Shown here in pieces: positions 1-64,000 of a stretch of 64,000 bases of DNA. Each line of letters begins with the position of its first letter. The stretch's first letter is position 1. The notes beneath the pieces were generated by a model. The model made no database searches and had not been told where the DNA came from. It worked only from the letters and a program-made list of their open reading frames with translations. Origin of the DNA: Candidatus Nitrosopumilus sediminis (lineage in GTDB: Archaea; Thermoproteota; Nitrososphaeria; Nitrososphaerales; Nitrosopumilaceae); assembly GCF_000299395.1 (NCBI RefSeq), contig NC_018656.1:434001-498000 (forward strand). The letters run 5' to 3'. The position numbers and the translations under genes are program-made.

Positions 1-18
1 GGATCATCCATTTACAAA

Positions 19-1017
19 TTAATTTGTTTGTGGTGTTGCTTTTAATTCATAAGAAGGCCAAGTATTGTACAATTCTTCAACTTCTTTCATATCTGAATCT
101 GAAATATATTTTCCATCTGACATTTCTGCATAATTTACTACCTCTTCTTCACTGATCATAGTTGGAAGCACTGTTGCAAATCCTTTCTTGGTCATCATAA
201 ACTTCATTGCAAATTCTGTAATGTTTAATCCGTTTCTTTCTGCAATGGGTCTGAATTGCTCAACTTTTTCTAATGACTCCTTAAGCCATTCTCTTTTTCT
301 CACTGATCTATGATCATTGTCGTCAAATTTTGTATCTGCATTAACTTTGCCTGTTAAAATTCCTGATGCTTCTGGAACTCTGACTAGAATGCCCACATCT
401 TTTTCTACCGCTTTTTTCATCAATTCGTTTCCTGGAGTTTGTTCTAGTATGTTGTAAACTGTTTGAACTGCACTAAGATTTGGTTTATCCATTGCTTCCA
501 AACCTTCCTGTGTCCATCCAATTGCCGGGCCTAGAGCAACTTGGTATGTTTTAATAGATCCCTCTTCGATAAAACTATCTAATAGATTGAATATGGAATC
601 ATTTCTCACATCTTTTAGTTTTGGATTGTGCACACCATACATGTCAAGATGATCTGTTTGTAATCTTTCTAAACTATTTCTTAATGCCATTCTAGTATAA
701 TCTTCATCAAATCTTTGTGGAAGTTCTTTATGTCCTATTTGTTCAACACCGCTAAAATCATAACCGTATTTTGTTGAAATAACAATCTCGTCCCTCATAT
801 CTTTGAAGACTTCACCAATCAGTTTCTCGCTTAATCCTTTACCGTACAAGTCTCCTGTTTCAAAAAAATTGATTCCTACATCGTATGCTTTTTTGAGCAT
901 TCTTTTAGCTTCATCCTCTTCAATCTTTTTGCCCCACCAATCAAGAGCTATGGCCCATGCTCCGAATCCTATTTCTGAAATTTCTATGTCTGTTTTTCCC
1001 AGTTTATTGTACTTCAA
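19..1017 (-). CDS. Aldo/keto reductase
   Basis: A 332-residue NAD(P)H-dependent oxidoreductase of the aldo/keto reductase superfamily, expected to be a soluble (beta/alpha)8 barrel reducing aldehydes or ketones. The catalytic tetrad is visible as D56 and Y58 (in ETGDLYGKG), K83 (STKYG) and H130 (YGVHNPK), and the opening KLGKTDIEISEIGFGAW is family-typical. Length is normal. It stands alone, with a promoter-sized gap upstream. The substrate cannot be inferred. Family assignment is very likely. Confidence 0.92.
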   Translation of the reverse strand: MKYNKLGKTDIEISEIGFGAWAIALDWWGKKIEEDEAKRMLKKAYDVGINFFETGDLYGKGLSEKLIGEVFKDMRDEIVISTKYGYDFSGVEQIGHKELPQRFDEDYTRMALRNSLERLQTDHLDMYGVHNPKLKDVRNDSIFNLLDSFIEEGSIKTYQVALGPAIGWTQEGLEAMDKPNLSAVQTVYNILEQTPGNELMKKAVEKDVGILVRVPEASGILTGKVNADTKFDDNDHRSVRKREWLKESLEKVEQFRPIAERNGLNITEFAMKFMMTKKGFATVLPTMISEEEVVNYAEMSDGKYISDSDMKEVEELYNTWPSYELKATPQTN

Positions 1018-1136
1018 AACTATTTTTTGTTTTAGGATTTCATCATTTATGTTTATCCAAGATTTGCATCGCTGATATTTTGGTTTTCAAGTGTATGAGA
1101 GAATATTTCATCCAAAAATGTTTTTTGTTTTAAATT

Positions 1137-1811
1137 CTATCCTAAACTGGAAATCATTGAAACGATATCTTTTTTCACGCACACGATCATCGGGATATCA
1201 TTTTTAACATATGATGAGACCTGAGTTTCTCTTAAATCCATTATTAGATCCTGAAAATCTCTGATATTGTCTACTTCAAATGCTAGCATAAAGTCTTCGT
1301 CGTGAATTCCAAAGGAGTAGGTTGTATTGAGAACAACTTGTGGGTATTTTTTACTCACCTCTATGTGTTCGTCCATAATTTCTTGGCGTTTTTCTTTTGG
1401 TAATAGATACCATTCTCTTGTTTTTGTGAACGGATAAACTATAACATGTTTCTTTGGCTCAGTACCTGTAACAAAACCATGAGCTTTTTGTTCTTGCACG
1501 TAAAGTGATGGCCTTGTGCATGACAAATATGTCCTTGATGGGATGATGTATTTTCCAAAAACTGTCTTGTATATTTTCTCAATTACCTTCTGAATCTCTT
1601 CTACTGATTTTGCTGCAAACCAAATCAAAAAATCTGCATCATCTCTTAATCCTAAATTTGAATATGTTCTATACATGATGCCTGAATTATTAATCACGTT
1701 TTCAACTTCCTTTGCAGATTCCTCTTTTGCAAGATCTGCCATCCATCTCCATTTAGGATCAACTTTGAAAAATGAGAAATTGAAATAATACTGATTGTTT
1801 TCTTCTGACAT
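1137..1811 (-). CDS. Chlorite dismutase-family heme protein (HemQ-like)
   Basis: A 224-residue member of the chlorite dismutase/HemQ family of dimeric alpha-beta barrels. The C-terminal half carries the family block KTREWYLLPKEKRQEIMDEH, in which H149 sits where the proximal heme ligand or coproheme-contacting histidine is expected, followed by YPQVVLNTTYSFGIHDEDF. Known members act as coproheme decarboxylases (heme synthesis) or chlorite dismutases. In a thaumarchaeon a heme-related role is the better guess, but the sequence does not decide it. Starts at an ATG with AT-rich sequence upstream. Confidence 0.85.
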   Translation of the reverse strand: MSEENNQYYFNFSFFKVDPKWRWMADLAKEESAKEVENVINNSGIMYRTYSNLGLRDDADFLIWFAAKSVEEIQKVIEKIYKTVFGKYIIPSRTYLSCTRPSLYVQEQKAHGFVTGTEPKKHVIVYPFTKTREWYLLPKEKRQEIMDEHIEVSKKYPQVVLNTTYSFGIHDEDFMLAFEVDNIRDFQDLIMDLRETQVSSYVKNDIPMIVCVKKDIVSMISSLG

Positions 1812-1856
1812 ATGATTTTTAATTTTAAAACCCTATTTAAACAAAAACTAGATTCT

Positions 1857-2069
1857 CTATTTTAGAATCTCGATAATTTTCTCTGATGATTTATGCCCCG
1901 ATTTTATTTGAACCAAACTTGTTGATATTTTGAAATGTTTTGCAATTTTTTTTACTATCTCTTTATTTGCCTCTCCTTTGATGGGCTTTGATTTTATTCC
2001 TATGCTGATTTGATCTTTTTCTATTTCTAAAAATTCTTTAGAAAATTCTACTTTAACTTTGTAAATCAA
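1857..2069 (-). CDS. DUF167 (YggU-like) small protein
   Basis: A 70-residue protein with the DUF167/YggU pattern: an early beta-strand (IYKVKVEFSKEF), the central IGIKSKPIKGEANKEIVKKIAKHF, and the terminal VQIKSGHKSSEKIIEI. This is the usual full length of the family. No biochemical function is established for it. It lies 33 nt from the end of sufC on the same strand and may be in the same transcript. Confidence 0.75.
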   Translation of the reverse strand: MIYKVKVEFSKEFLEIEKDQISIGIKSKPIKGEANKEIVKKIAKHFKISTSLVQIKSGHKSSEKIIEILK

Positions 2070-2102
2070 TATTGTTTTGGAAATCGTTTTGGTTAAATTT
2101 GA

Positions 2103-2873
2103 TTATGCTGGTTGCTCTAAAGCCCATTCATAACCTTCGGCTTCAAGTTTGTCTGCAAGTGATGCATCCCCTGTCTTCAATACTTGGCCTCTTGCAAATA
2201 CATGTACAAAGTCTAACTTGTCTAGGAATTTCAAAATTCTGGCATAGTGAGTGATAATGATGATTGTTGCATCCTTGTCTGCAACTTTGCTGATTGCTTG
2301 AGCTACTGCTTGAACTGCATCAATATCTAAACCCGAATCTGGTTCATCTAAGATTGAAATTTTTGGTTTTAATACTGCCATTTGTAATACTTCTGCACGT
2401 TTTTTCTCTCCACCTGAAAATCCTTCATTGAGATATCTTGAAAGAAATTCTTCTTTTAATCCCACTTTTTCTAAATTCTCTTTAAGATATTTTTGAAATT
2501 CTCTTACTGTGATGAATACTTCTCTGTTGTCTCCTTCCAGTGCTTTACTTAGAGAATTATATGCTGTTCTAAGAAAGTGAGAGAATCCTACACCTGAAAC
2601 TTCAGTTGGATATTGAAATCCTAGGAATAATCCTTTTTTTGCTCTTTCGTCTGCTGTTAAATCTAAAATGCTTTCACCATCTAACAAAATATCTCCTTTC
2701 GTAACTTCGTATTTTGGGTGTGCAAGTAATGTATAGGCTAGTGTACTTTTTCCTGAACCATTTGGTCCCATAATGGCGTGTACTTGTCCTGGACCTGTTT
2801 TCAAATTTACTCCTTTGAGAATCTCTTTACCTTCTCTTGATACGTGAAGATCTTTGATTTCTAATACTGCCAT
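2103..2873 (-). CDS. sufC: SufC, Fe-S cluster assembly ATPase
   Basis: A 256-residue ABC-type ATPase of the SUF iron-sulfur cluster assembly system, normally working with SufB and SufD in the cytoplasm. Walker A is GPNGSGKST at residues 36-44. The ABC signature region is NEGFSGGEKKRAEVLQ, and Walker B is ISILDEPDSGLDID, where the DEPDSGLD form is characteristic of SufC rather than of transporter ATPases. sufB and sufD are not in this window. Length is typical. Confidence 0.95.
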   Translation of the reverse strand: MAVLEIKDLHVSREGKEILKGVNLKTGPGQVHAIMGPNGSGKSTLAYTLLAHPKYEVTKGDILLDGESILDLTADERAKKGLFLGFQYPTEVSGVGFSHFLRTAYNSLSKALEGDNREVFITVREFQKYLKENLEKVGLKEEFLSRYLNEGFSGGEKKRAEVLQMAVLKPKISILDEPDSGLDIDAVQAVAQAISKVADKDATIIIITHYARILKFLDKLDFVHVFARGQVLKTGDASLADKLEAEGYEWALEQPA

Positions 2874-2960
2874 GCTTCGATTTATTCTGATTCTCTATAT
2901 AATACCGACGAAATTTAGCTAATCCTAATCTAAATAATAAAATGAAAAGAGGGGGTGTAA

Positions 2961-3914
2961 TTAGTTGGCCAGAGATGGTCTCAAAGTAATTTTGAGTTTA
3001 TAGCACGTTAGAATTTCTTTACATCTATTTCTGATAGTTACTTCTGTGACTCCTGCAATACTTGAAACGTCTCTTTGTAGAACGTTTTGTCCAAGTAAAA
3101 CCGATGCTACATACAGATATGCTGCGGCAATCCCGTTTGGAGCCTTACCATCAGCAATACTGCTGTCTTTGGTTTTTTCTGCAATTTCTAAGGCTAGTCT
3201 TTCAACTCTAACCTCAGTCTGTGTCATGTTTGCTATCTTTGAGATGTATTTGTCCATGGTTACAACTGGGGCATGTAGTTGTCCCATTTCCATTACCATG
3301 GTTCTATAGTATCTAGCTGCAAGTTTTGTTTTTGATTTAACGTCTTTTGCTGGACAAATTCCTCGGCAAATTTCTTCTAATGATCTTACTACATCACATT
3401 GTTTGCATGCCATGTAAATTGTAGCAGCTGTTATGCTAACTACTGATTTTCCTTTCACATCAACATGTCCATCCAAGTTTCTGTATATCATAGATGCTGT
3501 TTCCAAAACATTCTTTGAAAGATTTAGACCTTCACATGTTTCACCCATTTTTGCTAAAACATTTGCTAATCTTCTTTCTCTTGGTGAGGAAACTCTTACT
3601 CTTTGTTGCCACTTTCTGAGATTATTCATTTGGCCTGCAACTTCACGGTTTATTGTTTTTCCGCTAAAGTCTTTTGCACTAATTGAAATCTCAGTAGTTA
3701 TTCCCAAATCATGTTGAGAATAGGTTGTTTGTCCTGTTGCTCTTGCAAGCTTCATCTTGTCTTCGAAGTTTGAGCTTATTGTTTCTGGACCAAAATCTGC
3801 AATCTGATCATCGACGACAACGCCGCAACCAGAACAGATAATTTCACCATTCTGCATGTCATCTACTAATGTAGATTTACATTCAGGACAGTTTTGTTTT
3901 TCTAGTATGTTCAT
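2961..3914 (-). CDS. tfb: Transcription initiation factor TFB (first copy)
   Basis: A 317-residue archaeal TFIIB homologue that bridges TBP-TATA and RNA polymerase. The N-terminal zinc ribbon is CPECKSTLVDDMQNGEIICSGCG, followed by the B-reader/linker region and two cyclin-like repeats. The second repeat ends in DVSSIAGVTEVTIRNRCKEI, the usual DNA-contacting helix-turn-helix. The ATG overlaps the last base of the gar1 stop codon (TAATG), so the two genes are translationally coupled. A second TFB lies at 46741-47637. Confidence 0.96.
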   Translation of the reverse strand: MNILEKQNCPECKSTLVDDMQNGEIICSGCGVVVDDQIADFGPETISSNFEDKMKLARATGQTTYSQHDLGITTEISISAKDFSGKTINREVAGQMNNLRKWQQRVRVSSPRERRLANVLAKMGETCEGLNLSKNVLETASMIYRNLDGHVDVKGKSVVSITAATIYMACKQCDVVRSLEEICRGICPAKDVKSKTKLAARYYRTMVMEMGQLHAPVVTMDKYISKIANMTQTEVRVERLALEIAEKTKDSSIADGKAPNGIAAAYLYVASVLLGQNVLQRDVSSIAGVTEVTIRNRCKEILTCYKLKITLRPSLAN

Positions 3915-4159
3915 TATTTTCTTCTCCTAAATTTTTTTGGTTTGTTGGCAGGAGATTCTTGAGATGCGAAAACACTTTTGCCAATGTATTTTTTGATGTT
4001 GTTTGTTAATGGCGTTGCTGATGCAAACGGTCTACTTACTGGACCTATCATTTCATTTACTTTTGCAACCCTAGTTCCCTTTTCGTCACAGAGTATCTGA
4101 CCTTCAACTAATTCTGTTGATAGTTGAATGATTACCCTGCCACTACCGGCTAGGTGCAT
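3914..4159 (-). CDS. gar1: Gar1, H/ACA RNP protein
   Basis: Gar1-type subunit of the archaeal H/ACA pseudouridylation RNP (with Cbf5, Nop10 and L7Ae). The beta-barrel core reads GRVIIQLSTELVEGQILCDEKGTRVAKVNEMIGPVSRPFASATP, with a basic tail. An in-frame TTG lies 21 nt upstream at 4180, but the SD-like AGGAGGT falls inside that extension and about 12 nt before the ATG at 4159, so 4159 is the better start (81 residues). It precedes tfb with a 1-nt overlap, a gar1-tfb pairing seen in other archaea. Confidence 0.88.
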   Translation of the reverse strand: MHLAGSGRVIIQLSTELVEGQILCDEKGTRVAKVNEMIGPVSRPFASATPLTNNIKKYIGKSVFASQESPANKPKKFRRRK

Positions 4160-4254
4160 TATTTCGCCTACCTCCTGCAATTAGAATTACTAATTATCAT
4201 ATTGTTATCATAGACTTCTGTCAACTTTACTTTAGCTAAGAGCTAGATTTGATT

Positions 4255-4554
4255 TTATTTTGATTGTTTTGATCTTTTAGACACTAACTTTTCTGAAATT
4301 TTGTTAAGAATTTTTGTCTTGGAGGATCCTTTTGGTACTACAACATAACCTGACCTCACAAAAGGTCTTTTGGGGAATCTTACTTTGTCGTCTGATTCTG
4401 TGATTTCAATACCACTTGCTTTAGTTGCATCCATTAATTCTTTCAATGAAGGATCAAATACGCATTTATCTAATCCAACTCTCCTGCCTTTTGATTTTTT
4501 TAAATTCTTGTTGAAATAATCCAACCAGATTACGACGTGCTCGTAATCTTTCAT
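4255..4554 (-). CDS. srp19: SRP19, signal recognition particle protein
   Basis: A 99-residue SRP19 homologue that binds helices 6 and 8 of SRP RNA and prepares it for SRP54. The family core is present: VIWLDYFNKNLKKSKGRRVGLDKCVFDPSLKELMDATKASGIE, then a basic C-terminal part. It starts one base after the rpsH-like S8e stop codon (GAATAAAATG), so S8e and SRP19 form an operon. SRP54 is elsewhere in the window (12207-13532). Confidence 0.9.
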   Translation of the reverse strand: MKDYEHVVIWLDYFNKNLKKSKGRRVGLDKCVFDPSLKELMDATKASGIEITESDDKVRFPKRPFVRSGYVVVPKGSSKTKILNKISEKLVSKRSKQSK

Positions 4555-4555
4555 T

Positions 4556-4939
4556 TTATTCCTTTAGTAAAATTGCGTTGACGATTCCGTTTTGTCCTGG
4601 TTTTGAAACTACTCTGCATTTACCTTCTTGTGTTTCAAGAATTGCACCTTTTGTAATGATGCCTCGTCTTTGGTAATCGTTGTTTGTAGAATTTTCTAAC
4701 ACTTTGATAATCTTTGATTTCTTTACTTTATTTTCACCTGTTGCTAAATTAACAAAGTCAATTGATTTCAATGCTGTTTTTTTGTTATTACCTCTAACTC
4801 TTCTTGTTATTGTAACTTGAGCTCCGTTAATTGGCTCATTTGGATATCTATCAGTTTCATATTTTCTTCTAATTCTTAGTGGAACTCTTCTGCCCCCAGT
4901 AATTTTACTTGTTGCTAAGTTCTCTATGGATTTTCTCAC
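4556..4939 (-). CDS. rps8e: 30S ribosomal protein S8e
   Basis: A 127-residue archaeal/eukaryotic ribosomal protein S8e, a small-subunit protein absent from bacteria. It is recognised from the basic N-terminus (SKITGGRRVPLRIRRKYE), the central NKKTALKSIDFVNLATGE region and the end RRGIITKGAILETQEGKCRVVSKPGQNGIVNAILL, which is the S8e signature. It leads a two-gene operon with srp19. Confidence 0.95.
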   Translation of the reverse strand: MRKSIENLATSKITGGRRVPLRIRRKYETDRYPNEPINGAQVTITRRVRGNNKKTALKSIDFVNLATGENKVKKSKIIKVLENSTNNDYQRRGIITKGAILETQEGKCRVVSKPGQNGIVNAILLKE

Positions 4940-5008
4940 GAAATGATGTCTAAATTACTCTAATTTATACAAAACGCAAAAAACTAGCCGTAAAGCAAAA
5001 AAATCTAC

Positions 5009-5581
5009 TCAGTTTACTTCTGTAGCAATTGGCGGAGTAGCTGTTTGTCTGTTAGCAGTCTTTCTTACTTTGGAGAACAATCTTTGTTTTAGATCTTCTA
5101 CATCTCCTTGAATACCAAAATATTTTTGGAATTTTTCAGTTGTTGTGTATATTTTTAATCGTCCTACATTTTGATGACTGATGTAATCTAATTGTCGTAA
5201 TTCTTTGAGATGTGCATAAACACCAGATCCTCTTGTTTCAACAAGTTGTTTTGATGATATTGGTTGCATATATGCAATGTAAGATAATGTTTTGAGTGTT
5301 GCATTTGGAAGAACTGGTTTTGATGCATATCTCTTGACTGTGGCACTGTATTCTGGTTTTAATTGCATTACATAGGAACCGTCTGGAAGAATAACAATTT
5401 CTAATGCTTTGAATGCTGACTTTGTCTTTTTCATTATGCTCTCAAGCAATTCTAGAGTTTTTGTTCTAGATTCTGTGCCTGAAGCTCTTACTATATCTTC
5501 AATTCTTAATGGTCTTCCTGCTGAATACAATGCAGCTTCTATCCTTGCCGTTGCCTCATCCAAATTCTCTATTTTTACCAT
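5009..5581 (-). CDS. scpB: ScpB, segregation and condensation protein B
   Basis: A 190-residue ScpB-type winged-helix protein that would join ScpA and SMC in a chromosome-compaction complex. Visible are the first winged helix (ARIEAALYSAGRPLRIEDIVRASG) and the second one, PNATLKTLSYIAYMQPISSKQLVETRGSGVYAHLKELRQLDYI, typical of the family. An SD-like GGAGGGAG precedes its ATG. It follows scpA by 17 nt on the same strand. The C-terminal tail after about residue 165 is low in complexity. Confidence 0.9.
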   Translation of the reverse strand: MVKIENLDEATARIEAALYSAGRPLRIEDIVRASGTESRTKTLELLESIMKKTKSAFKALEIVILPDGSYVMQLKPEYSATVKRYASKPVLPNATLKTLSYIAYMQPISSKQLVETRGSGVYAHLKELRQLDYISHQNVGRLKIYTTTEKFQKYFGIQGDVEDLKQRLFSKVRKTANRQTATPPIATEVN

Positions 5582-5598
5582 TCATCTCCCTCCACTGT

Positions 5599-6276
5599 TC
5601 AGTTTACTAACTCTTCTTTCACAACGATAATTTTGATGTCATCGCCAACTTGCTCAAGATCTACTTTTTGGTCTCTTGCCAAAAATAATGCGGCAAAGAA
5701 GCATCTGATGGAATCTACCTGATCCAAATCTGCAATGATATCCTGTAATACTCCAAATCCTGTTGCTCCTATCTTCTTCATGATCAAGTCTTCATATTTT
5801 CCAATGATGCTTTCAAGTGAAATGAAAAACTCTTGGAAATCTGGAGCTTCAATAGGTTCTATCTCTAATGATTTATTGCGTCTTGATTGTGGGTTTGCAA
5901 TTGTACCAATTAGGTTTTGTAATAATCCCAACAAGTCATCTAATGATACTGGATATGTAGATTCATGTCTGTATGGAATATCTATTAATTCAATATCTAC
6001 ATCTGTTCTTTGGTGCATTGGTTTTTTCTCCATTGCTGCCTTTTGCAATGCAAAAATGCTTTCAACTTTCATTCTGTAAATTAGTGATGATGATAGTGCT
6101 GCCATCCCTGCTACCTTGAGATCTTTCTTTCCTGTTTTTTCAAGAATTTTTATTAACAAATTTAAAATTTGAATAAGATCAATCTCCCAAACATCTTTTT
6201 TAACAACTGCTGATGGGCTAAACAGAATGTTAACTGGTTCCTGAGAAATACTATTGGGAGTTTGTGCTTCACTCAC
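5599..6276 (-). CDS. scpA: ScpA, segregation and condensation protein A (kleisin)
   Basis: A 225-residue kleisin-like ScpA: an N-terminal helical part (DVWEIDLIQILNLLIKILEK) and a C-terminal winged-helix segment (FFAALFLARDQKVDLEQVGDDIKIIVV). It starts with GTG and is followed by scpB. Archaeal ScpA proteins are short and divergent, so the call also rests on the scpA-scpB gene order. It is divergent from the alcohol dehydrogenase at 6371, and each gene has its own TATA-like element. Confidence 0.85.
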   Translation of the reverse strand: MSEAQTPNSISQEPVNILFSPSAVVKKDVWEIDLIQILNLLIKILEKTGKKDLKVAGMAALSSSLIYRMKVESIFALQKAAMEKKPMHQRTDVDIELIDIPYRHESTYPVSLDDLLGLLQNLIGTIANPQSRRNKSLEIEPIEAPDFQEFFISLESIIGKYEDLIMKKIGATGFGVLQDIIADLDQVDSIRCFFAALFLARDQKVDLEQVGDDIKIIVVKEELVN

Positions 6277-6370
6277 ATGATAACTTTCTGTCTATTCAAT
6301 AATATCTAAGGGCTCTATTTTTTTCTCACATCCAGTCAACTCTTATATTGTTAGTATGGAAAAATGAGTT

Positions 6371-7423
6371 ATGAAATCTGCTAGGATCACAGGCCCAAAT
6401 GAGCCTCTTACAGTATCTGAAACTGAGACTCCTAAACCCCAAGGTACTCAAGTCCTAGTCAAAGTATCGTCTGTAGGTGTTTGCCACAGTGATCTACACT
6501 TATGGGAAGGCGGATATGATCTTGGTGATGGCCAATTTATGAAGGTCACTGATAGAGGTGTAAAATACCCTGTAACTCCTGGACATGAAATCGTTGGTAC
6601 TGTTGAACAAATCGGCGATGGTGTTTCTAATGTATCTGTTGGAGATGCTGTTTTAGTATACCCTTGGATTGGATGTGGACAATGTCCTGCATGTAAAGTT
6701 GGAAACGAAAATCTATGTGATGCTCCAAAATCCATGGGCGTCTTCCAAGATGGGGGTTATTCTGATTATTCTTTAATTCCTGATTCTAAATATTTAGCAA
6801 AACTCGACGGTGTTGATCCTGATGCAGCTACTTCTATTGCTTGTTCTGGACTAACAGCATACACTGCTATCAAAAAGGCAAATCAAAACTCTCCAGAGTT
6901 TCTAGTAATTGTAGGAGCTGGTGGACTTGGATTAATGGGAGTTCAAATTGCTAGTGCTATTACCGATGCAAAGATTATCTGCGTTGATTTAGATGATGCA
7001 AAATTAGAAACAGCAAAAGAAATGGGTGCTGATTTTACAGTTAACTCAAAAGATCCTGAAACTATTCAAAAAATAATGTCTATCTGTAATGAGAAAGGTG
7101 CAGATAGTGTAGTAGATTTCGTTAATGCTCCTCCAACAGTCAAAACTGGTTTAGCAGTTTTAAGAAAAAGAGGAAATTTGGTTTTAGTTGGTTTGTTTGG
7201 CGGTTCATTGGAAATTTCCCTTGTAACAATCCCAATGAAATCTATTATCATTCAAGGTGCATACACTGGAAACTATAATGACATGGTAGAACTTCTTGAT
7301 CTTGCACGAAAGGGCACCATTAATCCTGTAATTTCAAAAAGATATTCTTTAGATGAGGCAAATAATGCTCTAGAGGATCTCAAAGCCAGAAAAATTCTTG
7401 GTCGTGCAGTAATCAATCCCTGA
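6371..7423 (+). CDS. Zinc-dependent alcohol dehydrogenase
   Basis: A 350-residue medium-chain dehydrogenase/reductase. Catalytic zinc ligands are C38 (GVCHSD) and H72-E73 (PGHE). The structural zinc cysteines are C102, C105, C108 and C116. The Rossmann motif is GAGGLGLMG, preceded by an active substrate-domain hinge. It probably interconverts a small alcohol and aldehyde with NAD(P); the substrate is unknown. A TATA-like CTTATATTG lies about 25 nt before the ATG, consistent with leaderless transcription. Confidence 0.93.
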   Translation: MKSARITGPNEPLTVSETETPKPQGTQVLVKVSSVGVCHSDLHLWEGGYDLGDGQFMKVTDRGVKYPVTPGHEIVGTVEQIGDGVSNVSVGDAVLVYPWIGCGQCPACKVGNENLCDAPKSMGVFQDGGYSDYSLIPDSKYLAKLDGVDPDAATSIACSGLTAYTAIKKANQNSPEFLVIVGAGGLGLMGVQIASAITDAKIICVDLDDAKLETAKEMGADFTVNSKDPETIQKIMSICNEKGADSVVDFVNAPPTVKTGLAVLRKRGNLVLVGLFGGSLEISLVTIPMKSIIIQGAYTGNYNDMVELLDLARKGTINPVISKRYSLDEANNALEDLKARKILGRAVINP

Positions 7424-7470
7424 TATCCCACAAATTATTCTAAAATTTTATAACAGAAAAAAATCCAGTA

Positions 7471-8226
7471 TTGTTATTGGATACTAAAACCAGTTGTGAG
7501 ATTGCATTAACACATCTTAAAAATAAACAATTCATTACGGCTCATACTTTACTTTTAGACCAAGCTGAATCTTTAAAAAAATCTGATCTTCTAAAATCTG
7601 CTTTGTTGTATATGTTGGCTGGCGAATGCAAAACTCGTCAAGGAAAACCATCTGAAAATGAAATTAAAGAAGCTGGTGATTTATTTTTAAAATATTCTAA
7701 TGCAAAAAATTCAACAAATGTAAAAGGTGCATTACTATGTGCTTCCAAATGCTTACTGAGTTTAGGTGAATTTGACAAAGCTAAAGAAACATATCAAAAA
7801 GCAAAAAGCATCATCTTAACTCCAATTCAAGTTACTAGACCTGTTGTGATAGTTGAAGATAGTGCAGCAATTTCTATGAAACTAAAAACATATGTTGAAA
7901 AATTAGGTTATTCTGAAATTCATCTTTTTAAAAATGGAAAAGAAGGTTTGAAGGGTTGCAAAGATATTCTTTCTAAAAATAAAGAACCTATCCTACTTCT
8001 TGATATGGGATTGCCTGATCTTGAAGGTGATGTTGTTGCCACCAAATTACTTAAAGAAAAAACTAATCTGCAAATTATAGTTGTTACAGCTGATGAAAAA
8101 ACTACTGTTCGGGTTCATAATACTCTGAGTACTGGTGTTTCTGCCTTTATCCAAAAACCATTTACCCTTGACGAAGTAAAAAAAGCAATTGATGTTGCAG
8201 AGTCTGAATATTCTTTATTACAATAA
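7471..8226 (+). CDS. TPR-like domain fused to a response-regulator receiver
   Basis: A 251-residue protein starting at TTG. Residues 1-115 are helical, with TPR/SNAP-like repeats (LLYMLAGECKTRQGK, ALLCASKCLLSLGEFDKAKETYQKAK). Residues 124-251 form a receiver domain with the acid pair E129-D130, phospho-acceptor D178 (LLLDMGLPD), T206 and K229 (IQKPF). There is no DNA-binding output domain, so signalling is probably by protein contact. No histidine kinase is nearby. It ends overlapping the converging Lrp-type gene by 9 nt. Confidence 0.85.
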   Translation: MLLDTKTSCEIALTHLKNKQFITAHTLLLDQAESLKKSDLLKSALLYMLAGECKTRQGKPSENEIKEAGDLFLKYSNAKNSTNVKGALLCASKCLLSLGEFDKAKETYQKAKSIILTPIQVTRPVVIVEDSAAISMKLKTYVEKLGYSEIHLFKNGKEGLKGCKDILSKNKEPILLLDMGLPDLEGDVVATKLLKEKTNLQIIVVTADEKTTVRVHNTLSTGVSAFIQKPFTLDEVKKAIDVAESEYSLLQ

Positions 8227-8718
8227 AAGTAAGGACATGTTAAGTATATTCACATCTTTAATGTCTATCTCATTTATTCTATAATCTATCAATTCATCTG
8301 AAAATTTTTCTACAATTTTCTGTGACGTGTTTGATTTTTCAGAGTTAACTTGTAGCAAAACTAGCATATTCCATTCTCCTTCCATGTTTGATACTAGGAG
8401 ATAGTTGTCTAATTTTGTAATGAATTCTTTGATAGAATCTTTTACTGCTTCAAGTGATTTTGAAGGTTTTAGTTTGATTAAGACTGCTTGGTACTCATTA
8501 ATTCCTGACACATCCGTTAGTACTGCTTTGTACCCTTTGATGATGCCACTTTTTTCTAATCTCTCTATTCTTTTTCTAATTGTTCTGTCAGATACATCAT
8601 GTCCTGATTTTTTCAACTCTGCTGCAATTTCTTTTGATGGGGTTCTTGCATTGTTGTTTAGAATTTCTATAATTTTTTGATCTACTTTGTCTAGATTGGA
8701 CCATGCATCTTCACTCAT
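8218..8718 (-). CDS. Lrp/AsnC family transcriptional regulator
   Basis: A 166-residue Lrp/AsnC-type regulator. The N-terminal helix-turn-helix is VDQKIIEILNNNARTPSKEIAAEL followed by VSDRTIRKRIERLEKSGIIKGYKAVL, and the C-terminal half is the RAM ligand/oligomer domain, less conserved here. It converges with and overlaps the receiver gene by 9 nt. The ligand and targets cannot be read from sequence. Confidence 0.9.
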   Translation of the reverse strand: MSEDAWSNLDKVDQKIIEILNNNARTPSKEIAAELKKSGHDVSDRTIRKRIERLEKSGIIKGYKAVLTDVSGINEYQAVLIKLKPSKSLEAVKDSIKEFITKLDNYLLVSNMEGEWNMLVLLQVNSEKSNTSQKIVEKFSDELIDYRINEIDIKDVNILNMSLLLL

Positions 8719-8787
8719 GATTGTTCAAAGTTGTAATGCCTTTTGAATTTTTGGCTGAATATTAACAATTTTTACTTTTGATTTCTC

Positions 8788-9351
8788 TTATTCTTCTAAA
8801 ATCCACCCCGATTCCATGATTTTTTGATCTTCTGTTTCTCCGATATTTGTCGCATACCTCCAAATAACTGAATATTCTGGAATCATTTTTCCTTTAATTT
8901 TCAAAAGAGCCTCTATCTCCGAATTAAGATTGTCATCTGCATTTCCACACTCTTTGCAGAATTTACATTTTTGATCAAGTGTTATTGGGTCTGATTCAAT
9001 TAATGGATATGCTTTACATGCTAGTGGTCTTTCATTGTAAATCTTACATGGATGCCCTCCATGTGGCGATTTTTCTCCACTAACTGTATCCAAAAATGGA
9101 CACGTGTTGCCATTTTTTTCAGAACCCATTAATTGATATGCTAAAATTTTACTTGGAATGGAATCATTTTTTTCAGATACCCCTATTCTTGGCAAAATTT
9201 TGATTTTTAATTTGTTTTTGATTGCCAACTTTTCAATTCGATCTTTTTCCTCTGGAAGTATCAACACTCCTATTTTCCCAAATTTTTTACTTGGATAATA
9301 TTCTCTTTCAATGCAACACTGAGCACAATCTTCTATACAATGAAATTCCAC
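8788..9351 (-). CDS. YkgJ-family cysteine cluster protein
   Basis: A 187-residue protein with the Fe/Zn-chelating YkgJ pattern: CIEDCAQCCIEREYY at the N-terminus, CPFL and CKIYNERPLACKAYPL in the middle, and CKFCKEC near the C-terminus. The family is thought to bind a metal or Fe-S centre, but its role is not established. A TATA-like element (plus-strand GGATAAAAAT, 9371-9380) lies about 25 nt upstream of the start. It is divergent from aIF1A. Confidence 0.85.
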   Translation of the reverse strand: MEFHCIEDCAQCCIEREYYPSKKFGKIGVLILPEEKDRIEKLAIKNKLKIKILPRIGVSEKNDSIPSKILAYQLMGSEKNGNTCPFLDTVSGEKSPHGGHPCKIYNERPLACKAYPLIESDPITLDQKCKFCKECGNADDNLNSEIEALLKIKGKMIPEYSVIWRYATNIGETEDQKIMESGWILEE

Positions 9352-9431
9352 ATCTTACTTTGATTACTTGGATAAAAATCTCTTGTGAATGATTTTGTTA
9401 ATCTTTCTTTATGAAAAACCCTACCAGTTAT

Positions 9432-9454
9432 ATGCTCATAATGATAATGAGCAT
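9432..9454. promoter_or_regulatory. Perfect inverted repeat at the aIF1A start, possible operator
   Basis: ATGCTCAT (9432-9439) and ATGAGCAT (9447-9454) form a perfect 8-nt inverted repeat separated by 7 nt. It lies between the TATA-like TTATATGC (9428-9435) and the preferred aIF1A ATG at 9456, so a bound protein would block initiation. The centre AATGATAATGA resembles bacterial Fur-type boxes, but no regulator is identified. Confidence 0.45.
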
Positions 9455-9455
9455 T

Positions 9456-9767
9456 ATGGGTAAGCGCCAAGTAAAAAATGAAAGTGCACTAAAAGAAATT
9501 CGATTGCCTGAAGAAGGCGAACTTTTTGGACGGGTATTAAAAATGCTTGGAGGAGAAAATGTCATGATAAAATGTGCTGATAACATAACTCGACGTGGAA
9601 GAATTAGAGGTAAACTAAAGCGAAGAGTTTGGATTAGAGATAATGATATTGTAATTATTGCTCCTTGGGATTTTAAAGAATCTGAGCGTGGTGACATTGT
9701 TTGGAGATTTACACTCCCTCAAGTTGAATGGCTTAAAGAAAACAATCACATTCCAAAAGATTTCTAA
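9456..9767 (+). CDS. eif1a: Translation initiation factor aIF1A
   Basis: Archaeal initiation factor 1A, an OB-fold protein that binds the A site of the small subunit during initiation. Recognised from LPEEGELFGRVLKMLGGENVMIKCADNITRRGRIRGKLKRRVWIRDNDIVIIAPWDF. The reading frame extends 45 nt upstream to 9411, but family members begin at MGKR, and ATG 9456 lies about 25 nt after a TATA-like TTATATGC, so 9456 is chosen (103 residues). An inverted repeat overlaps the region just before the start. Confidence 0.93.
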   Translation: MGKRQVKNESALKEIRLPEEGELFGRVLKMLGGENVMIKCADNITRRGRIRGKLKRRVWIRDNDIVIIAPWDFKESERGDIVWRFTLPQVEWLKENNHIPKDF

Positions 9768-9830
9768 TCTTTAGCTTAATTTCGTTTTGATACCTTAGTT
9801 AATATAGTGAGTTAGTTATTTTAGAATCAA

Positions 9831-10022
9831 ATGGAACAAGGCACCGTAAAGTGGTTTAACCGTACTAAGGGCTTTGGTTTTATTGAAAGAGAGGGTGGAG
9901 ACGATCTGTTTGTTCACAAATCAGATGTTGACGGATTCATCAACGAAGGCGATAAAGTCGAGTTTGTAGTAGGTGAAGGTCAAAAAGGACCCGCAGCACA
10001 ACAAGTCAAAAAAACAGCATAG
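9831..10022 (+). CDS. cspA: Cold-shock domain protein (CspA-like)
   Basis: A 63-residue single cold-shock domain that binds single-stranded nucleic acid. RNP1 is KGFGFIER and RNP2 is DDLFVHKSD; the opening [15 protein letters not shown] and the end [12 protein letters not shown] are diagnostic. Csp proteins are mainly bacterial but occur in Thaumarchaeota. A T-rich stretch (ATTTTTTAATTT) follows the stop. Monocistronic by position, ahead of tRNA-Tyr on the other strand. Confidence 0.96.
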
Positions 10023-10119
10023 GCATAAATTTTTTAATTTAAGATTTCATCTTTGTTTTCTTAAACTAGTCTATCTTTTTTATTTTTAAAATCATTTTTT
10101 AATCTGGAAAAATTTGTGG

Positions 10120-10243
10120 TCCCGCGGGGCGGAATTGAACCACCGACAACCCGGTTTCTGTATGCCTGATATGCTGTTTTTCGGTCAGCCATCTAAAGCC
10201 AACAACTACAGCCGGAAGCTCTACCAGGCTGAGCTACCACGGG
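10120..10243 (-). tRNA. tRNA-Tyr (GUA) with a 50-nt intron
   Basis: Exon 1 is 10243-10206 and exon 2 is 10155-10120, with the intron at 10205-10156. Acceptor CCCGTGG pairs with CCGCGGG and has the C1-G72 pair typical of archaeal tRNA-Tyr. The D stem is GCTC/GAGC, the anticodon stem TCCGG/CCGGG with loop CTGTAG-A (anticodon GTA), and the T stem GGTGG/CCGCC with TTCAATT. The intron sits at 37/38. Exon CTGT pairs with intron ACAG, flanked by 3-nt bulges AGT and AAA, the canonical outer half of a bulge-helix-bulge. An encoded CCA follows at 10119-10117. Confidence 0.95.
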
Positions 10244-10351
10244 ACAAGAAAACGAAGATCTCTGCTATTAAAAAACTATCGTAGATGATTTCTCATAATT
10301 GATCGTTAGTATCTCTAAAGCATAAATACCCTGAAGAGCGCTCAAGAGTTT

Positions 10352-10963
10352 ATGTCGAAATTAGAATTATCTTATTCTGGATATGTTTGTGCACCGTATT
10401 TGCATAATCATGAATCTGTTGAGCTAAAAGAAAGTTGGATGACCTCCAAAAACATTGAAAAATTATATTTTGTAACTGGAACCTTCTCTAGTGAAAGTAA
10501 ACCCTATTTTTCTGATTCTACAAATCATTACCTTTTGGCAAAATTCAAAGACAGTGAACAGATCTCAGAGGATCTTTCCAAACACAATCAGGACAAAACC
10601 TCTTTTGTGTTTAACATTAAAGACGAACTTTTCCAGAGAGAAGTTCGCGGTAATATCAATTTCATCTCTGTATATTATTTAGAATATGGTGATGATGGTG
10701 AGGATTTACAAGAAATTGCAAACCTTTTACTAAAAAGAGACAAAATTGAGGTGGCAGGACTAGGGAATATGAATACATTTTGCTTAAACACTTCAAAATT
10801 CACATTTCCTTATTCTGAAAATATTATTGTAGTTGAAGTTGCAAGTGAAAAGAGTCATCAGAGTGTAAAGAAATATTGTGATGAAACTAAAAGGGATGCT
10901 AATAGAAAAGGAATGGCGATGGTCAATTTGCTGAGTCTTTCAATTCTTGAACAACTAAAGTAA
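10352..10963 (+). CDS. Hypothetical protein, 203 residues
   Basis: No family recognised. Soluble and mixed alpha/beta in appearance, with no signal peptide or membrane segment. Notable segments are YVCAPYLHNHESVELKESW near the start, FISVYYLEYGDDGEDLQEIANLLL in the middle, and a charged helix VKKYCDETKRDANRKGMAMVNLLSLSILEQL at the end. Codon and base use match neighbours. It starts 33 nt before aIF5A and may share its transcript. Confidence 0.75.
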   Translation: MSKLELSYSGYVCAPYLHNHESVELKESWMTSKNIEKLYFVTGTFSSESKPYFSDSTNHYLLAKFKDSEQISEDLSKHNQDKTSFVFNIKDELFQREVRGNINFISVYYLEYGDDGEDLQEIANLLLKRDKIEVAGLGNMNTFCLNTSKFTFPYSENIIVVEVASEKSHQSVKKYCDETKRDANRKGMAMVNLLSLSILEQLK

Positions 10964-10996
10964 AAAAGTTAAATATTCGACCAAAAACTGATTTTC

Positions 10997-11407
10997 ATGA
11001 GTAAACCATCTGATCTTGGTTCTTTGAAAATCGGTTCATACATTCTATTGCCTCACTCTGATCAACCAAGCGGGGAGCCATGCAGAATTGTCGAATATGA
11101 TACCTCTAAACCAGGAAAACATGGTGCAGCAAAAGCAAGAATTGTTGGTGAAGGAATTTTTGATGGTCAGAAAAGACCTCACGTAGGCCCAGTAAGTATG
11201 CAAATTCATGTCCCAATGATTAACAAGAAAATTGGCCAAATTATCTCAATTAATGGTGATACCGTTCAGGTTATGGATTCTGAATCATTTGAGACTGTTG
11301 ATATCTCTTTGATTGATGATGAGGTCAAAGGTAAATTGGAAAATGGTCAAAATGTGGAATATTGGGTTGTTATGGATAGAACTAAAATAATGCGCATTAA
11401 GAACTAG
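10997..11407 (+). CDS. eif5a: Translation factor aIF5A (hypusine-containing)
   Basis: A 136-residue archaeal IF5A, which helps ribosomes through difficult peptide bonds such as polyproline. The modification loop is TSKPGKHGAAKARI, with K41 as the expected (deoxy)hypusine site. An SH3-like N-domain is followed by an OB-fold C-domain (NGDTVQVMDSESFETVDISLIDDEV). A C/D-box sRNA candidate begins 3 nt after the stop codon. Confidence 0.96.
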   Translation: MSKPSDLGSLKIGSYILLPHSDQPSGEPCRIVEYDTSKPGKHGAAKARIVGEGIFDGQKRPHVGPVSMQIHVPMINKKIGQIISINGDTVQVMDSESFETVDISLIDDEVKGKLENGQNVEYWVVMDRTKIMRIKN

Positions 11408-11410
11408 TGC

Positions 11411-11476
11411 GGATGCTGATGATTATCGGAAAAGCCGTCTGATTTTATGATGACGATTATGAGTATTGAAGCGTCC
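11411..11476 (+). ncRNA. C/D-box guide sRNA candidate
   Basis: Ordered elements: 5' stem GGATGC (11411-11416), C box TGATGA (11417-11422), a 16-nt guide, D' box CTGA (11439-11442), C' box ATGATGA (11447-11453), a 12-nt guide, a D box in the variant form TTGA (11466-11469), and 3' stem GCGTCC (11471-11476), which pairs with the 5' stem including one G-U. T5 follows at 11477. Such RNAs direct 2'-O-methylation with Nop5, fibrillarin and L7Ae. The weak D box is the main reservation. It may be cotranscribed with aIF5A. Confidence 0.75.
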
Positions 11477-11524
11477 TTTTTGAATAAACTTAAAAAATTT
11501 GTGGAATGGAATATTTTTTAGATT

Positions 11525-12214
11525 ATGAAGTTAGCCTCTTTTTTTTCTGGTGGAAAAGATAGTATGTATGCCATCTATCTTGCACAAAAACAAGGTCATA
11601 AAATAAAATGTCTTTTGAGTGTTTTTCCAAAATCTGAAGAAAGCCATTTGCTACATCATCCAAATATTCTTTGGACAAAATTGCAATCAGAATCAATGAA
11701 TATTCCACAATTGACCATTAATTCAAATTCTGATCAAACCGATGATGAATTATCTGTAATGGAAAATTTGCTGCAAACTGCAAAAGATCAATTTCAAATT
11801 GAAGGGGTGGTTCATGGAGGAATTAAAAGTAAATTTCAAAAAGATAAATTTCAAAGTATTTGCTCCAAATTAAATTTGGTTGTTATTGCACCCTTGTGGG
11901 AAACTGTTCCAGAAGAATACATGAATGCATTAATTGACTCTAACTTTGTTTTTATTTTAACTTCTGTGTCTTCGGATGGATTAGATGATTCTTGGTTAGG
12001 TAAAATAATCACAAGATCTGATATTCTTTCTTTGAAAAATCTGTCTGAAAAATTTGGATTTAATTTGAATTTTGAAGGAGGTGAGGCTGAAACATTTGTG
12101 ATTGACTGCCCTCTCTTTACAAACTCGATCAAAATTAATCAATCTCAAAAACAATGGGATGGATATAGAGGAAGGTTTGAAATAGTGGATGCGGAGTTGA
12201 ATTACAATGCTTGA
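11525..12214 (+). CDS. dph6: Diphthine-ammonia ligase-type PP-loop ATPase (Dph6)
   Basis: A 229-residue PP-loop (adenine nucleotide alpha-hydrolase) protein with SGGKDS at residues 8-13 and the family segments EGVVHGGIKSKFQKDKF, APLWE and GGEAETFVIDCPLF. The family performs the final amidation of diphthamide on elongation factor aEF2. It overlaps SRP54 by 8 nt and so is translationally coupled to it. Length is typical of the archaeal members. Confidence 0.88.
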   Translation: MKLASFFSGGKDSMYAIYLAQKQGHKIKCLLSVFPKSEESHLLHHPNILWTKLQSESMNIPQLTINSNSDQTDDELSVMENLLQTAKDQFQIEGVVHGGIKSKFQKDKFQSICSKLNLVVIAPLWETVPEEYMNALIDSNFVFILTSVSSDGLDDSWLGKIITRSDILSLKNLSEKFGFNLNFEGGEAETFVIDCPLFTNSIKINQSQKQWDGYRGRFEIVDAELNYNA

Positions 12215-13532
12215 TGGTTTGAAGAATAGTTTGGGTGACGCAATCAAAAAAATTGTAAAATCCTCTGGAATAGATGAAGAACTCATCAAAGAACTTTCTA
12301 AAGACGTCCAAAGAGCATTACTTCAATCTGATGTAAACGTACGACTAGTCCTTGAAATCACAAAACATCTTGAGGAGCGGGCACTCAATGAAACTCCTCC
12401 TCCTGGACTTTCACGAAAGGACCATATTGTAAAAATCCTATACGATGAACTCTCTAAACTACTTGGGAATGAATCTGAATTTGACTTTAAACCTGGAAAA
12501 CAAAATAAGATCATCTTACTTGGAATTCAAGGTAGTGGCAAAACTACTGTAGCGTCAAAACTTGCTAAATTTTTAACGCGACAGGGATACAAAGTAGGTG
12601 TTGTAGGAGCTGATACATACAGACCTGGAGCATTAGTCCAACTCAAAACGATGTGTGAAAAATCTAACGTCGAAGTGTATGGTGAAGAAAATAACAAAGA
12701 TTCTCCTAGTATTGTCAAAAATGGACTAAAACATTTTGCAGGACAACCTTTAGATGTAATTCTAATTGATACTGCTGGTCGTCATAAAGAAGAGAAGGAC
12801 TTGCTTGAAGAAATGGATAGGATTAACAAAGTAGCAGATCCTGACTTGGCTTTACTTGTAATTGATGGTACAATTGGACAACAATGTTTCAATCAGGCTG
12901 AAGCATTTCATAAAACAATTCCAGTAGGTGGTGTAATAATTACAAAATTAGACAGCTCTGCTAAAGGTGGTGGTGCACTTGCAGCTTCTGCAGCTACTGG
13001 TGCACAAATAATGTACATTGGAACAGGAGAACGAATTGATGATTTAGAAAAATTCTCTCCTACTAGATTTGTTGGACGATTGCTTGGTATGGGTGATATT
13101 CAAGCCGTATTGGATTTAGCTAAACGATTAGAAAACGAGGGAGATGATGTTAGAATGAAAAGAATCTCTAGTGGAAAAATGAATATGGATGATTTCTTTT
13201 ATCAATTAGAGGAAGTCACTAAAGTTGGTTCTTTACAAGGACTTCTTGATAGCATGCCAGGGCTTTCTGGAATGGTAAAAGGTGATCAAGTGAATCAGAT
13301 GGAAGGTAGGGTTTCAAAATGGCGTTACATTATCCAAAGTATGACTAAAGCAGAAAAAGCAGATCCTGATTTATTAAATTCGTCTAGAATCAAAAGAATT
13401 TCCCGTGGCTCTGGATGGCCTGAAGGTGAAGTCAAAGAATTGATTAAAAATTATAAAAATTCTAAGAATATGATGAAAGCCTCTAAAGGTCGTCAGATGC
13501 AAGGCACTCTTAGGAAAATGGGATTAGGATAA
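12207..13532 (+). CDS. srp54: SRP54, signal recognition particle GTPase
   Basis: A 441-residue SRP54: N-domain helical bundle (1-95), G-domain with GIQGSGKTT at 106-113, DTAGRH and TKLD motifs, and the methionine-rich M domain (from about 300: GMGDIQAVLDL, then LLDSMPGLSGM, RISRGSG). It binds SRP RNA and signal sequences and docks with FtsY. It follows dph6 with an 8-nt overlap and precedes pus10, a compact translation and protein-targeting operon. Confidence 0.97.
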   Translation: MLDGLKNSLGDAIKKIVKSSGIDEELIKELSKDVQRALLQSDVNVRLVLEITKHLEERALNETPPPGLSRKDHIVKILYDELSKLLGNESEFDFKPGKQNKIILLGIQGSGKTTVASKLAKFLTRQGYKVGVVGADTYRPGALVQLKTMCEKSNVEVYGEENNKDSPSIVKNGLKHFAGQPLDVILIDTAGRHKEEKDLLEEMDRINKVADPDLALLVIDGTIGQQCFNQAEAFHKTIPVGGVIITKLDSSAKGGGALAASAATGAQIMYIGTGERIDDLEKFSPTRFVGRLLGMGDIQAVLDLAKRLENEGDDVRMKRISSGKMNMDDFFYQLEEVTKVGSLQGLLDSMPGLSGMVKGDQVNQMEGRVSKWRYIIQSMTKAEKADPDLLNSSRIKRISRGSGWPEGEVKELIKNYKNSKNMMKASKGRQMQGTLRKMGLG

Positions 13533-13557
13533 TTAACGATACCAATCCTAACCAAGC

Positions 13558-14700
13558 ATGTCAAACTACACCCAAATTACACCTATCGTAAATAAAATTA
13601 CCAAAAAATATTCTTTATGTGATCATTGTTTGGGAAGGTTATTCTCAAAACAATTACATCTCTCATCAAACAAACTTCTGGGTAAAAAATTAAAAAATAA
13701 TTCCAACACTAAAGAAAAATGCTACATCTGTAAAAATTTGTTTGATAATTTAGATCATTTTTTGAAATTGATGCTTGATGTTTCATCTGATTACTCATTC
13801 ACTACATTTAGTGTTGGCACAATGATAAAACCCTCAATTGTTGATAGAGATGATTTCATTAGATCTGAATACCATCTACGAGGGATTGACAGTGTAAAGG
13901 CAGACATTACAAAAGAATTGGGACGACTATATTCTAGAAAAACTAAAAAAAGAATTGATCATCTTAATCCTGAAATCACCTTTACGCTGAATTTAAAAGA
14001 TGAATTATGCCAATTACGCTCAAAATCAATCACGATTTCAGGAAGATATGCCAAATCTAGAAGGGGACTTCCTCAAAAACAAAAATCATGTGAGAATTGT
14101 TTAGGAAAAGGATGCAGAGTATGTAATTTTCATGGCATTTCAGAGTTTGAAAGTGTGGAAGGAATTATTTCAAAATTTATATTTAAAAAATTTGGCGGAA
14201 CTACTGCAAAATTTACTTGGTTAGGTGGGGAGGATAAATCTAGTTTGGTTTTGGGATCTGGAAGACCTTTTTTTGTAAAAATACAAAATCCGTACAAGAG
14301 AAAATCTAAACTATCTGATGTCACGCTTGATCCAATCAAACTTTATAATCTGAAATTAGTCGGCGAATCTCCAAAAAAATCTCTCAAATTCAATTCAACT
14401 CTCCGTGTAAAAATTTCCACAAAATCCAAAATTGATTTAAAAAATCTTAAAAAATTAAAAGATCTTATCACAAATCCGGTAATAGTTTATGAAAAATCTG
14501 GAAAACATTCTGAAAAGAAAGTTTTTGATGTAAAATACAAAAAAGATTCAAAAAATTCACTTACATTAACTGTCAAGGCTGAAGGTGGATTTCCAACCAA
14601 GCGGTTTGTGGTTGGCGATGATGTTACTCCAAATATCTCCAAAATTCTTGAAACACCGTGTGTATGTGAGGAATTTGATTTTCTAGACGTTGAGGTGTAA
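13558..14700 (+). CDS. pus10: tRNA pseudouridine synthase Pus10
   Basis: A 380-residue Pus10, which forms pseudouridine 54/55 in archaeal tRNA. An N-terminal THUMP-like region carries zinc-binding pairs C21/C24 (CDHC) and CYIC, with a second CENC...CRVC set. The catalytic domain has the aspartate in GGEDKSSLVLGSGRPF, where SGRPFF is the family signature. It follows srp54 by 25 nt. The stop codon context GAGGTGTAATG offers an SD for translation further downstream. Confidence 0.92.
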   Translation: MSNYTQITPIVNKITKKYSLCDHCLGRLFSKQLHLSSNKLLGKKLKNNSNTKEKCYICKNLFDNLDHFLKLMLDVSSDYSFTTFSVGTMIKPSIVDRDDFIRSEYHLRGIDSVKADITKELGRLYSRKTKKRIDHLNPEITFTLNLKDELCQLRSKSITISGRYAKSRRGLPQKQKSCENCLGKGCRVCNFHGISEFESVEGIISKFIFKKFGGTTAKFTWLGGEDKSSLVLGSGRPFFVKIQNPYKRKSKLSDVTLDPIKLYNLKLVGESPKKSLKFNSTLRVKISTKSKIDLKNLKKLKDLITNPVIVYEKSGKHSEKKVFDVKYKKDSKNSLTLTVKAEGGFPTKRFVVGDDVTPNISKILETPCVCEEFDFLDVEV

Positions 14701-14738
14701 TGATAACAATTAACTAGCACTATGTCAGGTAAATTATC

Positions 14739-14870
14739 ATGCCAGTAAGAAAAAAAATAAACATCAAAGACATGCTGATCAACGAGCTGATACACGCAAA
14801 AAAAAGAAAGCAGGCAAACCACGTTCCTGATCTAATCAACCTTTTTACATTCAAAATTGTCGAGGTGTAA
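14739..14870 (+). CDS. 43-residue basic microprotein between pus10 and the HExxH gene
   Basis: An ATG reading frame of 43 codons: basic N-terminus (MPVRKKINIKDM), a central KKRKQANHVPDL, and a hydrophobic end. No family recognised. Support is positional: it fills the gap in a same-strand operon, and its own last codons (GAGGTGTAA) supply a strong SD 6 nt before the TTG of the next gene. The pus10 gene ends with the same GAGGTGTAA string, so coupled reinitiation is likely. Confidence 0.5.
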   Translation: MPVRKKINIKDMLINELIHAKKRKQANHVPDLINLFTFKIVEV

Positions 14871-14872
14871 TA

Positions 14873-15580
14873 TTGGATCCACTAGTACGTTTCAAAGATG
14901 CACATTCTAAAGGGATTATCCCTGATGATGTTTTTGATTTAACTATGAAGAGATTTCCTATTGTTATTGCGGGAATTAACCGCATAGAAAAGGCGTCTGG
15001 AATTAGATACCCAATAGCCTACGTTGAGCCCTCTCTTGTTGTTTCATCTCCAGACCCTAATTCCTATCAGTTTGGAATTTTATTTGCGAGAACGATTCCT
15101 GTTGTGTTTGAGGATAAATTTCAAGTTGTAATCCAAATATCTGCACCATTGATTGCATATGGATTAAAGGGAACAATACACGCTATATTGGCTCATGAAT
15201 TTTTACATTTTTTAGATTTGATGCGAAAAATTTCAAAGATGGAATTACTATCTGATGAAATCTCTGGAAATTTGTTTGAAAATGTTTACAGTGATGAGAC
15301 TAGATTGTTTGAACCCCGAGTTGTTTTCAAAGATCGTACACTGCTTAATCATATAACGAAGAAGTTCCCTGCTGGCTTTCGTGATTTTAAACTTGAGGAT
15401 AAGGTTATGAAATTCTGGGCTGATAGAAATCTTCCAAAGTCTAATATCTCTCTAGATACAAACACAATAAAATTATCTGCTGAATCCCTTTCTAAAATCA
15501 AACTGGACCCTGCTTTTATTACCAAAATGGAAACTCTTGAAGAAAAAAGTTCTAAAATTCGCAAAAAGAAACTTTACTGA
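14873..15580 (+). CDS. Putative HExxH metallopeptidase-like protein
   Basis: A 235-residue protein, start TTG at 14873 with GAGGTG upstream. Its one recognisable motif is HEFLHFLD, with H108, E109 and H112, the zincin signature, in a hydrophobic helix (GTIHAILAHEFLHFLDLMRK). D115 or a later acidic residue could be the third ligand. No signal peptide or membrane anchor. I do not recognise the family. The operon position after srp54 and pus10 suggests a housekeeping role, but that is only an inference. Confidence 0.7.
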   Translation: MDPLVRFKDAHSKGIIPDDVFDLTMKRFPIVIAGINRIEKASGIRYPIAYVEPSLVVSSPDPNSYQFGILFARTIPVVFEDKFQVVIQISAPLIAYGLKGTIHAILAHEFLHFLDLMRKISKMELLSDEISGNLFENVYSDETRLFEPRVVFKDRTLLNHITKKFPAGFRDFKLEDKVMKFWADRNLPKSNISLDTNTIKLSAESLSKIKLDPAFITKMETLEEKSSKIRKKKLY

Positions 15581-15600
15581 ATAGTTTTAAAATAATTTTT

Positions 15601-15786
15601 TTATTGATTAAACTCTGTTAATCCGCACTTGCCACATGTGTTTCTATCTTTGTGTTGTGCCATGAATGTTCCTTTTCCGCATCTTGAACATACTTTTCTT
15701 GTTCTTGATGTTTTATCTCCATCAACTTTGTAATAAGATGCAATGCTAGGGCTGGATCCTTTCTTACCTTTCTTCTCTACAGGCAT
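15601..15786 (-). CDS. rps27ae: 30S ribosomal protein S27ae
   Basis: A 61-residue zinc-ribbon ribosomal protein. It carries CSRCGKGTFMAQHKDRNTCGKCG, a four-cysteine zinc knuckle, after a basic N-terminus with YYKVDGDKTSRTRK. This is the archaeal free form of the protein that is fused to ubiquitin in eukaryotes. It follows S24e with a 1-nt junction (15786), an archaeal operon pair. Confidence 0.95.
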   Translation of the reverse strand: MPVEKKGKKGSSPSIASYYKVDGDKTSRTRKVCSRCGKGTFMAQHKDRNTCGKCGLTEFNQ

Positions 15787-16196
15787 TATTCAGATTTCTC
15801 CTCTTTTTTAGTTTCTTCTGGAGTTTCAGCATCTGCTTTAACTTCAGTTTCTTCAGCGGGAGCTTCTTCAGCAGTAGCTTCTTCTGCTGCTGCTTCAGCT
15901 TCTGCAATTTTTGCTTTAGTTTTTTCTAGTCTTGAAAATATTGTAGGATTGATGTGCTTTTTTGCCAATCCTTCATCATCATAAACATAGAATGTTCCTG
16001 TAATGAGAGATTTACCTACATGAGTTCTTAACCTCATTGGGATTATGACTTTACCATCTAGTTTGAATTCTTTTGTAATCATGTCTACTGCTTCAAGGCT
16101 TTTGAGCTTGCCTCCCAATCCTGCAAAATTACAAGTCAACTCTCTTCTTGATAGAAAGCCATTATCTACATCTGTAATTGTCTCTATTATGGACAT
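15786..16196 (-). CDS. rps24e: 30S ribosomal protein S24e
   Basis: A 136-residue S24e: the ribosomal core (residues 1-97) includes NGFLSRRELTC, MITKEFKLDGKVIIPMRLRTHVGKSLITGTFYVYDDEGLAKKHI. The last 40 residues are a low-complexity Glu/Ala/Lys tail, probably disordered. The ATG lies about 28 nt from the centre of a TATA box shared with the divergent DUF309 gene, so the message is probably leaderless. Confidence 0.95.
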   Translation of the reverse strand: MSIIETITDVDNGFLSRRELTCNFAGLGGKLKSLEAVDMITKEFKLDGKVIIPMRLRTHVGKSLITGTFYVYDDEGLAKKHINPTIFSRLEKTKAKIAEAEAAAEEATAEEAPAEETEVKADAETPEETKKEEKSE

Positions 16197-16220
16197 GTAT
16201 CAAAAATCTCTGGATATTTC

Positions 16221-16227
16221 ATATAAA
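16221..16227. promoter_or_regulatory. Single TATA box between two divergent leaderless genes
   Basis: ATATAAA is centred at 16224. The S24e start (16196) lies 28 nt to the left and the DUF309 ATG (16255) 31 nt to the right, each at the usual TATA-to-start distance of a leaderless archaeal gene. No second TATA-like element is obvious in the 58-nt gap. Confidence 0.5.
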
Positions 16228-16254
16228 CCTTGATTGCAATTACATAAGAGATTT

Positions 16255-16839
16255 ATGAAATTCCTTCAGAATTATCTCGTGGAACGATATTTACTGCATT
16301 TTAAAAACGAGAAATATTTACCTCAAAATTGTAGGGAACTAGCACACAGAGCACGAGATCTTGTAAATGATATGGATGTCTCAGTTCGGCTTGCTAGAGT
16401 TGCCACTAAATTCATCGAATTTGATGTTGCTGCAGAAAAAAAAGATCTAGATCCCCTTCTTGAAAAATTGTCTCCTATTGGTGAAATTGATAATGTAAGG
16501 CATGTTGTTGAAGAGCATATCGACAAAGAAAAAGGGATCACTGATGGAATATTTTACTTTAACAACGAGAGATTTTGGGAATGTCATGAGGCATTTGAAG
16601 GCGTCTGGAATCAATGCTATGGACGTGAAAAGGAACTTGTTCAGGGAATTATTTTAGTTGCAGTTGCATTTGCTCATCAACAAGAAAATGAAGAAAGTAT
16701 TGGAATTGGAATGCTACATAGGGCATTGGAGAAATTAGGTACATCGCCTTCAACATATCATTCAATAGATATTGATAGAATTAGAAAAAATGTCATTGAT
16801 ATGCAACAATCTAAGAAGCTGACTAGATTTGAGATTTAA
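16255..16839 (+). CDS. DUF309 domain protein
   Basis: About 194 residues. The C-terminal half holds the DUF309 signature YFNNERFWECHEAFEGVWNQCYGREKELVQGIILVAVAFAHQQ, a helical domain of unknown function with conserved E, H and W. The N-terminal half is an additional helical region without a recognised family. An in-frame TTG lies at 16234, but ATG 16255 fits the TATA spacing better. It converges with apgM and overlaps it by 17 nt. Confidence 0.82.
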   Translation: MKFLQNYLVERYLLHFKNEKYLPQNCRELAHRARDLVNDMDVSVRLARVATKFIEFDVAAEKKDLDPLLEKLSPIGEIDNVRHVVEEHIDKEKGITDGIFYFNNERFWECHEAFEGVWNQCYGREKELVQGIILVAVAFAHQQENEESIGIGMLHRALEKLGTSPSTYHSIDIDRIRKNVIDMQQSKKLTRFEI

Positions 16840-18109
16840 TTAATTCCAGAGATTTTTCAACCACTTCTGCACCTTGAAGTAGTCCTATGCTTCCTTTCTT
16901 TGCTTGTTGTTCCGTCATTCTTGTGGTGCCGTCTTTTTTAATGAAATCTCCTGAAACTACAACTGGAACAGGATCATCGCTATGCCCTTTGTTTATACAT
17001 GGTGTAGAATGATCTGCAGAAATTATGATTGCAACTTTACTTGAATCTATATTCTCAACAAGTGTTTTGAAAAATCTTTGATCAATTTCTTCTATGTTTT
17101 TCATCTTACCTATTGCATCTCCATCATGACCGAATTCATCTGGTCCTTTAAGATGAACATAAATTGCGTTTTGAGTCTCCATTGCTTTTGCAGCAACCTT
17201 TGCTTTTTCTTCATAATCTGTTAACCCTCCAGCTTCAAATGCTTTCATTTTTAGAACTTCTGAAATACCTATCTCCACTGGCATGTCTACTATACATGAA
17301 AAATTCATAGCATATTTTTCGTTAATTGGGATTACATTTGGATATTTGTTACCTGCATCCCTAAGCAGAATACAGCTTAACTGTTTTTTATTCTCCTTTT
17401 GCCTTCTTTTGTTAATTTGACTTTCTTTCATTATCTCAATTGATTTTTCTGAGAATTCATTTACAAGATTGGCAGTAAATTTTGAATCCTCGTCATCATC
17501 TAGCGGCAAACATTTTTCAATTTTTAAAAAGTCACCTACAGCTTTTGCAACTCCCATGCCTCCTATGTTGCTATATGCTGGGTCTGTATTGGTAATTCTG
17601 GAAGATAATTTTTGTGAATCTTTTCTAATCCTCACTGTTACTCTGTGGCCAATTGTTGGGGAAACTACCACTGATACATCAGGTGATGTTAATTTGACTT
17701 TTTCTTCAATTTCTTTTGCAACTCCATCTGCATCTGCTTTTTCAATATGTCTGCCAGCTCTTCGGTCAACAATAACACCTTCATCATTTAATGTAGAATA
17801 ATTTCCTCTTAATGCCAAGTCTCCATCTTTAAAATCAATTCCAATGCCTATTGCTTCAATTACTCCTCTTCCGACATAATCTGCATGTTTGAATTTGTAT
17901 CCTAACATATTGAAAACGGCAATATCTGATTCAGGGGCGATTCCTTTTCCTACTGAAATTACTTCTCCTATTGCTCCATTACTGGCAATCTTGTCCAATA
18001 TTGGGGTATTTGCAGCCTCCAATGGAGTTTTTCCATCTAAATCTGGATGTGGAAGATCCCCTACTCCATCTAAAAGAACGTATATCATGTGAATATCAGA
18101 ATTGTCCAA
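16823..18109 (-). CDS. apgM: Cofactor-independent phosphoglycerate mutase (ApgM)
   Basis: A 428-residue archaeal 2,3-bisphosphoglycerate-independent phosphoglycerate mutase of the alkaline phosphatase superfamily, interconverting 3- and 2-phosphoglycerate. Metal and phosphate motifs seen: DGVGDLPHPDLDGKTPLEAANTP at the N-terminus, GPDEFGHDGD, and AIIISADHSTPCINKGHSDDPVPVVVSG at the C-terminus. Length is typical. Convergent with the DUF309 gene. Confidence 0.94.
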   Translation of the reverse strand: MDNSDIHMIYVLLDGVGDLPHPDLDGKTPLEAANTPILDKIASNGAIGEVISVGKGIAPESDIAVFNMLGYKFKHADYVGRGVIEAIGIGIDFKDGDLALRGNYSTLNDEGVIVDRRAGRHIEKADADGVAKEIEEKVKLTSPDVSVVVSPTIGHRVTVRIRKDSQKLSSRITNTDPAYSNIGGMGVAKAVGDFLKIEKCLPLDDDEDSKFTANLVNEFSEKSIEIMKESQINKRRQKENKKQLSCILLRDAGNKYPNVIPINEKYAMNFSCIVDMPVEIGISEVLKMKAFEAGGLTDYEEKAKVAAKAMETQNAIYVHLKGPDEFGHDGDAIGKMKNIEEIDQRFFKTLVENIDSSKVAIIISADHSTPCINKGHSDDPVPVVVSGDFIKKDGTTRMTEQQAKKGSIGLLQGAEVVEKSLELIKSQI

Positions 18110-18328
18110 AATATTCCCTGTACATTGAAAATCTGGTGCTCTCCTTTAAATCTTGCAACAATATTTGCGATCAAAATAAAAAATACTCTTTCAATATTTT
18201 TTTTAGATTTGTTTTTGATGAACATAGGACTTTCTTATTTTAAAATTATTTTTAATCAATTTTTGAAAATTGAATTTTAATAGATCTTAGTAAACGTTTT
18301 AACAGACATTTTACTTCCAATAACCATT

Positions 18329-19348
18329 ATGGGGGATATGCGCAAAGATTATGTTTCAGAGCGTTTTATGATTGTCTCAAAAAAAGACGACAAAGTTATT
18401 GATCCAAAAAAATCCCCATATGCCCCTGGCAACGAATCTATGACAAACCCTTCTGTTTTGTCTCTTGTTGCAAAAGATGGAATGTTGCAACGTCTTCAAG
18501 ATAATGAAGATGAAACATATGTAGAAGGTTGGGCAATTCGAGTTTTTGAAAGTAAAAATCCTATAGTTTCAATTGATACAGAAAATTCTTACAGCGACAA
18601 ACCATTCTACAGCGAACCTGCATATGGTTATCATTACATTGTCGTTGCGTCACCAAATGAAAAAGATACTTTTGCAACTATTGATACTGAACAATGGTCA
18701 AATGTGCTGGTAGTTGTCCAAGATAGATTGAGGTGGCTTTATACTCAAAAAGGTGTAACATACGTTTCAATTTACGGAGATCATGGTGAGTTGGCAGGTA
18801 ACAATAATCCTCATCCTCATCTAAATCTCTTAACTTTCTCTACTATTCCTCCGGTGATTGAAACCGAAGCTGAAGCATCTCACAAAATTCTAAACGAAAA
18901 AGGCGTATGCCCAATGTGTCAAACCGTTAATGAAGAAATTAGTGGACCTAGGCAGGTTCTTCAAACCGAAGGATTTATTGCATTTTCTCCTTGGGCTCCA
19001 TCATATCCTTTTGAATTTTGGATATCCCCAAAAAAACACGTTACTAGTTTTTCAAAAATAACACAAAAAGAAATCAATGATTTATCGTTAATTTTAAGAG
19101 CAACGCTGGGCGGGTTGGCAAAAACTATCAAAAATGTCTCATACAATATCGTGTTTCATCTTTCTCCTGAAAAGAAAAACAGTCGACAAATTCACTGGCA
19201 TATTGAAATTTATCCTATCACAAAATCTTGGTCTGGATTAGAGCGCGGATATGGAATTTTCTTAAATGATATTTCTCCTGAGGAAGCTGCAGAAAAACTT
19301 GGGGCTGCTTGTAGGAAAGAACTGGCCAACTTGGTTGGTATAGTTTGA
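18329..19348 (+). CDS. Galactose-1-phosphate uridylyltransferase-like protein (HIT superfamily)
   Basis: A 339-residue two-lobe HIT-superfamily protein. The first lobe has YGDHGELAGNNNPHPHLNL. The second has the nucleotide-binding IHWHIEIYP motif (HxH) and a zinc-like CPMC pair (GVCPMCQTVNEE). GalT transfers UMP between glucose and galactose phosphates, but archaeal relatives may be other nucleotidyltransferases or Ap4A-phosphorylase-like enzymes. ATG 18329 or 18338 could be used. Confidence 0.8.
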   Translation: MGDMRKDYVSERFMIVSKKDDKVIDPKKSPYAPGNESMTNPSVLSLVAKDGMLQRLQDNEDETYVEGWAIRVFESKNPIVSIDTENSYSDKPFYSEPAYGYHYIVVASPNEKDTFATIDTEQWSNVLVVVQDRLRWLYTQKGVTYVSIYGDHGELAGNNNPHPHLNLLTFSTIPPVIETEAEASHKILNEKGVCPMCQTVNEEISGPRQVLQTEGFIAFSPWAPSYPFEFWISPKKHVTSFSKITQKEINDLSLILRATLGGLAKTIKNVSYNIVFHLSPEKKNSRQIHWHIEIYPITKSWSGLERGYGIFLNDISPEEAAEKLGAACRKELANLVGIV

Positions 19349-19390
19349 TTTTTTGAATGGTTTATTTATCAACTAGAATTTGTTAGTATC

Positions 19391-19828
19391 ATGGCAATAG
19401 AGAAATGGCTTGCAATTACAAGTGTTGCTTTATTTGCAATGTTTGCAGGTGAAATGATTTCCATTTACTCTTACGTTGTTGATCCTCCTGAAAATGCCAT
19501 AATTGATGATTCTTGGTTTGATTCTAAAATATTTCAGTTTATTTCAATAGGTGTTGCTCCTGCTGGAATTTTAGCTGCTGTTCCTTTCTTCATGACAAAA
19601 CAATATGGCTCAAAGTCTATTGGTGGATTAATTGTTGCAGGGGGAGTGATTTTGTTAGTTGGAATGATTGTTTGTTATATGATGTTAGATGAAATTGATG
19701 ATAATTATATTACTAACATTGTTAGATTTACTCCTGTTTTATTTATGATCCTGTCCCCTGCTGTAATTATTGTTGGTGCTTATTTGACTAAACAAAAAAA
19801 GGTGCGTCCAAAAAAGGAATTCTTCTAA
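19391..19828 (+). CDS. Small integral membrane protein, 145 residues
   Basis: Four predicted membrane segments: WLAITSVALFAMFAGEMISIY (about 5-28), FISIGVAPAGILAAVPFF (about 49-67), IGGLIVAGGVILLVGMIVCYMM (about 76-97) and FTPVLFMILSPAVIIVGAYL (about 113-132), then a basic tail KQKKVRPKKEF. No family recognised. It converges with the GNA1-like gene and overlaps it by 4 nt. Confidence 0.75.
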   Translation: MAIEKWLAITSVALFAMFAGEMISIYSYVVDPPENAIIDDSWFDSKIFQFISIGVAPAGILAAVPFFMTKQYGSKSIGGLIVAGGVILLVGMIVCYMMLDEIDDNYITNIVRFTPVLFMILSPAVIIVGAYLTKQKKVRPKKEFF

Positions 19829-20271
19829 ATGTTGTCCAGTCTTAATTCATTAGCTACTTGTCTGAATCCAAGTTTTTCATAAAACGGTTTTACATCATCT
19901 GTGCAATCAAGAATTGTCTTATAGCAGCCACGATTTTTTGAAATTTCAATAAGAAACTTCATAATTTTTTCACCTATTTTTTGACCCTGATAGTCTTTAT
20001 CTACAACTACGTCTTCTATATGTCCGACCAACCCTCCATTATGGATAAATTTTGATTCTATGAGGAGTGTTGTAGAACCTACGATTTTTCCATCCACTTC
20101 TGCTACTGCTATGATATGATCTGGGTTAGAATTAATTTTTTTAAATATGGTATTTGCTTTGGCTTTGTCAATAGTACTTGCTTCTTTTAATGTGTCAAGT
20201 GATTTTAGAAATCCATTCCACAAATCTTCTTCTTTTAGTTCTCTGATTATTGGTTCACTCATTTTTGTCAT
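19825..20271 (-). CDS. GNAT acetyltransferase resembling GNA1 (glucosamine-6-phosphate N-acetyltransferase)
   Basis: A 148-residue GNAT protein. The acetyl-CoA site is VVVDKDYQGQKIGEKIMKFLIEISKNRGCYKTILDC, preceded by SKFIHNGGLVGHIED and followed by PFYEKLGFRQ. The combination of FIHN.G..GHIEDVVVD with GCYK..LDC closely recalls eukaryotic GNA1. Its start codon meets the end of the sugar nucleotidylyltransferase at 20271, so both are one operon. A role in UDP-GlcNAc synthesis is inferred, not shown. Confidence 0.78.
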   Translation of the reverse strand: MTKMSEPIIRELKEEDLWNGFLKSLDTLKEASTIDKAKANTIFKKINSNPDHIIAVAEVDGKIVGSTTLLIESKFIHNGGLVGHIEDVVVDKDYQGQKIGEKIMKFLIEISKNRGCYKTILDCTDDVKPFYEKLGFRQVANELRLDNI

Positions 20272-20972
20272 CAGTGCTTTCCACGTTTTTTAATGTGTTC
20301 ATCATTTGCTTTTTTGTATGATTCTTTGTTACCGATATCTGTGAATCCTTTTTTTGTAATAAAACTACTGACTAATTTCTTCTTGTTTATGGCCTTTTTA
20401 ATCACGTCGTCCATTCCATATGGTTTATTCTTTGGAATCAAACTAAATATCCCTGGCTGCATGACGTAGCAACCCATGTTCACATTTACTTTGATTTCTG
20501 GTTTTTCGTTCCAACTTTGAACTTTACCTGTCCTTGAAGTATTAATTACTCCATAAGCCAAATTAGTTTTGAATTCATCCAGACCCATAGTTACAAATGC
20601 TTTTTTTGCTTTGTGTTGTTTAATCATATTTTTAAGACTGAAATCAAAAATTGAATCTCCATACATACAAACAAAAGTGTCATCGATAAATCCTTCTGCA
20701 GTTTTTAGTTGCCCTGCAGTAGCCAATGGCTTGTCTGAAACTGCATACTCTATACTTACCCCAAACTTTTTACCGTCTCCAAAATATTCTTCAATTGTTT
20801 TTCTAAGATGGCTTACACACAAAACAATTGATTTAACTCCATTCTTTTTATTCCAGTCAATAAGATGCTCAAGAATTGGTTTTTCACCTAATGGTAACAT
20901 TGGTTTTGGAGTATTTTTTGTCAATGGAAGTAATCTGGTACCTAAGCCTCCTGCTAAAATTACTGCCTTCAC
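20271..20972 (-). CDS. Sugar-phosphate nucleotidylyltransferase
   Basis: A 233-residue NTP-transferase. The nucleotide loop is AVILAGGLGTRLLPLTKNTPKPMLPLGEKPILEHLI at the very N-terminus, with the CMYGDSIFDF metal site, and NMGCYVMQPGIFSLIP. It lacks the left-handed beta-helix acyltransferase domain of GlmU. A separate GNAT gene follows immediately, so the pair may split the N-acetylation and uridylylation steps of UDP-GlcNAc formation. Substrate specificity is uncertain. Confidence 0.88.
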   Translation of the reverse strand: MKAVILAGGLGTRLLPLTKNTPKPMLPLGEKPILEHLIDWNKKNGVKSIVLCVSHLRKTIEEYFGDGKKFGVSIEYAVSDKPLATAGQLKTAEGFIDDTFVCMYGDSIFDFSLKNMIKQHKAKKAFVTMGLDEFKTNLAYGVINTSRTGKVQSWNEKPEIKVNVNMGCYVMQPGIFSLIPKNKPYGMDDVIKKAINKKKLVSSFITKKGFTDIGNKESYKKANDEHIKKRGKH

Positions 20973-21027
20973 AACTGCTATTTGGGATATGACTATTTAT
21001 GTTCAAGGATGGTTTTAGACCAAATCT

Positions 21028-22328
21028 CTATCCTGAAATTTTTAATAATTTTTTCAAAATACTTTTTGGTGTCTCTCCAAAAAGAATGATCATTGGTTCT
21101 TTTCCAAAATCCCCTTTATGAAAAATGACATCTGGAGGTTCTTTTAGATTTTTGATTGCATTTTTTATTCCCCACTCGATGGTTGAACCATTATTTTTTA
21201 CATTGCTTGGCTCTTGATTTCTATCATAGTTTGAAATTTTTAATTTTGATTTTTTTATTTTTGTTATAGTTGTATTTTGAAATTTTATATTAATTGCAGA
21301 ATATATCTGTGGGAATTTTTTATTTACTGTTAATAATGCTGTTGCAACATGTTTTGAACCTCCATATGATAGATTACCTGCAACTATGACTTCTTTTCCT
21401 GCCTTGACAATCCTTCCAGAAATTCCCAAAATATCTTTTGTTGATTTTGGTCTTTGTTTTGAATAGACAAAATTTGTTTGACATTCAGGAATATTCTTGT
21501 AGATATTTTTTATTTCTATAAATTCATTAATTGCATGTGACAACTCTGAATGAATTTTATCTGGATTTTTGGTCTCTGTAATTTTTACTCCTTTACCTAT
21601 TTTTTTCGCATTTTTTATTGAATTGTATGTGAATTCTTTTGCAAATCTTGCTGATTCACGTATTGTTTTATTGGCAGATATGGCAAATATCATGGCTGCT
21701 GCATAATTGCACCCACTACCGTGATTGGTGTTTACAATTTTTTCCCCTGAGATTGTGTACTTTGCATTTTTTTCTAGTATGAAATCTGCTATTTTGTTAT
21801 TTTTCCCTTCAATACCTGTAATCACCACATTTTTTGCTCCCATCCTTTGAATGATTTTGGCACTTTTTTCCATATTGCTTTTTGAATTAATTCTTATTTT
21901 TGATAGAATTTCAGCCTCAAATTTATTTGGGGTAATTACTGTTGCAAGAGGAACGATATATTTTTGAAAATCTACAAGAGCTGTTCTTTCCATTAATGCT
22001 CCCCCTGTTGTTGATTTTAAAACAGGATCTACAACTATTGGTATTTTTATTTTTTTAATTGTTTGTATAGTGTTTTGATAATTTGTGAATTGTAAACCAT
22101 TCCTATTTTTATTCCATCAATTTTAAAATCTGCTGTTATTGATTCTAATTGGTTTTGCAAAATTTTTTGTGAAACTGGTTCTATCATACCAAAACTTGTT
22201 GTGTTTTGACCCGTAATTGCCGTAATCACTGTTAAACCATACGCGTCAAATTCTGCAAAAGCTTTGATGTCACTTTGAATTCCTGCCCCTGATGAAGGAT
22301 CGGATCCACCAATGGTAAGTAAATTCAT
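21028..22328 (-). CDS. thiDN: ThiDN: HMP(-P) kinase fused to thiamine-phosphate synthase ThiN, frameshifted
   Basis: Two reading frames make one gene. Frame 1 (22328-22047) holds the ThiD start, LLTIGGSDPSSGAGIQSDIKAF, and ends in LYKQLKK-stop. The second frame continues directly as KIKIPIVVDPVLKSTTGGALMERTALV, then the rest of ThiD and, from about 21500 to 21028, the ThiN domain (GNLSYGGSKHVATALL, VIFHKGDFGKEPMIILFG). The break is an A7 run (plus-strand T7, 22050-22056); one more A restores the frame. ThiDN phosphorylates hydroxymethylpyrimidine and joins it to the thiazole. It may be a sequencing error, a true mutation or -1 frameshifting. Confidence 0.85.
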
Positions 22329-22427
22329 TATAATTTGTTGTTTTTCAACACTAATCTGCTTTTCCTTTTTTAATCTGATTATTTTTCAAGATATCTGTTT
22401 TATACTTGAATTGATTGTTTTATGTTG

Positions 22428-22619
22428 ATGACAAAAATTCCTATGTTAAATGACACTCCTCCAGAAGCATTGCAGTGTACTACTTGTTTGTTGCCGATGC
22501 AATATCAAACAATTAAGGATGACAAATTCTTATGGCAATGTTTCAAATGTGGAAAACAATATCTAATTTCAAAAAACATAGATGAATCGATGGAAGAAAG
22601 CTGGAGTCCTCCACGATAA
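22428..22619 (+). CDS. Small zinc-ribbon protein
   Basis: About 63 residues with one zinc ribbon, LQCTTCLLPM and WQCFKCGKQY (two CxxC pairs about 24 residues apart), and a short acidic tail. ATG 22422 is also in frame, but 22428 lies about 26 nt after TTTTATAC, fitting a leaderless start. The next gene begins at its stop codon (TAATG). Function unknown. Confidence 0.72.
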   Translation: MTKIPMLNDTPPEALQCTTCLLPMQYQTIKDDKFLWQCFKCGKQYLISKNIDESMEESWSPPR

Positions 22620-22843
22620 TGAGCCCATCTGAAATAGATTCTGTAAAATCTGAAAATCTGAAACTAAGAAATTACATTTCCCTAGTTTCTGCTGAAATTG
22701 AATTATCCCAAAGATTATTTGAAATAAAACAAAATTTTGCAAATTCTGCTGACTCTCAGCGTCTAATCGTGCCTATTTTAGACCGAATTTCTAAAATAAA
22801 ATCAGAAAAAGCAATTTTGGAAATTGAGTTGAAATTAAATTAA
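22619..22843 (+). CDS. Small helical/coiled-coil protein, 74 residues
   Basis: Entirely helix-forming: VKSENLKLRNYISLVSAEIELSQRLFEIKQ then ISKIKSEKAILEIELKLN, with heptad-like hydrophobic spacing. No family recognised. Its ATG overlaps the stop of the zinc-ribbon gene by one base, so the two are coupled and their products may act together. Confidence 0.68.
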   Translation: MSPSEIDSVKSENLKLRNYISLVSAEIELSQRLFEIKQNFANSADSQRLIVPILDRISKIKSEKAILEIELKLN

Positions 22844-22852
22844 TTTGAATTA

Positions 22853-22951
22853 CTACGAAGAGGTTTGAGTAACGCAATCAAAAGAACAAAATTCCTCTTT
22901 CATACTATAAAATTCTCTTCCACAATGTCTGCATTCTTTGATTGTTCTCAT
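22853..22951 (-). CDS. 32-residue zinc-knuckle microprotein
   Basis: A short ATG frame encoding MRTIKECRHCGREFYSMKEE then FCSFDC and a short tail. The arrangement C-x2-C-x11-C-x3-C, with aromatic residues, looks like a compact zinc knuckle of the kind often seen in small archaeal proteins. An SD-like GGAG precedes the start on the minus strand (plus-strand CTCC, 22962-22965). It converges on the coiled-coil gene at 22843. Confidence 0.5.
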   Translation of the reverse strand: MRTIKECRHCGREFYSMKEEFCSFDCVTQTSS

Positions 22952-23082
22952 GTTTACAATTCTCCTTTATGCCATAAAAGGTCGATCATTTTTATTAATA
23001 TAGTGCCAAAGATTTTTTTAGCGATCTAACATTTTATCTATTTTCACGATTGTTTAAATCAGGCAAAAACATAGAATATGTT

Positions 23083-24411
23083 ATGGCAACCCAGATGACT
23101 TCTGCTCGACGTGGTGTAGCTACTGATGAGATGAAACAAGTAGCAAAAGATGAAGATGTTTCACTTGATTGGCTAATCCCAAAAATTGCAAAAGGCTCGA
23201 TAATTATTCCAAGCAACAATGTTAGGCCTCAAAAAATCCATAATGTTGGAATTGGTAAGGGTTTGAAAACCAAAGTAAATGTAAACATTGGGACTTCCAC
23301 ATTAAATGTAAACATTGAAGAAGAAATTGAAAAAGCCAAAGTTGCAATAAAATATCACGCAGACACCATTATGGATCTCAGTGATGGGGGAGACGTCAAA
23401 AAAATACGACAGACCCTTTTGGATGTTGCACCAATTACTTTTGGAACTGTGCCAATTTATGAGGCATATAATTACGGAGTCGAAGTTCACAAAAATCCTT
23501 TGAATTTAACAGAAGACGATTATCTTAATGCATTTGAAAATAATGCAAAAGATGGTGTTGATTACACTACAGTTCATTGTGGAATAACAAAAGATATTGC
23601 AAAAAGAATTCTCAAAGTTCAAAGATATGGTGGAGTTGTAAGTAAAGGTGGAACTATTACTGCTGCATGGATGTTAAAACATGACAAAGAAAATCCATAC
23701 ATAACTCATTATGACTATATGATGGAGATTGCCAAAAAATATGATGTGACATTCAGTCTTGGTGATGCACTAAGACCAGGCTCAATTTTAGATTCTCATG
23801 ATGAATTACAAGTTCAAGAAATGATTAACATATCTCGATTAACCAAGCGTGCACATGAACATGATATTCAAGTTATGGTTGAAGGACCTGGGCATGTTCC
23901 ATTAAATGAAGTTGCTGCAAATGTTAGATTGGCAAAATCATTGATTGGTGATGTTCCATATTATGTTCTTGGTCCATTGGTAACTGATGTGGCCTCTGGA
24001 CATGATCACATTGCAAGTGCAATCGGCGCTGCAGTTTCTGCAAGTGAGGGTGTGGATCTCTTGTGTTATTTGACTCCCTCTGAACACTTAGCATTACCCA
24101 ATGCTGAAGAAGTAAAGGCTGGATTAATTGCATATAGAATTGCAGCTCATGCAGGTGATCTTGTAAAGATTCGTGATAAAGTAATAAAATGGGATATGGA
24201 AATGACTGAAGCCAGACGAACTTTAGACTGGGAAAAACAACTTGCATTATCCATTGATCCTGAAGAAGCAGCTAAAATTCATAGTAGAACTGGACAGCAT
24301 CCAGGTAATAACGTGCCATGTACAATGTGTGGTGGCGCTTGTGTGTATATGATGTTGCCACAACAGAAAAAATATGATAAAGAAAATGAAAACTTACAAC
24401 AAATTGAATAG
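23083..24411 (+). CDS. thiC: ThiC, phosphomethylpyrimidine synthase
   Basis: A 442-residue radical-SAM-like enzyme turning aminoimidazole ribotide into HMP-phosphate for thiamine. It has the family blocks TVHCGITKDIAKRILKVQRYGGVVSKGG, FSLGDALRPGSI, EGPGHVPLNE, ITHYDYMMEIAKKYDVT and the C-terminal Fe-S motif CTMCGGACVYMM. A TTG lies in frame at 23050, but the family usually begins near MATQMTSAR (23083). It lies close to thiDN, which uses its product. No TPP riboswitch was recognised upstream. Confidence 0.96.
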   Translation: MATQMTSARRGVATDEMKQVAKDEDVSLDWLIPKIAKGSIIIPSNNVRPQKIHNVGIGKGLKTKVNVNIGTSTLNVNIEEEIEKAKVAIKYHADTIMDLSDGGDVKKIRQTLLDVAPITFGTVPIYEAYNYGVEVHKNPLNLTEDDYLNAFENNAKDGVDYTTVHCGITKDIAKRILKVQRYGGVVSKGGTITAAWMLKHDKENPYITHYDYMMEIAKKYDVTFSLGDALRPGSILDSHDELQVQEMINISRLTKRAHEHDIQVMVEGPGHVPLNEVAANVRLAKSLIGDVPYYVLGPLVTDVASGHDHIASAIGAAVSASEGVDLLCYLTPSEHLALPNAEEVKAGLIAYRIAAHAGDLVKIRDKVIKWDMEMTEARRTLDWEKQLALSIDPEEAAKIHSRTGQHPGNNVPCTMCGGACVYMMLPQQKKYDKENENLQQIE

Positions 24412-24798
24412 AACTTTTTGAAGACTGGGTACAGTTTCATAATTTTCCAAGTCCTCTACGTTTATCCACCTAAAATCTGAATTTTCCCAATTTAGCTTGA
24501 TTGTTGGGTTTTTTGACTCAAACAAAAATGGAAATATTTCCCATTCGTGATTTTTGTATTGAGGTGAATGAATTTTCATTTCTTCTGTGGTTTTGATTAG
24601 TGTTATTTTATCTTCGGTTATTCCGACCTCTTCAAAAATTTCAATTTTTGCTCGTTTAAGAGGCTCTTCATTATTTTCAATAATTCCGCTAATTCCTGCC
24701 CACAATCCTTTCATGGATTTTACTTTGTCACTTCTTTTTAGGATCAATAACTTGTCATCATTTCTAATGAATGATGTGACAATCTTTGTTGAACGCAT
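24394..24798 (-). CDS. NUDIX hydrolase
   Basis: A 134-residue NUDIX protein. The box is in GIIENNEEPLKRAKIEIFEEVGI, close to the consensus GX5EX7REUXEEXGU, with one relaxed position (KIEIFEEVGI for REUXEEXGU). It hydrolyses a nucleoside diphosphate-linked substrate that cannot be named from sequence. It is the last gene of the aromatic block, 5 nt after tyrA, and runs 18 nt into the converging thiC end. Confidence 0.85.
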   Translation of the reverse strand: MRSTKIVTSFIRNDDKLLILKRSDKVKSMKGLWAGISGIIENNEEPLKRAKIEIFEEVGITEDKITLIKTTEEMKIHSPQYKNHEWEIFPFLFESKNPTIKLNWENSDFRWINVEDLENYETVPSLQKVLFNLL

Positions 24799-24803
24799 AT
24801 CTG

Positions 24804-25655
24804 CTATTTTTCAACTGCTTTTACCATTTTTGACATTCTTTTGTATGATTCATTGACATCTGTATGTTTGGCAAGTCTTTCTTGACATTCTTTAATGTAA
24901 TCTATCACCTCTTCTGTCTTTGATTCTTGTACGGCTGTTAATAATCTGCCAATGTCTTTCCACAGTTCCTCTGCAACCCTACGAATTTCTGGATTTGCAA
25001 TAATGGTTTCAATTAATTCTGGAGATTCTGTCATGATACTTTCTGCCAATGTCTTTTGTACTCTGAAAGTTGTTCCTGACATTTTTTCAGTGAGATTAAT
25101 TTTTTCATCCTTTGAAATAATATTTGCAAATACTAGATTCATCAAATGTGTTAATCCTAAAATTACTGCAATCTTTTTGTCATGTTCGACCGCATCAATC
25201 GTGACAAAGTTTGCCCCTTCGAATAGTGTTTTTGCTACTGTCAATTCTTTTTTTGCATCTCTAATTGGAACTGAAATAATGTTTTGACCCTTTATTGTTT
25301 TAGTTCCTGGACCAAACATTGGATGTATGCAAATTGGATTGATTTTTGCTGGCATTTTTGATAGTGATGAAACTACTTTAGATTTTTCTGATGAGATTTC
25401 AATAAGGTATGTCCCACGCTTCATCTCTTTTGCAATCAATCTGATAATTTCCGGAGTTCTTCTTGTAGGTGTACACAGTACTACATAATCCGCTTTTAAA
25501 ATTCCCCCAACTAGTGATTCTGATATTTTGATGTCTTTTCCTGAGATTTTATTTTCTGAATCATACCCTGTTACTTCAAAACCTGCATTTGCAAAATACT
25601 TTGCAAACCATTGTCCCATTTGGCCTCCTGCACCGATTACTGTGATCTGCTTCAT
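24804..25655 (-). CDS. tyrA: Prephenate/arogenate dehydrogenase (TyrA-like)
   Basis: A 283-residue NAD(P)-dependent dehydrogenase with a Rossmann start (ITVIGAGGQMGQWFAKYFANAGFEVTGYD), a conserved ICIHPMFGPGTKTIKGQNII block containing the family histidine, and a helical C-terminal dimer domain. It converts prephenate or arogenate on the tyrosine branch. It starts 4 nt inside the upstream chorismate mutase-aminotransferase gene, placing consecutive pathway steps in one message. Confidence 0.9.
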   Translation of the reverse strand: MKQITVIGAGGQMGQWFAKYFANAGFEVTGYDSENKISGKDIKISESLVGGILKADYVVLCTPTRRTPEIIRLIAKEMKRGTYLIEISSEKSKVVSSLSKMPAKINPICIHPMFGPGTKTIKGQNIISVPIRDAKKELTVAKTLFEGANFVTIDAVEHDKKIAVILGLTHLMNLVFANIISKDEKINLTEKMSGTTFRVQKTLAESIMTESPELIETIIANPEIRRVAEELWKDIGRLLTAVQESKTEEVIDYIKECQERLAKHTDVNESYKRMSKMVKAVEK

Positions 25656-27022
25656 TTACTCTCACTCATGATGTTACGTAGTATATTCATTCCTTCAATT
25701 AGTATGTCTTCATTTTGACATGCTGAAAGCCTGATGAAATTCTTATAATCCCCAAATCCTTCCCCTGGTGCCACTGCCAAACCTTTTTCCAGTGTACTGT
25801 TGGCAAATTGAACTCCGTCAAATCCTTCTTGGTTGATTCTTGCAAAAAGGTACATTGCTCCATCTGGGATGACAAAATCTAATCCTATTTCACTTGCTTT
25901 CTGTGCCAACACATCTAGTCTGTTTTGTACCGTATTAGTATTATTGGATGTGTCTGCTTCAAGTGCTTTCATGGCTATGTATTGTATTGGCTCAGAGACA
26001 TTTGTCAAACATAGTGCTTCTAACTTTGCCATTTTTTCAATGATTTTTGAATCTGCAATGGCAAATCCTATTCTAAATCCAGTCATTGCATGAGATTTAG
26101 AAAATGATTGAGTTACAATGCTCTTTTCATAATTATAACTTAGAATGCTTTTCCAACTAGTTTTTGCGTATTGTGAATAAATTTCGTCACTTAATACATA
26201 GAGATTATTTTTCTTTGCAAGTTCAATAATGTCATCTTGCAATTTTTCATTCAGTATTTTTCCAGTTGGATTGTTTGGATAATTAAGTACAATCATTTTT
26301 GTATTTGGGTTAATTGTATTTTTGATTTGTTCTAATGATGGTTCCCATTTGTCTTCCAAAGTTGTATTGATGGTTCTGACTTTGATTCCTGAATTTAATG
26401 CACAATCTTTGTAAGCAGGCCATGCAGGCTCAATAACAATCATTTCATCTCCTGGATTGAGCAGTGTTGTTATTGCTGTGAAAATTGAAAATCTAGCTCC
26501 TGGACTAACTATAATATTTTCTTCTTTGACATCTACGTTAAATTTTTTGGATACGTATTTTGCAAGTGCCTCTCTAAACACTGGCATTCCTTTTGCTTGA
26601 CCATACTTTAGAAATCCTTTGTCGAATACTTCTTCTAATGCCTCTTTTACTATTTTTGGAGGTAAAAAGTCTGGTTCTCCAACTTCCATATGAATAATTT
26701 TTTTTCCTTGTGCTTCAAGTGATTTTGCTTTTAAGAAAATTGATAGATGTGTTTGTTTGTTATTTGATTGAACTTTTACTGATTCGTTCAAAAGAAAATT
26801 TAAAAATTTTGTAGCTATTGATTCATCGAGTTCAATGCTGTTACATAATGAAATTACTTTTCTACGGAGGATGTCTTCTCTTATTTCATCTGTCACTCCT
26901 TTGCCGATATTTTTTTTAACTTCTCCAATTTCTTTTGCAATGTCTGTTCTTGTTTTTAACAACTCTATCATTTTTAGAGTAACTTCCTCCATCTTATTCC
27001 GAAGATCATCAATGTCTGACAT
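25652..27022 (-). CDS. Chorismate mutase (AroQ) fused to a class I aminotransferase
   Basis: A 456-residue fusion. Residues 1-85 form an AroQ-type chorismate mutase: R8, R25, K36, D45, R48 and E49 fall at exactly the spacings of the E. coli active-site residues R11, R28, K39, D48, R51 and E52. Residues 95-456 are a PLP aminotransferase with VLNYPNNPTGK, YVLSDEIYSQYA and the PLP lysine in SFSKSHAMTGFRIGFA. The order chorismate to prephenate, then transamination, then TyrA suggests an aromatic or prephenate aminotransferase. Confidence 0.93.
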   Translation of the reverse strand: MSDIDDLRNKMEEVTLKMIELLKTRTDIAKEIGEVKKNIGKGVTDEIREDILRRKVISLCNSIELDESIATKFLNFLLNESVKVQSNNKQTHLSIFLKAKSLEAQGKKIIHMEVGEPDFLPPKIVKEALEEVFDKGFLKYGQAKGMPVFREALAKYVSKKFNVDVKEENIIVSPGARFSIFTAITTLLNPGDEMIVIEPAWPAYKDCALNSGIKVRTINTTLEDKWEPSLEQIKNTINPNTKMIVLNYPNNPTGKILNEKLQDDIIELAKKNNLYVLSDEIYSQYAKTSWKSILSYNYEKSIVTQSFSKSHAMTGFRIGFAIADSKIIEKMAKLEALCLTNVSEPIQYIAMKALEADTSNNTNTVQNRLDVLAQKASEIGLDFVIPDGAMYLFARINQEGFDGVQFANSTLEKGLAVAPGEGFGDYKNFIRLSACQNEDILIEGMNILRNIMSESK

Positions 27023-27026
27023 TTTC

Positions 27027-28124
27027 TTATAATGTTGGGCTGATTGCTCCTGAAATTAGGGCATGATCTGCTATGGTTAATGCTACAAGAGAATCTACTA
27101 CTGGAGGAGCTCTTGGTACGACACATGGATCGTGCCTTCCTTTAACTTGAAGAATTGTCTCTTTTTTTGTTTTGATATCGACTGTTTTTTGTTTTTGAGC
27201 AATAGATGACGCTGGCTTGAAAGCGATTCTCATGGTAATTGGCATTCCGTTTGAGATGCCTCCTAGGATTCCTCCAGATCTGTTTGTCTCTGTAACTATT
27301 TTTCCTCGTTTTATCGTATACAGGTCGTTGTTTTCTGAACCATAAAGTTCTGAACCTGCAAATCCTGAACCAAATTCAATTCCTTTTACAGATGGAATTG
27401 AAAATATAGCTTTACTCAAATCTGATTCTAATGAGCTAAAAATTGGTTCACCTAATCCTACCGGAACTTTTGTTGTAACTGATTCTATAATCCCTCCTAG
27501 AGAATCTCCTTTCTTTCTAGCATCTAGAATACTCTCTCTCATTATTTTTGCTGTCTTATTTTCAGGACAACGAACTTCATTTTTATAAATAGAACTAATC
27601 ATCTTTTCATTAAATTCTCTTTCCATCTTTATTTTTCCAATTTGTGCTGTGAATGAATTTGTTTCAATTCCTAATGTTACTTTAAGTAATTTTCTTGCAA
27701 TAGCACCTCCCATCACATGCGTTGCAGTTAATCTTCCAGAAAATCTTCCTCCTCCTCTATGATCATTGAAATGATTATATTTTGTCATGGCTGGATAATC
27801 TGAATGGCCTGGTCTAAGTTTTGTTTTCAAATTTTCATAATCTTTTGATTTTTGGTCACTATTCCAAATCACCATTGTGATTGGTGCTCCTGTTGTATAT
27901 CCTCTAAAGACTCCTGAGATTATCTCAACAATGTCTCCTTCCTTTCTTTGAGTCGAGATTAGATTTTGACCTGGCTTTCTAAGATCTAGCATTTTTTGAA
28001 TATCTTTTTCATCAATCTCCAATCCTGCTGGACATCCATCTAAAACGGCACCAATGGATTTTCCATGGCTTTCACCAAAACTTGTTAAAACAAGACGCTG
28101 ACCAATAGAACTTCCCGGCAACAT
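27027..28124 (-). CDS. aroC: Chorismate synthase (AroC)
   Basis: A 365-residue chorismate synthase, the FMN-dependent last step of the shikimate route. Motifs: LTSFGESHGKSIGAVLDGCPAG at the N-terminus, RPGHSDYPAMTKYNHFNDHRGGGRFSGR, GGILGGISNGMPI and RHDPCVVPRAPPVVDS. It has its own TATA-like AATTATAAAC about 27 nt upstream (around 28152) and is separated from aroA by a 328-nt gap that holds a structured RNA candidate. Confidence 0.97.
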   Translation of the reverse strand: MLPGSSIGQRLVLTSFGESHGKSIGAVLDGCPAGLEIDEKDIQKMLDLRKPGQNLISTQRKEGDIVEIISGVFRGYTTGAPITMVIWNSDQKSKDYENLKTKLRPGHSDYPAMTKYNHFNDHRGGGRFSGRLTATHVMGGAIARKLLKVTLGIETNSFTAQIGKIKMEREFNEKMISSIYKNEVRCPENKTAKIMRESILDARKKGDSLGGIIESVTTKVPVGLGEPIFSSLESDLSKAIFSIPSVKGIEFGSGFAGSELYGSENNDLYTIKRGKIVTETNRSGGILGGISNGMPITMRIAFKPASSIAQKQKTVDIKTKKETILQVKGRHDPCVVPRAPPVVDSLVALTIADHALISGAISPTL

Positions 28125-28335
28125 ATTATCAAAGCTAATCGATGTTTATAATTCCTCATTCTGAAATTTATCAAAATCCTACGGGTTGGGTTCTAATTTT
28201 TTTGACTAGTATCTTATACCTGTTTAAAAATTATATAATAATTGGATAAATTATGAAATAATTATAATATATTCTTAAATATTAGAATTACATACATTAA
28301 ATATGCAAAATCGTGTAAATTATAAAGAATAGTTT

Positions 28336-28420
28336 GCGCGGCCCTGCGAAAAAGACATGTTATCTACGCAAAAGCGTTGTGGGTGAGGAGAATGCTTTTC
28401 ACCCTATACAGGGTCGCGCC
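28336..28420 (+). ncRNA. Novel structured RNA candidate between aroC and aroA
   Basis: A GC-rich island of about 85 nt in very AT-rich sequence. Outer stem: GCGCGGCCCTG (28336-28346) pairs with CAGGGTCGCGC (28409-28419), 11 pairs with one G-U. Inside are hairpin ACGC-AAAA-GCGT (28366-28377) and a 10-pair hairpin GGGTGAGGAG-AATG-CTTTTCACCC (28381-28404). Upstream are TATA-like elements (AATTATAAAG, TTAAATATG); downstream is T7. The plus orientation, opposite to aroA and aroC, is inferred from promoter and T-tract. It fits no tRNA, 5S, SRP or C/D pattern. The remainder of the 28125-28452 gap is AT-rich, with only the aroC promoter recognised. Confidence 0.6.
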
Positions 28421-28433
28421 TTTTACCTCTCTG

Positions 28434-28447
28434 TTTTTTTAAAAAAA
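28434..28447. terminator. T7A7 tract, probable bidirectional terminator
   Basis: TTTTTTT (28434-28440) followed directly by AAAAAAA (28441-28447). Read on plus it ends the structured RNA; read on minus it gives an oligo-T just after the aroA stop (28453). Archaeal polymerase terminates on oligo-U, so one palindromic tract could serve both directions. Confidence 0.5.
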
Positions 28448-28452
28448 TTATT

Positions 28453-29721
28453 TTACTGAATATGGATATTTGCACCCATGCGCTTCATCTCTTCTACAAA
28501 ATTTGGATATGATACTTTGACTGATTCTGGATCCGTTACAGTACAATTTCCTACATACATTCCTGCAATACAAAAAGCCATGAATAATCTGTGGTCTTCT
28601 TCTGAATTTAAATCGGCTCCTGTCATTTTTTCAGATGATTCTAAAATTAACCCATCATCTTTTTCTTGAATTTTAATTCCTAGTTTTACAAGCTCTCTTG
28701 ACACAATTGCTATTCTATCGGTTTCTTTGAGTCTTGCATGTTTTACATTAAAAATTTCAATAGGATTTGATGATTTTAATGCTAAAATTGCAAGTGGTGG
28801 AAGAAGGTCGGGGGAATTACTCAAATCAAATTTTCCTCCTCTTAGTTTTTCAGGTGTTTTAATTTTAATTTGTTCATCGTCTACTGTAACTTCAACTCCT
28901 AATTGTTCTAAAATATCAATGAAGATTTCGTCGCCTTGTGGTAGATTTCCAATATCTCCTTTTACTATAATATCTTCTCCACATAAGACATTTGCAGAAA
29001 GCAAGAGTGCAAGACTTGAGAAATCTATCGGGACAGTAAATTTACATTCTTTGTAGATTTGTGGCGAAATGTTGTATCTTTTGTATGGAATTAATGTTTG
29101 AACTGTAACACCAAATTTTCTCATTGTAGATATCGTTGCATCAAGATATGGTTTTGATACTAAATTTCCTTCAATCATTAAATTTATTCCATTTTCAGTT
29201 AATGGTGCGCAAATCAATAATGCTGAAATAAATTGACTAGATAGATTTCCTGGAATTTTAACTTCTCCCCCAACTATTTTCCCTTTAATTTTGATTGGAG
29301 GTTTTCCATCTGTTGAACTACATTCTGCTCCTATACTTGTTAGTGCATCTAAGAGCGGCTGCATTGGTCTTTTTTGCAAGCTTGAATCTCCTGTAAGTGT
29401 GATCTCCTCAGAAAATAAACTGGCAATTGCTGAGGCTATTCTCATGGTAGTTCCTGAGTTTTCTGTATTGATTTCAGGTACTTTTGTGCCTATTTTGATG
29501 GGATTTTTAACAATAATTGATGAATTTTTAATTTCGATATCTGCTCCAAATTTTTTACATGCTTCAATTGTTGCATTTGTGTCTGCTGAAAATAACACGT
29601 TTTCTACAGAACTATTTTTTCCAGCCAGTGATGCAAGAAAAATTGCTCTGTGTGAGTAGCTCTTGTTTGGTGGACATGCTATATCTCCCGAAATTTTTGA
29701 TTTTTCGACTTTACACTTCAT
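28453..29721 (-). CDS. aroA: 3-phosphoshikimate 1-carboxyvinyltransferase (EPSP synthase, AroA)
   Basis: A 422-residue EPSP synthase joining shikimate-3-phosphate and phosphoenolpyruvate. Visible are ACPPNKSYSHRAIFLASLA (substrate lysine and SR), NSGTTMRIASAIASL, the GDSSLQKRPMQPLLDALTSIGAEC block and LKETDRIAIVSRELVKLG near the end. Length is typical. The start overlaps the 3' end of the shikimate kinase frame by 11 nt, supporting one operon. Confidence 0.96.
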   Translation of the reverse strand: MKCKVEKSKISGDIACPPNKSYSHRAIFLASLAGKNSSVENVLFSADTNATIEACKKFGADIEIKNSSIIVKNPIKIGTKVPEINTENSGTTMRIASAIASLFSEEITLTGDSSLQKRPMQPLLDALTSIGAECSSTDGKPPIKIKGKIVGGEVKIPGNLSSQFISALLICAPLTENGINLMIEGNLVSKPYLDATISTMRKFGVTVQTLIPYKRYNISPQIYKECKFTVPIDFSSLALLLSANVLCGEDIIVKGDIGNLPQGDEIFIDILEQLGVEVTVDDEQIKIKTPEKLRGGKFDLSNSPDLLPPLAILALKSSNPIEIFNVKHARLKETDRIAIVSRELVKLGIKIQEKDDGLILESSEKMTGADLNSEEDHRLFMAFCIAGMYVGNCTVTDPESVKVSYPNFVEEMKRMGANIHIQ

Positions 29722-30567
29722 GAACTTCTGCCTTTTTGTTATTAATTTTTGAAACGATTACATGTCCCTCTAATGTTGAAAATACTTTTTTTATCGTTGT
29801 TTCATTTTCTTTTTTTGTAACTGCAGCTATTGATGGGCCATTCCCTGAAACTGATGCGCCTAATGCTCCTTTTTCAATTAAATCTGTAATTATTTTTGGC
29901 TCTGAATTTAAAATAGATGATGTGGCCAATCCATTAATTATCATTGCATCCCAATAATCTGCTTTTCTGGATAATTCCCATGCCTTATCAAATATTGATG
30001 AAAAGATTTTTAATTTTTTAGGTTTCCTCTTTTTCTATTTTTTGGAATAAAAATAACTGCGACTAGATTGGATGGTGCTTTTTCAAAATGAATTCTCTTT
30101 TTCTTTGCATTATCTGTAACATTAAATCCTCCATAATAACATGAACAAGCATCATCATATGCACCTGTGATGCTGACTTTGGATTCAATTGATGCATCAA
30201 CCCCTGCAAGTAAAATTTGTTGATCAGTGAGCTTTGGTTTGAATATTTTTGCACATGCCATTGCAACTGCTGAAGAAATTGCACTGGAGCTTTTTAATCC
30301 ATAACCTGTGGGAATTTCTGAATCTAGTTTAATTGATATCTTGTTTTGCTCTAAATCTTTTTTTGAAACTATTTTTTCAATGGTTTTGTTGATTAATCGT
30401 GAACTAAGACTCTTATTTTCAGATTCAATTATTATTCCCTTGCCTAGGCTTGTCTCTACAGTTGCCTCGACTTTCAATTCTATTCCTAATGTAGCTCCTT
30501 TTTGGTTTGCAATTGCATTTACCAGTGAGACTGCGCCATGAACGGTAGCATGTGCTTTTGCCATCAA
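29711..30567 (-). CDS. aroK: Archaeal (GHMP-type) shikimate kinase, frameshifted
   Basis: One gene in two frames. The first frame (30567-30010) holds the start MAKAHATVHGAVSLVNAI and the GHMP ATP loop PTGYGLKSSSAISSAVAMAC, and ends GNLKN-stop. The next frame continues LKIFSSIFDKAWELSRKADYWDAMIINGLATSSIL and the C-terminal GHMP glycine motif GALGASVSGNGPSIAAV, ending at 29711. Adding one A to the A6 run at the junction (plus-strand T6, 30014-30019) rejoins them as NLKKLKIFSS. It phosphorylates shikimate; no other candidate kinase is in the cluster, so function is probably retained. Confidence 0.85.
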
Positions 30568-31385
30568 AATCCTCCTAACAGTGCTTTTTTCATGGCATTA
30601 TAAGGTGCTTCTATACCGTGCCAAATCTCAAAAGATCTGACTGCTTGACCTAGAAGCATTTCATAACCGTAAATTATGATTGACTTTTTTTCTTTTGCAT
30701 TTTTAATAAAATCTGTATTCATTGGCATATACACAATGTCGTAAACAATTGTTTTTTCATTTATCCCATCTAAAGAAATTGGACTGGGTTCATTTCTTAG
30801 ACCTATTGATGTTGCATTAACTATGATGTCGTAATCTTTTGCTGACTCTTTTACATCTTCAATTTTTATAGCATTTGCATCTAGTCCTATACTTTTTGCA
30901 AATTTTGAAAGATCTTTTGCTTTTTCTAATGTTCTGTTGGCAATGGTTATGCTTTTTGCTTTTTCTTTTGCAAACCCTGCAACTATTGCTCTTGCAGCTC
31001 CGCCTGCACCAAGAAGGAGAACTTTGGTGTCTGAAATTTTTAATTCTTTTTTCTTAAACGGCTCTAAAAATCCGTCCATATCTGTATTGTATCCTTTTAG
31101 AACTCCGTCTTTGTTTGAAACTGTATTTACTGCGCCAATAAGGCTGCATGATTCATCTATTTTATCTAAATATTTCATCATTTCTATTTTATGTGGAATT
31201 GTAACGTTAAACCCATCAATTTTGATCTTCTTTAGTCCTTCTATGCCCTCAGCTAATTCTCCCTTTGGAATTCTATATGCGATGTATGAAGAATCTAAAT
31301 TCATTTCTCTAAATGCTGCACTGTGAATATTTGGAGACAATGAATGATCAATAGGATCTCCAATCACTGCAAATGATTTGCTCAT
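30564..31385 (-). CDS. aroE: Shikimate dehydrogenase (AroE)
   Basis: A 273-residue NADP-dependent enzyme reducing 3-dehydroshikimate. Motifs: IGDPIDHSLSPNIHSAAF (substrate serines), FNVTIPHK with the catalytic lysine, YNTDMDGF, the nucleotide loop LLGAGGAARAIV and NRTLEKA. It overlaps the shikimate kinase start by 4 nt, giving coupled translation. Confidence 0.96.
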   Translation of the reverse strand: MSKSFAVIGDPIDHSLSPNIHSAAFREMNLDSSYIAYRIPKGELAEGIEGLKKIKIDGFNVTIPHKIEMMKYLDKIDESCSLIGAVNTVSNKDGVLKGYNTDMDGFLEPFKKKELKISDTKVLLLGAGGAARAIVAGFAKEKAKSITIANRTLEKAKDLSKFAKSIGLDANAIKIEDVKESAKDYDIIVNATSIGLRNEPSPISLDGINEKTIVYDIVYMPMNTDFIKNAKEKKSIIIYGYEMLLGQAVRSFEIWHGIEAPYNAMKKALLGGF

Positions 31386-31433
31386 CTTATTTTTTTAAAG
31401 TATTATGATTGATTTAAACTCTCAACTAAGATG

Positions 31434-32108
31434 CTATGCTTTTTTTAAATTTACAATTTTTTTAACTTCATCCACACTGAATTGTCCAGGGGCAACTGCT
31501 TTTCCCAGCGACACGTAAGTATATGGACTGCCCAAATATAGGCACAAAATTCTTGAAATTCTACCATAATCCCCCATGGCAAATGAAATAAGGTTGATTT
31601 TTCCCTTCTTACTATACAATTCTAACATTCTGGTGGAGTCGTCTGTTGATTTTGCAGTACATACAATTTTAACATTTGATGAAAATTTACTCATCTGATT
31701 AATCTTCTTTTTTAATTCTGGTGATTTTGGTGTTTTTCTAAAATCATGCCATGACACAAGCAATGTTGTCTTTGTTGATTTTAGATATTTTGTCAAATCT
31801 GAATTTTTTTTCAGCGTATTAAATTCTACATCTAAGAGGAATGGATTGTATTCTGCAATGAGTTTTAGAATTGCAATTCTTTCTTTCTCATTTCCTGAAA
31901 ATTTACCTCCTTCTGATTTTGGTCTTAGTGTACAAACTATTCTGTTCAGATCTTTTTTAATTATCTCTAATGTTTTTGGAATTTGCTCTTTCTTTAAAAA
32001 ATCAAATCTTACTTCGACAAAATCTGATTTTGATAATGCTGTTTTTAATGTTTTTTTAGTTTTATCTGGCGTGTTTTCTGCAACTGATACGCAGGTTTTG
32101 TATTTCAT
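31434..32108 (-). CDS. aroD: 3-dehydroquinate dehydratase, type I (AroD)
   Basis: A 224-residue class I dehydroquinase. The Schiff-base lysine lies in NVKIVCTAKSTDDS and the catalytic histidine in LLVSWHDFRKTP; VEVRFDFLKKEQ near the start is typical. The end, SPYTYVSLGKAVAPGQFSVDEVKKI, has the family AxPGQ motif. It overlaps the DHQ synthase gene by 4 nt. Confidence 0.95.
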   Translation of the reverse strand: MKYKTCVSVAENTPDKTKKTLKTALSKSDFVEVRFDFLKKEQIPKTLEIIKKDLNRIVCTLRPKSEGGKFSGNEKERIAILKLIAEYNPFLLDVEFNTLKKNSDLTKYLKSTKTTLLVSWHDFRKTPKSPELKKKINQMSKFSSNVKIVCTAKSTDDSTRMLELYSKKGKINLISFAMGDYGRISRILCLYLGSPYTYVSLGKAVAPGQFSVDEVKKIVNLKKA

Positions 32109-33163
32109 TTTTCTAAAATATACTCATCTGAAACTTCCATTCCAAAATGTCTGCCTGTTGCTGGTTTTGAATGGACCATAACTGTATCTCCTTTCTTAAG
32201 GTGGGTTACTGAAACTAGCTGTCCGTTTGGTTTTACAAATCGAATTGTTTCTGCATCTTGTGCAATGATTCCTCCTGTTTCTCCTCCTACCGTGGCTTTA
32301 ATCATCAACATTGGTCTTCTCTCTATTTTTGATCTTCCAACCGTTGCCCTTCTTGCTTTGCCTTTTGAATTAAGGATTAATACTTCGGAACCTGTTTCTA
32401 CTTCTGAAAGATAGTTTGTTGTTCCATCTGGGGATAATGTATAGCAATGAACTGCGCCTGCATTTACTCTAAATGGTCTTGGTGATGTAAATGATGAGCC
32501 AACTGATTCATTATGTACTAGAAATAGAAAGTTAGATCTACTTCCAATCAACATCCCTTCGCCTTTGTGAAGCATTGATGCTGTATCTACACACACTCTT
32601 TCTCCGTCTCCCACTTCTTTGATTTCTGTAATTTTGGCAGGTTTCATGTCGAAACTCTTTGTTCCCAAGTATATCATGACCTCTCTTACTTCGTTTATTG
32701 AAGAAGTGCTGAAAATTACTCCGTCTACTCCTACCTCTAAAATTGAAAACATTTTCCTGACTTCTTCAGGAGTCCTTGCAATTGCAAAGATTTTGGTATG
32801 AATCTTGTGTAGTTTGGCAATGATGTTCTCTAGTGGGATAATTTTCCAATCTTTTACTTCTACTATGACAAAATCTAATCCCTTCTTTGCAATGTTGAGA
32901 ACATTTTCAATGTCTGAGTTTGATAGAATCTGGAATTTTCTGCCTGTCTTTTTGCCCTTTGGTTTTGTTCCTTCTTTATCTAACACTACATAGTTTGCAG
33001 CACTTGAGGGAAATACTGTTTGAAGTTTTGTTTTTTTCTTGCCTATTTTTTTAGGATCTATATACACCATCTTGATCCCCTCCTCTTCTAGCTGAGGCAA
33101 AAATTTAGCTAATTGTGTCTGAGACACTTTGGGTGAAATTATTAATTCTCTTGTTTTACTCAA
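32105..33163 (-). CDS. aroB': 3-dehydroquinate synthase II (archaeal type)
   Basis: A 352-residue archaeal dehydroquinate synthase, unrelated to bacterial AroB. It deaminates and cyclises the ADTH intermediate to 3-dehydroquinate. Family blocks: LEVGVDGVIFSTSSINEVREVM, GDGERVCVDTASMLHKGEGMLIGSRSNFLFLVHNES, FRVNAGAVHCYTLSPDGTTNYLSE and the terminal VTHLKKGDTVMVHSKPATGRHFGMEV. It overlaps the ADTH synthase end by 8 nt. Confidence 0.95.
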   Translation of the reverse strand: MSKTRELIISPKVSQTQLAKFLPQLEEEGIKMVYIDPKKIGKKKTKLQTVFPSSAANYVVLDKEGTKPKGKKTGRKFQILSNSDIENVLNIAKKGLDFVIVEVKDWKIIPLENIIAKLHKIHTKIFAIARTPEEVRKMFSILEVGVDGVIFSTSSINEVREVMIYLGTKSFDMKPAKITEIKEVGDGERVCVDTASMLHKGEGMLIGSRSNFLFLVHNESVGSSFTSPRPFRVNAGAVHCYTLSPDGTTNYLSEVETGSEVLILNSKGKARRATVGRSKIERRPMLMIKATVGGETGGIIAQDAETIRFVKPNGQLVSVTHLKKGDTVMVHSKPATGRHFGMEVSDEYILEK

Positions 33164-33938
33164 TTTTTTTCATTGCTTCCTTAGCAGTTCCTTTTCTGAA
33201 AATTATTTCAGCTAATGCTTCTACCATTTTTTCAGGTGTTTTATGTGCAAAGATGTTTCTACCATATGTGACTCCTTTGGCTCCTGCAGTCATTGCGTCT
33301 TCAGTCATTTGAAGAATATCTAAATCTGTTTTTGCTTTAGGTCCGCCTGCAATTACAATTGGAACTGGTGTGGTCTTTACAATTTTTGAAAATGAATCCA
33401 CATCTCCTGTGTATAACGTTTTAACGATATCTGCACCACACTCTGCTCCGATTCTTGCAACATGTCCTACAATTTCTGGGTCGTGTGGGTTTTTGATATT
33501 TTCTCCTCTAGGATACATCATTGCTAAAAGTGGCATTCCCCATTTGTGGCATTGATCTGCAGTCATTCCAAGTTGTTCTAACATCTCAGGTTCTTCCTTC
33601 CCTCCGATGTTGATGTGCAATGAAACTCCATCTGCACCCATTGCAACTGCTTCTTTTACAGTTCCAGTAAGCATCTTGCGATTAGGTGACAATGATAATG
33701 ATGTACTGCTTGAAAAATGAACTAAAATTCCAATTTTGGTTGGTTTTGGTAATGATTTGATAATTCCTTTGTTGATTATTACACTGGTGAGTCCATGTCC
33801 TTCACATTTGTAAATCATTTCTGCTGGCTTTTCAAGGCCCTCAATAGGTCCGTTTGAAATTCCATGATCCATTGGAATACATAACATTCTTCCTTTTCTT
33901 AGAATTCGATTAAGTCTGATTTGATTTCCTGATACCAT
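33156..33938 (-). CDS. 2-amino-3,7-dideoxy-D-threo-hept-6-ulosonate (ADTH) synthase
   Basis: A 260-residue class I aldolase-like enzyme that starts the archaeal shikimate route from aspartate semialdehyde and a ketosugar phosphate. Seen: [34 protein letters not shown] with the Schiff-base lysine, and [13 protein letters not shown]. It is the promoter-proximal gene of the block; a TTTTTAAG lies about 27 nt upstream. The related fructose-bisphosphate aldolase function is less likely given the neighbours. Confidence 0.92.
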
Positions 33939-34093
33939 ATTCTGATCTGCTTTTTGTGCCCTACTTAAAAATAATGTGAATCTTCTAACTTGTCTTTCTC
34001 AAAAATTGAGCACAAATCACTTATTTTGTATAATTCATTTTGTTCATCATTTCTGTCAAGGATTAAATAGAAATTCTAAGGGATGAAGATCAC

Positions 34094-35212
34094 TTGAGTC
34101 AGACTACTGAACAGATACAAAAAAGCGATATCAAAGACATTTTAGAAAACTCTCTTAATGGAAAAAGACCTGGTCCTGAAGACTGCTTGAGATTATTAGA
34201 GTCTGACGATGTTCATCTGATGGGTCTTGTTTCTGGACATTTGACAAGAAAACAATTTGGCAAAAAAGCTTCTTTTGTAAATAACATAATTTTGAATTAT
34301 ACTAATGTCTGTATTACTGATTGTAAGTTCTGTGCATTTTATAGATCTCCTGGGGCTGAAGATTCCTACACTTTAACTCTAGATGAAATTGAAGCTAGGG
34401 TAAAAGCTGCTTATGATATGTTTAAGATCCGCCAAGTTTTGATTCAAGGAGGACACAATCCAAATTTGAAGATTGAATATTACGAAGATGCATTTAGAAT
34501 GATAAGAGAAAAATTCCCAAGTGTTGGGGTTCATGGATTATCTACATCTGAAATTGATATGATTGCAAGGGTTGAAAAATCATCCACAAAAGAAATCTTG
34601 TCTAGACTGAAAGATTCTGGTTTGCAATCAATGCCTGGAGCAGGAGCTGAAATCTTAACTGATTCCGTAAAAGACATTATCAGTCCAAAGAAAATCTCAA
34701 GCGATGCTTGGATTAGAATAATGGATGAGGCTCATTCTCTTGGAATCCCATCTTCTGCAACAATGATGTATGGCCATGTTGAAAACAATCACGATATTGT
34801 TGAACACTTTACCAAACTTGTAAAACTACAAGAAAAAACCAAAGGATTCATGGCATTTATTCCCTGGAATTTTGAACCAAACAATACTTTGATGCATGAA
34901 GAAGGAATTGTCGAATATGGTACTGGCGGCATCCAGCTTTTGAAAATGATTGCTATCTCGAGACTTGTCTTTGATGGATTAATCCCACACATCCAATCTT
35001 CATGGCTAACTAATGGGGTTGGTATGGCTCAACTTGCTTTACAATACGGGGCTGATGATTTTGGCGGAACACTAATTGGAGAAGAAGTCGTCTCATGCAC
35101 AGGAGCTCGTTCCACCGAACTTACGGATAAAATTATCATAGATGCTATTCATCAAATTGGCTATAAAGTAGAAGAACGAGATAATTTTTACAATCCTATT
35201 TCTATATTATAG
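34094..35212 (+). CDS. mqnC: MqnC-like radical SAM enzyme (dehypoxanthine futalosine cyclase)
   Basis: A 372-residue radical SAM protein starting at TTG. The 4Fe-4S motif is C73, C77 and C80 (CITDCKFCAFYR). Diagnostic blocks are QVLIQGGHNPNLKIEYYED, SMPGAGAEIL, SATMMYGHVENNHDIVEH, MAFIPWNFEPNN and IPHIQSSWLTNGVGMAQLALQYGADDFGG, which match MqnC better than CofH. It would form the bicyclic ring of the futalosine menaquinone pathway. It converges with a UbiD decarboxylase, overlapping by 6 nt. Confidence 0.82.
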   Translation: MSQTTEQIQKSDIKDILENSLNGKRPGPEDCLRLLESDDVHLMGLVSGHLTRKQFGKKASFVNNIILNYTNVCITDCKFCAFYRSPGAEDSYTLTLDEIEARVKAAYDMFKIRQVLIQGGHNPNLKIEYYEDAFRMIREKFPSVGVHGLSTSEIDMIARVEKSSTKEILSRLKDSGLQSMPGAGAEILTDSVKDIISPKKISSDAWIRIMDEAHSLGIPSSATMMYGHVENNHDIVEHFTKLVKLQEKTKGFMAFIPWNFEPNNTLMHEEGIVEYGTGGIQLLKMIAISRLVFDGLIPHIQSSWLTNGVGMAQLALQYGADDFGGTLIGEEVVSCTGARSTELTDKIIIDAIHQIGYKVEERDNFYNPISIL

Positions 35213-36649
35213 GCCATAACTAGACCATTTAGAATCTACTAGATTTTTTGTGTCCTCATCGACTTTGACTTGTTGTTGGATCTCTCTTTGATATCCTTCT
35301 TCTCGTGTCTTTTGCGTTGCATCAATTCCCATTTTAGAACCCAAGTTGACAAGTGGTGATGCTGGGTCTAAAGTGTCTGTTGGTGTATTGTTGATTATTA
35401 CGGTGTCTCTTGCAGCATCTGCTCTTGTAGTAATTGCCCATATCACATCATTGATGTCATGAACATTGATGTCTTCATCTACTACAACAAACATCTTGGT
35501 TAGAGATAATTGCCCCATTCCCCATAATCCCATCATTACTTTTTTTGCTTGACCTGGGTATCTTTTTTTGATTGATATTATTGCAAAGCCTTGGAACCAT
35601 CCTGCAGCTGGCATACTGAAGTCGACCACCTCTGGATGGAACATTTGAATTAATGGCAAAAATGATCGTTCGATAACTTTTCCAATGTATGCATCTTCAA
35701 GAATTGGTTTCCCAACAACTGTTGTAACATAGATTGGATCCTTTCTTTTCATGATTCCTGTTAATGTGAATGTTGGATATGGTTCGACTGGTGTATAGTA
35801 TCCTGTATGATCCCCAAATGGCCCTTCATCTCTAATGTCTGCAGGATCCACATATCCTTCTAAAACAATTTCAGCATTTGCTGGAACATCCAAATCAATT
35901 GTTTTACACTTTACTGTTTTGATTCCTTCTTTTCTTGTAATTCCTGCAAATAGGTATTTGTCTAATCCTTCTGGAACAGGTGCAATAGATGAAAATATTG
36001 TTGCAGGGTCTCCACCAATAATTATTGCAGTTGGAATTTTTTCTCCACGGTCTTTTGAAATGTCACTGTGATGAGCACCTCTCTTGTGCTTTTGCCAATG
36101 CATTAATGCATGAGTTTTATCAACTATTTGCATTCTATAAACTCCTAGATTTCTAACTCCTGTTTCAGGATGTTTTGTGGCAACTAATCCTAGAGTTATG
36201 AATCTCCCCGCATCCTCGGGCCATGATTTTAGAATTGGTATGTCATCAAATGATGCATCAGTTGATGTAATCTCAGTTACCGGCCCACTTGTTTCTGATT
36301 TGGGAAATGATGCAGTCATCTTTGTGAGCTCTGGGAGTTTTTTGATTTTGTTTAGTAACCCTGATGGAACATCCATCTTTGTCATATCTGCAATGCGTTG
36401 ACCAATCTCTGTAAAGTCTGTCATCTCCAATCCTATCTCTAATCTTTTCATGGAGCCAAATGCATTTCCTAAAACTGGCATGTCATATCCTTTGACATTT
36501 TCAAAAAGTATTGCGGGGCCATCTGAGTACATTTCACGTCTCATGATTTCTGCAATTTCTAAATCTGAATCAACTTCGGTTTTGACCCTTTTTAGTTCCC
36601 CGTGTTTTTCTAATTCTACAATGAAATCTCTGATATCCTCTATTCCCAC
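35207..36649 (-). CDS. UbiD-family decarboxylase
   Basis: A 480-residue UbiD-type enzyme that uses prenylated FMN to remove carboxyl groups from aromatic or unsaturated acids. Typical blocks: GDPATIFSSIAPVPEGLDKYLFAG, EIVLEGYVDPADIRDEGPFGDHTGYYTPVEPYPTFTLTGIMKRKDPIY and the C-terminal FVVVDEDINVHDINDVIWAITTRADAARD. Next to mqnC it probably acts late in menaquinone synthesis (6-naphthoate decarboxylation). That role is inferred from context. Confidence 0.92.
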   Translation of the reverse strand: MGIEDIRDFIVELEKHGELKRVKTEVDSDLEIAEIMRREMYSDGPAILFENVKGYDMPVLGNAFGSMKRLEIGLEMTDFTEIGQRIADMTKMDVPSGLLNKIKKLPELTKMTASFPKSETSGPVTEITSTDASFDDIPILKSWPEDAGRFITLGLVATKHPETGVRNLGVYRMQIVDKTHALMHWQKHKRGAHHSDISKDRGEKIPTAIIIGGDPATIFSSIAPVPEGLDKYLFAGITRKEGIKTVKCKTIDLDVPANAEIVLEGYVDPADIRDEGPFGDHTGYYTPVEPYPTFTLTGIMKRKDPIYVTTVVGKPILEDAYIGKVIERSFLPLIQMFHPEVVDFSMPAAGWFQGFAIISIKKRYPGQAKKVMMGLWGMGQLSLTKMFVVVDEDINVHDINDVIWAITTRADAARDTVIINNTPTDTLDPASPLVNLGSKMGIDATQKTREEGYQREIQQQVKVDEDTKNLVDSKWSSYGL

Positions 36650-36690
36650 ATTGACTCTCTAGTCAGATCAAGTATAAGCTTAACTCGATT

Positions 36691-37065
36691 TTACATTGGT
36701 GGAAGTTCAGTTTTTCTGTCATGTCCGCCAGAACCGAATTTACAGTAAAAACATAATTCTGATTCCATATACTTTAACTGCTCAACTTGAATTGCTCCAA
36801 GTTTTAATGCAATTTTTGTTAGGATTTTATATTTTAGTGGCATTGCAGGGATCACTTCATCCATGTATACTCTATAGTGATCTGGACAAAACTTTAGGGT
36901 AACTTTTGACGGTTCTTTGCCTTTTTCATTAACTTGTTTTGTAAAGTTGATCTGTTCTCGGATGTATTCGTGCTTTGGGCATGGGCAATCCTTGCCTCCT
37001 GGGTGTTTGTAGGCTGGGGTGTTCTTCCAATCAAAGTCAGGAAATTCTTTTTCAAAGTCATCCAT
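36691..37065 (-). CDS. Cysteine-containing hypothetical protein
   Basis: About 124 residues (start ATG 37065, 26 nt after TATA-like TTTATATG; an upstream TTG at 37104 would overlap that element). Cysteine and histidine groups are GKDCPCPKHEY, KFCPDHY and LCFYCKFGSGGH, suggesting one or two metal sites. No membrane segment and no family recognised. It is divergent from the coiled-coil gene at 37162. Confidence 0.7.
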   Translation of the reverse strand: MDDFEKEFPDFDWKNTPAYKHPGGKDCPCPKHEYIREQINFTKQVNEKGKEPSKVTLKFCPDHYRVYMDEVIPAMPLKYKILTKIALKLGAIQVEQLKYMESELCFYCKFGSGGHDRKTELPPM

Positions 37066-37161
37066 GCCTTCACATATGCAAATTAGCATATAAAACTTGA
37101 TCAAAATTAGTTGGCGTAATCAACCCAAATGTACATAAACCCCGGATTGTCCATCAAAAAT

Positions 37162-37581
37162 ATGGCAGCTGCTAAAAAGCAAACAAAAGCAGATCTTGAA
37201 AACAAGATTGCCGAATTAGAAGCAAAGCTAAACCAACTTTCTACTCAGCTAGAATCAAAACCAGCTGAAGTAAAACCAGCAGAAACTAAACCTGCTGAAG
37301 TAAAACCAGCAGAAACTGCGGGGCAAACATCACAACAACAGTCTGCATCTAGTGATGATGGAAAATCTAGACAAGAAAAACTGGCCGAATATGAGGCAGA
37401 ATACTTGCAAAGAATAGAACAACAAAGGTTAGATGAACAAAAAGCCTTTGATGAAATGCTTGAAACAGAAGCAAAAGCTCGTTCTACTGCAAGTAGAGGT
37501 ACTTTACCAAAAGGTTTTGAACCAAAACCAGAACCTGAAGAACCTAAAGCATCTAAAGGCACACTACCAAAAGGTTTCTAA
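37162..37581 (+). CDS. Coiled-coil protein with repeated GTLPKGF motifs
   Basis: A 139-residue charged protein. Residues 8-30 form a leucine-rich coil (LENKIAELEAKLNQLSTQLES), followed by KPAE repeats, an acidic/Gln helix (RQEKLAEYEAEYLQRIEQQR), and two copies of (R/K)GTLPKGF, the second being the exact C-terminus. ATG 37162 lies 27 nt after TACATAAA. Unknown function; the repeated C-terminal motif may be a docking peptide. Confidence 0.75.
   Translation: MAAAKKQTKADLENKIAELEAKLNQLSTQLESKPAEVKPAETKPAEVKPAETAGQTSQQQSASSDDGKSRQEKLAEYEAEYLQRIEQQRLDEQKAFDEMLETEAKARSTASRGTLPKGFEPKPEPEEPKASKGTLPKGF
37258..37317 (+). repeat. Two tandem 30-nt units inside the coiled-coil gene
   Basis: Units 37258-37287 and 37288-37317 differ at one base and encode KPAEVKPAET twice. 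In-frame duplication by slippage is the simple explanation; copy number may vary between strains. Confidence 0.85.
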
Positions 37582-37606
37582 TTCGAAAACCTTTCTTAAT
37601 TTATTT

Positions 37607-38071
37607 TTATTTTAAATTTAGAAAATCTTCAAGTACTTCCTTTGAATGTCCTGCAGGTTTTACTTTGGGGTATATTTTGAAAATCTTTCCTTTTTCGTTT
37701 ACAAGAAAAGTACTTCTCATAACTCCCATGTATTCTCTACCCATGAATTTTTTCTTACCCCAAACACCAAACATTTTTGAAACTTCTTTATCGACATCTG
37801 CCAATAATGGATATTTGATTCCCATTTTGTCACAGAATTTTTTATGAGACTCTACATCATCTGGACTAATTCCAATAATTTCAATTCCTTCTTTTTGAAA
37901 TTTTTTATAATCTTTAGAAAATTCGTCAGCCTCTGTGGTACATCCTGGTGTGAAATCCTTTGGGTAAAAGTAGATGGCATGTTTTTTGCCCTTAAAATCA
38001 CTTGACTTTATCTTGTTGCCACTTGCATCATTTATTGCAAATTTTGGAACAGGATCCCCTTCAGAAATCAT
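37607..38071 (-). CDS. bcp: Peroxiredoxin, Bcp/PrxQ type
   Basis: A 154-residue thiol peroxidase. The peroxidatic cysteine is in DFTPGCTTEADEFS. The usual PrxQ resolving cysteine five residues later is absent (CTTEADEF); another cysteine occurs in SHKKFCDKMGIKYPLL, a position used for resolution in some family members. It probably detoxifies hydrogen or organic peroxides. Own TATA-like element about 29 nt upstream; divergent from the aquaporin. Confidence 0.93.
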   Translation of the reverse strand: MISEGDPVPKFAINDASGNKIKSSDFKGKKHAIYFYPKDFTPGCTTEADEFSKDYKKFQKEGIEIIGISPDDVESHKKFCDKMGIKYPLLADVDKEVSKMFGVWGKKKFMGREYMGVMRSTFLVNEKGKIFKIYPKVKPAGHSKEVLEDFLNLK

Positions 38072-38173
38072 ATGATCTCAAATGATTTTATCTATAATTA
38101 ATTACTTTATGAGATCAATTGATCACAAATAAGGTCGAATCTTTTATATGGATATACGCGAGGTTTTAGCTTG

Positions 38174-38878
38174 ATGGTTAATCCAAGAGCATATCTTGCA
38201 GAAGCAATTGCAACTTATGGTTTAGTATTCTTTGGCCCACTTTCAGTAATTCTAGCAGTTTCTGCATTTGGGGAAGAATTAACAACACAATCTGTATTGT
38301 TCATTTCTCTTGGACACGGTGGTGCCATTGCTTTGATGGTTTATGCATTCGGACACGTATCTGGTGCTCACATAAACCCTGCAGTTACCATTCCTATGAT
38401 AATTACAAAAAAGATTGGAATCGCTGATGGGATTGGATATATAATTTCACAATTAATTGGCGCAGTTGCAGCAGCAGCTACACTTGCAGCAATATTGCCT
38501 GAAGTTGGTGCAAAAGTAAACTTTGCAACACAAGGAGGACCAAGTGATTTAATCAATAACAGCATTGGTTCTGGATTTGCAATTGAAGCAATCTTGACAT
38601 TCTTCTTAGTTACTGTAATCTTTATGGTGGCAGTTCACAAGAAAGCAACTCCTGGAATTCAAGGACTTGCAATTGGTGGAATGGTTTTCCTTATACATTT
38701 AGTTGCTGTACCATTAACTGGTGCATCAGTAAACCCTGCAAGAACATTTGGTCCTGCATTAATCTCTGGATTCTGGGAATTCCATTGGTTGTATTGGGCA
38801 GCACCAATCTTGGGCGGAATTATTGCAGGTTTGATAATGAATTATGTCTATACAAAACCCGCAGAAAAAGAAGCATAA
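38174..38878 (+). CDS. Aquaporin / MIP-family channel
   Basis: A 234-residue membrane channel with about six membrane helices and both NPA boxes: SGAHINPAVT (first half) and TGASVNPART (second half). It conducts water or a small solute such as glycerol, ammonia or urea; selectivity-filter residues cannot be assigned securely by eye. The TTG at 38171 is in frame, but ATG 38174 lies 27 nt after CTTTTATATG and is preferred. Confidence 0.95.
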   Translation: MVNPRAYLAEAIATYGLVFFGPLSVILAVSAFGEELTTQSVLFISLGHGGAIALMVYAFGHVSGAHINPAVTIPMIITKKIGIADGIGYIISQLIGAVAAAATLAAILPEVGAKVNFATQGGPSDLINNSIGSGFAIEAILTFFLVTVIFMVAVHKKATPGIQGLAIGGMVFLIHLVAVPLTGASVNPARTFGPALISGFWEFHWLYWAAPILGGIIAGLIMNYVYTKPAEKEA

Positions 38879-38916
38879 TACCAACATTTTTAAAAATTTG
38901 AACTTTAAATTTCCTA

Positions 38917-39351
38917 ATGACCTCTGCCGAAGATATTTCTAAACTGTTTGATGGTGAATCAAAAAGTCTTGAAAGTTTGTTTGATATGGCAGACTCTAAA
39001 ACTGATATGAATATTCATGAAATAGTAGAGGTGTATTACCAAGTCATGAATGTCTCTTCTATGGCTACTATGCTAAAGCAACAGGCTGGTTCTGAGCCTA
39101 AATTGTTGGAGAAAATTAATGAGACTGAAAAATTTATCTCCCAAAGATTTGATTCTGTCATACATCCTAGAATAATGAGAAAGTTATCTGAATCTATCCA
39201 AGAATTGACAAAGAAATTACAATCTGAAAGTTCTGGTCAAAAATCAAAAGAAAAGACCGAACTTGATGCGACTCTCTTTGATGAATTACGTCAAAATATG
39301 AGTACTAAGGAATTTGTCGAACAATATGAGAATGGGCTTTCTCATGATTGA
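38917..39351 (+). CDS. Helical hypothetical protein, 144 residues
   Basis: All-helical and acidic (SAEDISKLFDGESKSLESLFDMA, IHEIVEVYYQVMNVSSMATMLKQQ, RIMRKLSESIQELTKKLQSES). No signal peptide, membrane segment or known family. It overlaps the next gene by 8 nt at ATGATTGA, so it is coupled to the methyltransferase-like protein and may be its partner. Confidence 0.72.
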   Translation: MTSAEDISKLFDGESKSLESLFDMADSKTDMNIHEIVEVYYQVMNVSSMATMLKQQAGSEPKLLEKINETEKFISQRFDSVIHPRIMRKLSESIQELTKKLQSESSGQKSKEKTELDATLFDELRQNMSTKEFVEQYENGLSHD

Positions 39352-40165
39352 TCAACTTGGAAAAAACTTAGTTGAACTAAAAAAAGAATTTGTTAGAGTT
39401 TATGATGGCAAAAGCCAGATACAAGAAGTTATTCCAAAATCAAAATCAGAATTGTTCCCAATCGACGAATCTCATTTAGAGTTGTTACATGAATTTGCAA
39501 CAAAAAATCCAATCTATTACAATTCTTTTGAAAAACAAATTGGTTCTGTAAATTGTATTGTGTATGAGGGTGACATTAACAAATACTGGCTAAATAGCAT
39601 TCAACACGGTTCGAGCAAAGCTCCCTTTTCCCCCACATGGATAATGTCTGGGTATGTTGGCGCATTACTTGCAAAAGAATTGGGGTATTCTGAAGTAATT
39701 GATATTGGATCAGGTGATGGTCGCATTGCATTTTGTTCTAAAATTTTAGGTATGGAATCGTACAGTATAGAAATTGATAACATGCTAGTTGATCTGCAAA
39801 ATATTCTTACACCTATTCTTGATTTTCATCCTTACTGCTCTGACGCAGTTGCATTTGATTATCTCTCTTTGAATTTGACTCGACCAATATTTTTCATTGG
39901 AGGTCTTGCACAAATGGGTGGAATTTCTCTTGCATCTGGAGTGTTAAAATCAATCAAATCAATTTCAAACTTAGAGAAAATAACCGGATGGGCGTTTGCT
40001 GGAACATTATCTCAAAAATATGCCCCTGATCCAAAAAATGAGGCTGGTTGGGGAACTTTAATTGAAGATAATCATCTCAAATCTATTCGAAGCATTTCAT
40101 TGCCAACTGCATGGACATTCCATGAGATAGATGAAACACCATACATTTTTGCAGAATCATACTGA
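39344..40165 (+). CDS. SAM-dependent methyltransferase-like protein
   Basis: About 273 residues. The SAM-binding motif I is VIDIGSGDGRIAFCSKILG, followed by the acidic motif SYSIEID and DFHPYCSDAVAFDYL. The N-terminal 100 residues and the C-terminal part do not match a family I know. Several start codons exist (39314, 39326, 39332, 39344); ATG 39344 overlaps the previous stop and is the simplest coupled start. Substrate unknown. Confidence 0.72.
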   Translation: MIDQLGKNLVELKKEFVRVYDGKSQIQEVIPKSKSELFPIDESHLELLHEFATKNPIYYNSFEKQIGSVNCIVYEGDINKYWLNSIQHGSSKAPFSPTWIMSGYVGALLAKELGYSEVIDIGSGDGRIAFCSKILGMESYSIEIDNMLVDLQNILTPILDFHPYCSDAVAFDYLSLNLTRPIFFIGGLAQMGGISLASGVLKSIKSISNLEKITGWAFAGTLSQKYAPDPKNEAGWGTLIEDNHLKSIRSISLPTAWTFHEIDETPYIFAESY

Positions 40166-40203
40166 TAGCAATCCAAATTAAGCGTAAATTTCCCAAACTT
40201 TTT

Positions 40204-40278
40204 GGACTCGTTGCATAGCTTGGATAGTGCGATTGCTTGCGGAGCAATAGGTCGCCGGTTCGAATCCGGTCGGGTCCG
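40204..40278 (+). tRNA. tRNA-Arg (GCG)
   Basis: An intronless tRNA of 75 nt. Acceptor GGACTCG/CGGGTCC (one G-U), D stem GCAT/GTGC, anticodon stem ATTGC/GCAAT with loop TTGCGGA (anticodon GCG), variable AGGTC, and T stem GCCGG/CCGGT around TTCGAAT. Discriminator G73; a full CCA is not encoded. Its 3' end resembles a degenerate copy at 47905-47929. Confidence 0.96.
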
Positions 40279-40432
40279 CCTTTCTCACGTTCTTTTTAAG
40301 TTCCATCATGCAAAAATAGTTCATTTCACTTGAAGATGCTAAGAGAAGAATTGCAGCAACAACGAGAAGAATTACCCATTGAATTATTCTATGCGGGATT
40401 CAAATCTCCTTTCTGCTCAAATAATGATTCAT

Positions 40433-40457
40433 CACTAACTCCGTTTCTAAGTTAGTG
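40433..40457. other. Stem-loop in the 331-nt gap between tRNA-Arg and hsp20
   Basis: CACTAACT (40433-40440) and AGTTAGTG (40450-40457) pair perfectly over 8 bp with a 9-nt loop. It overlaps the end of a weak 39-codon frame (40336-40455) that I do not call. It could be a processing site, a terminator-like hairpin or an operator. Otherwise the gap 40279-40609 shows nothing else I can support. Confidence 0.4.
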
Positions 40458-40609
40458 TGTAATTTTGCATGGATTATGTTAGAACAAATTTTCTTATTTA
40501 TTGAATCCACTCCATAATTTATCAAGCCTATCTTTTCTAAAAATTTCAACATCCAAGCTTACTTTTCATAAAAAATGATACAAGTATCGTTTCATATTGC
40601 CTACACTTT

Positions 40610-41140
40610 ATGTTTTTTAGAAAATATCTCAATATGGTGAAAAAAATGTTTGATAATACCTTTGGAAAAACATTTCGAAGATTGTCGAGCCCCTTTTTTT
40701 CGATGGGCGATGTCTTCGAAAGCCCTGATGGAGGCAGCGTCCAAACCTATGGTCCATACTACTATGGGTATGTAAAGACAATAGGAGAAGATGGTATTCC
40801 TCATGTAACTGAGTGGGGAAATGCAAAGCCTGGAGGTGTGCTTACAGATTCTAGTGTAAGAGATCCTCTTGTAGATGTTTCAACAAACGAGAAAGATGGC
40901 ACCATCAAACTTGTCTCTGAGATGCCAGGAATTGACAAATCTGACATCAAACTCAATGTAACAGACAATATGGTTTTGATATCAGCTGAGCATGAAGACA
41001 GAAAATACCAGAAAAAAGTACCATTGCCATCAAAAGTTGATGAAAATTCTGCAAAGGCCAAGTACACAAACGGAGTTTTGGAATTGACTCTGTCAGTTGC
41101 CGAAGAAAAACCTCAAGGCAAGATAGTGGCAATTGAATAA
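40610..41140 (+). CDS. hsp20: Small heat-shock protein, Hsp20/alpha-crystallin
   Basis: A 176-residue sHSP. The alpha-crystallin domain spans roughly 85-170: RDPLVDVSTNEKDGTIKLVSEMPGIDKSDIKLNVTDNMVLISAE, then the AKYTNGVLELTLSV strand, with a short basic tail. A Tyr/Gly-rich N-terminal arm (GPYYYGYVKTIGEDGIPHVTEWG) is typical of archaeal sHSPs. It holds unfolding proteins. ATG 40634 is an alternative start. A second Hsp20 is at 53959-54342. Confidence 0.93.
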   Translation: MFFRKYLNMVKKMFDNTFGKTFRRLSSPFFSMGDVFESPDGGSVQTYGPYYYGYVKTIGEDGIPHVTEWGNAKPGGVLTDSSVRDPLVDVSTNEKDGTIKLVSEMPGIDKSDIKLNVTDNMVLISAEHEDRKYQKKVPLPSKVDENSAKAKYTNGVLELTLSVAEEKPQGKIVAIE

Positions 41141-41245
41141 AGGAGATGATCTGATGTTGCAAAATACATCTCTTTTATTGATTGATAGGCCACCAGATGT
41201 GGGGGAATTGTTGTATTTCCCACCTATTTTTGTTGGGAGGTATGA

Positions 41246-41776
<531 letters not shown>

Positions 41777-42030
41777 TTTTTTAGATAATTATTTTTGAAA
41801 ATGCACCATAGATTTGGAAGAAACCATTTGCTTTTTAATGAAGTATATTTTTTATTGTTCTATTTTTTTATTGTACGATAGTCTAATAATTTTTTATAAA
41901 CAAATTGTCATGTTGGATGTTTACAAATTAATTTTGTGATTGTTAAATTATCTTTGAATAAAAATTTTCTGTGACTCTTCAATTCTGTTTTTGACTTTGT
42001 TTTATTACTTTCTGATTTTATACTAATATT

Positions 42031-42129
42031 ATGATAAAGACATCCAATCCTCTAACAAAATATGTTGGACTAGTAATAGGTGCTGTAGCATTTTTAATGC
42101 TCACGTTGGGATATTATTCTGCATTTTAG
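42031..42129 (+). CDS. 32-residue single-span membrane microprotein
   Basis: An ATG frame: short polar N-terminus (MIKTSNPLTK), then YVGLVIGAVAFLMLTLGYYSAF, one membrane span to the C-terminus. A TTTATTAC centred about 27 nt upstream fits a leaderless start. Unknown function. The rest of 41777-42030 is AT-rich with nothing supportable. Confidence 0.5.
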   Translation: MIKTSNPLTKYVGLVIGAVAFLMLTLGYYSAF

Positions 42130-42275
42130 AATAACATTCAAACCTATTACACATTATTTTTTGTAAATTTTGATGAAAACGTGCCTTTTAGGGCATCTAA
42201 CTCAATTTTATTTTTAATTACTTTTCAACAACTTTGTTGACTCTGCTTTATACTTCTAAAAGACGTAATATGATT

Positions 42276-42371
42276 ATGTCTGCAAAGAATCAAACTAAAA
42301 ACCTACAAGATGACAATGAGGAACTTACAATAGATAAATGGAGAGTTAGTGGTCGCAGGAGACTCCCATAA
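42276..42371 (+). CDS. 31-residue microprotein ahead of the zinc-finger gene
   Basis: ATG 42276 (another in-frame ATG at 42270) encodes an acidic-then-basic peptide, MSAKNQTKNLQDDNEELTID followed by KWRVSGRRRLP. A TTTATACT lies about 25 nt upstream. GAGGTGATC directly after its stop serves as SD for the gene at 42383, so the two look like an operon. Confidence 0.45.
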   Translation: MSAKNQTKNLQDDNEELTIDKWRVSGRRRLP

Positions 42372-42382
42372 GAGGTGATCAT

Positions 42383-42661
42383 ATGAGTTACAAGACAGGT
42401 TCATGTGTTTTGTGTCCGCAGTCACCTCCAGTCACTGCCGAACAGCAACAATGGAAGATACATGTGGCAAGCCACAGAGAGGAATTGATAAAATTTGTAG
42501 TAGAAAACTATGATTCCTGTGTTATTTGCCCATACCATCTGTATTTTACCGACAGGAAATCATTTGAAAACCACCTTAGATGGCATCATTCAAAAAAATC
42601 TCTCATTGACTGGTTTTACAAAAATACCATCTTAAATGAACAACCTTCAGGCGTATGCTAG
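42383..42661 (+). CDS. Small two-zinc-finger protein, 92 residues
   Basis: Two C2H2-like units: CVLCPQ...WKIHVASH (about residues 8-30) and CVICPYHLYFTDRKSFENHLRWHH (about 45-69), then a helix and a terminal cysteine (PSGVC). The second unit is close to a classical C2H2 finger, though with PYHLYF spacing. Preceded by an SD (GAGGTGAT, 42372). It may bind DNA, RNA or protein; no target can be assigned. Confidence 0.72.
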   Translation: MSYKTGSCVLCPQSPPVTAEQQQWKIHVASHREELIKFVVENYDSCVICPYHLYFTDRKSFENHLRWHHSKKSLIDWFYKNTILNEQPSGVC

Positions 42662-42792
42662 TTATTGTAGTGTATGGAGTTATCCTGCATTCATAGTTCT
42701 ATACAGGACAAACTAACAAGTAACTTTGTGACTTTACTTTTCTAGTCTGATATTGACCATGTGATATAACTTACAAATCCTATATCTGTTTC

Positions 42793-42894
42793 ATGAAGAT
42801 TCCAAATCTCTTTAACATATTACACCTAAAGGAAACCCGCAAAAATAAACTCTGGGAACTTCATAAGAGGAATGAATTATGGCCTGCTACATAG
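42793..42894 (+). CDS. 33-residue basic microprotein, tentative
   Basis: An ATG frame coding for MKIPNLFNILHLKETRKNKL and WELHKRNELWPAT. The only support besides the frame is a good TATA-like GATATAAC (42763-42770) centred 27 nt before the ATG. It lies in the 335-nt gap 42662-42996, in which I see nothing else apart from the promoter of the next gene. Confidence 0.35.
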   Translation: MKIPNLFNILHLKETRKNKLWELHKRNELWPAT

Positions 42895-43011
42895 CCCCTC
42901 CAATGCATTTTACGTCCTATTCTTTTTTGAGGCCATTTCTAAATAATTCCTCTTCATCTTTTTCACTTTCTGCTGATAACAATTTAATATCTAGAAATGA
43001 AATTATTGCCC

Positions 43012-43824
43012 ATGGTTGATGATGCCATGTATGAGACAGCAGCAGATAACTTTCTGGAATTATCAAGCATTCAAAGACTCCAAATCCTTGCCAAGCTTGA
43101 AGAAAAAAAATCAAAACCTGCAGATTTAGTCAAAGAGTTTGATTCTACAAAACAGGAGGTTTACAGAAATTTTTCTAGACTTGAAGATGGCCATTTGATT
43201 GTAAAAGATCGTGATGGAAATTATGAGTTGACTGAATTTGGGAGAACAATGTACAATCAGGTTCCTGCAATTATGTTTCTGTCTCAAAATATGAAATATT
43301 TTCACCATCATAATTTTGGTAATATGCCAAAAAAATTCTATATGCGTGTTGGACAGCTTTCTGATTGTCAATACATCAAAGGACTTGGGACTATCCTGGA
43401 AAAATGGAAAGAAATTTACAATAACGCCGAAGAATACATCTACCTTCTTACCTCTGAGATTATTTTAGATCTTGGCAAACCGCTCATTGAGAAATTAAAA
43501 AAAGGTGTAAAACTACAATACATTCTATCTGAAACATGTACAATTCCACAGGGCAGGGCTGAGAACATGAAAAAAATTGATTTTAAAAAATATGTGCAAA
43601 ATGGAACTGCTGAACGAAAAATGCTAAAGACTATACCTACTGCAATCGTACTCAACGAAAAGGAAGCATTTATCGCATTTCCAGATCTTGCTGGTGAGCC
43701 TGATCTGTCTGAGATATTCTATGGAACTTCTGCTGATTTTCATGAATGGTGCCATGATTATTTCTTGTATTATTGGAACAAAGCAGGAAGCTTCAATGAA
43801 AGTAAATTGGTTGAAAAAGTCTAA
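43012..43824 (+). CDS. FilR1-type transcriptional regulator (HTH + DUF1724)
   Basis: About 270 residues. The N-terminal winged helix (FLELSSIQRLQILAKLEEKKSKPADLVKEFDSTKQEVYRNFSRLEDGHLIVKDRDGNYELTEFG) is ArsR/MarR-like. The rest resembles the DUF1724 effector domain first seen in methanogen regulators (AEEYIYLLTSEIILDLGKPLIEKLKKGVKLQYILSE). ATG 42997 is also in frame, but 43012 lies 26 nt after TTTAATAT. Its target may be the neighbouring small genes, by proximity only. Confidence 0.82.
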   Translation: MVDDAMYETAADNFLELSSIQRLQILAKLEEKKSKPADLVKEFDSTKQEVYRNFSRLEDGHLIVKDRDGNYELTEFGRTMYNQVPAIMFLSQNMKYFHHHNFGNMPKKFYMRVGQLSDCQYIKGLGTILEKWKEIYNNAEEYIYLLTSEIILDLGKPLIEKLKKGVKLQYILSETCTIPQGRAENMKKIDFKKYVQNGTAERKMLKTIPTAIVLNEKEAFIAFPDLAGEPDLSEIFYGTSADFHEWCHDYFLYYWNKAGSFNESKLVEKV

Positions 43825-43843
43825 AAATAAAAAAATTACATTC

Positions 43844-44029
43844 CTAGAATACTTCTGTTACTAGGAATGCACCTAATCCCATTCCAATCATTACACCTAA
43901 TCCCATACAGATTAGGTCGAACTTGACGACTTTTTTGAATGGGGCATGCACCATTTTATCCCATGTGCTATTGGTTTTTGTTTGAAATGATTGTGTTGTC
44001 ATATTTTTGTATATCACAAACTTGTTCAT
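43844..44029 (-). CDS. Small membrane protein, 61 residues
   Basis: A polar N-terminal half (TTQSFQTKTNSTWDKMVHAPFKKVVKF) followed by one hydrophobic, glycine-rich span, LICMGLGVMIGMGLGAFLVTEVF. ATG 44002 is an alternative start. It converges with the regulator gene, 19 nt apart. No family recognised. Confidence 0.55.
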   Translation of the reverse strand: MNKFVIYKNMTTQSFQTKTNSTWDKMVHAPFKKVVKFDLICMGLGVMIGMGLGAFLVTEVF

Positions 44030-44154
44030 AGACTGTGGTGATTCTCAGAGATTACTAGTCAACATCAAAGCTGACGATTAATGCAAAAATTGTATTTGTG
44101 ATCATTGTTGTTGCCTTGAGTTTATGTCATCTAAAATCAATCCTATAATAGTGA

Positions 44155-44292
44155 ATGAAAATGTGGTTTGAACAACAAATTAATCAAGTTCGAAGTATGT
44201 CAAATCATTATTTTTCCCAATTTGGCAACTTTGAAAAATATCTAAACAAGATACAATCAATTCGAGGAAATACCTTGAAGGGAGGCTCCTAA
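44155..44292 (+). CDS. 45-residue helical microprotein, first gene of a small-gene cluster
   Basis: ATG 44155 (or 44161) encodes MKMWFEQQINQVRSMSNHYF then SQFGNFEKYLNKIQSIRGNT and a Gly-rich end. Its last codons contain GGGAGG, an SD 9 nt before a 16-codon frame (44294-44344) that in turn overlaps the start of the next gene. Such chaining is unlikely by chance. Unknown function. Confidence 0.45.
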   Translation: MKMWFEQQINQVRSMSNHYFSQFGNFEKYLNKIQSIRGNTLKGGS

Positions 44293-44330
44293 AATGAACC
44301 TCAGATTTGTAATAGGAAAAGGTGATGATA

Positions 44331-44564
44331 ATGAACAAAAATAGTTTTAGAAAAAACATAATTCTTACTACACTAATAGTCTCTGTTGCAAGTTTGATTG
44401 CAGGTAGCATGATGGTAACATCTACCCATGCTGAGAACGTAAAAACAATCTATGATGAGACCGTCTTAGCAGCCGAGATAGAATTTGCAGAGACGATAAC
44501 CCAAGCAAAGCGAAACTATCATGAACTTCGAGAGATAATTCAGGGAGGTGAAAATAATGCCTGA
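44331..44564 (+). CDS. Exported or membrane-anchored small protein
   Basis: 77 residues from ATG 44331 (GTG 44322 also in frame; GGTGAT precedes 44331 as SD). A basic N-terminus (NKNSFRKN) and hydrophobic core (IILTTLIVSVASLIAGSMMV) with THAEN after it form a signal peptide or anchor; the rest is an acidic helix (AAEIEFAETITQAKRNYHELREIIQ). A 16-codon frame (MNLRFVIGKGDDNEQK, 44294-44344) with its own SD overlaps its start and could be a regulatory leader peptide. Confidence 0.65.
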   Translation: MNKNSFRKNIILTTLIVSVASLIAGSMMVTSTHAENVKTIYDETVLAAEIEFAETITQAKRNYHELREIIQGGENNA

Positions 44565-44760
44565 TGAAAGCTGTAGAAATTGTGGCACAGAGCTTCAAAT
44601 AGAATCTACGTGTTCAGAATGTAAACAAGCAATACAGCAAATTTGCCCTGAATGTGGATATGCTACATTAGAGCGGATTCATCTTGATTGCACATTAGGA
44701 TTAGAAATGGTGAACAAATCTAAACAACAACTTCAGACACAAAAGGTAGACGCACAATGA
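44557..44760 (+). CDS. Zinc-ribbon microprotein, 67 residues
   Basis: Starts at ATG 44557 inside the previous gene's last codons, with SD GGGAGGTGA just upstream. Cysteine pairs CRNCG, CSECK and CPECG plus a later C (HLDC) give a double zinc-ribbon pattern. A Lys/Gln-rich C-terminal tail follows. Its stop overlaps the next ATG (ATGA). Similar zinc ribbons serve as protein or nucleic-acid adaptors; no role can be assigned. Confidence 0.65.
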   Translation: MPDESCRNCGTELQIESTCSECKQAIQQICPECGYATLERIHLDCTLGLEMVNKSKQQLQTQKVDAQ

Positions 44761-44948
44761 CATCTCACAAACTCACCGCCCTTTTTCAAACGTCTAATCA
44801 CCTGTCTGAGAATGTGGGCGATATTTTTTCACATTCTCAATCCTTCATTGGTATGTGCAACAAATGTTGGGCCGAAAACGTGTATGTATCATTGAATAAT
44901 TCCTGTGAAATACTATGCGACAAATGTAATGGTGAAAAATACAGATGA
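44757..44948 (+). CDS. Zinc-knuckle microprotein, 63 residues
   Basis: Helical N-terminal half (KLTALFQTSNHLSENVGDIFSHSQSF), then a four-cysteine knuckle: MCNKCWAENVYVSLNNSCEILCDKC. Joined to the genes on either side by 4-nt ATGA overlaps, which implies coupled, roughly equimolar translation. No known family. Confidence 0.62.
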   Translation: MTSHKLTALFQTSNHLSENVGDIFSHSQSFIGMCNKCWAENVYVSLNNSCEILCDKCNGEKYR

Positions 44949-45052
44949 AATGCAATCATACAGTTTTATTGAAAATTCCATCATGCTCAAAATACACATG
45001 CATGTATTGTGATAGCCAACATTTAATCAAAAAAACTAATTCATTAAAATAA
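44945..45052 (+). CDS. 35-residue Cys/His microprotein, last gene of the cluster
   Basis: ATG overlaps the previous stop (ATGA). Encodes MKCNHTVLLKIPSCSKYTCM and YCDSQH plus a basic end: C3, H5, C14, C19, C22 and H26 could bind one zinc. The coupling and shared Cys-rich character make it a likely real gene despite its size. Confidence 0.48.
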   Translation: MKCNHTVLLKIPSCSKYTCMYCDSQHLIKKTNSLK

Positions 45053-45102
45053 AATAAATCATAATTTTGTACTTGTTTGCTTCCATTTTCATCCCCAAAA
45101 CA

Positions 45103-45175
45103 GTAGGTGATCCCGTGGAGTCGACTCCTATTGTGGTGTCAACGTGATCTGACAAATCGTCCTCTCAGATGTGAA
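45103..45175. other. Structured GC-rich segment with a 12-nt palindrome
   Basis: Between two small genes: perfect palindrome GGAGTCGACTCC (45117-45128), flanked by GATCCCGTGG and CAACGTGATC (8 of 10 complementary), then hairpin ATCTGA-N12-TCAGAT. The block stands out from AT-rich surroundings. It could be a small RNA, an operator array or a tRNA remnant. Confidence 0.4.
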
Positions 45176-45229
45176 ATTTTTGGAGCTATCTTAAACCTCA
45201 CAGACTCGAATCTTTAGTTTCAAACTATG

Positions 45230-45418
45230 TCAGGTTAATTCTGATGCCAGATCTTGGATTTCTTTCTGTTTTTTGGACATCTCTTTGATTTTTTCTTCTA
45301 GTTTTGGACTGTGGGCATCTTTATTCTTAATTTCTTCATATTCTTCTAACAATTTCTTGTATGCTGCTTGTAGATTATCGTAATTTTGTGCTGTTTTATC
45401 ATGTTCTATGTGCTTCAT
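45230..45418 (-). CDS. Small coiled-coil protein, 62 residues
   Basis: Charged and helical throughout: NYDNLQAAYKKLLEEYEEIKNK, then KLEEKIKEMSKKQKEIQDLASEL. Two heptad stretches with a short break suggest a helical hairpin. No known family and no partner gene adjacent. Confidence 0.6.
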   Translation of the reverse strand: MKHIEHDKTAQNYDNLQAAYKKLLEEYEEIKNKDAHSPKLEEKIKEMSKKQKEIQDLASELT

Positions 45419-45492
45419 ATGTTTTCGTATACATGTTATTTGAAATACATTTTTAACAAAAAAATTTGTTTCAAGCTAAATATTTTTTAGAG

Positions 45493-45648
45493 TCATTCAA
45501 TTCCTGCCTCCTCTGTTTGATTTTTTCTAAATTCTTGAAGTTTTTTTGAACAAACCAACATCTCTTTTGGTGTATGTTTATTTTTTGAGCGCATACATAT
45601 TGGACACAGTTCATCACTATCTTTTGATTTTGGTGGTTCTGTCATCAT
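45493..45648 (-). CDS. 51-residue cysteine-containing microprotein
   Basis: ATG-ATG start, MTEPPKSKDSDELCPICMRS then KNKHTPKEMLVCSKKLQEF and an acidic end. Two cysteines in CPIC plus a later C and H could hold a metal. It has the compact zinc-type look of the other small genes in this region. No family recognised. Confidence 0.48.
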   Translation of the reverse strand: MMTEPPKSKDSDELCPICMRSKNKHTPKEMLVCSKKLQEFRKNQTEEAGIE

Positions 45649-45822
45649 GACAAATTATTACGTAATCATCATTTATAGTATTTTTCAAAATAAGACAAGG
45701 CTGGATGCAAAGAGCGCATGTCGTAGGTAATGTCATCTACTCTGCATTAAAACCGTGTTAGTCTTAAACTTTATTTAAAAATTATTATAATAATAACATC
45801 ACAGATATTTTTATCGATGGTT

Positions 45823-45843
45823 TTATAACAGGTGCTGTGATAA
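45823..45843. promoter_or_regulatory. Inverted repeat overlapping a TATA box, probable operator
   Basis: TTATAACAG (45823-45831) and CTGTGATAA (45835-45843) match as an inverted repeat at 8 of 9 positions around GTG. The TATA-like TTTTATAAC lies in the left arm, about 30 nt before the ATG at 45856. A further half-site ATCACAG ends at 45804. Binding there should block TBP. Confidence 0.5.
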
Positions 45844-45855
45844 CATTTACCCACC

Positions 45856-46719
45856 ATGAAAGAGTTGAAAGTGAAAAAAGATTTTTCAAATATTTATGTA
45901 CAAAAATTTCCAAATTCATATTTAAAAGAAATGAAAAGACTAGAATATCGTATCCCTGATGAAACTAAACCTCTGTATCTTTCTATTGCAAAAAAGATTT
46001 ACAACAAACTTTCAAAAACAATAAACATTATTGATATTGGAAGTTCTTATGGGATAAATTCTGCATTGATGAAACATGATCTTTCAATGTCTGATCTTGA
46101 TGATTTCTTTTTAAAAAAAGAGCCTTCTATAGAACAATCAAAACAATTCTTTGATGCCCTTCCATCAGATGATACACTTGACTTTTATCAAATTGATATT
46201 TCAGAGCCTGCATTAAGATTTTCTGAAAATGTGCAACTATGCAAAAAAGGACTATGTGTGAATCTTGAGATGGAAAACTTGCCAGTACAAGAATTACCTC
46301 AATCTGACATGATCATTGCAACTGGCTGTATTGGGTATATTGGTTACAAGGCATTTTTGAATATCTTTGAATTGCTCAAAAAACAACAATCCAAAGAAAA
46401 CCAAGACAATCCTAAAAATAGACCAATTTTTGCATTCTCCGTTTTGAGAATATTTGATATGGAAGATATAGAGAAAACCTTCAATCATTATGACTATTCT
46501 CTTGTGAAAGCAGACATGAATCCAATCCGTCAAAGACGATTCTCAGATCTGGAAGAAAAACAAAATACATTGCTCCTTTTACACAACAAAGGAATTGATA
46601 CAAAATGGCTTGAAGATGACGGTCATTTTTATGCAGACTTTTACATAGCAAGTCCAAAAAAACTAGAAAATCAATTAATTTCAATATCAAAAGACCTGAA
46701 AAGATGTGCGGGTAATTAA
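45856..46719 (+). CDS. Methyltransferase-like protein, 287 residues
   Basis: Rossmann-type SAM motif NIIDIGSSYGINSALM near residue 58, with acidic DFYQIDISEPALRF and a later DMIIATGCIGYIGYKAFLNIFELL that fits motif IV of class I methyltransferases. The remainder is unassigned. Not closely similar to the methyltransferase-like gene at 39344. Its promoter carries an operator-like inverted repeat, so expression is probably controlled. It precedes tfb2 by 21 nt. Confidence 0.68.
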   Translation: MKELKVKKDFSNIYVQKFPNSYLKEMKRLEYRIPDETKPLYLSIAKKIYNKLSKTINIIDIGSSYGINSALMKHDLSMSDLDDFFLKKEPSIEQSKQFFDALPSDDTLDFYQIDISEPALRFSENVQLCKKGLCVNLEMENLPVQELPQSDMIIATGCIGYIGYKAFLNIFELLKKQQSKENQDNPKNRPIFAFSVLRIFDMEDIEKTFNHYDYSLVKADMNPIRQRRFSDLEEKQNTLLLLHNKGIDTKWLEDDGHFYADFYIASPKKLENQLISISKDLKRCAGN

Positions 46720-46740
46720 CAAATCTTTTTTGATTGTGCT

Positions 46741-47637
46741 ATGAGTTTACAGGAAATAAAATGCCCTCGATGTGGAAAAAATACCTTGGTCACCGATGTT
46801 GAATCTTCAGAAGTATTTTGTTCAAACTGTGGTATTGTGGTTGAAGAAAAAGTTGATGATGGCAGACCTGAAAGAAGATTTGCAGATTCTCCTGTAATCA
46901 AATCTCATACTGGAGACAAGACCTCATTAACAAGACATGATCGTGGTCTTAGTACAATGATTAATCCGTTTAACAAAGACTCTACTGGCAATCCATTATC
47001 AACCTCAATGAAATTATCTATGACCCGATTACGAAAATGGGATAGTCGAAGTCGTGTTAAAACTAGCACTGATAGAAATCTTCAACAGGCTCTTCTGGAA
47101 TTGCTAAAAATGAAAGAAAAATTATCTTTGCCTGACGCAATAGCTGAAAAAGCATCTTATATTTACAGAAAAGCTTTGGAGAAGAAACTAGTTAGAGGAC
47201 GTTCAATTTCATCCCTTGTTGCAGCTAGTCTTTATGCTGCATGTCGTGAATCAGAGACCCCTCGAACATTAAGAGAAGTTGCTGCAACCATAGGAATCAA
47301 AAGAAAAGAAATTTCTGCAACCTACAGACTTATTTTCAAAGAATTAGATCTTAAAATGCCCGTAATTGATTCTGTTTCATGTATTGCAAAAATTGCAAGC
47401 AATGCGGAATTGTCTGAAAAAACAAAACGACATGCAATTAAAATCCTAAAAAATGCAGAAAAACAAAATGCTTTGGCAGGAAAACACCCAATGGGTGTTG
47501 CTGCTTCTGCACTATACCTTGCATGCATTAATCTTGAAGAAAATAGAACACAAAAAGATATTGCTGATGCAGCTGGAATAACAGAAGTCACTATACGAAA
47601 TAGATGCAAAAACCTCAAGGCTGTGGTTGGTATATGA
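46741..47637 (+). CDS. tfb: Transcription initiation factor TFB (second copy)
   Basis: A 298-residue TFB with zinc ribbon CPRCGKNTLVTDVESSEVFCSNCG, B-reader (GRPERRFADS) and two cyclin repeats; the last helix-turn-helix is KDIADAAGITEVTIRNRCKNL. It is 19 residues shorter than the copy at 2961 and clearly diverged from it. Multiple TFBs in archaea allow promoter selection under stress. Here the gene sits in the accessory-looking segment after a methyltransferase-like gene. Confidence 0.95.
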   Translation: MSLQEIKCPRCGKNTLVTDVESSEVFCSNCGIVVEEKVDDGRPERRFADSPVIKSHTGDKTSLTRHDRGLSTMINPFNKDSTGNPLSTSMKLSMTRLRKWDSRSRVKTSTDRNLQQALLELLKMKEKLSLPDAIAEKASYIYRKALEKKLVRGRSISSLVAASLYAACRESETPRTLREVAATIGIKRKEISATYRLIFKELDLKMPVIDSVSCIAKIASNAELSEKTKRHAIKILKNAEKQNALAGKHPMGVAASALYLACINLEENRTQKDIADAAGITEVTIRNRCKNLKAVVGI

Positions 47638-47673
47638 AAAAAACTTCAATAGTCATAAAGGGTATTTTGTAAC

Positions 47674-47799
47674 ATGGTAAAAGCAGATCTTAGAGTATGT
47701 GTTAATTGTGGCTGTGTTTTTAACAGAGAAGTAGGATTGAAACCCGTATCTAACTGTCCTGCATGTGGTTCCGGAAACCGTGAACCTTTGGAATTGTAA
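47674..47799 (+). CDS. 41-residue zinc-ribbon microprotein
   Basis: ATG 47674, 36 nt after tfb2 on the same strand. It encodes MVKADLRVCVNCGCVFNREV then GLKPVSNCPACGSGNREPLE: two CxxC pairs forming a complete zinc ribbon. Too short for automatic calling but with clear motif support. The remaining 47800-48020 gap contains only a degenerate tRNA-like fragment. Confidence 0.6.
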   Translation: MVKADLRVCVNCGCVFNREVGLKPVSNCPACGSGNREPLEL

Positions 47800-48020
47800 T
47801 TTCCGCAATATTTTCTTTTATTGAATTGCCTCTGTTTTTGGCGATGTGGGAGATTCATTGCTAAATTTTGAATATTTTCAAGTATGTTTGGAACCTAAAA
47901 TCTCACAGGTATGAATCCCGTCTGGTCTGTATACTACGTCCTGAAATGATTCCACTTTGCGTTGTAAATTATCAAATGTGAAATTTACTCTAACTAAACA
48001 AATACTTTGATTACATAGCT

Positions 48021-48815
48021 GTGATTGTGGCCATCAAGATTCGTACTTTTCCAATTACAAATTATATGACTGCTTATCCAATTTCAGCAGAACCTCATAT
48101 TCCGGTTAAACGGGCTATAGAATTTATGGTAGAGAGGGACTTTGGACACCTTGTTGTAAGTGACGGGGAAATCCCAAAAGGAATTCTTACCGAACGGGAG
48201 GTTCTAAAAGCAATATCTGAGTCACGAAATCTTAATGAATTGACAATTGGAGATGTGGGCTGGCAGCCATTCACTAAATTGGATTTGGGTGATACTGTTT
48301 TAGATGCTGCACATTTGATGACTCAGAATAAATCCCGACTTTTGGTTTTTGATGATGACAAACTTGTTGGGATTGTCACTGTCTCTGACCTGCTAAGGGC
48401 ATTCAGAAAGATTAGTACTGATGTTTCTCTGGACAGGGTGATTAGCACCAATGTTGAAAAATGCAGTAGAACTGATTCTGTTTTTGATGCAGCAAAGATA
48501 ATGCACGAGAAGAGAATTGGAAGTGTAATTGTTCATGATGTAAGAGAATATGGGATTTTTTCTGAAAGGGATCTTTTGAAGTGTCTGTATTCAAACGGAT
48601 TTAAGACAGATTATGAAATCGGAAAATATTCTTCATCTCCTCTGATTGTATCTGATAAGGCAATAAAGATCCACCAGGCTGCAAGCATTATGGCTGCAAA
48701 CCACATCAAAAGACTGGGTATTACACAGGATGGTTATCTAATGGGAGTTGTAACTGCCCGAGATTTGCTTGATGCATACCATGACGTTGTCCAAGCAACA
48801 GACCCTGCAGAATGA
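48021..48815 (+). CDS. Four-CBS-domain protein
   Basis: 264 residues (GTG start; later in-frame starts possible) made of two Bateman modules: MTAYPISAEPHIPVKRAIEFMVERDFGHLVV..GILTEREVL, LDLGDTVLDAAHLMTQNKSRLLVFDD..GIVTVSDLL, then two more. CBS pairs bind adenylates or other nucleotides and regulate partners. It overlaps the YjbQ-like gene by 4 nt. The partner is unknown. Confidence 0.88.
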   Translation: MIVAIKIRTFPITNYMTAYPISAEPHIPVKRAIEFMVERDFGHLVVSDGEIPKGILTEREVLKAISESRNLNELTIGDVGWQPFTKLDLGDTVLDAAHLMTQNKSRLLVFDDDKLVGIVTVSDLLRAFRKISTDVSLDRVISTNVEKCSRTDSVFDAAKIMHEKRIGSVIVHDVREYGIFSERDLLKCLYSNGFKTDYEIGKYSSSPLIVSDKAIKIHQAASIMAANHIKRLGITQDGYLMGVVTARDLLDAYHDVVQATDPAE

Positions 48816-49234
48816 TGACTGTAATTACAAAATCGATCAAAGTGCAATCTAAAGGAGAAAATGATGTTGTTGATCTCACTGACAAGATTTCAGTAAAAAT
48901 TAAAGAATCACAAATTTCTAGTGGAGTTGTTACAGTTTTTGTAACAGGTTCAACTGGCGCATTGACTACAATTGAGTATGAGCCTGGTTTGTTGAAAGAC
49001 TTTCCAGATATGCTATCTAGAATTGCTCCAAATGATCTAAATTATGAACATGAACAAATGTGGCATGATGGAAACGGTCGCTCTCATGTTAAGGCATCAT
49101 TAATTGGCCCTTCACTTACTATTCCATTTAATGATGATAAATTATTGTTGGGAACTTGGCAACAAATTGTCTTTATAGAATTAGACACTAGGAAAAGAGA
49201 ACGAAACATAGTGTTGCAAATAATTGGGAATTAG
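48812..49234 (+). CDS. YjbQ/UPF0047 family protein
   Basis: A 140-residue YjbQ-type protein with the signature EHEQMWHDGNGRSHVKASLIGPSLTIPF and LGTWQQIVFIELDTRKRERNIVLQIIG. Some members have weak thiamine-phosphate synthase activity, but the true role is uncertain. Coupled to a CBS protein. Confidence 0.88.
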   Translation: MMTVITKSIKVQSKGENDVVDLTDKISVKIKESQISSGVVTVFVTGSTGALTTIEYEPGLLKDFPDMLSRIAPNDLNYEHEQMWHDGNGRSHVKASLIGPSLTIPFNDDKLLLGTWQQIVFIELDTRKRERNIVLQIIGN

Positions 49235-49315
49235 AATCTATTTTTACAAAATGTTATTATAAATTTCATCATGGGACGCTTTTTTAATTGTATGATTTTT
49301 TAGATTGAAAGAGGT

Positions 49316-49744
49316 TTAGTTTTTTTCAATTTTACTTTTTTCAATATCTTTCAACATTGATTTTCTTACAAGAATTGGTATGTTATAATAAGTTGCCAAC
49401 GCAATGGCATCTGATGCTCTAAAATTTCTAAACACCATGTCTTTTTTTCCAGTAAAATACAGATTTGCCCTAAAAATACCTCCACTTTCATAGATTTTGA
49501 CCTTGACGAGAAGGATTTCATTTTCCTCACAAATCTGCTCAACCAAGCGATAGATGGTTGGAGGATCATCCCGTTTTCCGTCAACAAAATTAGAAATTAT
49601 TCTTGCAACCTCTGATGAAAAACCAGACATGACAAATTCAACTTTTTCATCTTTGAGTAATACTGCCCCTGTCTGTGAATCAAGGATTCCAATTTGGTCT
49701 ACCTTGACAGTCTCATAGTTTGTATCGATTTCATCAATTTTCAT
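49316..49744 (-). CDS. Bifunctional nuclease (BFN/DUF151) family protein
   Basis: A 142-residue DUF151 protein. Typical parts: VGILDSQTGAVLLKDEKVEFVMSGFSSEVARIISNFVDG, IYRLVEQICEENEILLVKVKIYESGGIFRANLYF and RASDAIALATYYNIPILVRKSML. Plant members cut RNA and DNA; function in archaea is not known. It overlaps its upstream neighbour by 4 nt. Confidence 0.85.
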   Translation of the reverse strand: MKIDEIDTNYETVKVDQIGILDSQTGAVLLKDEKVEFVMSGFSSEVARIISNFVDGKRDDPPTIYRLVEQICEENEILLVKVKIYESGGIFRANLYFTGKKDMVFRNFRASDAIALATYYNIPILVRKSMLKDIEKSKIEKN

Positions 49745-49950
49745 GGTAATTTTTCCATCACTTTTACTATTTTTTCCTCTTCTTCAATCATGACTTGCTC
49801 AAATTCTTTTCTTAATTTATCACATTTTGCTTGTTTTTCACTTTCATTCATTTTTGAAAATCGGATATTTCTCATTTCATTTACAATTGCGGAGATTTTT
49901 TCGTTTGTTTCAATCATAATATCATCGATTTTTTGAGATTGTGATTCCAT
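49741..49950 (-). CDS. Small coiled-coil protein coupled to the BFN gene
   Basis: 69 residues, charged helix throughout: QSQKIDDIMIETNEKISAIVNEMRNIRF and SEKQAKCDKLRKEFEQVMIEEEEKIVKVMEKLP. Its end overlaps the BFN start by 4 nt. It may act as a partner of the nuclease-like protein; unknown family. Confidence 0.62.
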   Translation of the reverse strand: MESQSQKIDDIMIETNEKISAIVNEMRNIRFSKMNESEKQAKCDKLRKEFEQVMIEEEEKIVKVMEKLP

Positions 49951-50200
49951 ACTTTCAAATAAGATTCATGATAGTTAAACTAGTTCAAAGTTTTCATATT
50001 TGAAAAATGTAGAATCCGTTTTAGTTTAAAACAGGGATATTTGATGATGCATTGCTTCTACCCATCATTAAAATGCAAATTGTATTCATTGCTAATGTAA
50101 TAATCATGACAATATGAAATTCAAATTTGAGAATCATATTGTGTATTTAATTATTATTTTTGTTTATATTATGTGCATTAAATTACGGTTTAGTGCAAAT

Positions 50201-50269
50201 ACACGGAAGCGTAGGGTAATAACCCAAGCGACTGACTTTGGTTTGACGTTTATGCGGTTCCGTGTTTTT
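50201..50269 (+). ncRNA. Structured RNA candidate with terminal T-tract
   Basis: ACACGGAA (50201-50208) pairs perfectly with TTCCGTGT (50258-50265). Inside is hairpin GGGT-AATA-ACCC (50214-50225). T5 runs from 50265. The segment is clearly richer in G and C than its flanks. It lies in a 406-nt stretch (49951-50356) without a convincing gene; an 83-codon frame there (50114-50365) has poor composition and crosses the hairpin. No known RNA family recognised. Confidence 0.42.
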
Positions 50270-50356
50270 AATTTAAATCCGAATAATAAAGATCTCAACG
50301 GACTATATTCCAGTTCCGATACTTTTATTGCCGTTTTCAATCTGATGGTTTATTTT

Positions 50357-50842
50357 TTATTTTAATGAATAAGCAAATCCACTAACAAAAGAAGGTCCCC
50401 TCCTTTTCTTTATCCTAATGCGTTTGCCTTTTACATCAACACTGTGAGATTTAGACAAAGAACATCCAGTCTGTATCCCATCAATCGAAACAAGTATGTC
50501 GCTATCTCTTTGAGTGGTAGGACCTAAAATTCGATATAATTTGGCCTTTTCCCCATGATATACCGTTTGCCATGTTCCCGATTTTGCAAACCATTCTTGT
50601 TCAGATTCCATCTCCTCTGAAGGACCAAGATATGTTCCTGAAATCCATGTGTGGGAAGAATTTTTGAGTCTAATTTTTTTCCCCGTAACTGTTCCGTCTT
50701 TATAGAATTTAGTCACCTTATCATCGTGATAAACAGTAATGTCTCCTGGACCTTTTATGTTAAATGATAATGGTGTGTCCCCTTGATAAATTGAAGCACA
50801 GTTGTCTATTTTTGCAGCCCATCTCCCAATTTTAGGTTTCAT
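50357..50842 (-). CDS. Hypothetical protein with two repeated beta modules
   Basis: 161 residues, probably all beta. The first half (IYQGDTPLSFNIKGPGDITVYHD ... VTGKKIRLKN ... WISGTYLG) is mirrored by the second (VYHGEKAKLYRILGP ... ILVSIDG ... VKGKRIRIKK ... FVSGFAYS), so the gene arose by internal duplication. No signal peptide and no family recognised. Confidence 0.68.
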   Translation of the reverse strand: MKPKIGRWAAKIDNCASIYQGDTPLSFNIKGPGDITVYHDDKVTKFYKDGTVTGKKIRLKNSSHTWISGTYLGPSEEMESEQEWFAKSGTWQTVYHGEKAKLYRILGPTTQRDSDILVSIDGIQTGCSLSKSHSVDVKGKRIRIKKRRGPSFVSGFAYSLK

Positions 50843-50964
50843 AATATTGTAAATAATTTTACGAACTTAAGCATATCTTTGATTATCAAAAATGTTTGGA
50901 GAAATAACATGTTGTTTTGATTATTTTTGAGAAATGCTTAGCCGTCAGAGTCACACACATTAGT

Positions 50965-51612
50965 ATGAAAAATAAATATCGTTATGGGGTTATTTTGATT
51001 GAACCTAAATGGCATGTAGATGTGAAGACTAGTTCAAAAATAACATTGGTGGTTGTAGACATGCAAAAATTATTCTTGACTGAAAAAAAATCCCCCTGGA
51101 TGAATAAAAAACTACTATCTATAATTCCAAATATCAAAAAACTAATTGAAAATAGTAAAATACAAAATGTGATATTTACTCGCTTTACCCCGCCAAAGAA
51201 TTGGCAAAAAGAGAAGGATTCATGGCAAACATACTATAGAATGAATCAAAAAATCACTCCAGATGTTATTGGAACTGGTGCATATGGTTTGATTGATGAT
51301 TTTACTTCATACATTTCAAATTCAGTTATAGTCAGCAGAAAAAAATCGGCATCAATATTCATGACAGGCAATTTTCACTCAATAATAAAAAAGAAATCCA
51401 CAAAAATCTTGATTTTTACAGGCATTGAAACCGATTATTGTGTTCTTTCAAGTGTGTTAGATGCAATTCATTTAGGATATTATGTAATAGTGGTGATGGA
51501 TGCATGTGCAAGTAGTAAAAAACAAGGTCAAAAACATGCAAGAGGAATATTTGATAGATTTCCAGAACAGCTTTGGGTGACATCTACAAATGATTTGATA
51601 AATTACCTCTAA
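50965..51612 (+). CDS. Isochorismatase-family cysteine hydrolase
   Basis: About 215 residues from ATG 50965 (TTG 50917 also in frame). Family triad: Asp in ITLVVVDMQKLF, Lys in SRKKSASIF, and nucleophilic Cys in FTGIETDYCVLSSVLDAIHLGYYVIVVMDAC. Members hydrolyse isochorismate, nicotinamide or other amides; the substrate is not evident. An extra about 25-residue lead precedes the core. Confidence 0.85.
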   Translation: MKNKYRYGVILIEPKWHVDVKTSSKITLVVVDMQKLFLTEKKSPWMNKKLLSIIPNIKKLIENSKIQNVIFTRFTPPKNWQKEKDSWQTYYRMNQKITPDVIGTGAYGLIDDFTSYISNSVIVSRKKSASIFMTGNFHSIIKKKSTKILIFTGIETDYCVLSSVLDAIHLGYYVIVVMDACASSKKQGQKHARGIFDRFPEQLWVTSTNDLINYL

Positions 51613-51717
51613 AATAATCAAAAATATCTAATTTCTATATGATGCAAGGACTTTACTCAAAAACGATTCTATCATCTAGGGATTAACATTAATTTACTGT
51701 GTAAATAAAATCAAAAC

Positions 51718-51906
51718 ATGGCAAGTTATACCGCGCAAGTGAACACGATTCACAAAAAATTCACAAATGCAATGAAAAAGGCAAAAACAAAACAGGCCCT
51801 AAACAAAGCATACAGTACACACAAAAAAGATCATGAAAGATTGCTCAAAAAACATTTGGCTGAAGAAGTAAGAGAGATAAAAAAAGCTAAAGCAAAACTA
51901 GGCTAA
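51718..51906 (+). CDS. Small lysine-rich helical protein, 62 residues
   Basis: Very basic helix: YTAQVNTIHKKFTNAMKKAKTKQALNKAYSTHKKDHERLLKKHLAEEVREIKKAKAKLG. ATG start and good codon use. The composition suggests nucleic-acid or ribosome contact, but no family is recognised. Confidence 0.65.
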   Translation: MASYTAQVNTIHKKFTNAMKKAKTKQALNKAYSTHKKDHERLLKKHLAEEVREIKKAKAKLG

Positions 51907-52009
51907 AAATATCTTCTTCTCTTTTCATATTTTTTATTCTCAAAATAGCTGCAGTTCTCGTTGATTAAAATAATTAATGATCGGCCAATATTTCAAATGC
52001 TTTTAGAAT

Positions 52010-52462
52010 TTACATCTCTGTATCTTTAACTTTGTTAGATGATTCATCAAACTGAGCAAGTGTTTTTGCATATGATTCTAACATGGTGTGAACTAAACCA
52101 TCAAATGATTTTATTGTGGAAATTCTCATCTTAAAATATGCATCCCAGTATTTTGTGTTCATATCTATGAGATTCAAATAGTTTTTCTTTATTGATTCTG
52201 AATTCTCTTTGATTTGATTCAGTATTTTGGGATCAATGTTTAATTTATCAAAAAATTCTTTTTCAGAAATATAACAGGTTCCAAACATGTCATCAAACAT
52301 GTGAAGATATTCTGTGTATAGATTTGAATAATTTTGGAATAATGCCGGAACTTGTGATTCTAATTTTTTAATTATTTCTGAGGTGTCTGTTTTTAACACA
52401 TCACATAATGATGTATTCGAGTCTTTTTGATTTACATCTTTTTGAAGAGAATCATTTCCCAT
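52010..52462 (-). CDS. Helical hypothetical protein, 150 residues
   Basis: All-helical with aromatic-rich amphipathic segments (ESQVPALFQNYSNLYTEYLHMFDDMFGTCY, NYLNLIDMNTKYWDAYFKMRISTIKSFDGLVHTMLESYAKTLAQFDES). This phasin-like texture might indicate association with storage granules or a polyhydroxyalkanoate synthase, but no synthase is in the window and the idea is weak. Confidence 0.65.
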   Translation of the reverse strand: MGNDSLQKDVNQKDSNTSLCDVLKTDTSEIIKKLESQVPALFQNYSNLYTEYLHMFDDMFGTCYISEKEFFDKLNIDPKILNQIKENSESIKKNYLNLIDMNTKYWDAYFKMRISTIKSFDGLVHTMLESYAKTLAQFDESSNKVKDTEM

Positions 52463-52661
52463 GCTCTAGGTATGTCAATAAGGGATTTAACTTATTTTCC
52501 AAATTTTTATATAAAATTCAAGCCTGCAAAAACCCAGATCTTTACAGGTTTCTTGAAGATGTTTATCCATTATATTTTCTAATATTTATTCATACAGAAC
52601 GATGATTTTCATGAGTGGTAATTATATGGAGTTTTTTATAACTCTCTGATTTTGGTATATC

Positions 52662-53510
52662 GTGAAACATGCAAAAGATTATCTAAATAATCCTAGAACC
52701 ATTAAACTTGAATCTACTTTAGCAGATGTTTTAAAAAAAATTATTGATGAGAAAAAAAGCCGACTCTTGGTCACTGAAAATGGCAAAATTACGGGCCTTG
52801 TGACTGAAAAAGACTTGGGATTTTTTCTATTAACTGACAACACAGAAAGAAAACTAGAGGAAATCCCATTATCTGAAATTGTAGTGAAAATAATTTCTGT
52901 TGATGAAAATGCTGGACTAGATCAATGTGCCACCATTATGTTGAAAAATGGAATTGGATCATTGGTGGTCACCTCACATGGAAATATTTCTGGAATCTTG
53001 ACTAAAACAGATCTTGTAAGATATTTTACAAAATCACATCCTAATGAAAAAATTGTTGGAGAATACATGTCTCCTTACTATGCTTGGATGTATTCTGATA
53101 CTCCTCTTTACAAAGTAGTTCTAAAGATGATTGAACAAAAAATCTCTAGAGTGATATTGCGAAATCATGACGAGATTCCTGTTGGAATTGTTACCTTTAG
53201 GGATTTATTCAAACTTGCACTTGATTTAGGCAGACACGAGGACGTACTTGATAATACTGATCCTGCTATCTCTGTAATCTTTCCAAGGAAAGGGTTCATC
53301 TCTGAATCTGGATTTGGGGGTAGCACAAAGATTGAGGAAATAATGAGTAAGGATATTGTTTCTGTAGATTATGATGATGATCTGGCAAAAACAGGAAAAA
53401 TATTACTAGATAAAAATATCAACGGTGCTGGAGTTTTATCTGGAAACGGTAACATTATTGGAATAATCAGTAAAACTGACATCGTCAAAGCATTGGCTTT
53501 TTTGAAATAG
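52662..53510 (+). CDS. Four-CBS-domain protein
   Basis: 282 residues in two Bateman modules: LADVLKKIIDEKKSRLLVTENGKITGLVTEKDL, LDQCATIMLKNGIGSLVVTSHGNISGILTKTDLV, then YKVVLKMIEQKISRVILRNHDEIPVGIVTFRDL and LAKTGKILLDKNINGAGVLSGNGNIIGIISKTDIV. GTG start, about 25 nt after TTTTATA. A nucleotide-sensing regulator with unknown partner. Confidence 0.9.
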   Translation: MKHAKDYLNNPRTIKLESTLADVLKKIIDEKKSRLLVTENGKITGLVTEKDLGFFLLTDNTERKLEEIPLSEIVVKIISVDENAGLDQCATIMLKNGIGSLVVTSHGNISGILTKTDLVRYFTKSHPNEKIVGEYMSPYYAWMYSDTPLYKVVLKMIEQKISRVILRNHDEIPVGIVTFRDLFKLALDLGRHEDVLDNTDPAISVIFPRKGFISESGFGGSTKIEEIMSKDIVSVDYDDDLAKTGKILLDKNINGAGVLSGNGNIIGIISKTDIVKALAFLK

Positions 53511-53590
53511 TCTCATTTTATTGTGCCCTATGAGTAAAATCTCCACATTCTCTCTAAAACTCTAATAATTCAGTAGATCTAGTAAGATCA

Positions 53591-53953
53591 TTGGATTATG
53601 AAAAATTCTGCTCTCAAATTTTGGCTGTAGATCCCAAAATTCGATTTGCTACAGTATATGATGAATGGTCAGTCAAAGTTGGCGGTGGGATGAGAGAAGG
53701 TGTAAAGAGCTTACTTTCAGAGCGTGCATCAAAAGAACTTGTCAATCTTGCAACCCTTGATTGGAAATCTAGAAAAGATATGGCTCAGTGGCTTGGAAAA
53801 ACAAAATACACGTTGGCAGAATATGATACAATTAAACGCTTTTCATTCTATCTTGGTGATGATTATTTACTTCTTGTAAGTACCGAAAAAGATTGTGACA
53901 CCAATTTAATAGTTGATCAAGTGATCAAACTCTATTACGAAAATCAAGAATGA
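53591..53953 (+). CDS. Conserved-looking hypothetical protein, 120 residues
   Basis: TTG start. Sequence features: YEKFCSQILAVDPKIRFATVYDEWSVKVGGGMREGVKSLLSE, then DMAQWLGKTKYTLAEYDTIKRFSFYLGDDYLLLVSTEKDCD. The alternating strand/helix pattern and GGMREG look like a compact sensor fold. I believe related proteins are common in Thaumarchaeota, but I cannot name a function. Confidence 0.7.
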   Translation: MDYEKFCSQILAVDPKIRFATVYDEWSVKVGGGMREGVKSLLSERASKELVNLATLDWKSRKDMAQWLGKTKYTLAEYDTIKRFSFYLGDDYLLLVSTEKDCDTNLIVDQVIKLYYENQE

Positions 53954-53958
53954 TGATT

Positions 53959-54342
53959 CTAATTAATTTTTATTGAATGCCCTGTGGTCTTCTTTGGAAT
54001 TTTAATTTCCAGTCTGCCTTTTTGAAATTTTGCTGTTGCTTTTTTAATATCTATTTTTTCAGGTAACGAAATAGATTTTTTAAAATATTCAAATTTTGTA
54101 ATTTTTCCTAATTTTTCTTCCAAATATTTTTGTTTGAGTTTTGCCTCTACATTGATAGTGTTTCCATCAAAACTCACTTTGATGTCTTTTTTTCCTACCA
54201 TTGGAAGATCAAACTCTACCGTCCAATGACTATCAAATTCCTTTAAACATGAAAGGGGTGATAGTGTTTTATGTTCGATATCATCAAATAATGAATTCAT
54301 TAGTGGCGTTGTGATTCGAAATTCTAAATTATCCTCTATCAT
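53959..54342 (-). CDS. Hsp20/alpha-crystallin-like protein (second copy)
   Basis: 127 residues from ATG 54342, 4 nt after the PAC2 stop; a longer frame to 54468 would overlap PAC2 and lacks homology. The crystallin-like core is EFDSHWTVEFDLPMVGKKDIKVSFDGNTINVEAKLKQKY, then AKFQKGRLEIKIPKK. It is diverged from the Hsp20 at 40610. Pairing with a proteasome-assembly-type protein suggests a protein quality-control operon. Confidence 0.85.
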   Translation of the reverse strand: MIEDNLEFRITTPLMNSLFDDIEHKTLSPLSCLKEFDSHWTVEFDLPMVGKKDIKVSFDGNTINVEAKLKQKYLEEKLGKITKFEYFKKSISLPEKIDIKKATAKFQKGRLEIKIPKKTTGHSIKIN

Positions 54343-54346
54343 ATTC

Positions 54347-55063
54347 TTACCTGTAAATTTGTGGAGTCCTCGTATCCTTTCCTTGCTGTTGCTGTAATGC
54401 TCGAAGTGTTTCTTCCATGAGCTTTCTGTGCTGAATTCTGAGTTTTTCAATTCTATTTTGAATATCACGCGTGTCTACTGTAATATCTAAAATTTTTGCA
54501 AGTGTGACTATGGCAATGATTGATGCTTCTGGATCTGGAAAAAATGGATGGCATTCTGCATACAAAGTCATAGCCGGAATCGCTGTTTTTCTAAATACTG
54601 ACATTAATGCAGCATCTGTTCCGAAAATAGACCCATCTAAAAATTTTGGAATTTGATTACTGTAAAGTACATTGTCCAACACTGGATGTGTTACCAATCC
54701 ATAAATTTTTGGAGATTCTTTTTGTTGATTTGCTGTCTCCATCCCGCTAACCATCATTACTTTCTTAATTGCATTTTTTTTACAAAACTCAAATATTGCA
54801 AGTACAAATTTTTCTGCTAAATATTGATTAAATGGAACATCTGAAATTATGATGAATATATTATTTTTATTGTATGCTCTAATTGGCGCAAGAATTTCAC
54901 CTCCTTCCACAAATAGTGTTAGAGGAAGATCTGGAACTTCAATCTCTCCAATTTGTTTCATTTTAAGATGGTGAATAAGATATGATATGGAGAATGTACC
55001 TACAAGACCATTGCTTGGAAAACCTACGAGTAATGTATTTTCTTGTGTATTGGGTTTTGCCAT
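54347..55063 (-). CDS. PAC2-family proteasome assembly chaperone-like protein
   Basis: 238 residues from ATG 55063 (family proteins begin near MAKPNTQENTLLVGFPSNGLVG; the frame extends to 55132). Core: FSISYLIHHLKMKQIGEIEVPDLPLTLFVEGGEILAPIRAY and KKVMMVSGMETANQQKESPKIYGL, LDGSIFGTDAALMSVFRKTAIPAMTLYAECHPFFPDPEAS. Related to eukaryotic PAC2. It ends in a coil with QQQQGKD. It is followed by Hsp20. Confidence 0.88.
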   Translation of the reverse strand: MAKPNTQENTLLVGFPSNGLVGTFSISYLIHHLKMKQIGEIEVPDLPLTLFVEGGEILAPIRAYNKNNIFIIISDVPFNQYLAEKFVLAIFEFCKKNAIKKVMMVSGMETANQQKESPKIYGLVTHPVLDNVLYSNQIPKFLDGSIFGTDAALMSVFRKTAIPAMTLYAECHPFFPDPEASIIAIVTLAKILDITVDTRDIQNRIEKLRIQHRKLMEETLRALQQQQGKDTRTPQIYR

Positions 55064-55226
55064 TTTCAAGTTATTGTTTTTGACAAAGATCAGCATTAAA
55101 AGAAAAGCTCGATTATCAAAATTGAATATCATAAATTCCTCACATGTTTAATACTGTAAAATATTTTGTGAATGCCTGATTTACACAAAACAATACGCTT
55201 AATTTTAGAACTTTTTTACACTCTAT

Positions 55227-55646
55227 ATGATCAATCCCGAATTAATGGAATTACTTGAAAAAAATGATGTTTTAGATGTTTTGGTAAACTCTGTTGCCTA
55301 TCAGCTGCAAAAAATTAACAATGTTGAGAAAACAGATGAAGGACGTAATTGGTATCGAGAATTACCTCAAATGATAAAAGAGAAAATCGATAATTATAAA
55401 ACCGATTATGAAAATCTATCCCGCATCTTGGCCTTGGATCATGAACCAATGAAAAATGAGATGAATAAAGGATATTATTTTTGGAGGCTACTTCGTTCTG
55501 CTTGTACTACATATCGAAATGATTTGGTAGATTATGATCAACAACTGGCCTTGGAGTTTAATCTGCCTGAAACTGAGGCAATATCTGATAATTCTGTCTT
55601 AAACGAATGTGTTGGCGTTTTAGACAAGCATGTAATTGAAAAATAA
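55227..55646 (+). CDS. Helical hypothetical protein, 139 residues
   Basis: Starts ATG; segments NPELMELLEKNDVLDVLVNSVAYQLQKINNVEKTDEGRNWYRELPQMIKEKIDNYKTDYENLSRIL and GYYFWRLLRSACTTYRNDLVDYDQQLALEF. Soluble, acidic, no known family. Transcribed with or just ahead of the SHOCT-type gene. Confidence 0.68.
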   Translation: MINPELMELLEKNDVLDVLVNSVAYQLQKINNVEKTDEGRNWYRELPQMIKEKIDNYKTDYENLSRILALDHEPMKNEMNKGYYFWRLLRSACTTYRNDLVDYDQQLALEFNLPETEAISDNSVLNECVGVLDKHVIEK

Positions 55647-55695
55647 CCCTCCTTTTTCTTAATTTCTACCATGATTGATTATTTTGAATCTTTTT

Positions 55696-56216
55696 ATGAG
55701 TAAACAACAAGAAAGTATTATGGAACTAAAATCAGAAAAATCAATCAAAGAATATCTAAAAAAATTACCTGATGATACTATAATCAAATATTATCTTGAT
55801 GTAGAGTATAGTCCATTCCCCCTTCTATTGATTGAAGAATATACTAGACGATTTAAACGAAAAACTAAAAATGAAATTATAAAGGATTTGAAATTGCAAA
55901 CACGTCTAGTCAAAAAGAAAACTAAAGAATTAGGTTCAATGGCAAAAAAGAACAAATTAGTTGATGATGTTACAAGACAAAAATCTGAGGAGATTTTTGA
56001 GCATGCAAAGGAAAAAGGCTATAGAATAAGTGAAAAAATTGCCACTAAAGGCAGTATTCTGGGTTCAAGATTAAAAAATAGAACAAAATCCTCCTTCAAA
56101 TCTTCATCTGACAAAAATCTTGATTTGTTAAAAAAACTAGGAGATTTACAAAAGGCAGGAATTATTACAAAAAAGGAATTACAAGAAAAAAGAAAAAGAT
56201 TCTATCTAAAATTTAG
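55696..56216 (+). CDS. Coiled-coil protein with C-terminal SHOCT domain, frameshifted
   Basis: From ATG 55696, basic helical repeats (EIIKDLKLQTRLVKKKTKELGSM) precede a SHOCT-like end, LDLLKKLGDLQKAGIITKKELQEK. As given, the frame then drifts into a membrane-protein gene (to 56301). One extra A in the A6 run at 56186-56191 gives KKKKILSKI-stop at 56214-56216, the normal SHOCT ending, 5 nt before the next ATG. SHOCT domains act as oligomerisation or anchor elements. Confidence 0.65.
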
Positions 56217-56221
56217 AAATT

Positions 56222-56407
56222 ATGGATTTGATAAATCTTGGGATTGGAATTTTTCTCGTCTTATTAGGAATTGTGATAATATTTGTCGGGAATTATTATA
56301 GTAAAATACTGGGAATTTTACATATTCTAATTTACTTTATGGCCTCTTTTGTAATTTTAGGTGGTGTAATTTTCATATTCTTTTATGATAAACCTGCATT
56401 GATTTGA
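56222..56407 (+). CDS. Small membrane protein with two spans, 61 residues
   Basis: MDLINLGIGIFLVLLGIVIIFVG and ILGILHILIYFMASFVILGGVIFIFFY make a short two-helix hairpin. Starts 5 nt after the corrected SHOCT stop, so it is probably cotranscribed and may be its membrane partner. No family recognised. Confidence 0.65.
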   Translation: MDLINLGIGIFLVLLGIVIIFVGNYYSKILGILHILIYFMASFVILGGVIFIFFYDKPALI

Positions 56408-56491
56408 ACTATTTTGATAAAAACTTGTCTTGACTTATAGCATGATACTTCATTGTATGTTCCAGAGTTGGATTCCAAATTCTGTACATTG

Positions 56492-56746
56492 TTATAGATT
56501 CTTTGCTTTGGATACTGCTCGTGCTACGATGATAGTTAGAATGACTGCAATAATTGTAACCAAAACTGCATAAATCAACATTGGACCAATAGCAGTTGCA
56601 GTGCCAAAAATCTCTTTGAAAACCGCCTTAATTGCATCATTCCACGCTAATGCTGCAACCAAACCAAAAGCTGCAGTTACAAGCGCTGCAATTTTATCTA
56701 AAATTTCTTGTTTTATTGTTGTTGCAGGTTTTTCTTCGTCGGCCAT
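56492..56746 (-). CDS. DUF5654-like small membrane protein
   Basis: 84 residues from ATG 56746 (MADEEKPATTIKQEILDKI). Two spans: IAALVTAAFGLVAALAWNDAIKAVF and MLIYAVLVTIIAVILTIIVARAV. AALAWNDAIKA is the recognisable family motif. Function unknown. It shares one TATA box with the divergent exported hydrolase. Confidence 0.78.
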   Translation of the reverse strand: MADEEKPATTIKQEILDKIAALVTAAFGLVAALAWNDAIKAVFKEIFGTATAIGPMLIYAVLVTIIAVILTIIVARAVSKAKNL

Positions 56747-56771
56747 CTTCATTTGGTCCTCTGGCAAATGG

Positions 56772-56778
56772 TATAAAA
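56772..56778. promoter_or_regulatory. Single TATA box between two divergent genes
   Basis: TATAAAA centred at 56775. The divergent starts at 56746 and 56805 are each 29-30 nt away, so both transcripts would be leaderless from one box. The ATG-to-ATG distance, 59 nt, equals that of the S24e/DUF309 pair. Confidence 0.5.
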
Positions 56779-56804
56779 ACATTCGAGATTTAACAAATTA
56801 TGTG

Positions 56805-57875
56805 ATGTCATTTGGAACTCTTTTTTTATTATTGGGAATGTCGTTATTTTTGTCAAACATATTTACAATTGAAGCAGTACAGGCAGAAGAGAATTTTGTA
56901 TGGGGAGTGATGCTTGATCAAATATGTGAAGATAATTCATGTTCTGTAAATGAAACTAACCAATTACAAATGAGTTCTTTTGTATATGCTCTTTCTCCAC
57001 TAAAACAAATTTCTCAAGGTATTGATGTTTCTAGTATCACATGTGCCGGAGGCAAGGTCTTGGTGTTAAAACAGTCAAATGGATTGCCTGCATGTGTTAA
57101 TCCTTCATCTGTTGAAAAATTAATTTTTCGCGGTTGGGCAATCCATATTTTGCCTGGCTATACTAATGGAAATAACAATTCTGAAATCTTTACTCTTGGA
57201 TCTCATAAAACTATGTCTGAAATGGTTACATATTTTGGTGATGTATCAGGCTACTTGGCAAGGCCAGTTAGTGATGGTAGTTATCCTGGTATTGTAATGA
57301 TTCATGAGTGGTGGGGATTAAATGATAACATAAAAGAAATGGCTGATAAACTTGCATCTCACGGATATGTTGTCCTTGCAATTGATCTTTATGGTGGAAA
57401 AGTTGCAACCACCTCTGATCAAGCAAGACAACTGATAACTGCATTTGATTCTGAGTATGGTTTACAAAACATGAATTCAGCTGTATCATTTCTGAGTGAT
57501 GTATACGCTGTAGATGCTGTTGGTTCTATTGGTTGGTGTTTTGGTGGAGGTCAATCGCTTAATCTTGCACTTCATAATGAAGAACTTGATGCTACAGTAA
57601 TTTATTATGGTTCACTTGTAACTGATCCTGAAACTTTGTCTGTAATAGATTGGCCTGTTCTTGGAATATTTGCCGAGCTAGACAAAGGAATTCCCGTTGA
57701 GACTGTAAATGAGTTTGAAACTGCATTAAATCAAGTAGATGTGGAAAACCAAATTCACATTTATGATGGAGTTGATCATGCTTTTGCTAATCCTTCTGGA
57801 GAGAGATATGCTCCTGACGCATCAAAAAATGCATGGGCTCAAACAATCTCTTTTTTAGAATCTAATCTAAAATAA
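56805..57875 (+). CDS. Exported dienelactone hydrolase-family protein
   Basis: 356 residues from ATG 56805. An N-terminal signal (FGTLFLLLGMSLFLSNIFTIEAVQA) is followed by a Cys-containing domain of about 100 residues (ITCAGGKVLVLKQSNGLPACV), then an alpha/beta hydrolase: VSDGSYPGIVMIHEWWGLNDNI, nucleophile Cys in SIGWCFGGGQS, Asp in FAELDKGIP and His in DGVDHAF. It acts outside the membrane; substrate unknown. A frame extends upstream to 56601 antisense to DUF5654, but promoter position supports 56805. Confidence 0.88.
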   Translation: MSFGTLFLLLGMSLFLSNIFTIEAVQAEENFVWGVMLDQICEDNSCSVNETNQLQMSSFVYALSPLKQISQGIDVSSITCAGGKVLVLKQSNGLPACVNPSSVEKLIFRGWAIHILPGYTNGNNNSEIFTLGSHKTMSEMVTYFGDVSGYLARPVSDGSYPGIVMIHEWWGLNDNIKEMADKLASHGYVVLAIDLYGGKVATTSDQARQLITAFDSEYGLQNMNSAVSFLSDVYAVDAVGSIGWCFGGGQSLNLALHNEELDATVIYYGSLVTDPETLSVIDWPVLGIFAELDKGIPVETVNEFETALNQVDVENQIHIYDGVDHAFANPSGERYAPDASKNAWAQTISFLESNLK

Positions 57876-57926
57876 TTTTTAAAAAAATCCCGTTTTTTAT
57901 GAAGATCTTAAATATTACAATTTCTT

Positions 57927-58334
57927 ATGCAAATAATGAGCCGAGACGATTTCAATTATTCTTCTATTTTAGTTCAGCATATTATGGCAAGAGCATTAAT
58001 CACTGTCAATTTATCTACAACTGCACTACAGGTAGCAAAAATGATGGAGCAAGGTGGGATTGGTGCAATACTTGTCAAAGAAAATGATAATCCTGTAGGT
58101 ATTGTAACTGACAGGGATTTTGCCACTAAAGTGGCAGCACACAATTTACCCTTTGATACTCCTGTCGAAAAAATAATGTCTTCTCCATTGATTACCATTA
58201 ATCATAATGAATCAATTTCTGCAGCAGCAGAAAGAATGACTAGTAAAAAAATTAGAAAACTTGCGGTCACTGAAAATGGTAAAGTGGTTGGAATAATCAC
58301 TTCCACTGATTTGGTCACTCAATTGACAAAATGA
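57927..58334 (+). CDS. CBS-pair protein, 135 residues
   Basis: One Bateman module: VNLSTTALQVAKMMEQGGIGAILVKENDNPVGIVTDRDFATKV and INHNESISAAAERMTSKKIRKLAVTENGKVVGIITSTDLV. ATG 57927 or 57936. It is the third CBS gene in 10 kb and the only single-pair one. Confidence 0.88.
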   Translation: MQIMSRDDFNYSSILVQHIMARALITVNLSTTALQVAKMMEQGGIGAILVKENDNPVGIVTDRDFATKVAAHNLPFDTPVEKIMSSPLITINHNESISAAAERMTSKKIRKLAVTENGKVVGIITSTDLVTQLTK

Positions 58335-58760
58335 TTAGAACGTTTTTGTTTTTCTAAGAAATATTGTTACTGATGCCATGTAACACCCTGTAGATATTAT
58401 TTCAGAAATTAATGATGCTAGATATGGCTCTATTCCAAATTCTAGAAAATAATATAATGTTGGCCAACGTATTCCAAGATAAATTATTTCACCAATACCA
58501 AATGATGATATCAAAGATAGTAATTCTTTTTTGATCAAATTAGACTTCATTGATTTGTATCGTTCAATGTTGTCCCAGTAAAACAATGCTGAAAAAATTC
58601 CAAAGTAAATAATGTATCCAATAATTATAGTAATTGTTGTGTTAAGATAATTTTCTTGATCTCCTAATAACTGGGCTGCAACTGCAGACAGTGATGCTGA
58701 AACTATAAAACAAATAAGAAAGTTTCTGTTAATTTGTAATAATTGTGGGTTTAGTTTCAT
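58335..58760 (-). CDS. Integral membrane protein, four spans
   Basis: About 141 residues from ATG 58760 (TTG 58775 in frame). Spans: FLICFIVSASLSAVAAQLL, TTITIIIGYIIYFGIFSALFYW, LLSLISSFGIGEIIYLGIRW and EPYLASLISEIISTGCYMASVTIFL. No family recognised. Its stop directly abuts the converging CBS gene. Confidence 0.7.
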   Translation of the reverse strand: MKLNPQLLQINRNFLICFIVSASLSAVAAQLLGDQENYLNTTITIIIGYIIYFGIFSALFYWDNIERYKSMKSNLIKKELLSLISSFGIGEIIYLGIRWPTLYYFLEFGIEPYLASLISEIISTGCYMASVTIFLRKTKTF

Positions 58761-58807
58761 TGCTATCTCTGGCAACTGTTATTTTGAATCATTTCATAAA
58801 CTAAACT

Positions 58808-59362
58808 ATGAAAGAAAGATGCCAATGGGCAAAAGATGAACCTAATATTTCATATCATGATAAAGAATGGGGTCGTCCTGAACATGATGATCAAAAATTA
58901 TTTGAATTTTTGATATTGGAGGGTGCACAAGCTGGTCTATCTTGGACTACTATTCTCAAACGTAGGGATGGCTATAGAAAGGCATTTAGTAATTTTGATG
59001 CTCTAAAAGTATCCAAATTTACTCAAAAACATGTTGACAAACTGCTTCAGAATAAATCAATTATACGAAATAAACTCAAAATCAATTCTGCAATAAATAA
59101 TGCAAAAATGTTCCTAAAAATCCAAAATGAATTTGGATCTTTTGACAAGTATCTATGGGAGTTTGTTAATCACAAACCCGTCAAAAACAAATTCAAAAAA
59201 TCATCTGATTTGCCTGCTTCCACTGAACTTTCTGAAAAATTGAGCCGAGATCTAAAAAAACGAGGTTTTAATTTTATAGGTCCTACTATTTGTTATGCCT
59301 TAATGCAGGCAGTAGGAATGGTAAATGATCATACTTCTGAATGCTATCTGTATAAAAAATAA
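58808..59362 (+). CDS. tag: DNA-3-methyladenine glycosylase I (Tag)
   Basis: A 184-residue base-excision repair enzyme removing 3-methyladenine. Family motifs: CQWAKDEPNISYHDKEWGRPEHDDQKLFEFLILEGAQAGLSWTTILKRRDGYRKAF, NPKV-like IRNKLKINSAINNA, and the end GFNFIGPTICYALMQAVGMVNDHTSECY with zinc-binding Cys and His. Length is typical. Confidence 0.95.
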   Translation: MKERCQWAKDEPNISYHDKEWGRPEHDDQKLFEFLILEGAQAGLSWTTILKRRDGYRKAFSNFDALKVSKFTQKHVDKLLQNKSIIRNKLKINSAINNAKMFLKIQNEFGSFDKYLWEFVNHKPVKNKFKKSSDLPASTELSEKLSRDLKKRGFNFIGPTICYALMQAVGMVNDHTSECYLYKK

Positions 59363-59367
59363 TTTTG

Positions 59368-59676
59368 TTATTGATTTGCTTCAAACTTTTTGAGTGTGTC
59401 ACTGTATAGATTCATTGGCACTATTTTGACTGTACTCAAAGATGAAATTCCAACATCGATACAAAGTTTTTCAATGTCGTGCGCATGAACTGCATCAATA
59501 ACTATTATCCATTCATGTTCCAGAACTGACATGTAAAATTCTACAATTTTATTAATCTCGTATTTTTTCATTTCATGTTCCATGTTTTCTCTCAGTTTCA
59601 TGAATACTTTCTTACTATTTTCATTGTTTATTGGACATGATTCTGGGCTATGTGTGGCAAAGACTCCGAATAGCAT
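59368..59676 (-). CDS. Hypothetical protein, 102 residues
   Basis: A small ferredoxin-like alpha/beta protein by pattern: MLFGVFATHSPESCPINNENSKKVF, KIVEFYMSVLEHEWIIVIDAVHAHDIEKLCIDVGISSLSTVKIVPM. It resembles dimeric alpha-beta barrel (DUF3303-like) sensors, but I cannot assign a family. Converges with tag. Confidence 0.65.
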   Translation of the reverse strand: MLFGVFATHSPESCPINNENSKKVFMKLRENMEHEMKKYEINKIVEFYMSVLEHEWIIVIDAVHAHDIEKLCIDVGISSLSTVKIVPMNLYSDTLKKFEANQ

Positions 59677-59767
59677 ATTGGAAACTAAAATGAAATAACT
59701 ATTAAACTTAATCTTGAAATGATATTTTGATTAATTTTAGGTTATATTCTACAATTTCATATTATAT

Positions 59768-61048
59768 TTGATTAATCTGATTTCGAAATTTTCTAAATTC
59801 TCAAAAACTGCCGGCCCTGGGATATTATTTGCGTGTACCGCAATAGGCGTATCTCATTTAGTCCAATCCACTAGAGGTGGAGCAGACTTTGGTTTGTTAA
59901 TTTTGGGATTTGTAATATTGGTAACTTTATTGAAATATCCTTTCTTTGAGTATGGCTCTAGATATGCAAACTCTACACAGACAAGCATTATTGATGGCTA
60001 CAAACAGATTGGACGTCCTGCACTATGGTTGTATTTTTTGCTCACGATAGCATCCATGTTTTTTGTCACAGGGGCTGTAGGATTTGTAACTGCGGGATTT
60101 TTTGAGAATCTTTTTGGAATTGATTTTCTTGGGGAATGGACTGTAGTTATTTTATTTGCAGTGTGTGTTGGAATTTTAGCAATTGGAAAATATAATGTTC
60201 TTGATAGTCTGATCAAGATAATTGCAATTGTATTACTAATCTCTACCATTTCTGCATTTTTACTTACCTTATACAATGGCCCAATAGAACCTGTTTCTGG
60301 GTTTGAACCAAAAGATCTTTGGAGTGTGTCTGGAATCTTTTTCTTGCTTGCACTGATGGGGTGGATGCCCACTGCAGTTGATCTGTCAAGCTGGAATAGC
60401 TTGTGGACACTGGAGCGAATGAAACAGACAAACTACAAGCCAAAACTCAAAGAGACTTTGTTTGAATTTAGACTAGCATATTTAGTTACAGGGATTCTTG
60501 CTGTGATGTTTGTTGTACTTGGATCTTTCATCTTTTATGGTTCTGGGGAAGAATTGCCAAATAGTAATTCTCTTTTTGCACATGAAATAGTAACATTGTA
60601 CACTCAAACCATTGGAGATTGGAGTTATCTCATCATTGCAGCTTCTGCATTTACTGTGATGTTTGGAACGATCATTGCAGTCTTTGATGGATATTCACGT
60701 TCTTTACAAAGAACAGTGGAGTTAATTTTTACTAAAAAAGAAGAGAAAATACGCACAAAATTTCGTACATTTTATGTGGTTTTCTTATTTTTGATTTCTG
60801 CAGGCTCGCTTGTTGTGATATTTCAGTTTGGAAACAATCTCAAAGAGTTAGTTGATTTTGCAACTGTTCTGTCATTTATGATAGCTCCTGTAATTGCAAT
60901 TTTTAATTTTAGATTGGTTACTGGAAAATATCTTAATACTGAACACCATCCTTCTTTGGGGTTAAAGATACTTAGCATATCTGGAATTGTTTTTCTTATT
61001 GGGTTTGCAATCATATTTGCCATACTTAAATTCGGATCAATTTTGTAA
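59768..61048 (+). CDS. Nramp-related transporter lacking the canonical metal motif
   Basis: A 426-residue protein of 11 or so spans, start TTG. Family landmarks: GPGILFACTAIGVSHLVQSTRGGADFG (TM1), TLLKYPFFEYGSRYA (TM2-3), ALMGWMPTAVDLSSWNSLW (TM6) and IAVFDGYSRSLQR. Classical Nramp has DPGN in TM1 and MPH in TM6; here they are replaced by AIGVSH and MPTAVD, so transport of Mn or Fe is not assured. Ferritin follows by 73 nt. Confidence 0.82.
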   Translation: MINLISKFSKFSKTAGPGILFACTAIGVSHLVQSTRGGADFGLLILGFVILVTLLKYPFFEYGSRYANSTQTSIIDGYKQIGRPALWLYFLLTIASMFFVTGAVGFVTAGFFENLFGIDFLGEWTVVILFAVCVGILAIGKYNVLDSLIKIIAIVLLISTISAFLLTLYNGPIEPVSGFEPKDLWSVSGIFFLLALMGWMPTAVDLSSWNSLWTLERMKQTNYKPKLKETLFEFRLAYLVTGILAVMFVVLGSFIFYGSGEELPNSNSLFAHEIVTLYTQTIGDWSYLIIAASAFTVMFGTIIAVFDGYSRSLQRTVELIFTKKEEKIRTKFRTFYVVFLFLISAGSLVVIFQFGNNLKELVDFATVLSFMIAPVIAIFNFRLVTGKYLNTEHHPSLGLKILSISGIVFLIGFAIIFAILKFGSIL

Positions 61049-61121
61049 AAATCATTTAAATTCAATGACTGTGGATTTTAGAAAGTTATTTTAACAGTGA
61101 AAGTCAAGTAGACATGAAAAT

Positions 61122-61637
61122 ATGAAAATTTCAAAGAACATGCAAAGTGCATTAAACAACCAAATTGCATTGGAAGCTAACGCATCAAACAGCTATCTGT
61201 CTATGGCGTCCTGGTGTGAAATTACAGGATACGAAGGCGGTGCTAGTTTCTTCTATGCCCAGGCTGATGAAGAGAGAACTCACATGCTAAAGATTGTTCA
61301 TTATTTGAATGGTCTTGGAGTTCCTGCAATAATTCCTGCAACAAAGTTACCTGCAAGTAATTTCAAGTCTTTAGAATCTATTTTAAAGACTGCACTAGCA
61401 AGTGAAAAATCTGTAACTGTTGCAATTCACAAGATGGTTGAAATCGCACAAAAAGACAAGGATCATTCAACATATGCATTCCTAGAATGGTTTGTCAATG
61501 AGCAAGTACAAGAAGAGACAAAGTTTGAGACTTTGATACAAAAGTTTGAACTCATTGGACGAGACAAGCTTGCAATAAATGAGATTGATAAAATTCTGGC
61601 AGCCAATGCTGCAGCTCCTGCTGACACACCTGCTTAG
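61122..61637 (+). CDS. ftn: Ferritin
   Basis: A 171-residue bacterial-type ferritin storing iron. Ferroxidase ligands fall in LNNQIALEANASNSYLSMASWCE and FFYAQADEERTHMLKIVHYLNGLG; the second pair is in YAFLEWFVNEQVQEETKFETLIQKFELIG. The Ala/Pro-rich tail is variable. Adjacent to an Nramp-like gene. Confidence 0.95.
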   Translation: MKISKNMQSALNNQIALEANASNSYLSMASWCEITGYEGGASFFYAQADEERTHMLKIVHYLNGLGVPAIIPATKLPASNFKSLESILKTALASEKSVTVAIHKMVEIAQKDKDHSTYAFLEWFVNEQVQEETKFETLIQKFELIGRDKLAINEIDKILAANAAAPADTPA

Positions 61638-61684
61638 ACTCTTTTTTCTAAAATAATTAATACCGCATAATTTTCATTCCTATC

Positions 61685-62017
61685 ATGACAGTTACTGTTA
61701 CTAGAAAACCTGGAGGCATTACACAATTATTCAATACCGAAACTGGTAGAGTCACCTACAAGTGCAAGGCCGAGTCAGGATTTATGCTAATTGAGGCATT
61801 TGGCGGAATTGTAAAGTTTAATCAAAAAGGGTCTATGGCAACTGTCACAGGTCACATAACATTATTGGAATCATGCGATGTTTTAAAAAAAGAAAATCCT
61901 GAATACAAACAAGCGTTAACTGCAATCATATCTTCCCATAAGGAATTTGCACAAAGTGTTTCTGATACATACCAAAAAGAGATCCAGAAACTAGAAAACG
62001 AATTATCTGGTCTTTAA
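61685..62017 (+). CDS. Hypothetical protein, 110 residues
   Basis: Beta-rich first half (GGITQLFNTETGRVTYKCKAESGFMLIEAFGGIVKFNQKGSMATVTGHITLL), helical second half (YKQALTAIISSHKEFAQSVSDTYQKEIQKLENEL). An ATTAATACC box 27 nt upstream supports the ATG. No family recognised. Confidence 0.7.
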   Translation: MTVTVTRKPGGITQLFNTETGRVTYKCKAESGFMLIEAFGGIVKFNQKGSMATVTGHITLLESCDVLKKENPEYKQALTAIISSHKEFAQSVSDTYQKEIQKLENELSGL

Positions 62018-62019
62018 TT

Positions 62020-62193
62020 TTAACCATAAATCATACAGTGTTCACATTCACAAACATCTTGTTCTTTTGATTTTTTTAGACATTTTTTATGCTGTCCTGC
62101 TTGGCATTGTACACAAATTTCATCAAGATTATCTACTGTTGTATATTTTTTTGATTGATCAAAGCCAAATCCGCCGTCTTTAGGGCCTACCAT
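62020..62193 (-). CDS. 57-residue Cys-rich microprotein
   Basis: ATG 62193. Second half EICVQCQAGQHKKCLKKSKE and DVCECEHCMIYG has six cysteines and two histidines, enough for one or two zinc sites. The first half is polar. Its stop overlaps nothing and abuts the converging gene at 62017. Function unknown. Confidence 0.55.
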   Translation of the reverse strand: MVGPKDGGFGFDQSKKYTTVDNLDEICVQCQAGQHKKCLKKSKEQDVCECEHCMIYG

Positions 62194-62227
62194 GCTGTAA
62201 TTGAATCAAGGTTCTATTTCTACTTCA

Positions 62228-62527
62228 CTAATTGATTGCAGATTTTATTGAATCTTGCAAATCTTTCTTATGGGTTTCAATGATGCCTCTAATTTCAAAA
62301 GTGTCTACATATCCTCCTGCTGAAGCACGAGTTGCTTTGAGTAAGTAATGTAGGGAACCTTCCTCAATTTTCCCCACATAATATCCATAAAGAAAATCTA
62401 ATTCATTCTCACATTTCCAAATTTGTTTGATTGCTGGAAATGTTTGTTTAATTTCAGTTGGTATTTCTTGAATTCTTCTCTGAATATACTGATCAAGTGA
62501 TTTTCTGATTGTTGAATCTTGTAACAA
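62228..62527 (-). CDS. Hypothetical protein, 99 residues
   Basis: TTG start. Helical, with TIRKSLDQYIQRRIQEIPTEIKQTF and the conserved-looking FLYGYYVGKIEEGSLHYLLKATRASAGGYVDTFEIRGIIETHKKDLQDSI. The upstream 47-residue membrane gene is in the same direction. No family recognised. Confidence 0.62.
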   Translation of the reverse strand: MLQDSTIRKSLDQYIQRRIQEIPTEIKQTFPAIKQIWKCENELDFLYGYYVGKIEEGSLHYLLKATRASAGGYVDTFEIRGIIETHKKDLQDSIKSAIN

Positions 62528-62554
62528 TTCAAATCTTCTTTGTAGGGACTTGCT

Positions 62555-62698
62555 TTAGTCCTTTTTGTCTTTTTTATTTTCGCCTGGATTATCCCACATG
62601 TGCATTGTTCCTCTAACCATAAATGATCCAACAATTATGGCTACTAATCCTGTTACTATGAATAAAAATAATTTCCCAATATCTTTTATGCTTGCCAC
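62555..62698 (-). CDS. 47-residue single-span membrane microprotein
   Basis: GTG start, one span LFLFIVTGLVAIIVGSFMV then a soluble basic tail RGTMHMWDNPGENKKDKKD. Lies 28 nt upstream of the 99-residue gene and divergent from another single-span microprotein at 62758. Confidence 0.45.
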   Translation of the reverse strand: MASIKDIGKLFLFIVTGLVAIIVGSFMVRGTMHMWDNPGENKKDKKD

Positions 62699-62757
62699 TG
62701 TGGTTACTCTTTATCGCTCTAATTATAATAGTCTGAGGTGAGTGATTAGATTCAATA

Positions 62758-62880
62758 ATGAGCTTGAGAAATTATTCTCAAATGTCCAAAATTAAACAGA
62801 TTGCTGCCTGGATTGCAATAATTGGTGGCGGTATTGCATTTTTCTTCTTCTCTATTGAGATGGCTGAATTTATGCGATGA
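62758..62880 (+). CDS. 40-residue single-span membrane microprotein
   Basis: ATG 62758 (ATG 62782 in frame). Sequence ends KIKQIAAWIAIIGGGIAFFF and FSIEMAEFMR: one span and a charged C-terminus. The size and topology resemble accessory subunits of membrane complexes, but nothing links it to one. Confidence 0.45.
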   Translation: MSLRNYSQMSKIKQIAAWIAIIGGGIAFFFFSIEMAEFMR

Positions 62881-62917
62881 CTGAAAACTAAATAGATTCT
62901 ATTTCAAAATAACATTT

Positions 62918-63358
62918 ATGATTACTGATAAAATCAAAGATTTTCTAAATTTGCAAAAGCTTGCCTATGTTGCTACTGTTACATCTGATGGCAAACCCAA
63001 CATTTCTCCAAAAGGAACTGTGATTGGTTGGGATGCAGAAACATTGGCATTTGCAGATATTCGTTCTCCTGATACTATGAAGAATCTAAAAGATAATCCT
63101 AATGTTGAAATCAATGTGATTGATCCTCTTTTGCGGAAAGGCTTCTTGTTTCAAGGCAAGGCTAAAATCGTTGAGGACAAATCAGTGTATGAAGAAATTC
63201 TAAATCATTATAGACAAAATGGGATTAAAAGCCCAATAAACTCCATCGTTCTAGTTGATGTGTCAAGCATTTCTGATGTAGTTTCTCCTTTATATGATAT
63301 GGGTATTTCTGAAGAAGAGATTAAATCAAAATGGCAAAAACATTTTGCAAATTTATGA
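62918..63358 (+). CDS. Pyridoxamine 5'-phosphate oxidase-like FMN-binding protein
   Basis: 146 residues in the split-barrel flavin fold: LNLQKLAYVATVTSDGKPNISPKGTVIGWDAETLAFADIRSPDTMKNLKDNPNVEINVIDPLLRKGFLFQGKAKIV. A flavin or F420 reductase or oxidase is expected; the substrate is unknown. ATG start and converging with the final gene. Confidence 0.88.
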   Translation: MITDKIKDFLNLQKLAYVATVTSDGKPNISPKGTVIGWDAETLAFADIRSPDTMKNLKDNPNVEINVIDPLLRKGFLFQGKAKIVEDKSVYEEILNHYRQNGIKSPINSIVLVDVSSISDVVSPLYDMGISEEEIKSKWQKHFANL

Positions 63359-64000
63359 TTAGTCTGATGATTTAGTATTTTGTTTTAATTTCTCCATCTC
63401 TTTTTTTGTGTTTTCGTGTTCTTCTCTTTCTTTTTCTAGAAGTGTTTGGACTGCTTCTAATTCCTTTTGTGTTGTACTGAGCTTTGATTTTAATGAACCT
63501 ACAACTGCACTTGCAGCTTCAATAATCCCTGCTGAACTCTTTTGATTTTCACTATTTACTCCGATGAACTCTTTCTCCGAGGGAGTTAGAATACTGGTGT
63601 CTTCAAAAGTATCTTTCTTATCTAATTCATTTTTTGCATTATACAATCTGGAATTTGCTTCATCTAATTCTTTTTCAACTTCTACTTGTTGCTTTTTGAT
63701 GTTGTGTAGCGTGGATTGCTCTTGTGCAATTTGCTCTTTTATCTCCTCATATTTTTTTGTAAATTCATCTAACTCTTCTTTGATTTTTGAATATTCTCCT
63801 TCTGTTACTTTGAATTTGTCGATTGATTCGGCATCTTTAATTAATTCTGATTTTTTACTTCTCTCCTTGGTTTCTCTATATTCTCGTTTAATGATGTCCA
63901 ATTCCATATTTTTTTGATTGAGCTCTTTTTTTACTAGCATTAAGTTGCCTACCATTGAATCATATTCTTCTTTGACAGAAGAAATTTTTTGAGTTATGTT
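63359..64000 (-). CDS. Long coiled-coil protein, incomplete at the window end
   Basis: Open to the window edge: the frame continues upstream of ATG 63955 without a stop (NITQKISSVKEEYDS). Nearly continuous coil, EYSKIKEELDEFTKKYEEIKEQIAQEQSTLHNIKKQQVEVEKELDEANSRL, with a Ser/Gly break around GVNSENQKSSAGIIEAASAVVGSL. Possibly SMC-like or cytoskeletal; no family recognised. Confidence 0.75.
   Translation of the reverse strand, partial: NITQKISSVKEEYDSMVGNLMLVKKELNQKNMELDIIKREYRETKERSKKSELIKDAESIDKFKVTEGEYSKIKEELDEFTKKYEEIKEQIAQEQSTLHNIKKQQVEVEKELDEANSRLYNAKNELDKKDTFEDTSILTPSEKEFIGVNSENQKSSAGIIEAASAVVGSLKSKLSTTQKELEAVQTLLEKEREEHENTKKEMEKLKQNTKSSD

Follow-up and report, generated by a model that had tools for sequence, protein, structure and literature searches.

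Within the window, the 64,000-nucleotide stretch of the Candidatus Nitrosopumilus sediminis genome that was analysed here, an RNA gene lies on the + strand between aroC (27027-28124, − strand) and aroA (28453-29721, − strand), and the orientation of these two genes puts the aroC start on its promoter side and the aroA end beyond its 3′ end. The gene begins with a TATA box (CTTAAATAT, 28274-28282), in which the word TTAAATA starts at 28275, 28 nt before an ATG; a TATA-like promoter had been proposed in the preliminary description of the locus and is indeed present, although it is located further upstream than the element named there. The ATG opens a nine-codon reading frame (MQNRVNYKE*, 28303-28332, stop codon at 28330-28332) with a start that is predicted to coincide with the transcription start site, and a hairpin within it, P0, pairs 28313-28321 with 28331-28339. 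A multibranched domain (28336-28419) lies 3′ of this mini-ORF and is followed by a run of seven T. It consists of the outer stem P1 (28336-28346 paired with 28409-28419), a conserved single strand J1 (CGAAAAAGACAUGUUAUCU, 28347-28365) that is near-invariant in the corresponding RNAs of Nitrosopumilus and its allies, the small hairpin P2 (ACGC AAAA GCGU, 28366-28377) and the 10-bp hairpin P3 with an AAUG loop (28381-28404). The T7A7 tract, reported before and located at 28434-28447, supplies the T run that also follows the RNA in aligned homologues, and as the end of aroA on the − strand is at 28453, the tract is likely a terminator common to the RNA and to the convergent aroA. The gene is predicted to yield a transcript of its own, about 130 nt long, of which the preliminary description had captured the 3′ part but missed the 5′ part with the leaderless ORF and its internal hairpin.

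The domain folds with a minimum free energy of −40.3 kcal/mol (z = −4.0), which is equalled by 0/200 shuffled sequences, and the 11-bp outer stem, the AAUG-loop hairpin and the small hairpin all form as initially described. Among 78 pooled homologues of the window RNA, hereafter type I, 98.2% of the pair cells are paired and 15/25 pairs show two-sided changes, so the stem-preserving substitutions among relatives that had been suggested as a check of the fold are abundant. The changes are found in all three helices, with two-sided substitutions in 6/11 pairs of P1 (99.1% of cells paired), 4/4 pairs of P2 and 5/10 pairs of P3 (98.5% of cells paired). The two-sided changed cells number 153, compared to 41 in shuffles, and the covariation score is 0.316, compared to 0.165 in shuffled and at most 0.072 in slid controls; the underlying alignment was fitted to the structure and has only one gapped cell in the outer stem. 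The antisense strand folds too; however, several pairs swap G-U for A-U or G-C among the homologues and would be mismatched if read on the − strand, which identifies the + strand as that of the RNA and settles its orientation against aroA and aroC as first proposed.

The arrangement of TATA box, short spacer and ATG recurs in almost all aligned homologues whose upstream sequence is long enough to show it. Relative to the ATG, TTAAATA starts at −28 in 50 type I copies, at −29 in 24 and at −31 in three copies whose ATG sits at codon 2, while the exact word is missing in two. Upstream of gene starts in 464 kb of the Nitrosopumilus sediminis genome the same word peaks at −28/−29 (11/21), a position relative to the start codon that is the mark of leaderless mRNAs. 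Since the spacing in the RNA gene equals that of leaderless genes, the 5′ end of the transcript is predicted to lie at, or a few nucleotides from, the start codon of the mini-ORF, that is, at or beside the A of the ATG at 28303.

The mini-ORF is open in 77/77 distinct type I copies, with no internal stops. It starts with ATG in 72 and with GTG in two, and in the remaining three, which do not have the first ATG, an in-frame ATG follows one codon later; a further copy (L102) has ATG at both codons and is apparently an intermediate in this shift. All three stop codons are used (TAA 40, TGA 34, TAG 3), and length differences amount to whole codons, giving ORFs of eight or nine. When ORFs were simulated on the RNA tree, under a simple substitution model with site rates taken from the same columns and with related sequences, none of 120 runs with site rates kept the frame open in every leaf (mean open 43-46%), and neither did any of 120 runs with uniform rates (mean 24-26%, maximum 84%). 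In the 464 kb, 23 ATGs occupy the leaderless-start position, and just three of them open frames shorter than 20 codons; two of these are members of the RNA family, and the third, of eight codons, was discarded as it lies within a gene on the other strand. The encoded peptides are 57 distinct sequences among the 77 copies, exemplified by the unrelated MQNRVNYKE, MSVEPRPMA, MLRDIKSIK and MAEKSRQMT, and the RNA domain is far better conserved. Such a pattern suggests that selection probably acts on translation itself and not on a peptide product. One degenerate type I copy at an aro locus (L079:3001-3084, − strand) has a frame-broken ORF and weakened stems, and appears as a case of decay in progress.

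Type I RNAs were matched by blastn in 74/200 genomes of the same archaeal family and by a covariance model, R1, in 102/400 genomes of the order, all of them from that one family and from five genera; the named records found in a pattern scan belong mainly to Nitrosopumilus, Nitrosarchaeum, Nitrosomaritimum and Nitrosotalea. A contig filed under "candidate division KSB1 bacterium" (L140) carries a Nitrosopumilus-type RNA with promoter and ORF and is likely a mis-binned archaeal contig, and two copies in one genome (L098 and L100), each at or near a contig end, are probably one locus split in the assembly. In the first 30 loci, aroA adjoins the RNA in 30/30 and aroC in most, whereas the Nitrosotalea RNA is not near aro and, in both loci that were read, follows a sir2-like gene. 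Synteny, another check proposed at the outset, is accordingly kept in only part of the range. A model of the pooled type I sequences, R2, found no type I copy, not even a diverged one, in 20 genomes labelled as the same genus, and those tested do carry the type II paralogues described below. In eight of the 20 the aro locus was inspected, and aroA and aroC are adjacent there with no RNA between them, separated by 129-326 bp in seven genomes and by 176 bp in the eighth, more distant one. The intact aroA-aroC pairs together with the Nitrosotalea copies elsewhere indicate that the RNA is dispensable and not a control element of aro, and its non-constant linkage to the two genes rules out a cis-regulator of them. 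These observations, along with paralogues found beside unrelated genes, also speak against the initial suggestion that the RNA is processed from or acts on the aro messages. The other initial suggestion, an independent small RNA, is upheld by its own promoter, conserved fold, T run and the Nitrosotalea orthologues at another locus.

In other genera R2 gave weak matches that have the same TATA box, a leaderless ATG, nine codons and a stop, followed by a related closing stem, and these define type II. A covariance model built from seven type II copies, R3, matches 156/300 genomes of the class, which without exception belong to the same archaeal family and amount to 156/171 of its genomes as listed, with one to four type II matches per genome, and in a phylum-wide sample all 60 matching genomes fall inside the family and none outside it. 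The source genome itself contributes two type II copies (701694-701792 and 1645750-1645848). R3 in turn also detects type I, both the window RNA and its orthologues, finding the known type I locus in 7/16 genomes at E ≤ 0.03 and in many others at E ≤ 0.01, and this reciprocal recovery links the two types as one family. One match (G000:179295, E = 0.28) has no TATA-ATG-ORF arrangement in place and was taken as chance, and another (G443/L203) was spurious. The type II structure is likewise upheld by covariation, with two-sided changes in 20/27 pairs among 59 aligned copies (57 type II and two type I) and a score of 0.378 compared to 0.201 when shuffled.

Fifty type II copies were read in detail, and in each of them a TATA box at −28 to −30 precedes the leaderless ORF, which ends in a stop codon 3-5 nt before P1. 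The ORF can be read as nine codons in 48 and as eight in two, and for three of the 48 a later start gives an alternative reading of eight; the peptides are again unrelated between subgroups. Thus, all 127 copies examined (77 type I and 50 type II) have an open leaderless ORF of eight or nine codons, using all three stops, and in copies of both types the stop lies 3-5 nt before the domain. It is therefore well supported by these sequence relationships that the window RNA is a type I paralogue of a multi-copy small-RNA family confined to one archaeal family, that of Nitrosopumilus, Nitrosarchaeum, Nitrosotalea and their allies, and comparison across the copies demonstrates, besides the family itself, its strand, promoter position, ORF integrity, helices P0-P3 and absence of peptide conservation. 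In a type II copy of the Nitrosotalea group (L212:1501-1599) P3 reads GGAGGUGAUC, an exact Shine-Dalgarno sequence, where most copies have GAGGNAAUC; P3 as a Shine-Dalgarno mimic was rejected, the match being exact only in some type II copies of this group.

The window RNA had been called unrecognised, and so it is as far as Rfam 15, where neither it nor the type II copies searched gave a match at gathering or relaxed thresholds, including to RNase P, SRP, tRNA and snoRNA families. The RNase P RNA is located elsewhere in the genome (536121-536399), ARAGORN finds no tRNA at the element and no tmRNA in the window, and H/ACA or C/D box motifs were not seen by eye. A tRNA gene at 10120-10243 of the window (− strand) is matched by Rfam over 124 bases and missed by ARAGORN, and is probably an intron-containing archaeal tRNA. 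The type I and type II patterns occur in no IMG/VR contig, and a viral origin was dropped. The open-access literature holds nothing on this RNA family, and some copies may have been seen earlier as unnamed transcripts in marine small-RNA papers outside open access.

The in-ORF hairpin is conserved in both types, with a mean folding z of −2.6 in 63 type I and −2.7 in 44 type II copies and z below −1 in more than 90%. In the window RNA, the long form of P0 has a 3′ arm that takes in the end of the stop codon and shares 4 nt with the beginning of P1; P0 is the first helix to form in transcript prefixes, and the P0 and P1 states are 2.8 kcal/mol apart. Set against the alternative structures that adjoin the short ORF of attenuators, P0 and P1 overlap by 4 nt in type I but not in type II, where P0 lies inside the ORF and coexists with P1 without competition, and a P0/P1 exchange is therefore not general. 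Covering nucleotides 1-44, as would a terminating ribosome with an assumed footprint of about 14 nt past the stop codon, prevents P1 from forming and changes the fold from −42.1 to −23.4 kcal/mol, and translation of the mini-ORF is on this basis proposed as a gate.

The reading that we tentatively favour, although somewhat short of an even chance, is that of a standalone small RNA whose fold would be gated by ribosomes on its own mini-ORF. A ribosome would load on the 5′ AUG and melt P0, and upon reaching the stop codon would cover the 5′ strand of P1, so that the domain would fold only while the mini-ORF is unoccupied. The peptide would be irrelevant and ribosome traffic would matter; the folded RNA would then act in trans, or be stabilised, as a readout of translation. 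The fixed ORF length, the fixed distance from stop to P1, the hairpin in the ORF and the unconstrained peptide sequence jointly suggest that ribosome traffic is what is selected; each step from transcription through translation and ribosome gating to trans action is inferred.

A rather unlikely but serious alternative is an ordinary trans-acting structured RNA, with a domain that binds a protein or pairs with mRNAs and a mini-ORF that recruits ribosomes or protects the 5′ end without any gating. The standalone gene, the covarying fold and the conserved single-stranded J1 and P3 loop are all consistent with such a function, and many haloarchaeal small RNAs show ribosome occupancy without coding evidence (PMC12482152), but it leaves unexplained why in all copies the ORF has a fixed length of eight or nine codons and ends 3-5 nt from P1. 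Considerably less probable is an action in cis on the tail-to-tail neighbour, as an antisense RNA or shared terminator. In 43/49 type II copies for which a neighbour was detected downstream, as well as in the type I copies located at aro or found in Nitrosotalea, the RNA faces a convergent gene, often at a spacing of 0-5 nt, although the 49 represent few independent sites and a few copies are codirectional. However, the neighbours across the family are unrelated (aroA, a PurP-like gene, a small secreted protein and a membrane protein) with no common downstream gene or function, aroA-aroC persist without the RNA, and a terminator would require conservation of neither promoter nor ORF. One further type II copy (L196:1001-1096, − strand) precedes a superoxide dismutase gene of the same strand by 32 nt, and that gene may have its own TATA-like box. 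It is quite improbable that the AUG reflects only where RNA polymerase prefers to initiate, with the ORF as an untranslated by-product of P0. P0 does constrain some of the ORF sequence and, in type I, reaches into the stop codon, yet GTG and TTG substitute for ATG, the ATG shifts by one codon in frame, the stops interchange and the length changes in whole codons; in a very small control, no ATG stands at the predicted start site of the two tRNA genes whose TATA-like box could be used. Least probable of all is a micropeptide gene with the structure as a stabilising 3′ UTR, since even with start, stop and frame always kept intact, the 8-9-residue peptides vary freely within type I and between subgroups next to a far more conserved RNA domain.

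The proposed ribosome-gated RNA has several partial counterparts among known systems. In trp-type leader-peptide attenuators a ribosome on a short ORF controls the folding of the adjacent RNA, and the ribosome on the mini-ORF would act on the neighbouring fold in a similar manner; in contrast to attenuators, there is no controlled codirectional downstream gene, given the mostly convergent neighbours, and no conserved regulatory codon or amino acid. The tmRNA is likewise a structured RNA that contains a very short reading frame, but combines a tRNA-like domain with a resume ORF, whereas the window RNA is without a tRNA-like domain and its ORF begins at the RNA's own 5′ AUG. Yfr6, the Downstream-peptide RNA, also combines a short ORF with RNA structure in a small RNA, but there the ORF has the structure as its 5′ UTR (PMC2864571), while in the window RNA the order is the opposite, with the ORF at the 5′ end and the fold beyond its stop codon, and the lineage is different. 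Finally, dual-function small RNAs, including the ribosome-associated ones of haloarchaea (PMC12482152), are standalone small RNAs with an actual or possible short ORF as well, although in the present family the ORF is leaderless, fixed at eight or nine codons, encodes an unconserved peptide and abuts a conserved fold in 127/127 copies. The family is filed as a new RNA family, kin to small RNAs that bear short ORFs. That it would further represent a new class of regulatory RNA, a multi-copy archaeal small RNA gated by ribosomes on its own mini-ORF and serving as a translation sensor without a cis-regulated gene, is a more doubtful proposition, for which we see perhaps a modest chance.

Nitrosopumilus and related archaea oxidise ammonia and are abundant, and to our knowledge few regulatory RNAs are known in them. 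The RNA family comes with a covariance model ready for use and a proposed mechanism open to direct tests. Occurring in about nine of ten genomes sampled from this archaeal family, with a leaderless mini-ORF of fixed length and free sequence, it would show selection for the act of translation, not its product, and the ribosome-gating reading, if true, would be categorically new.
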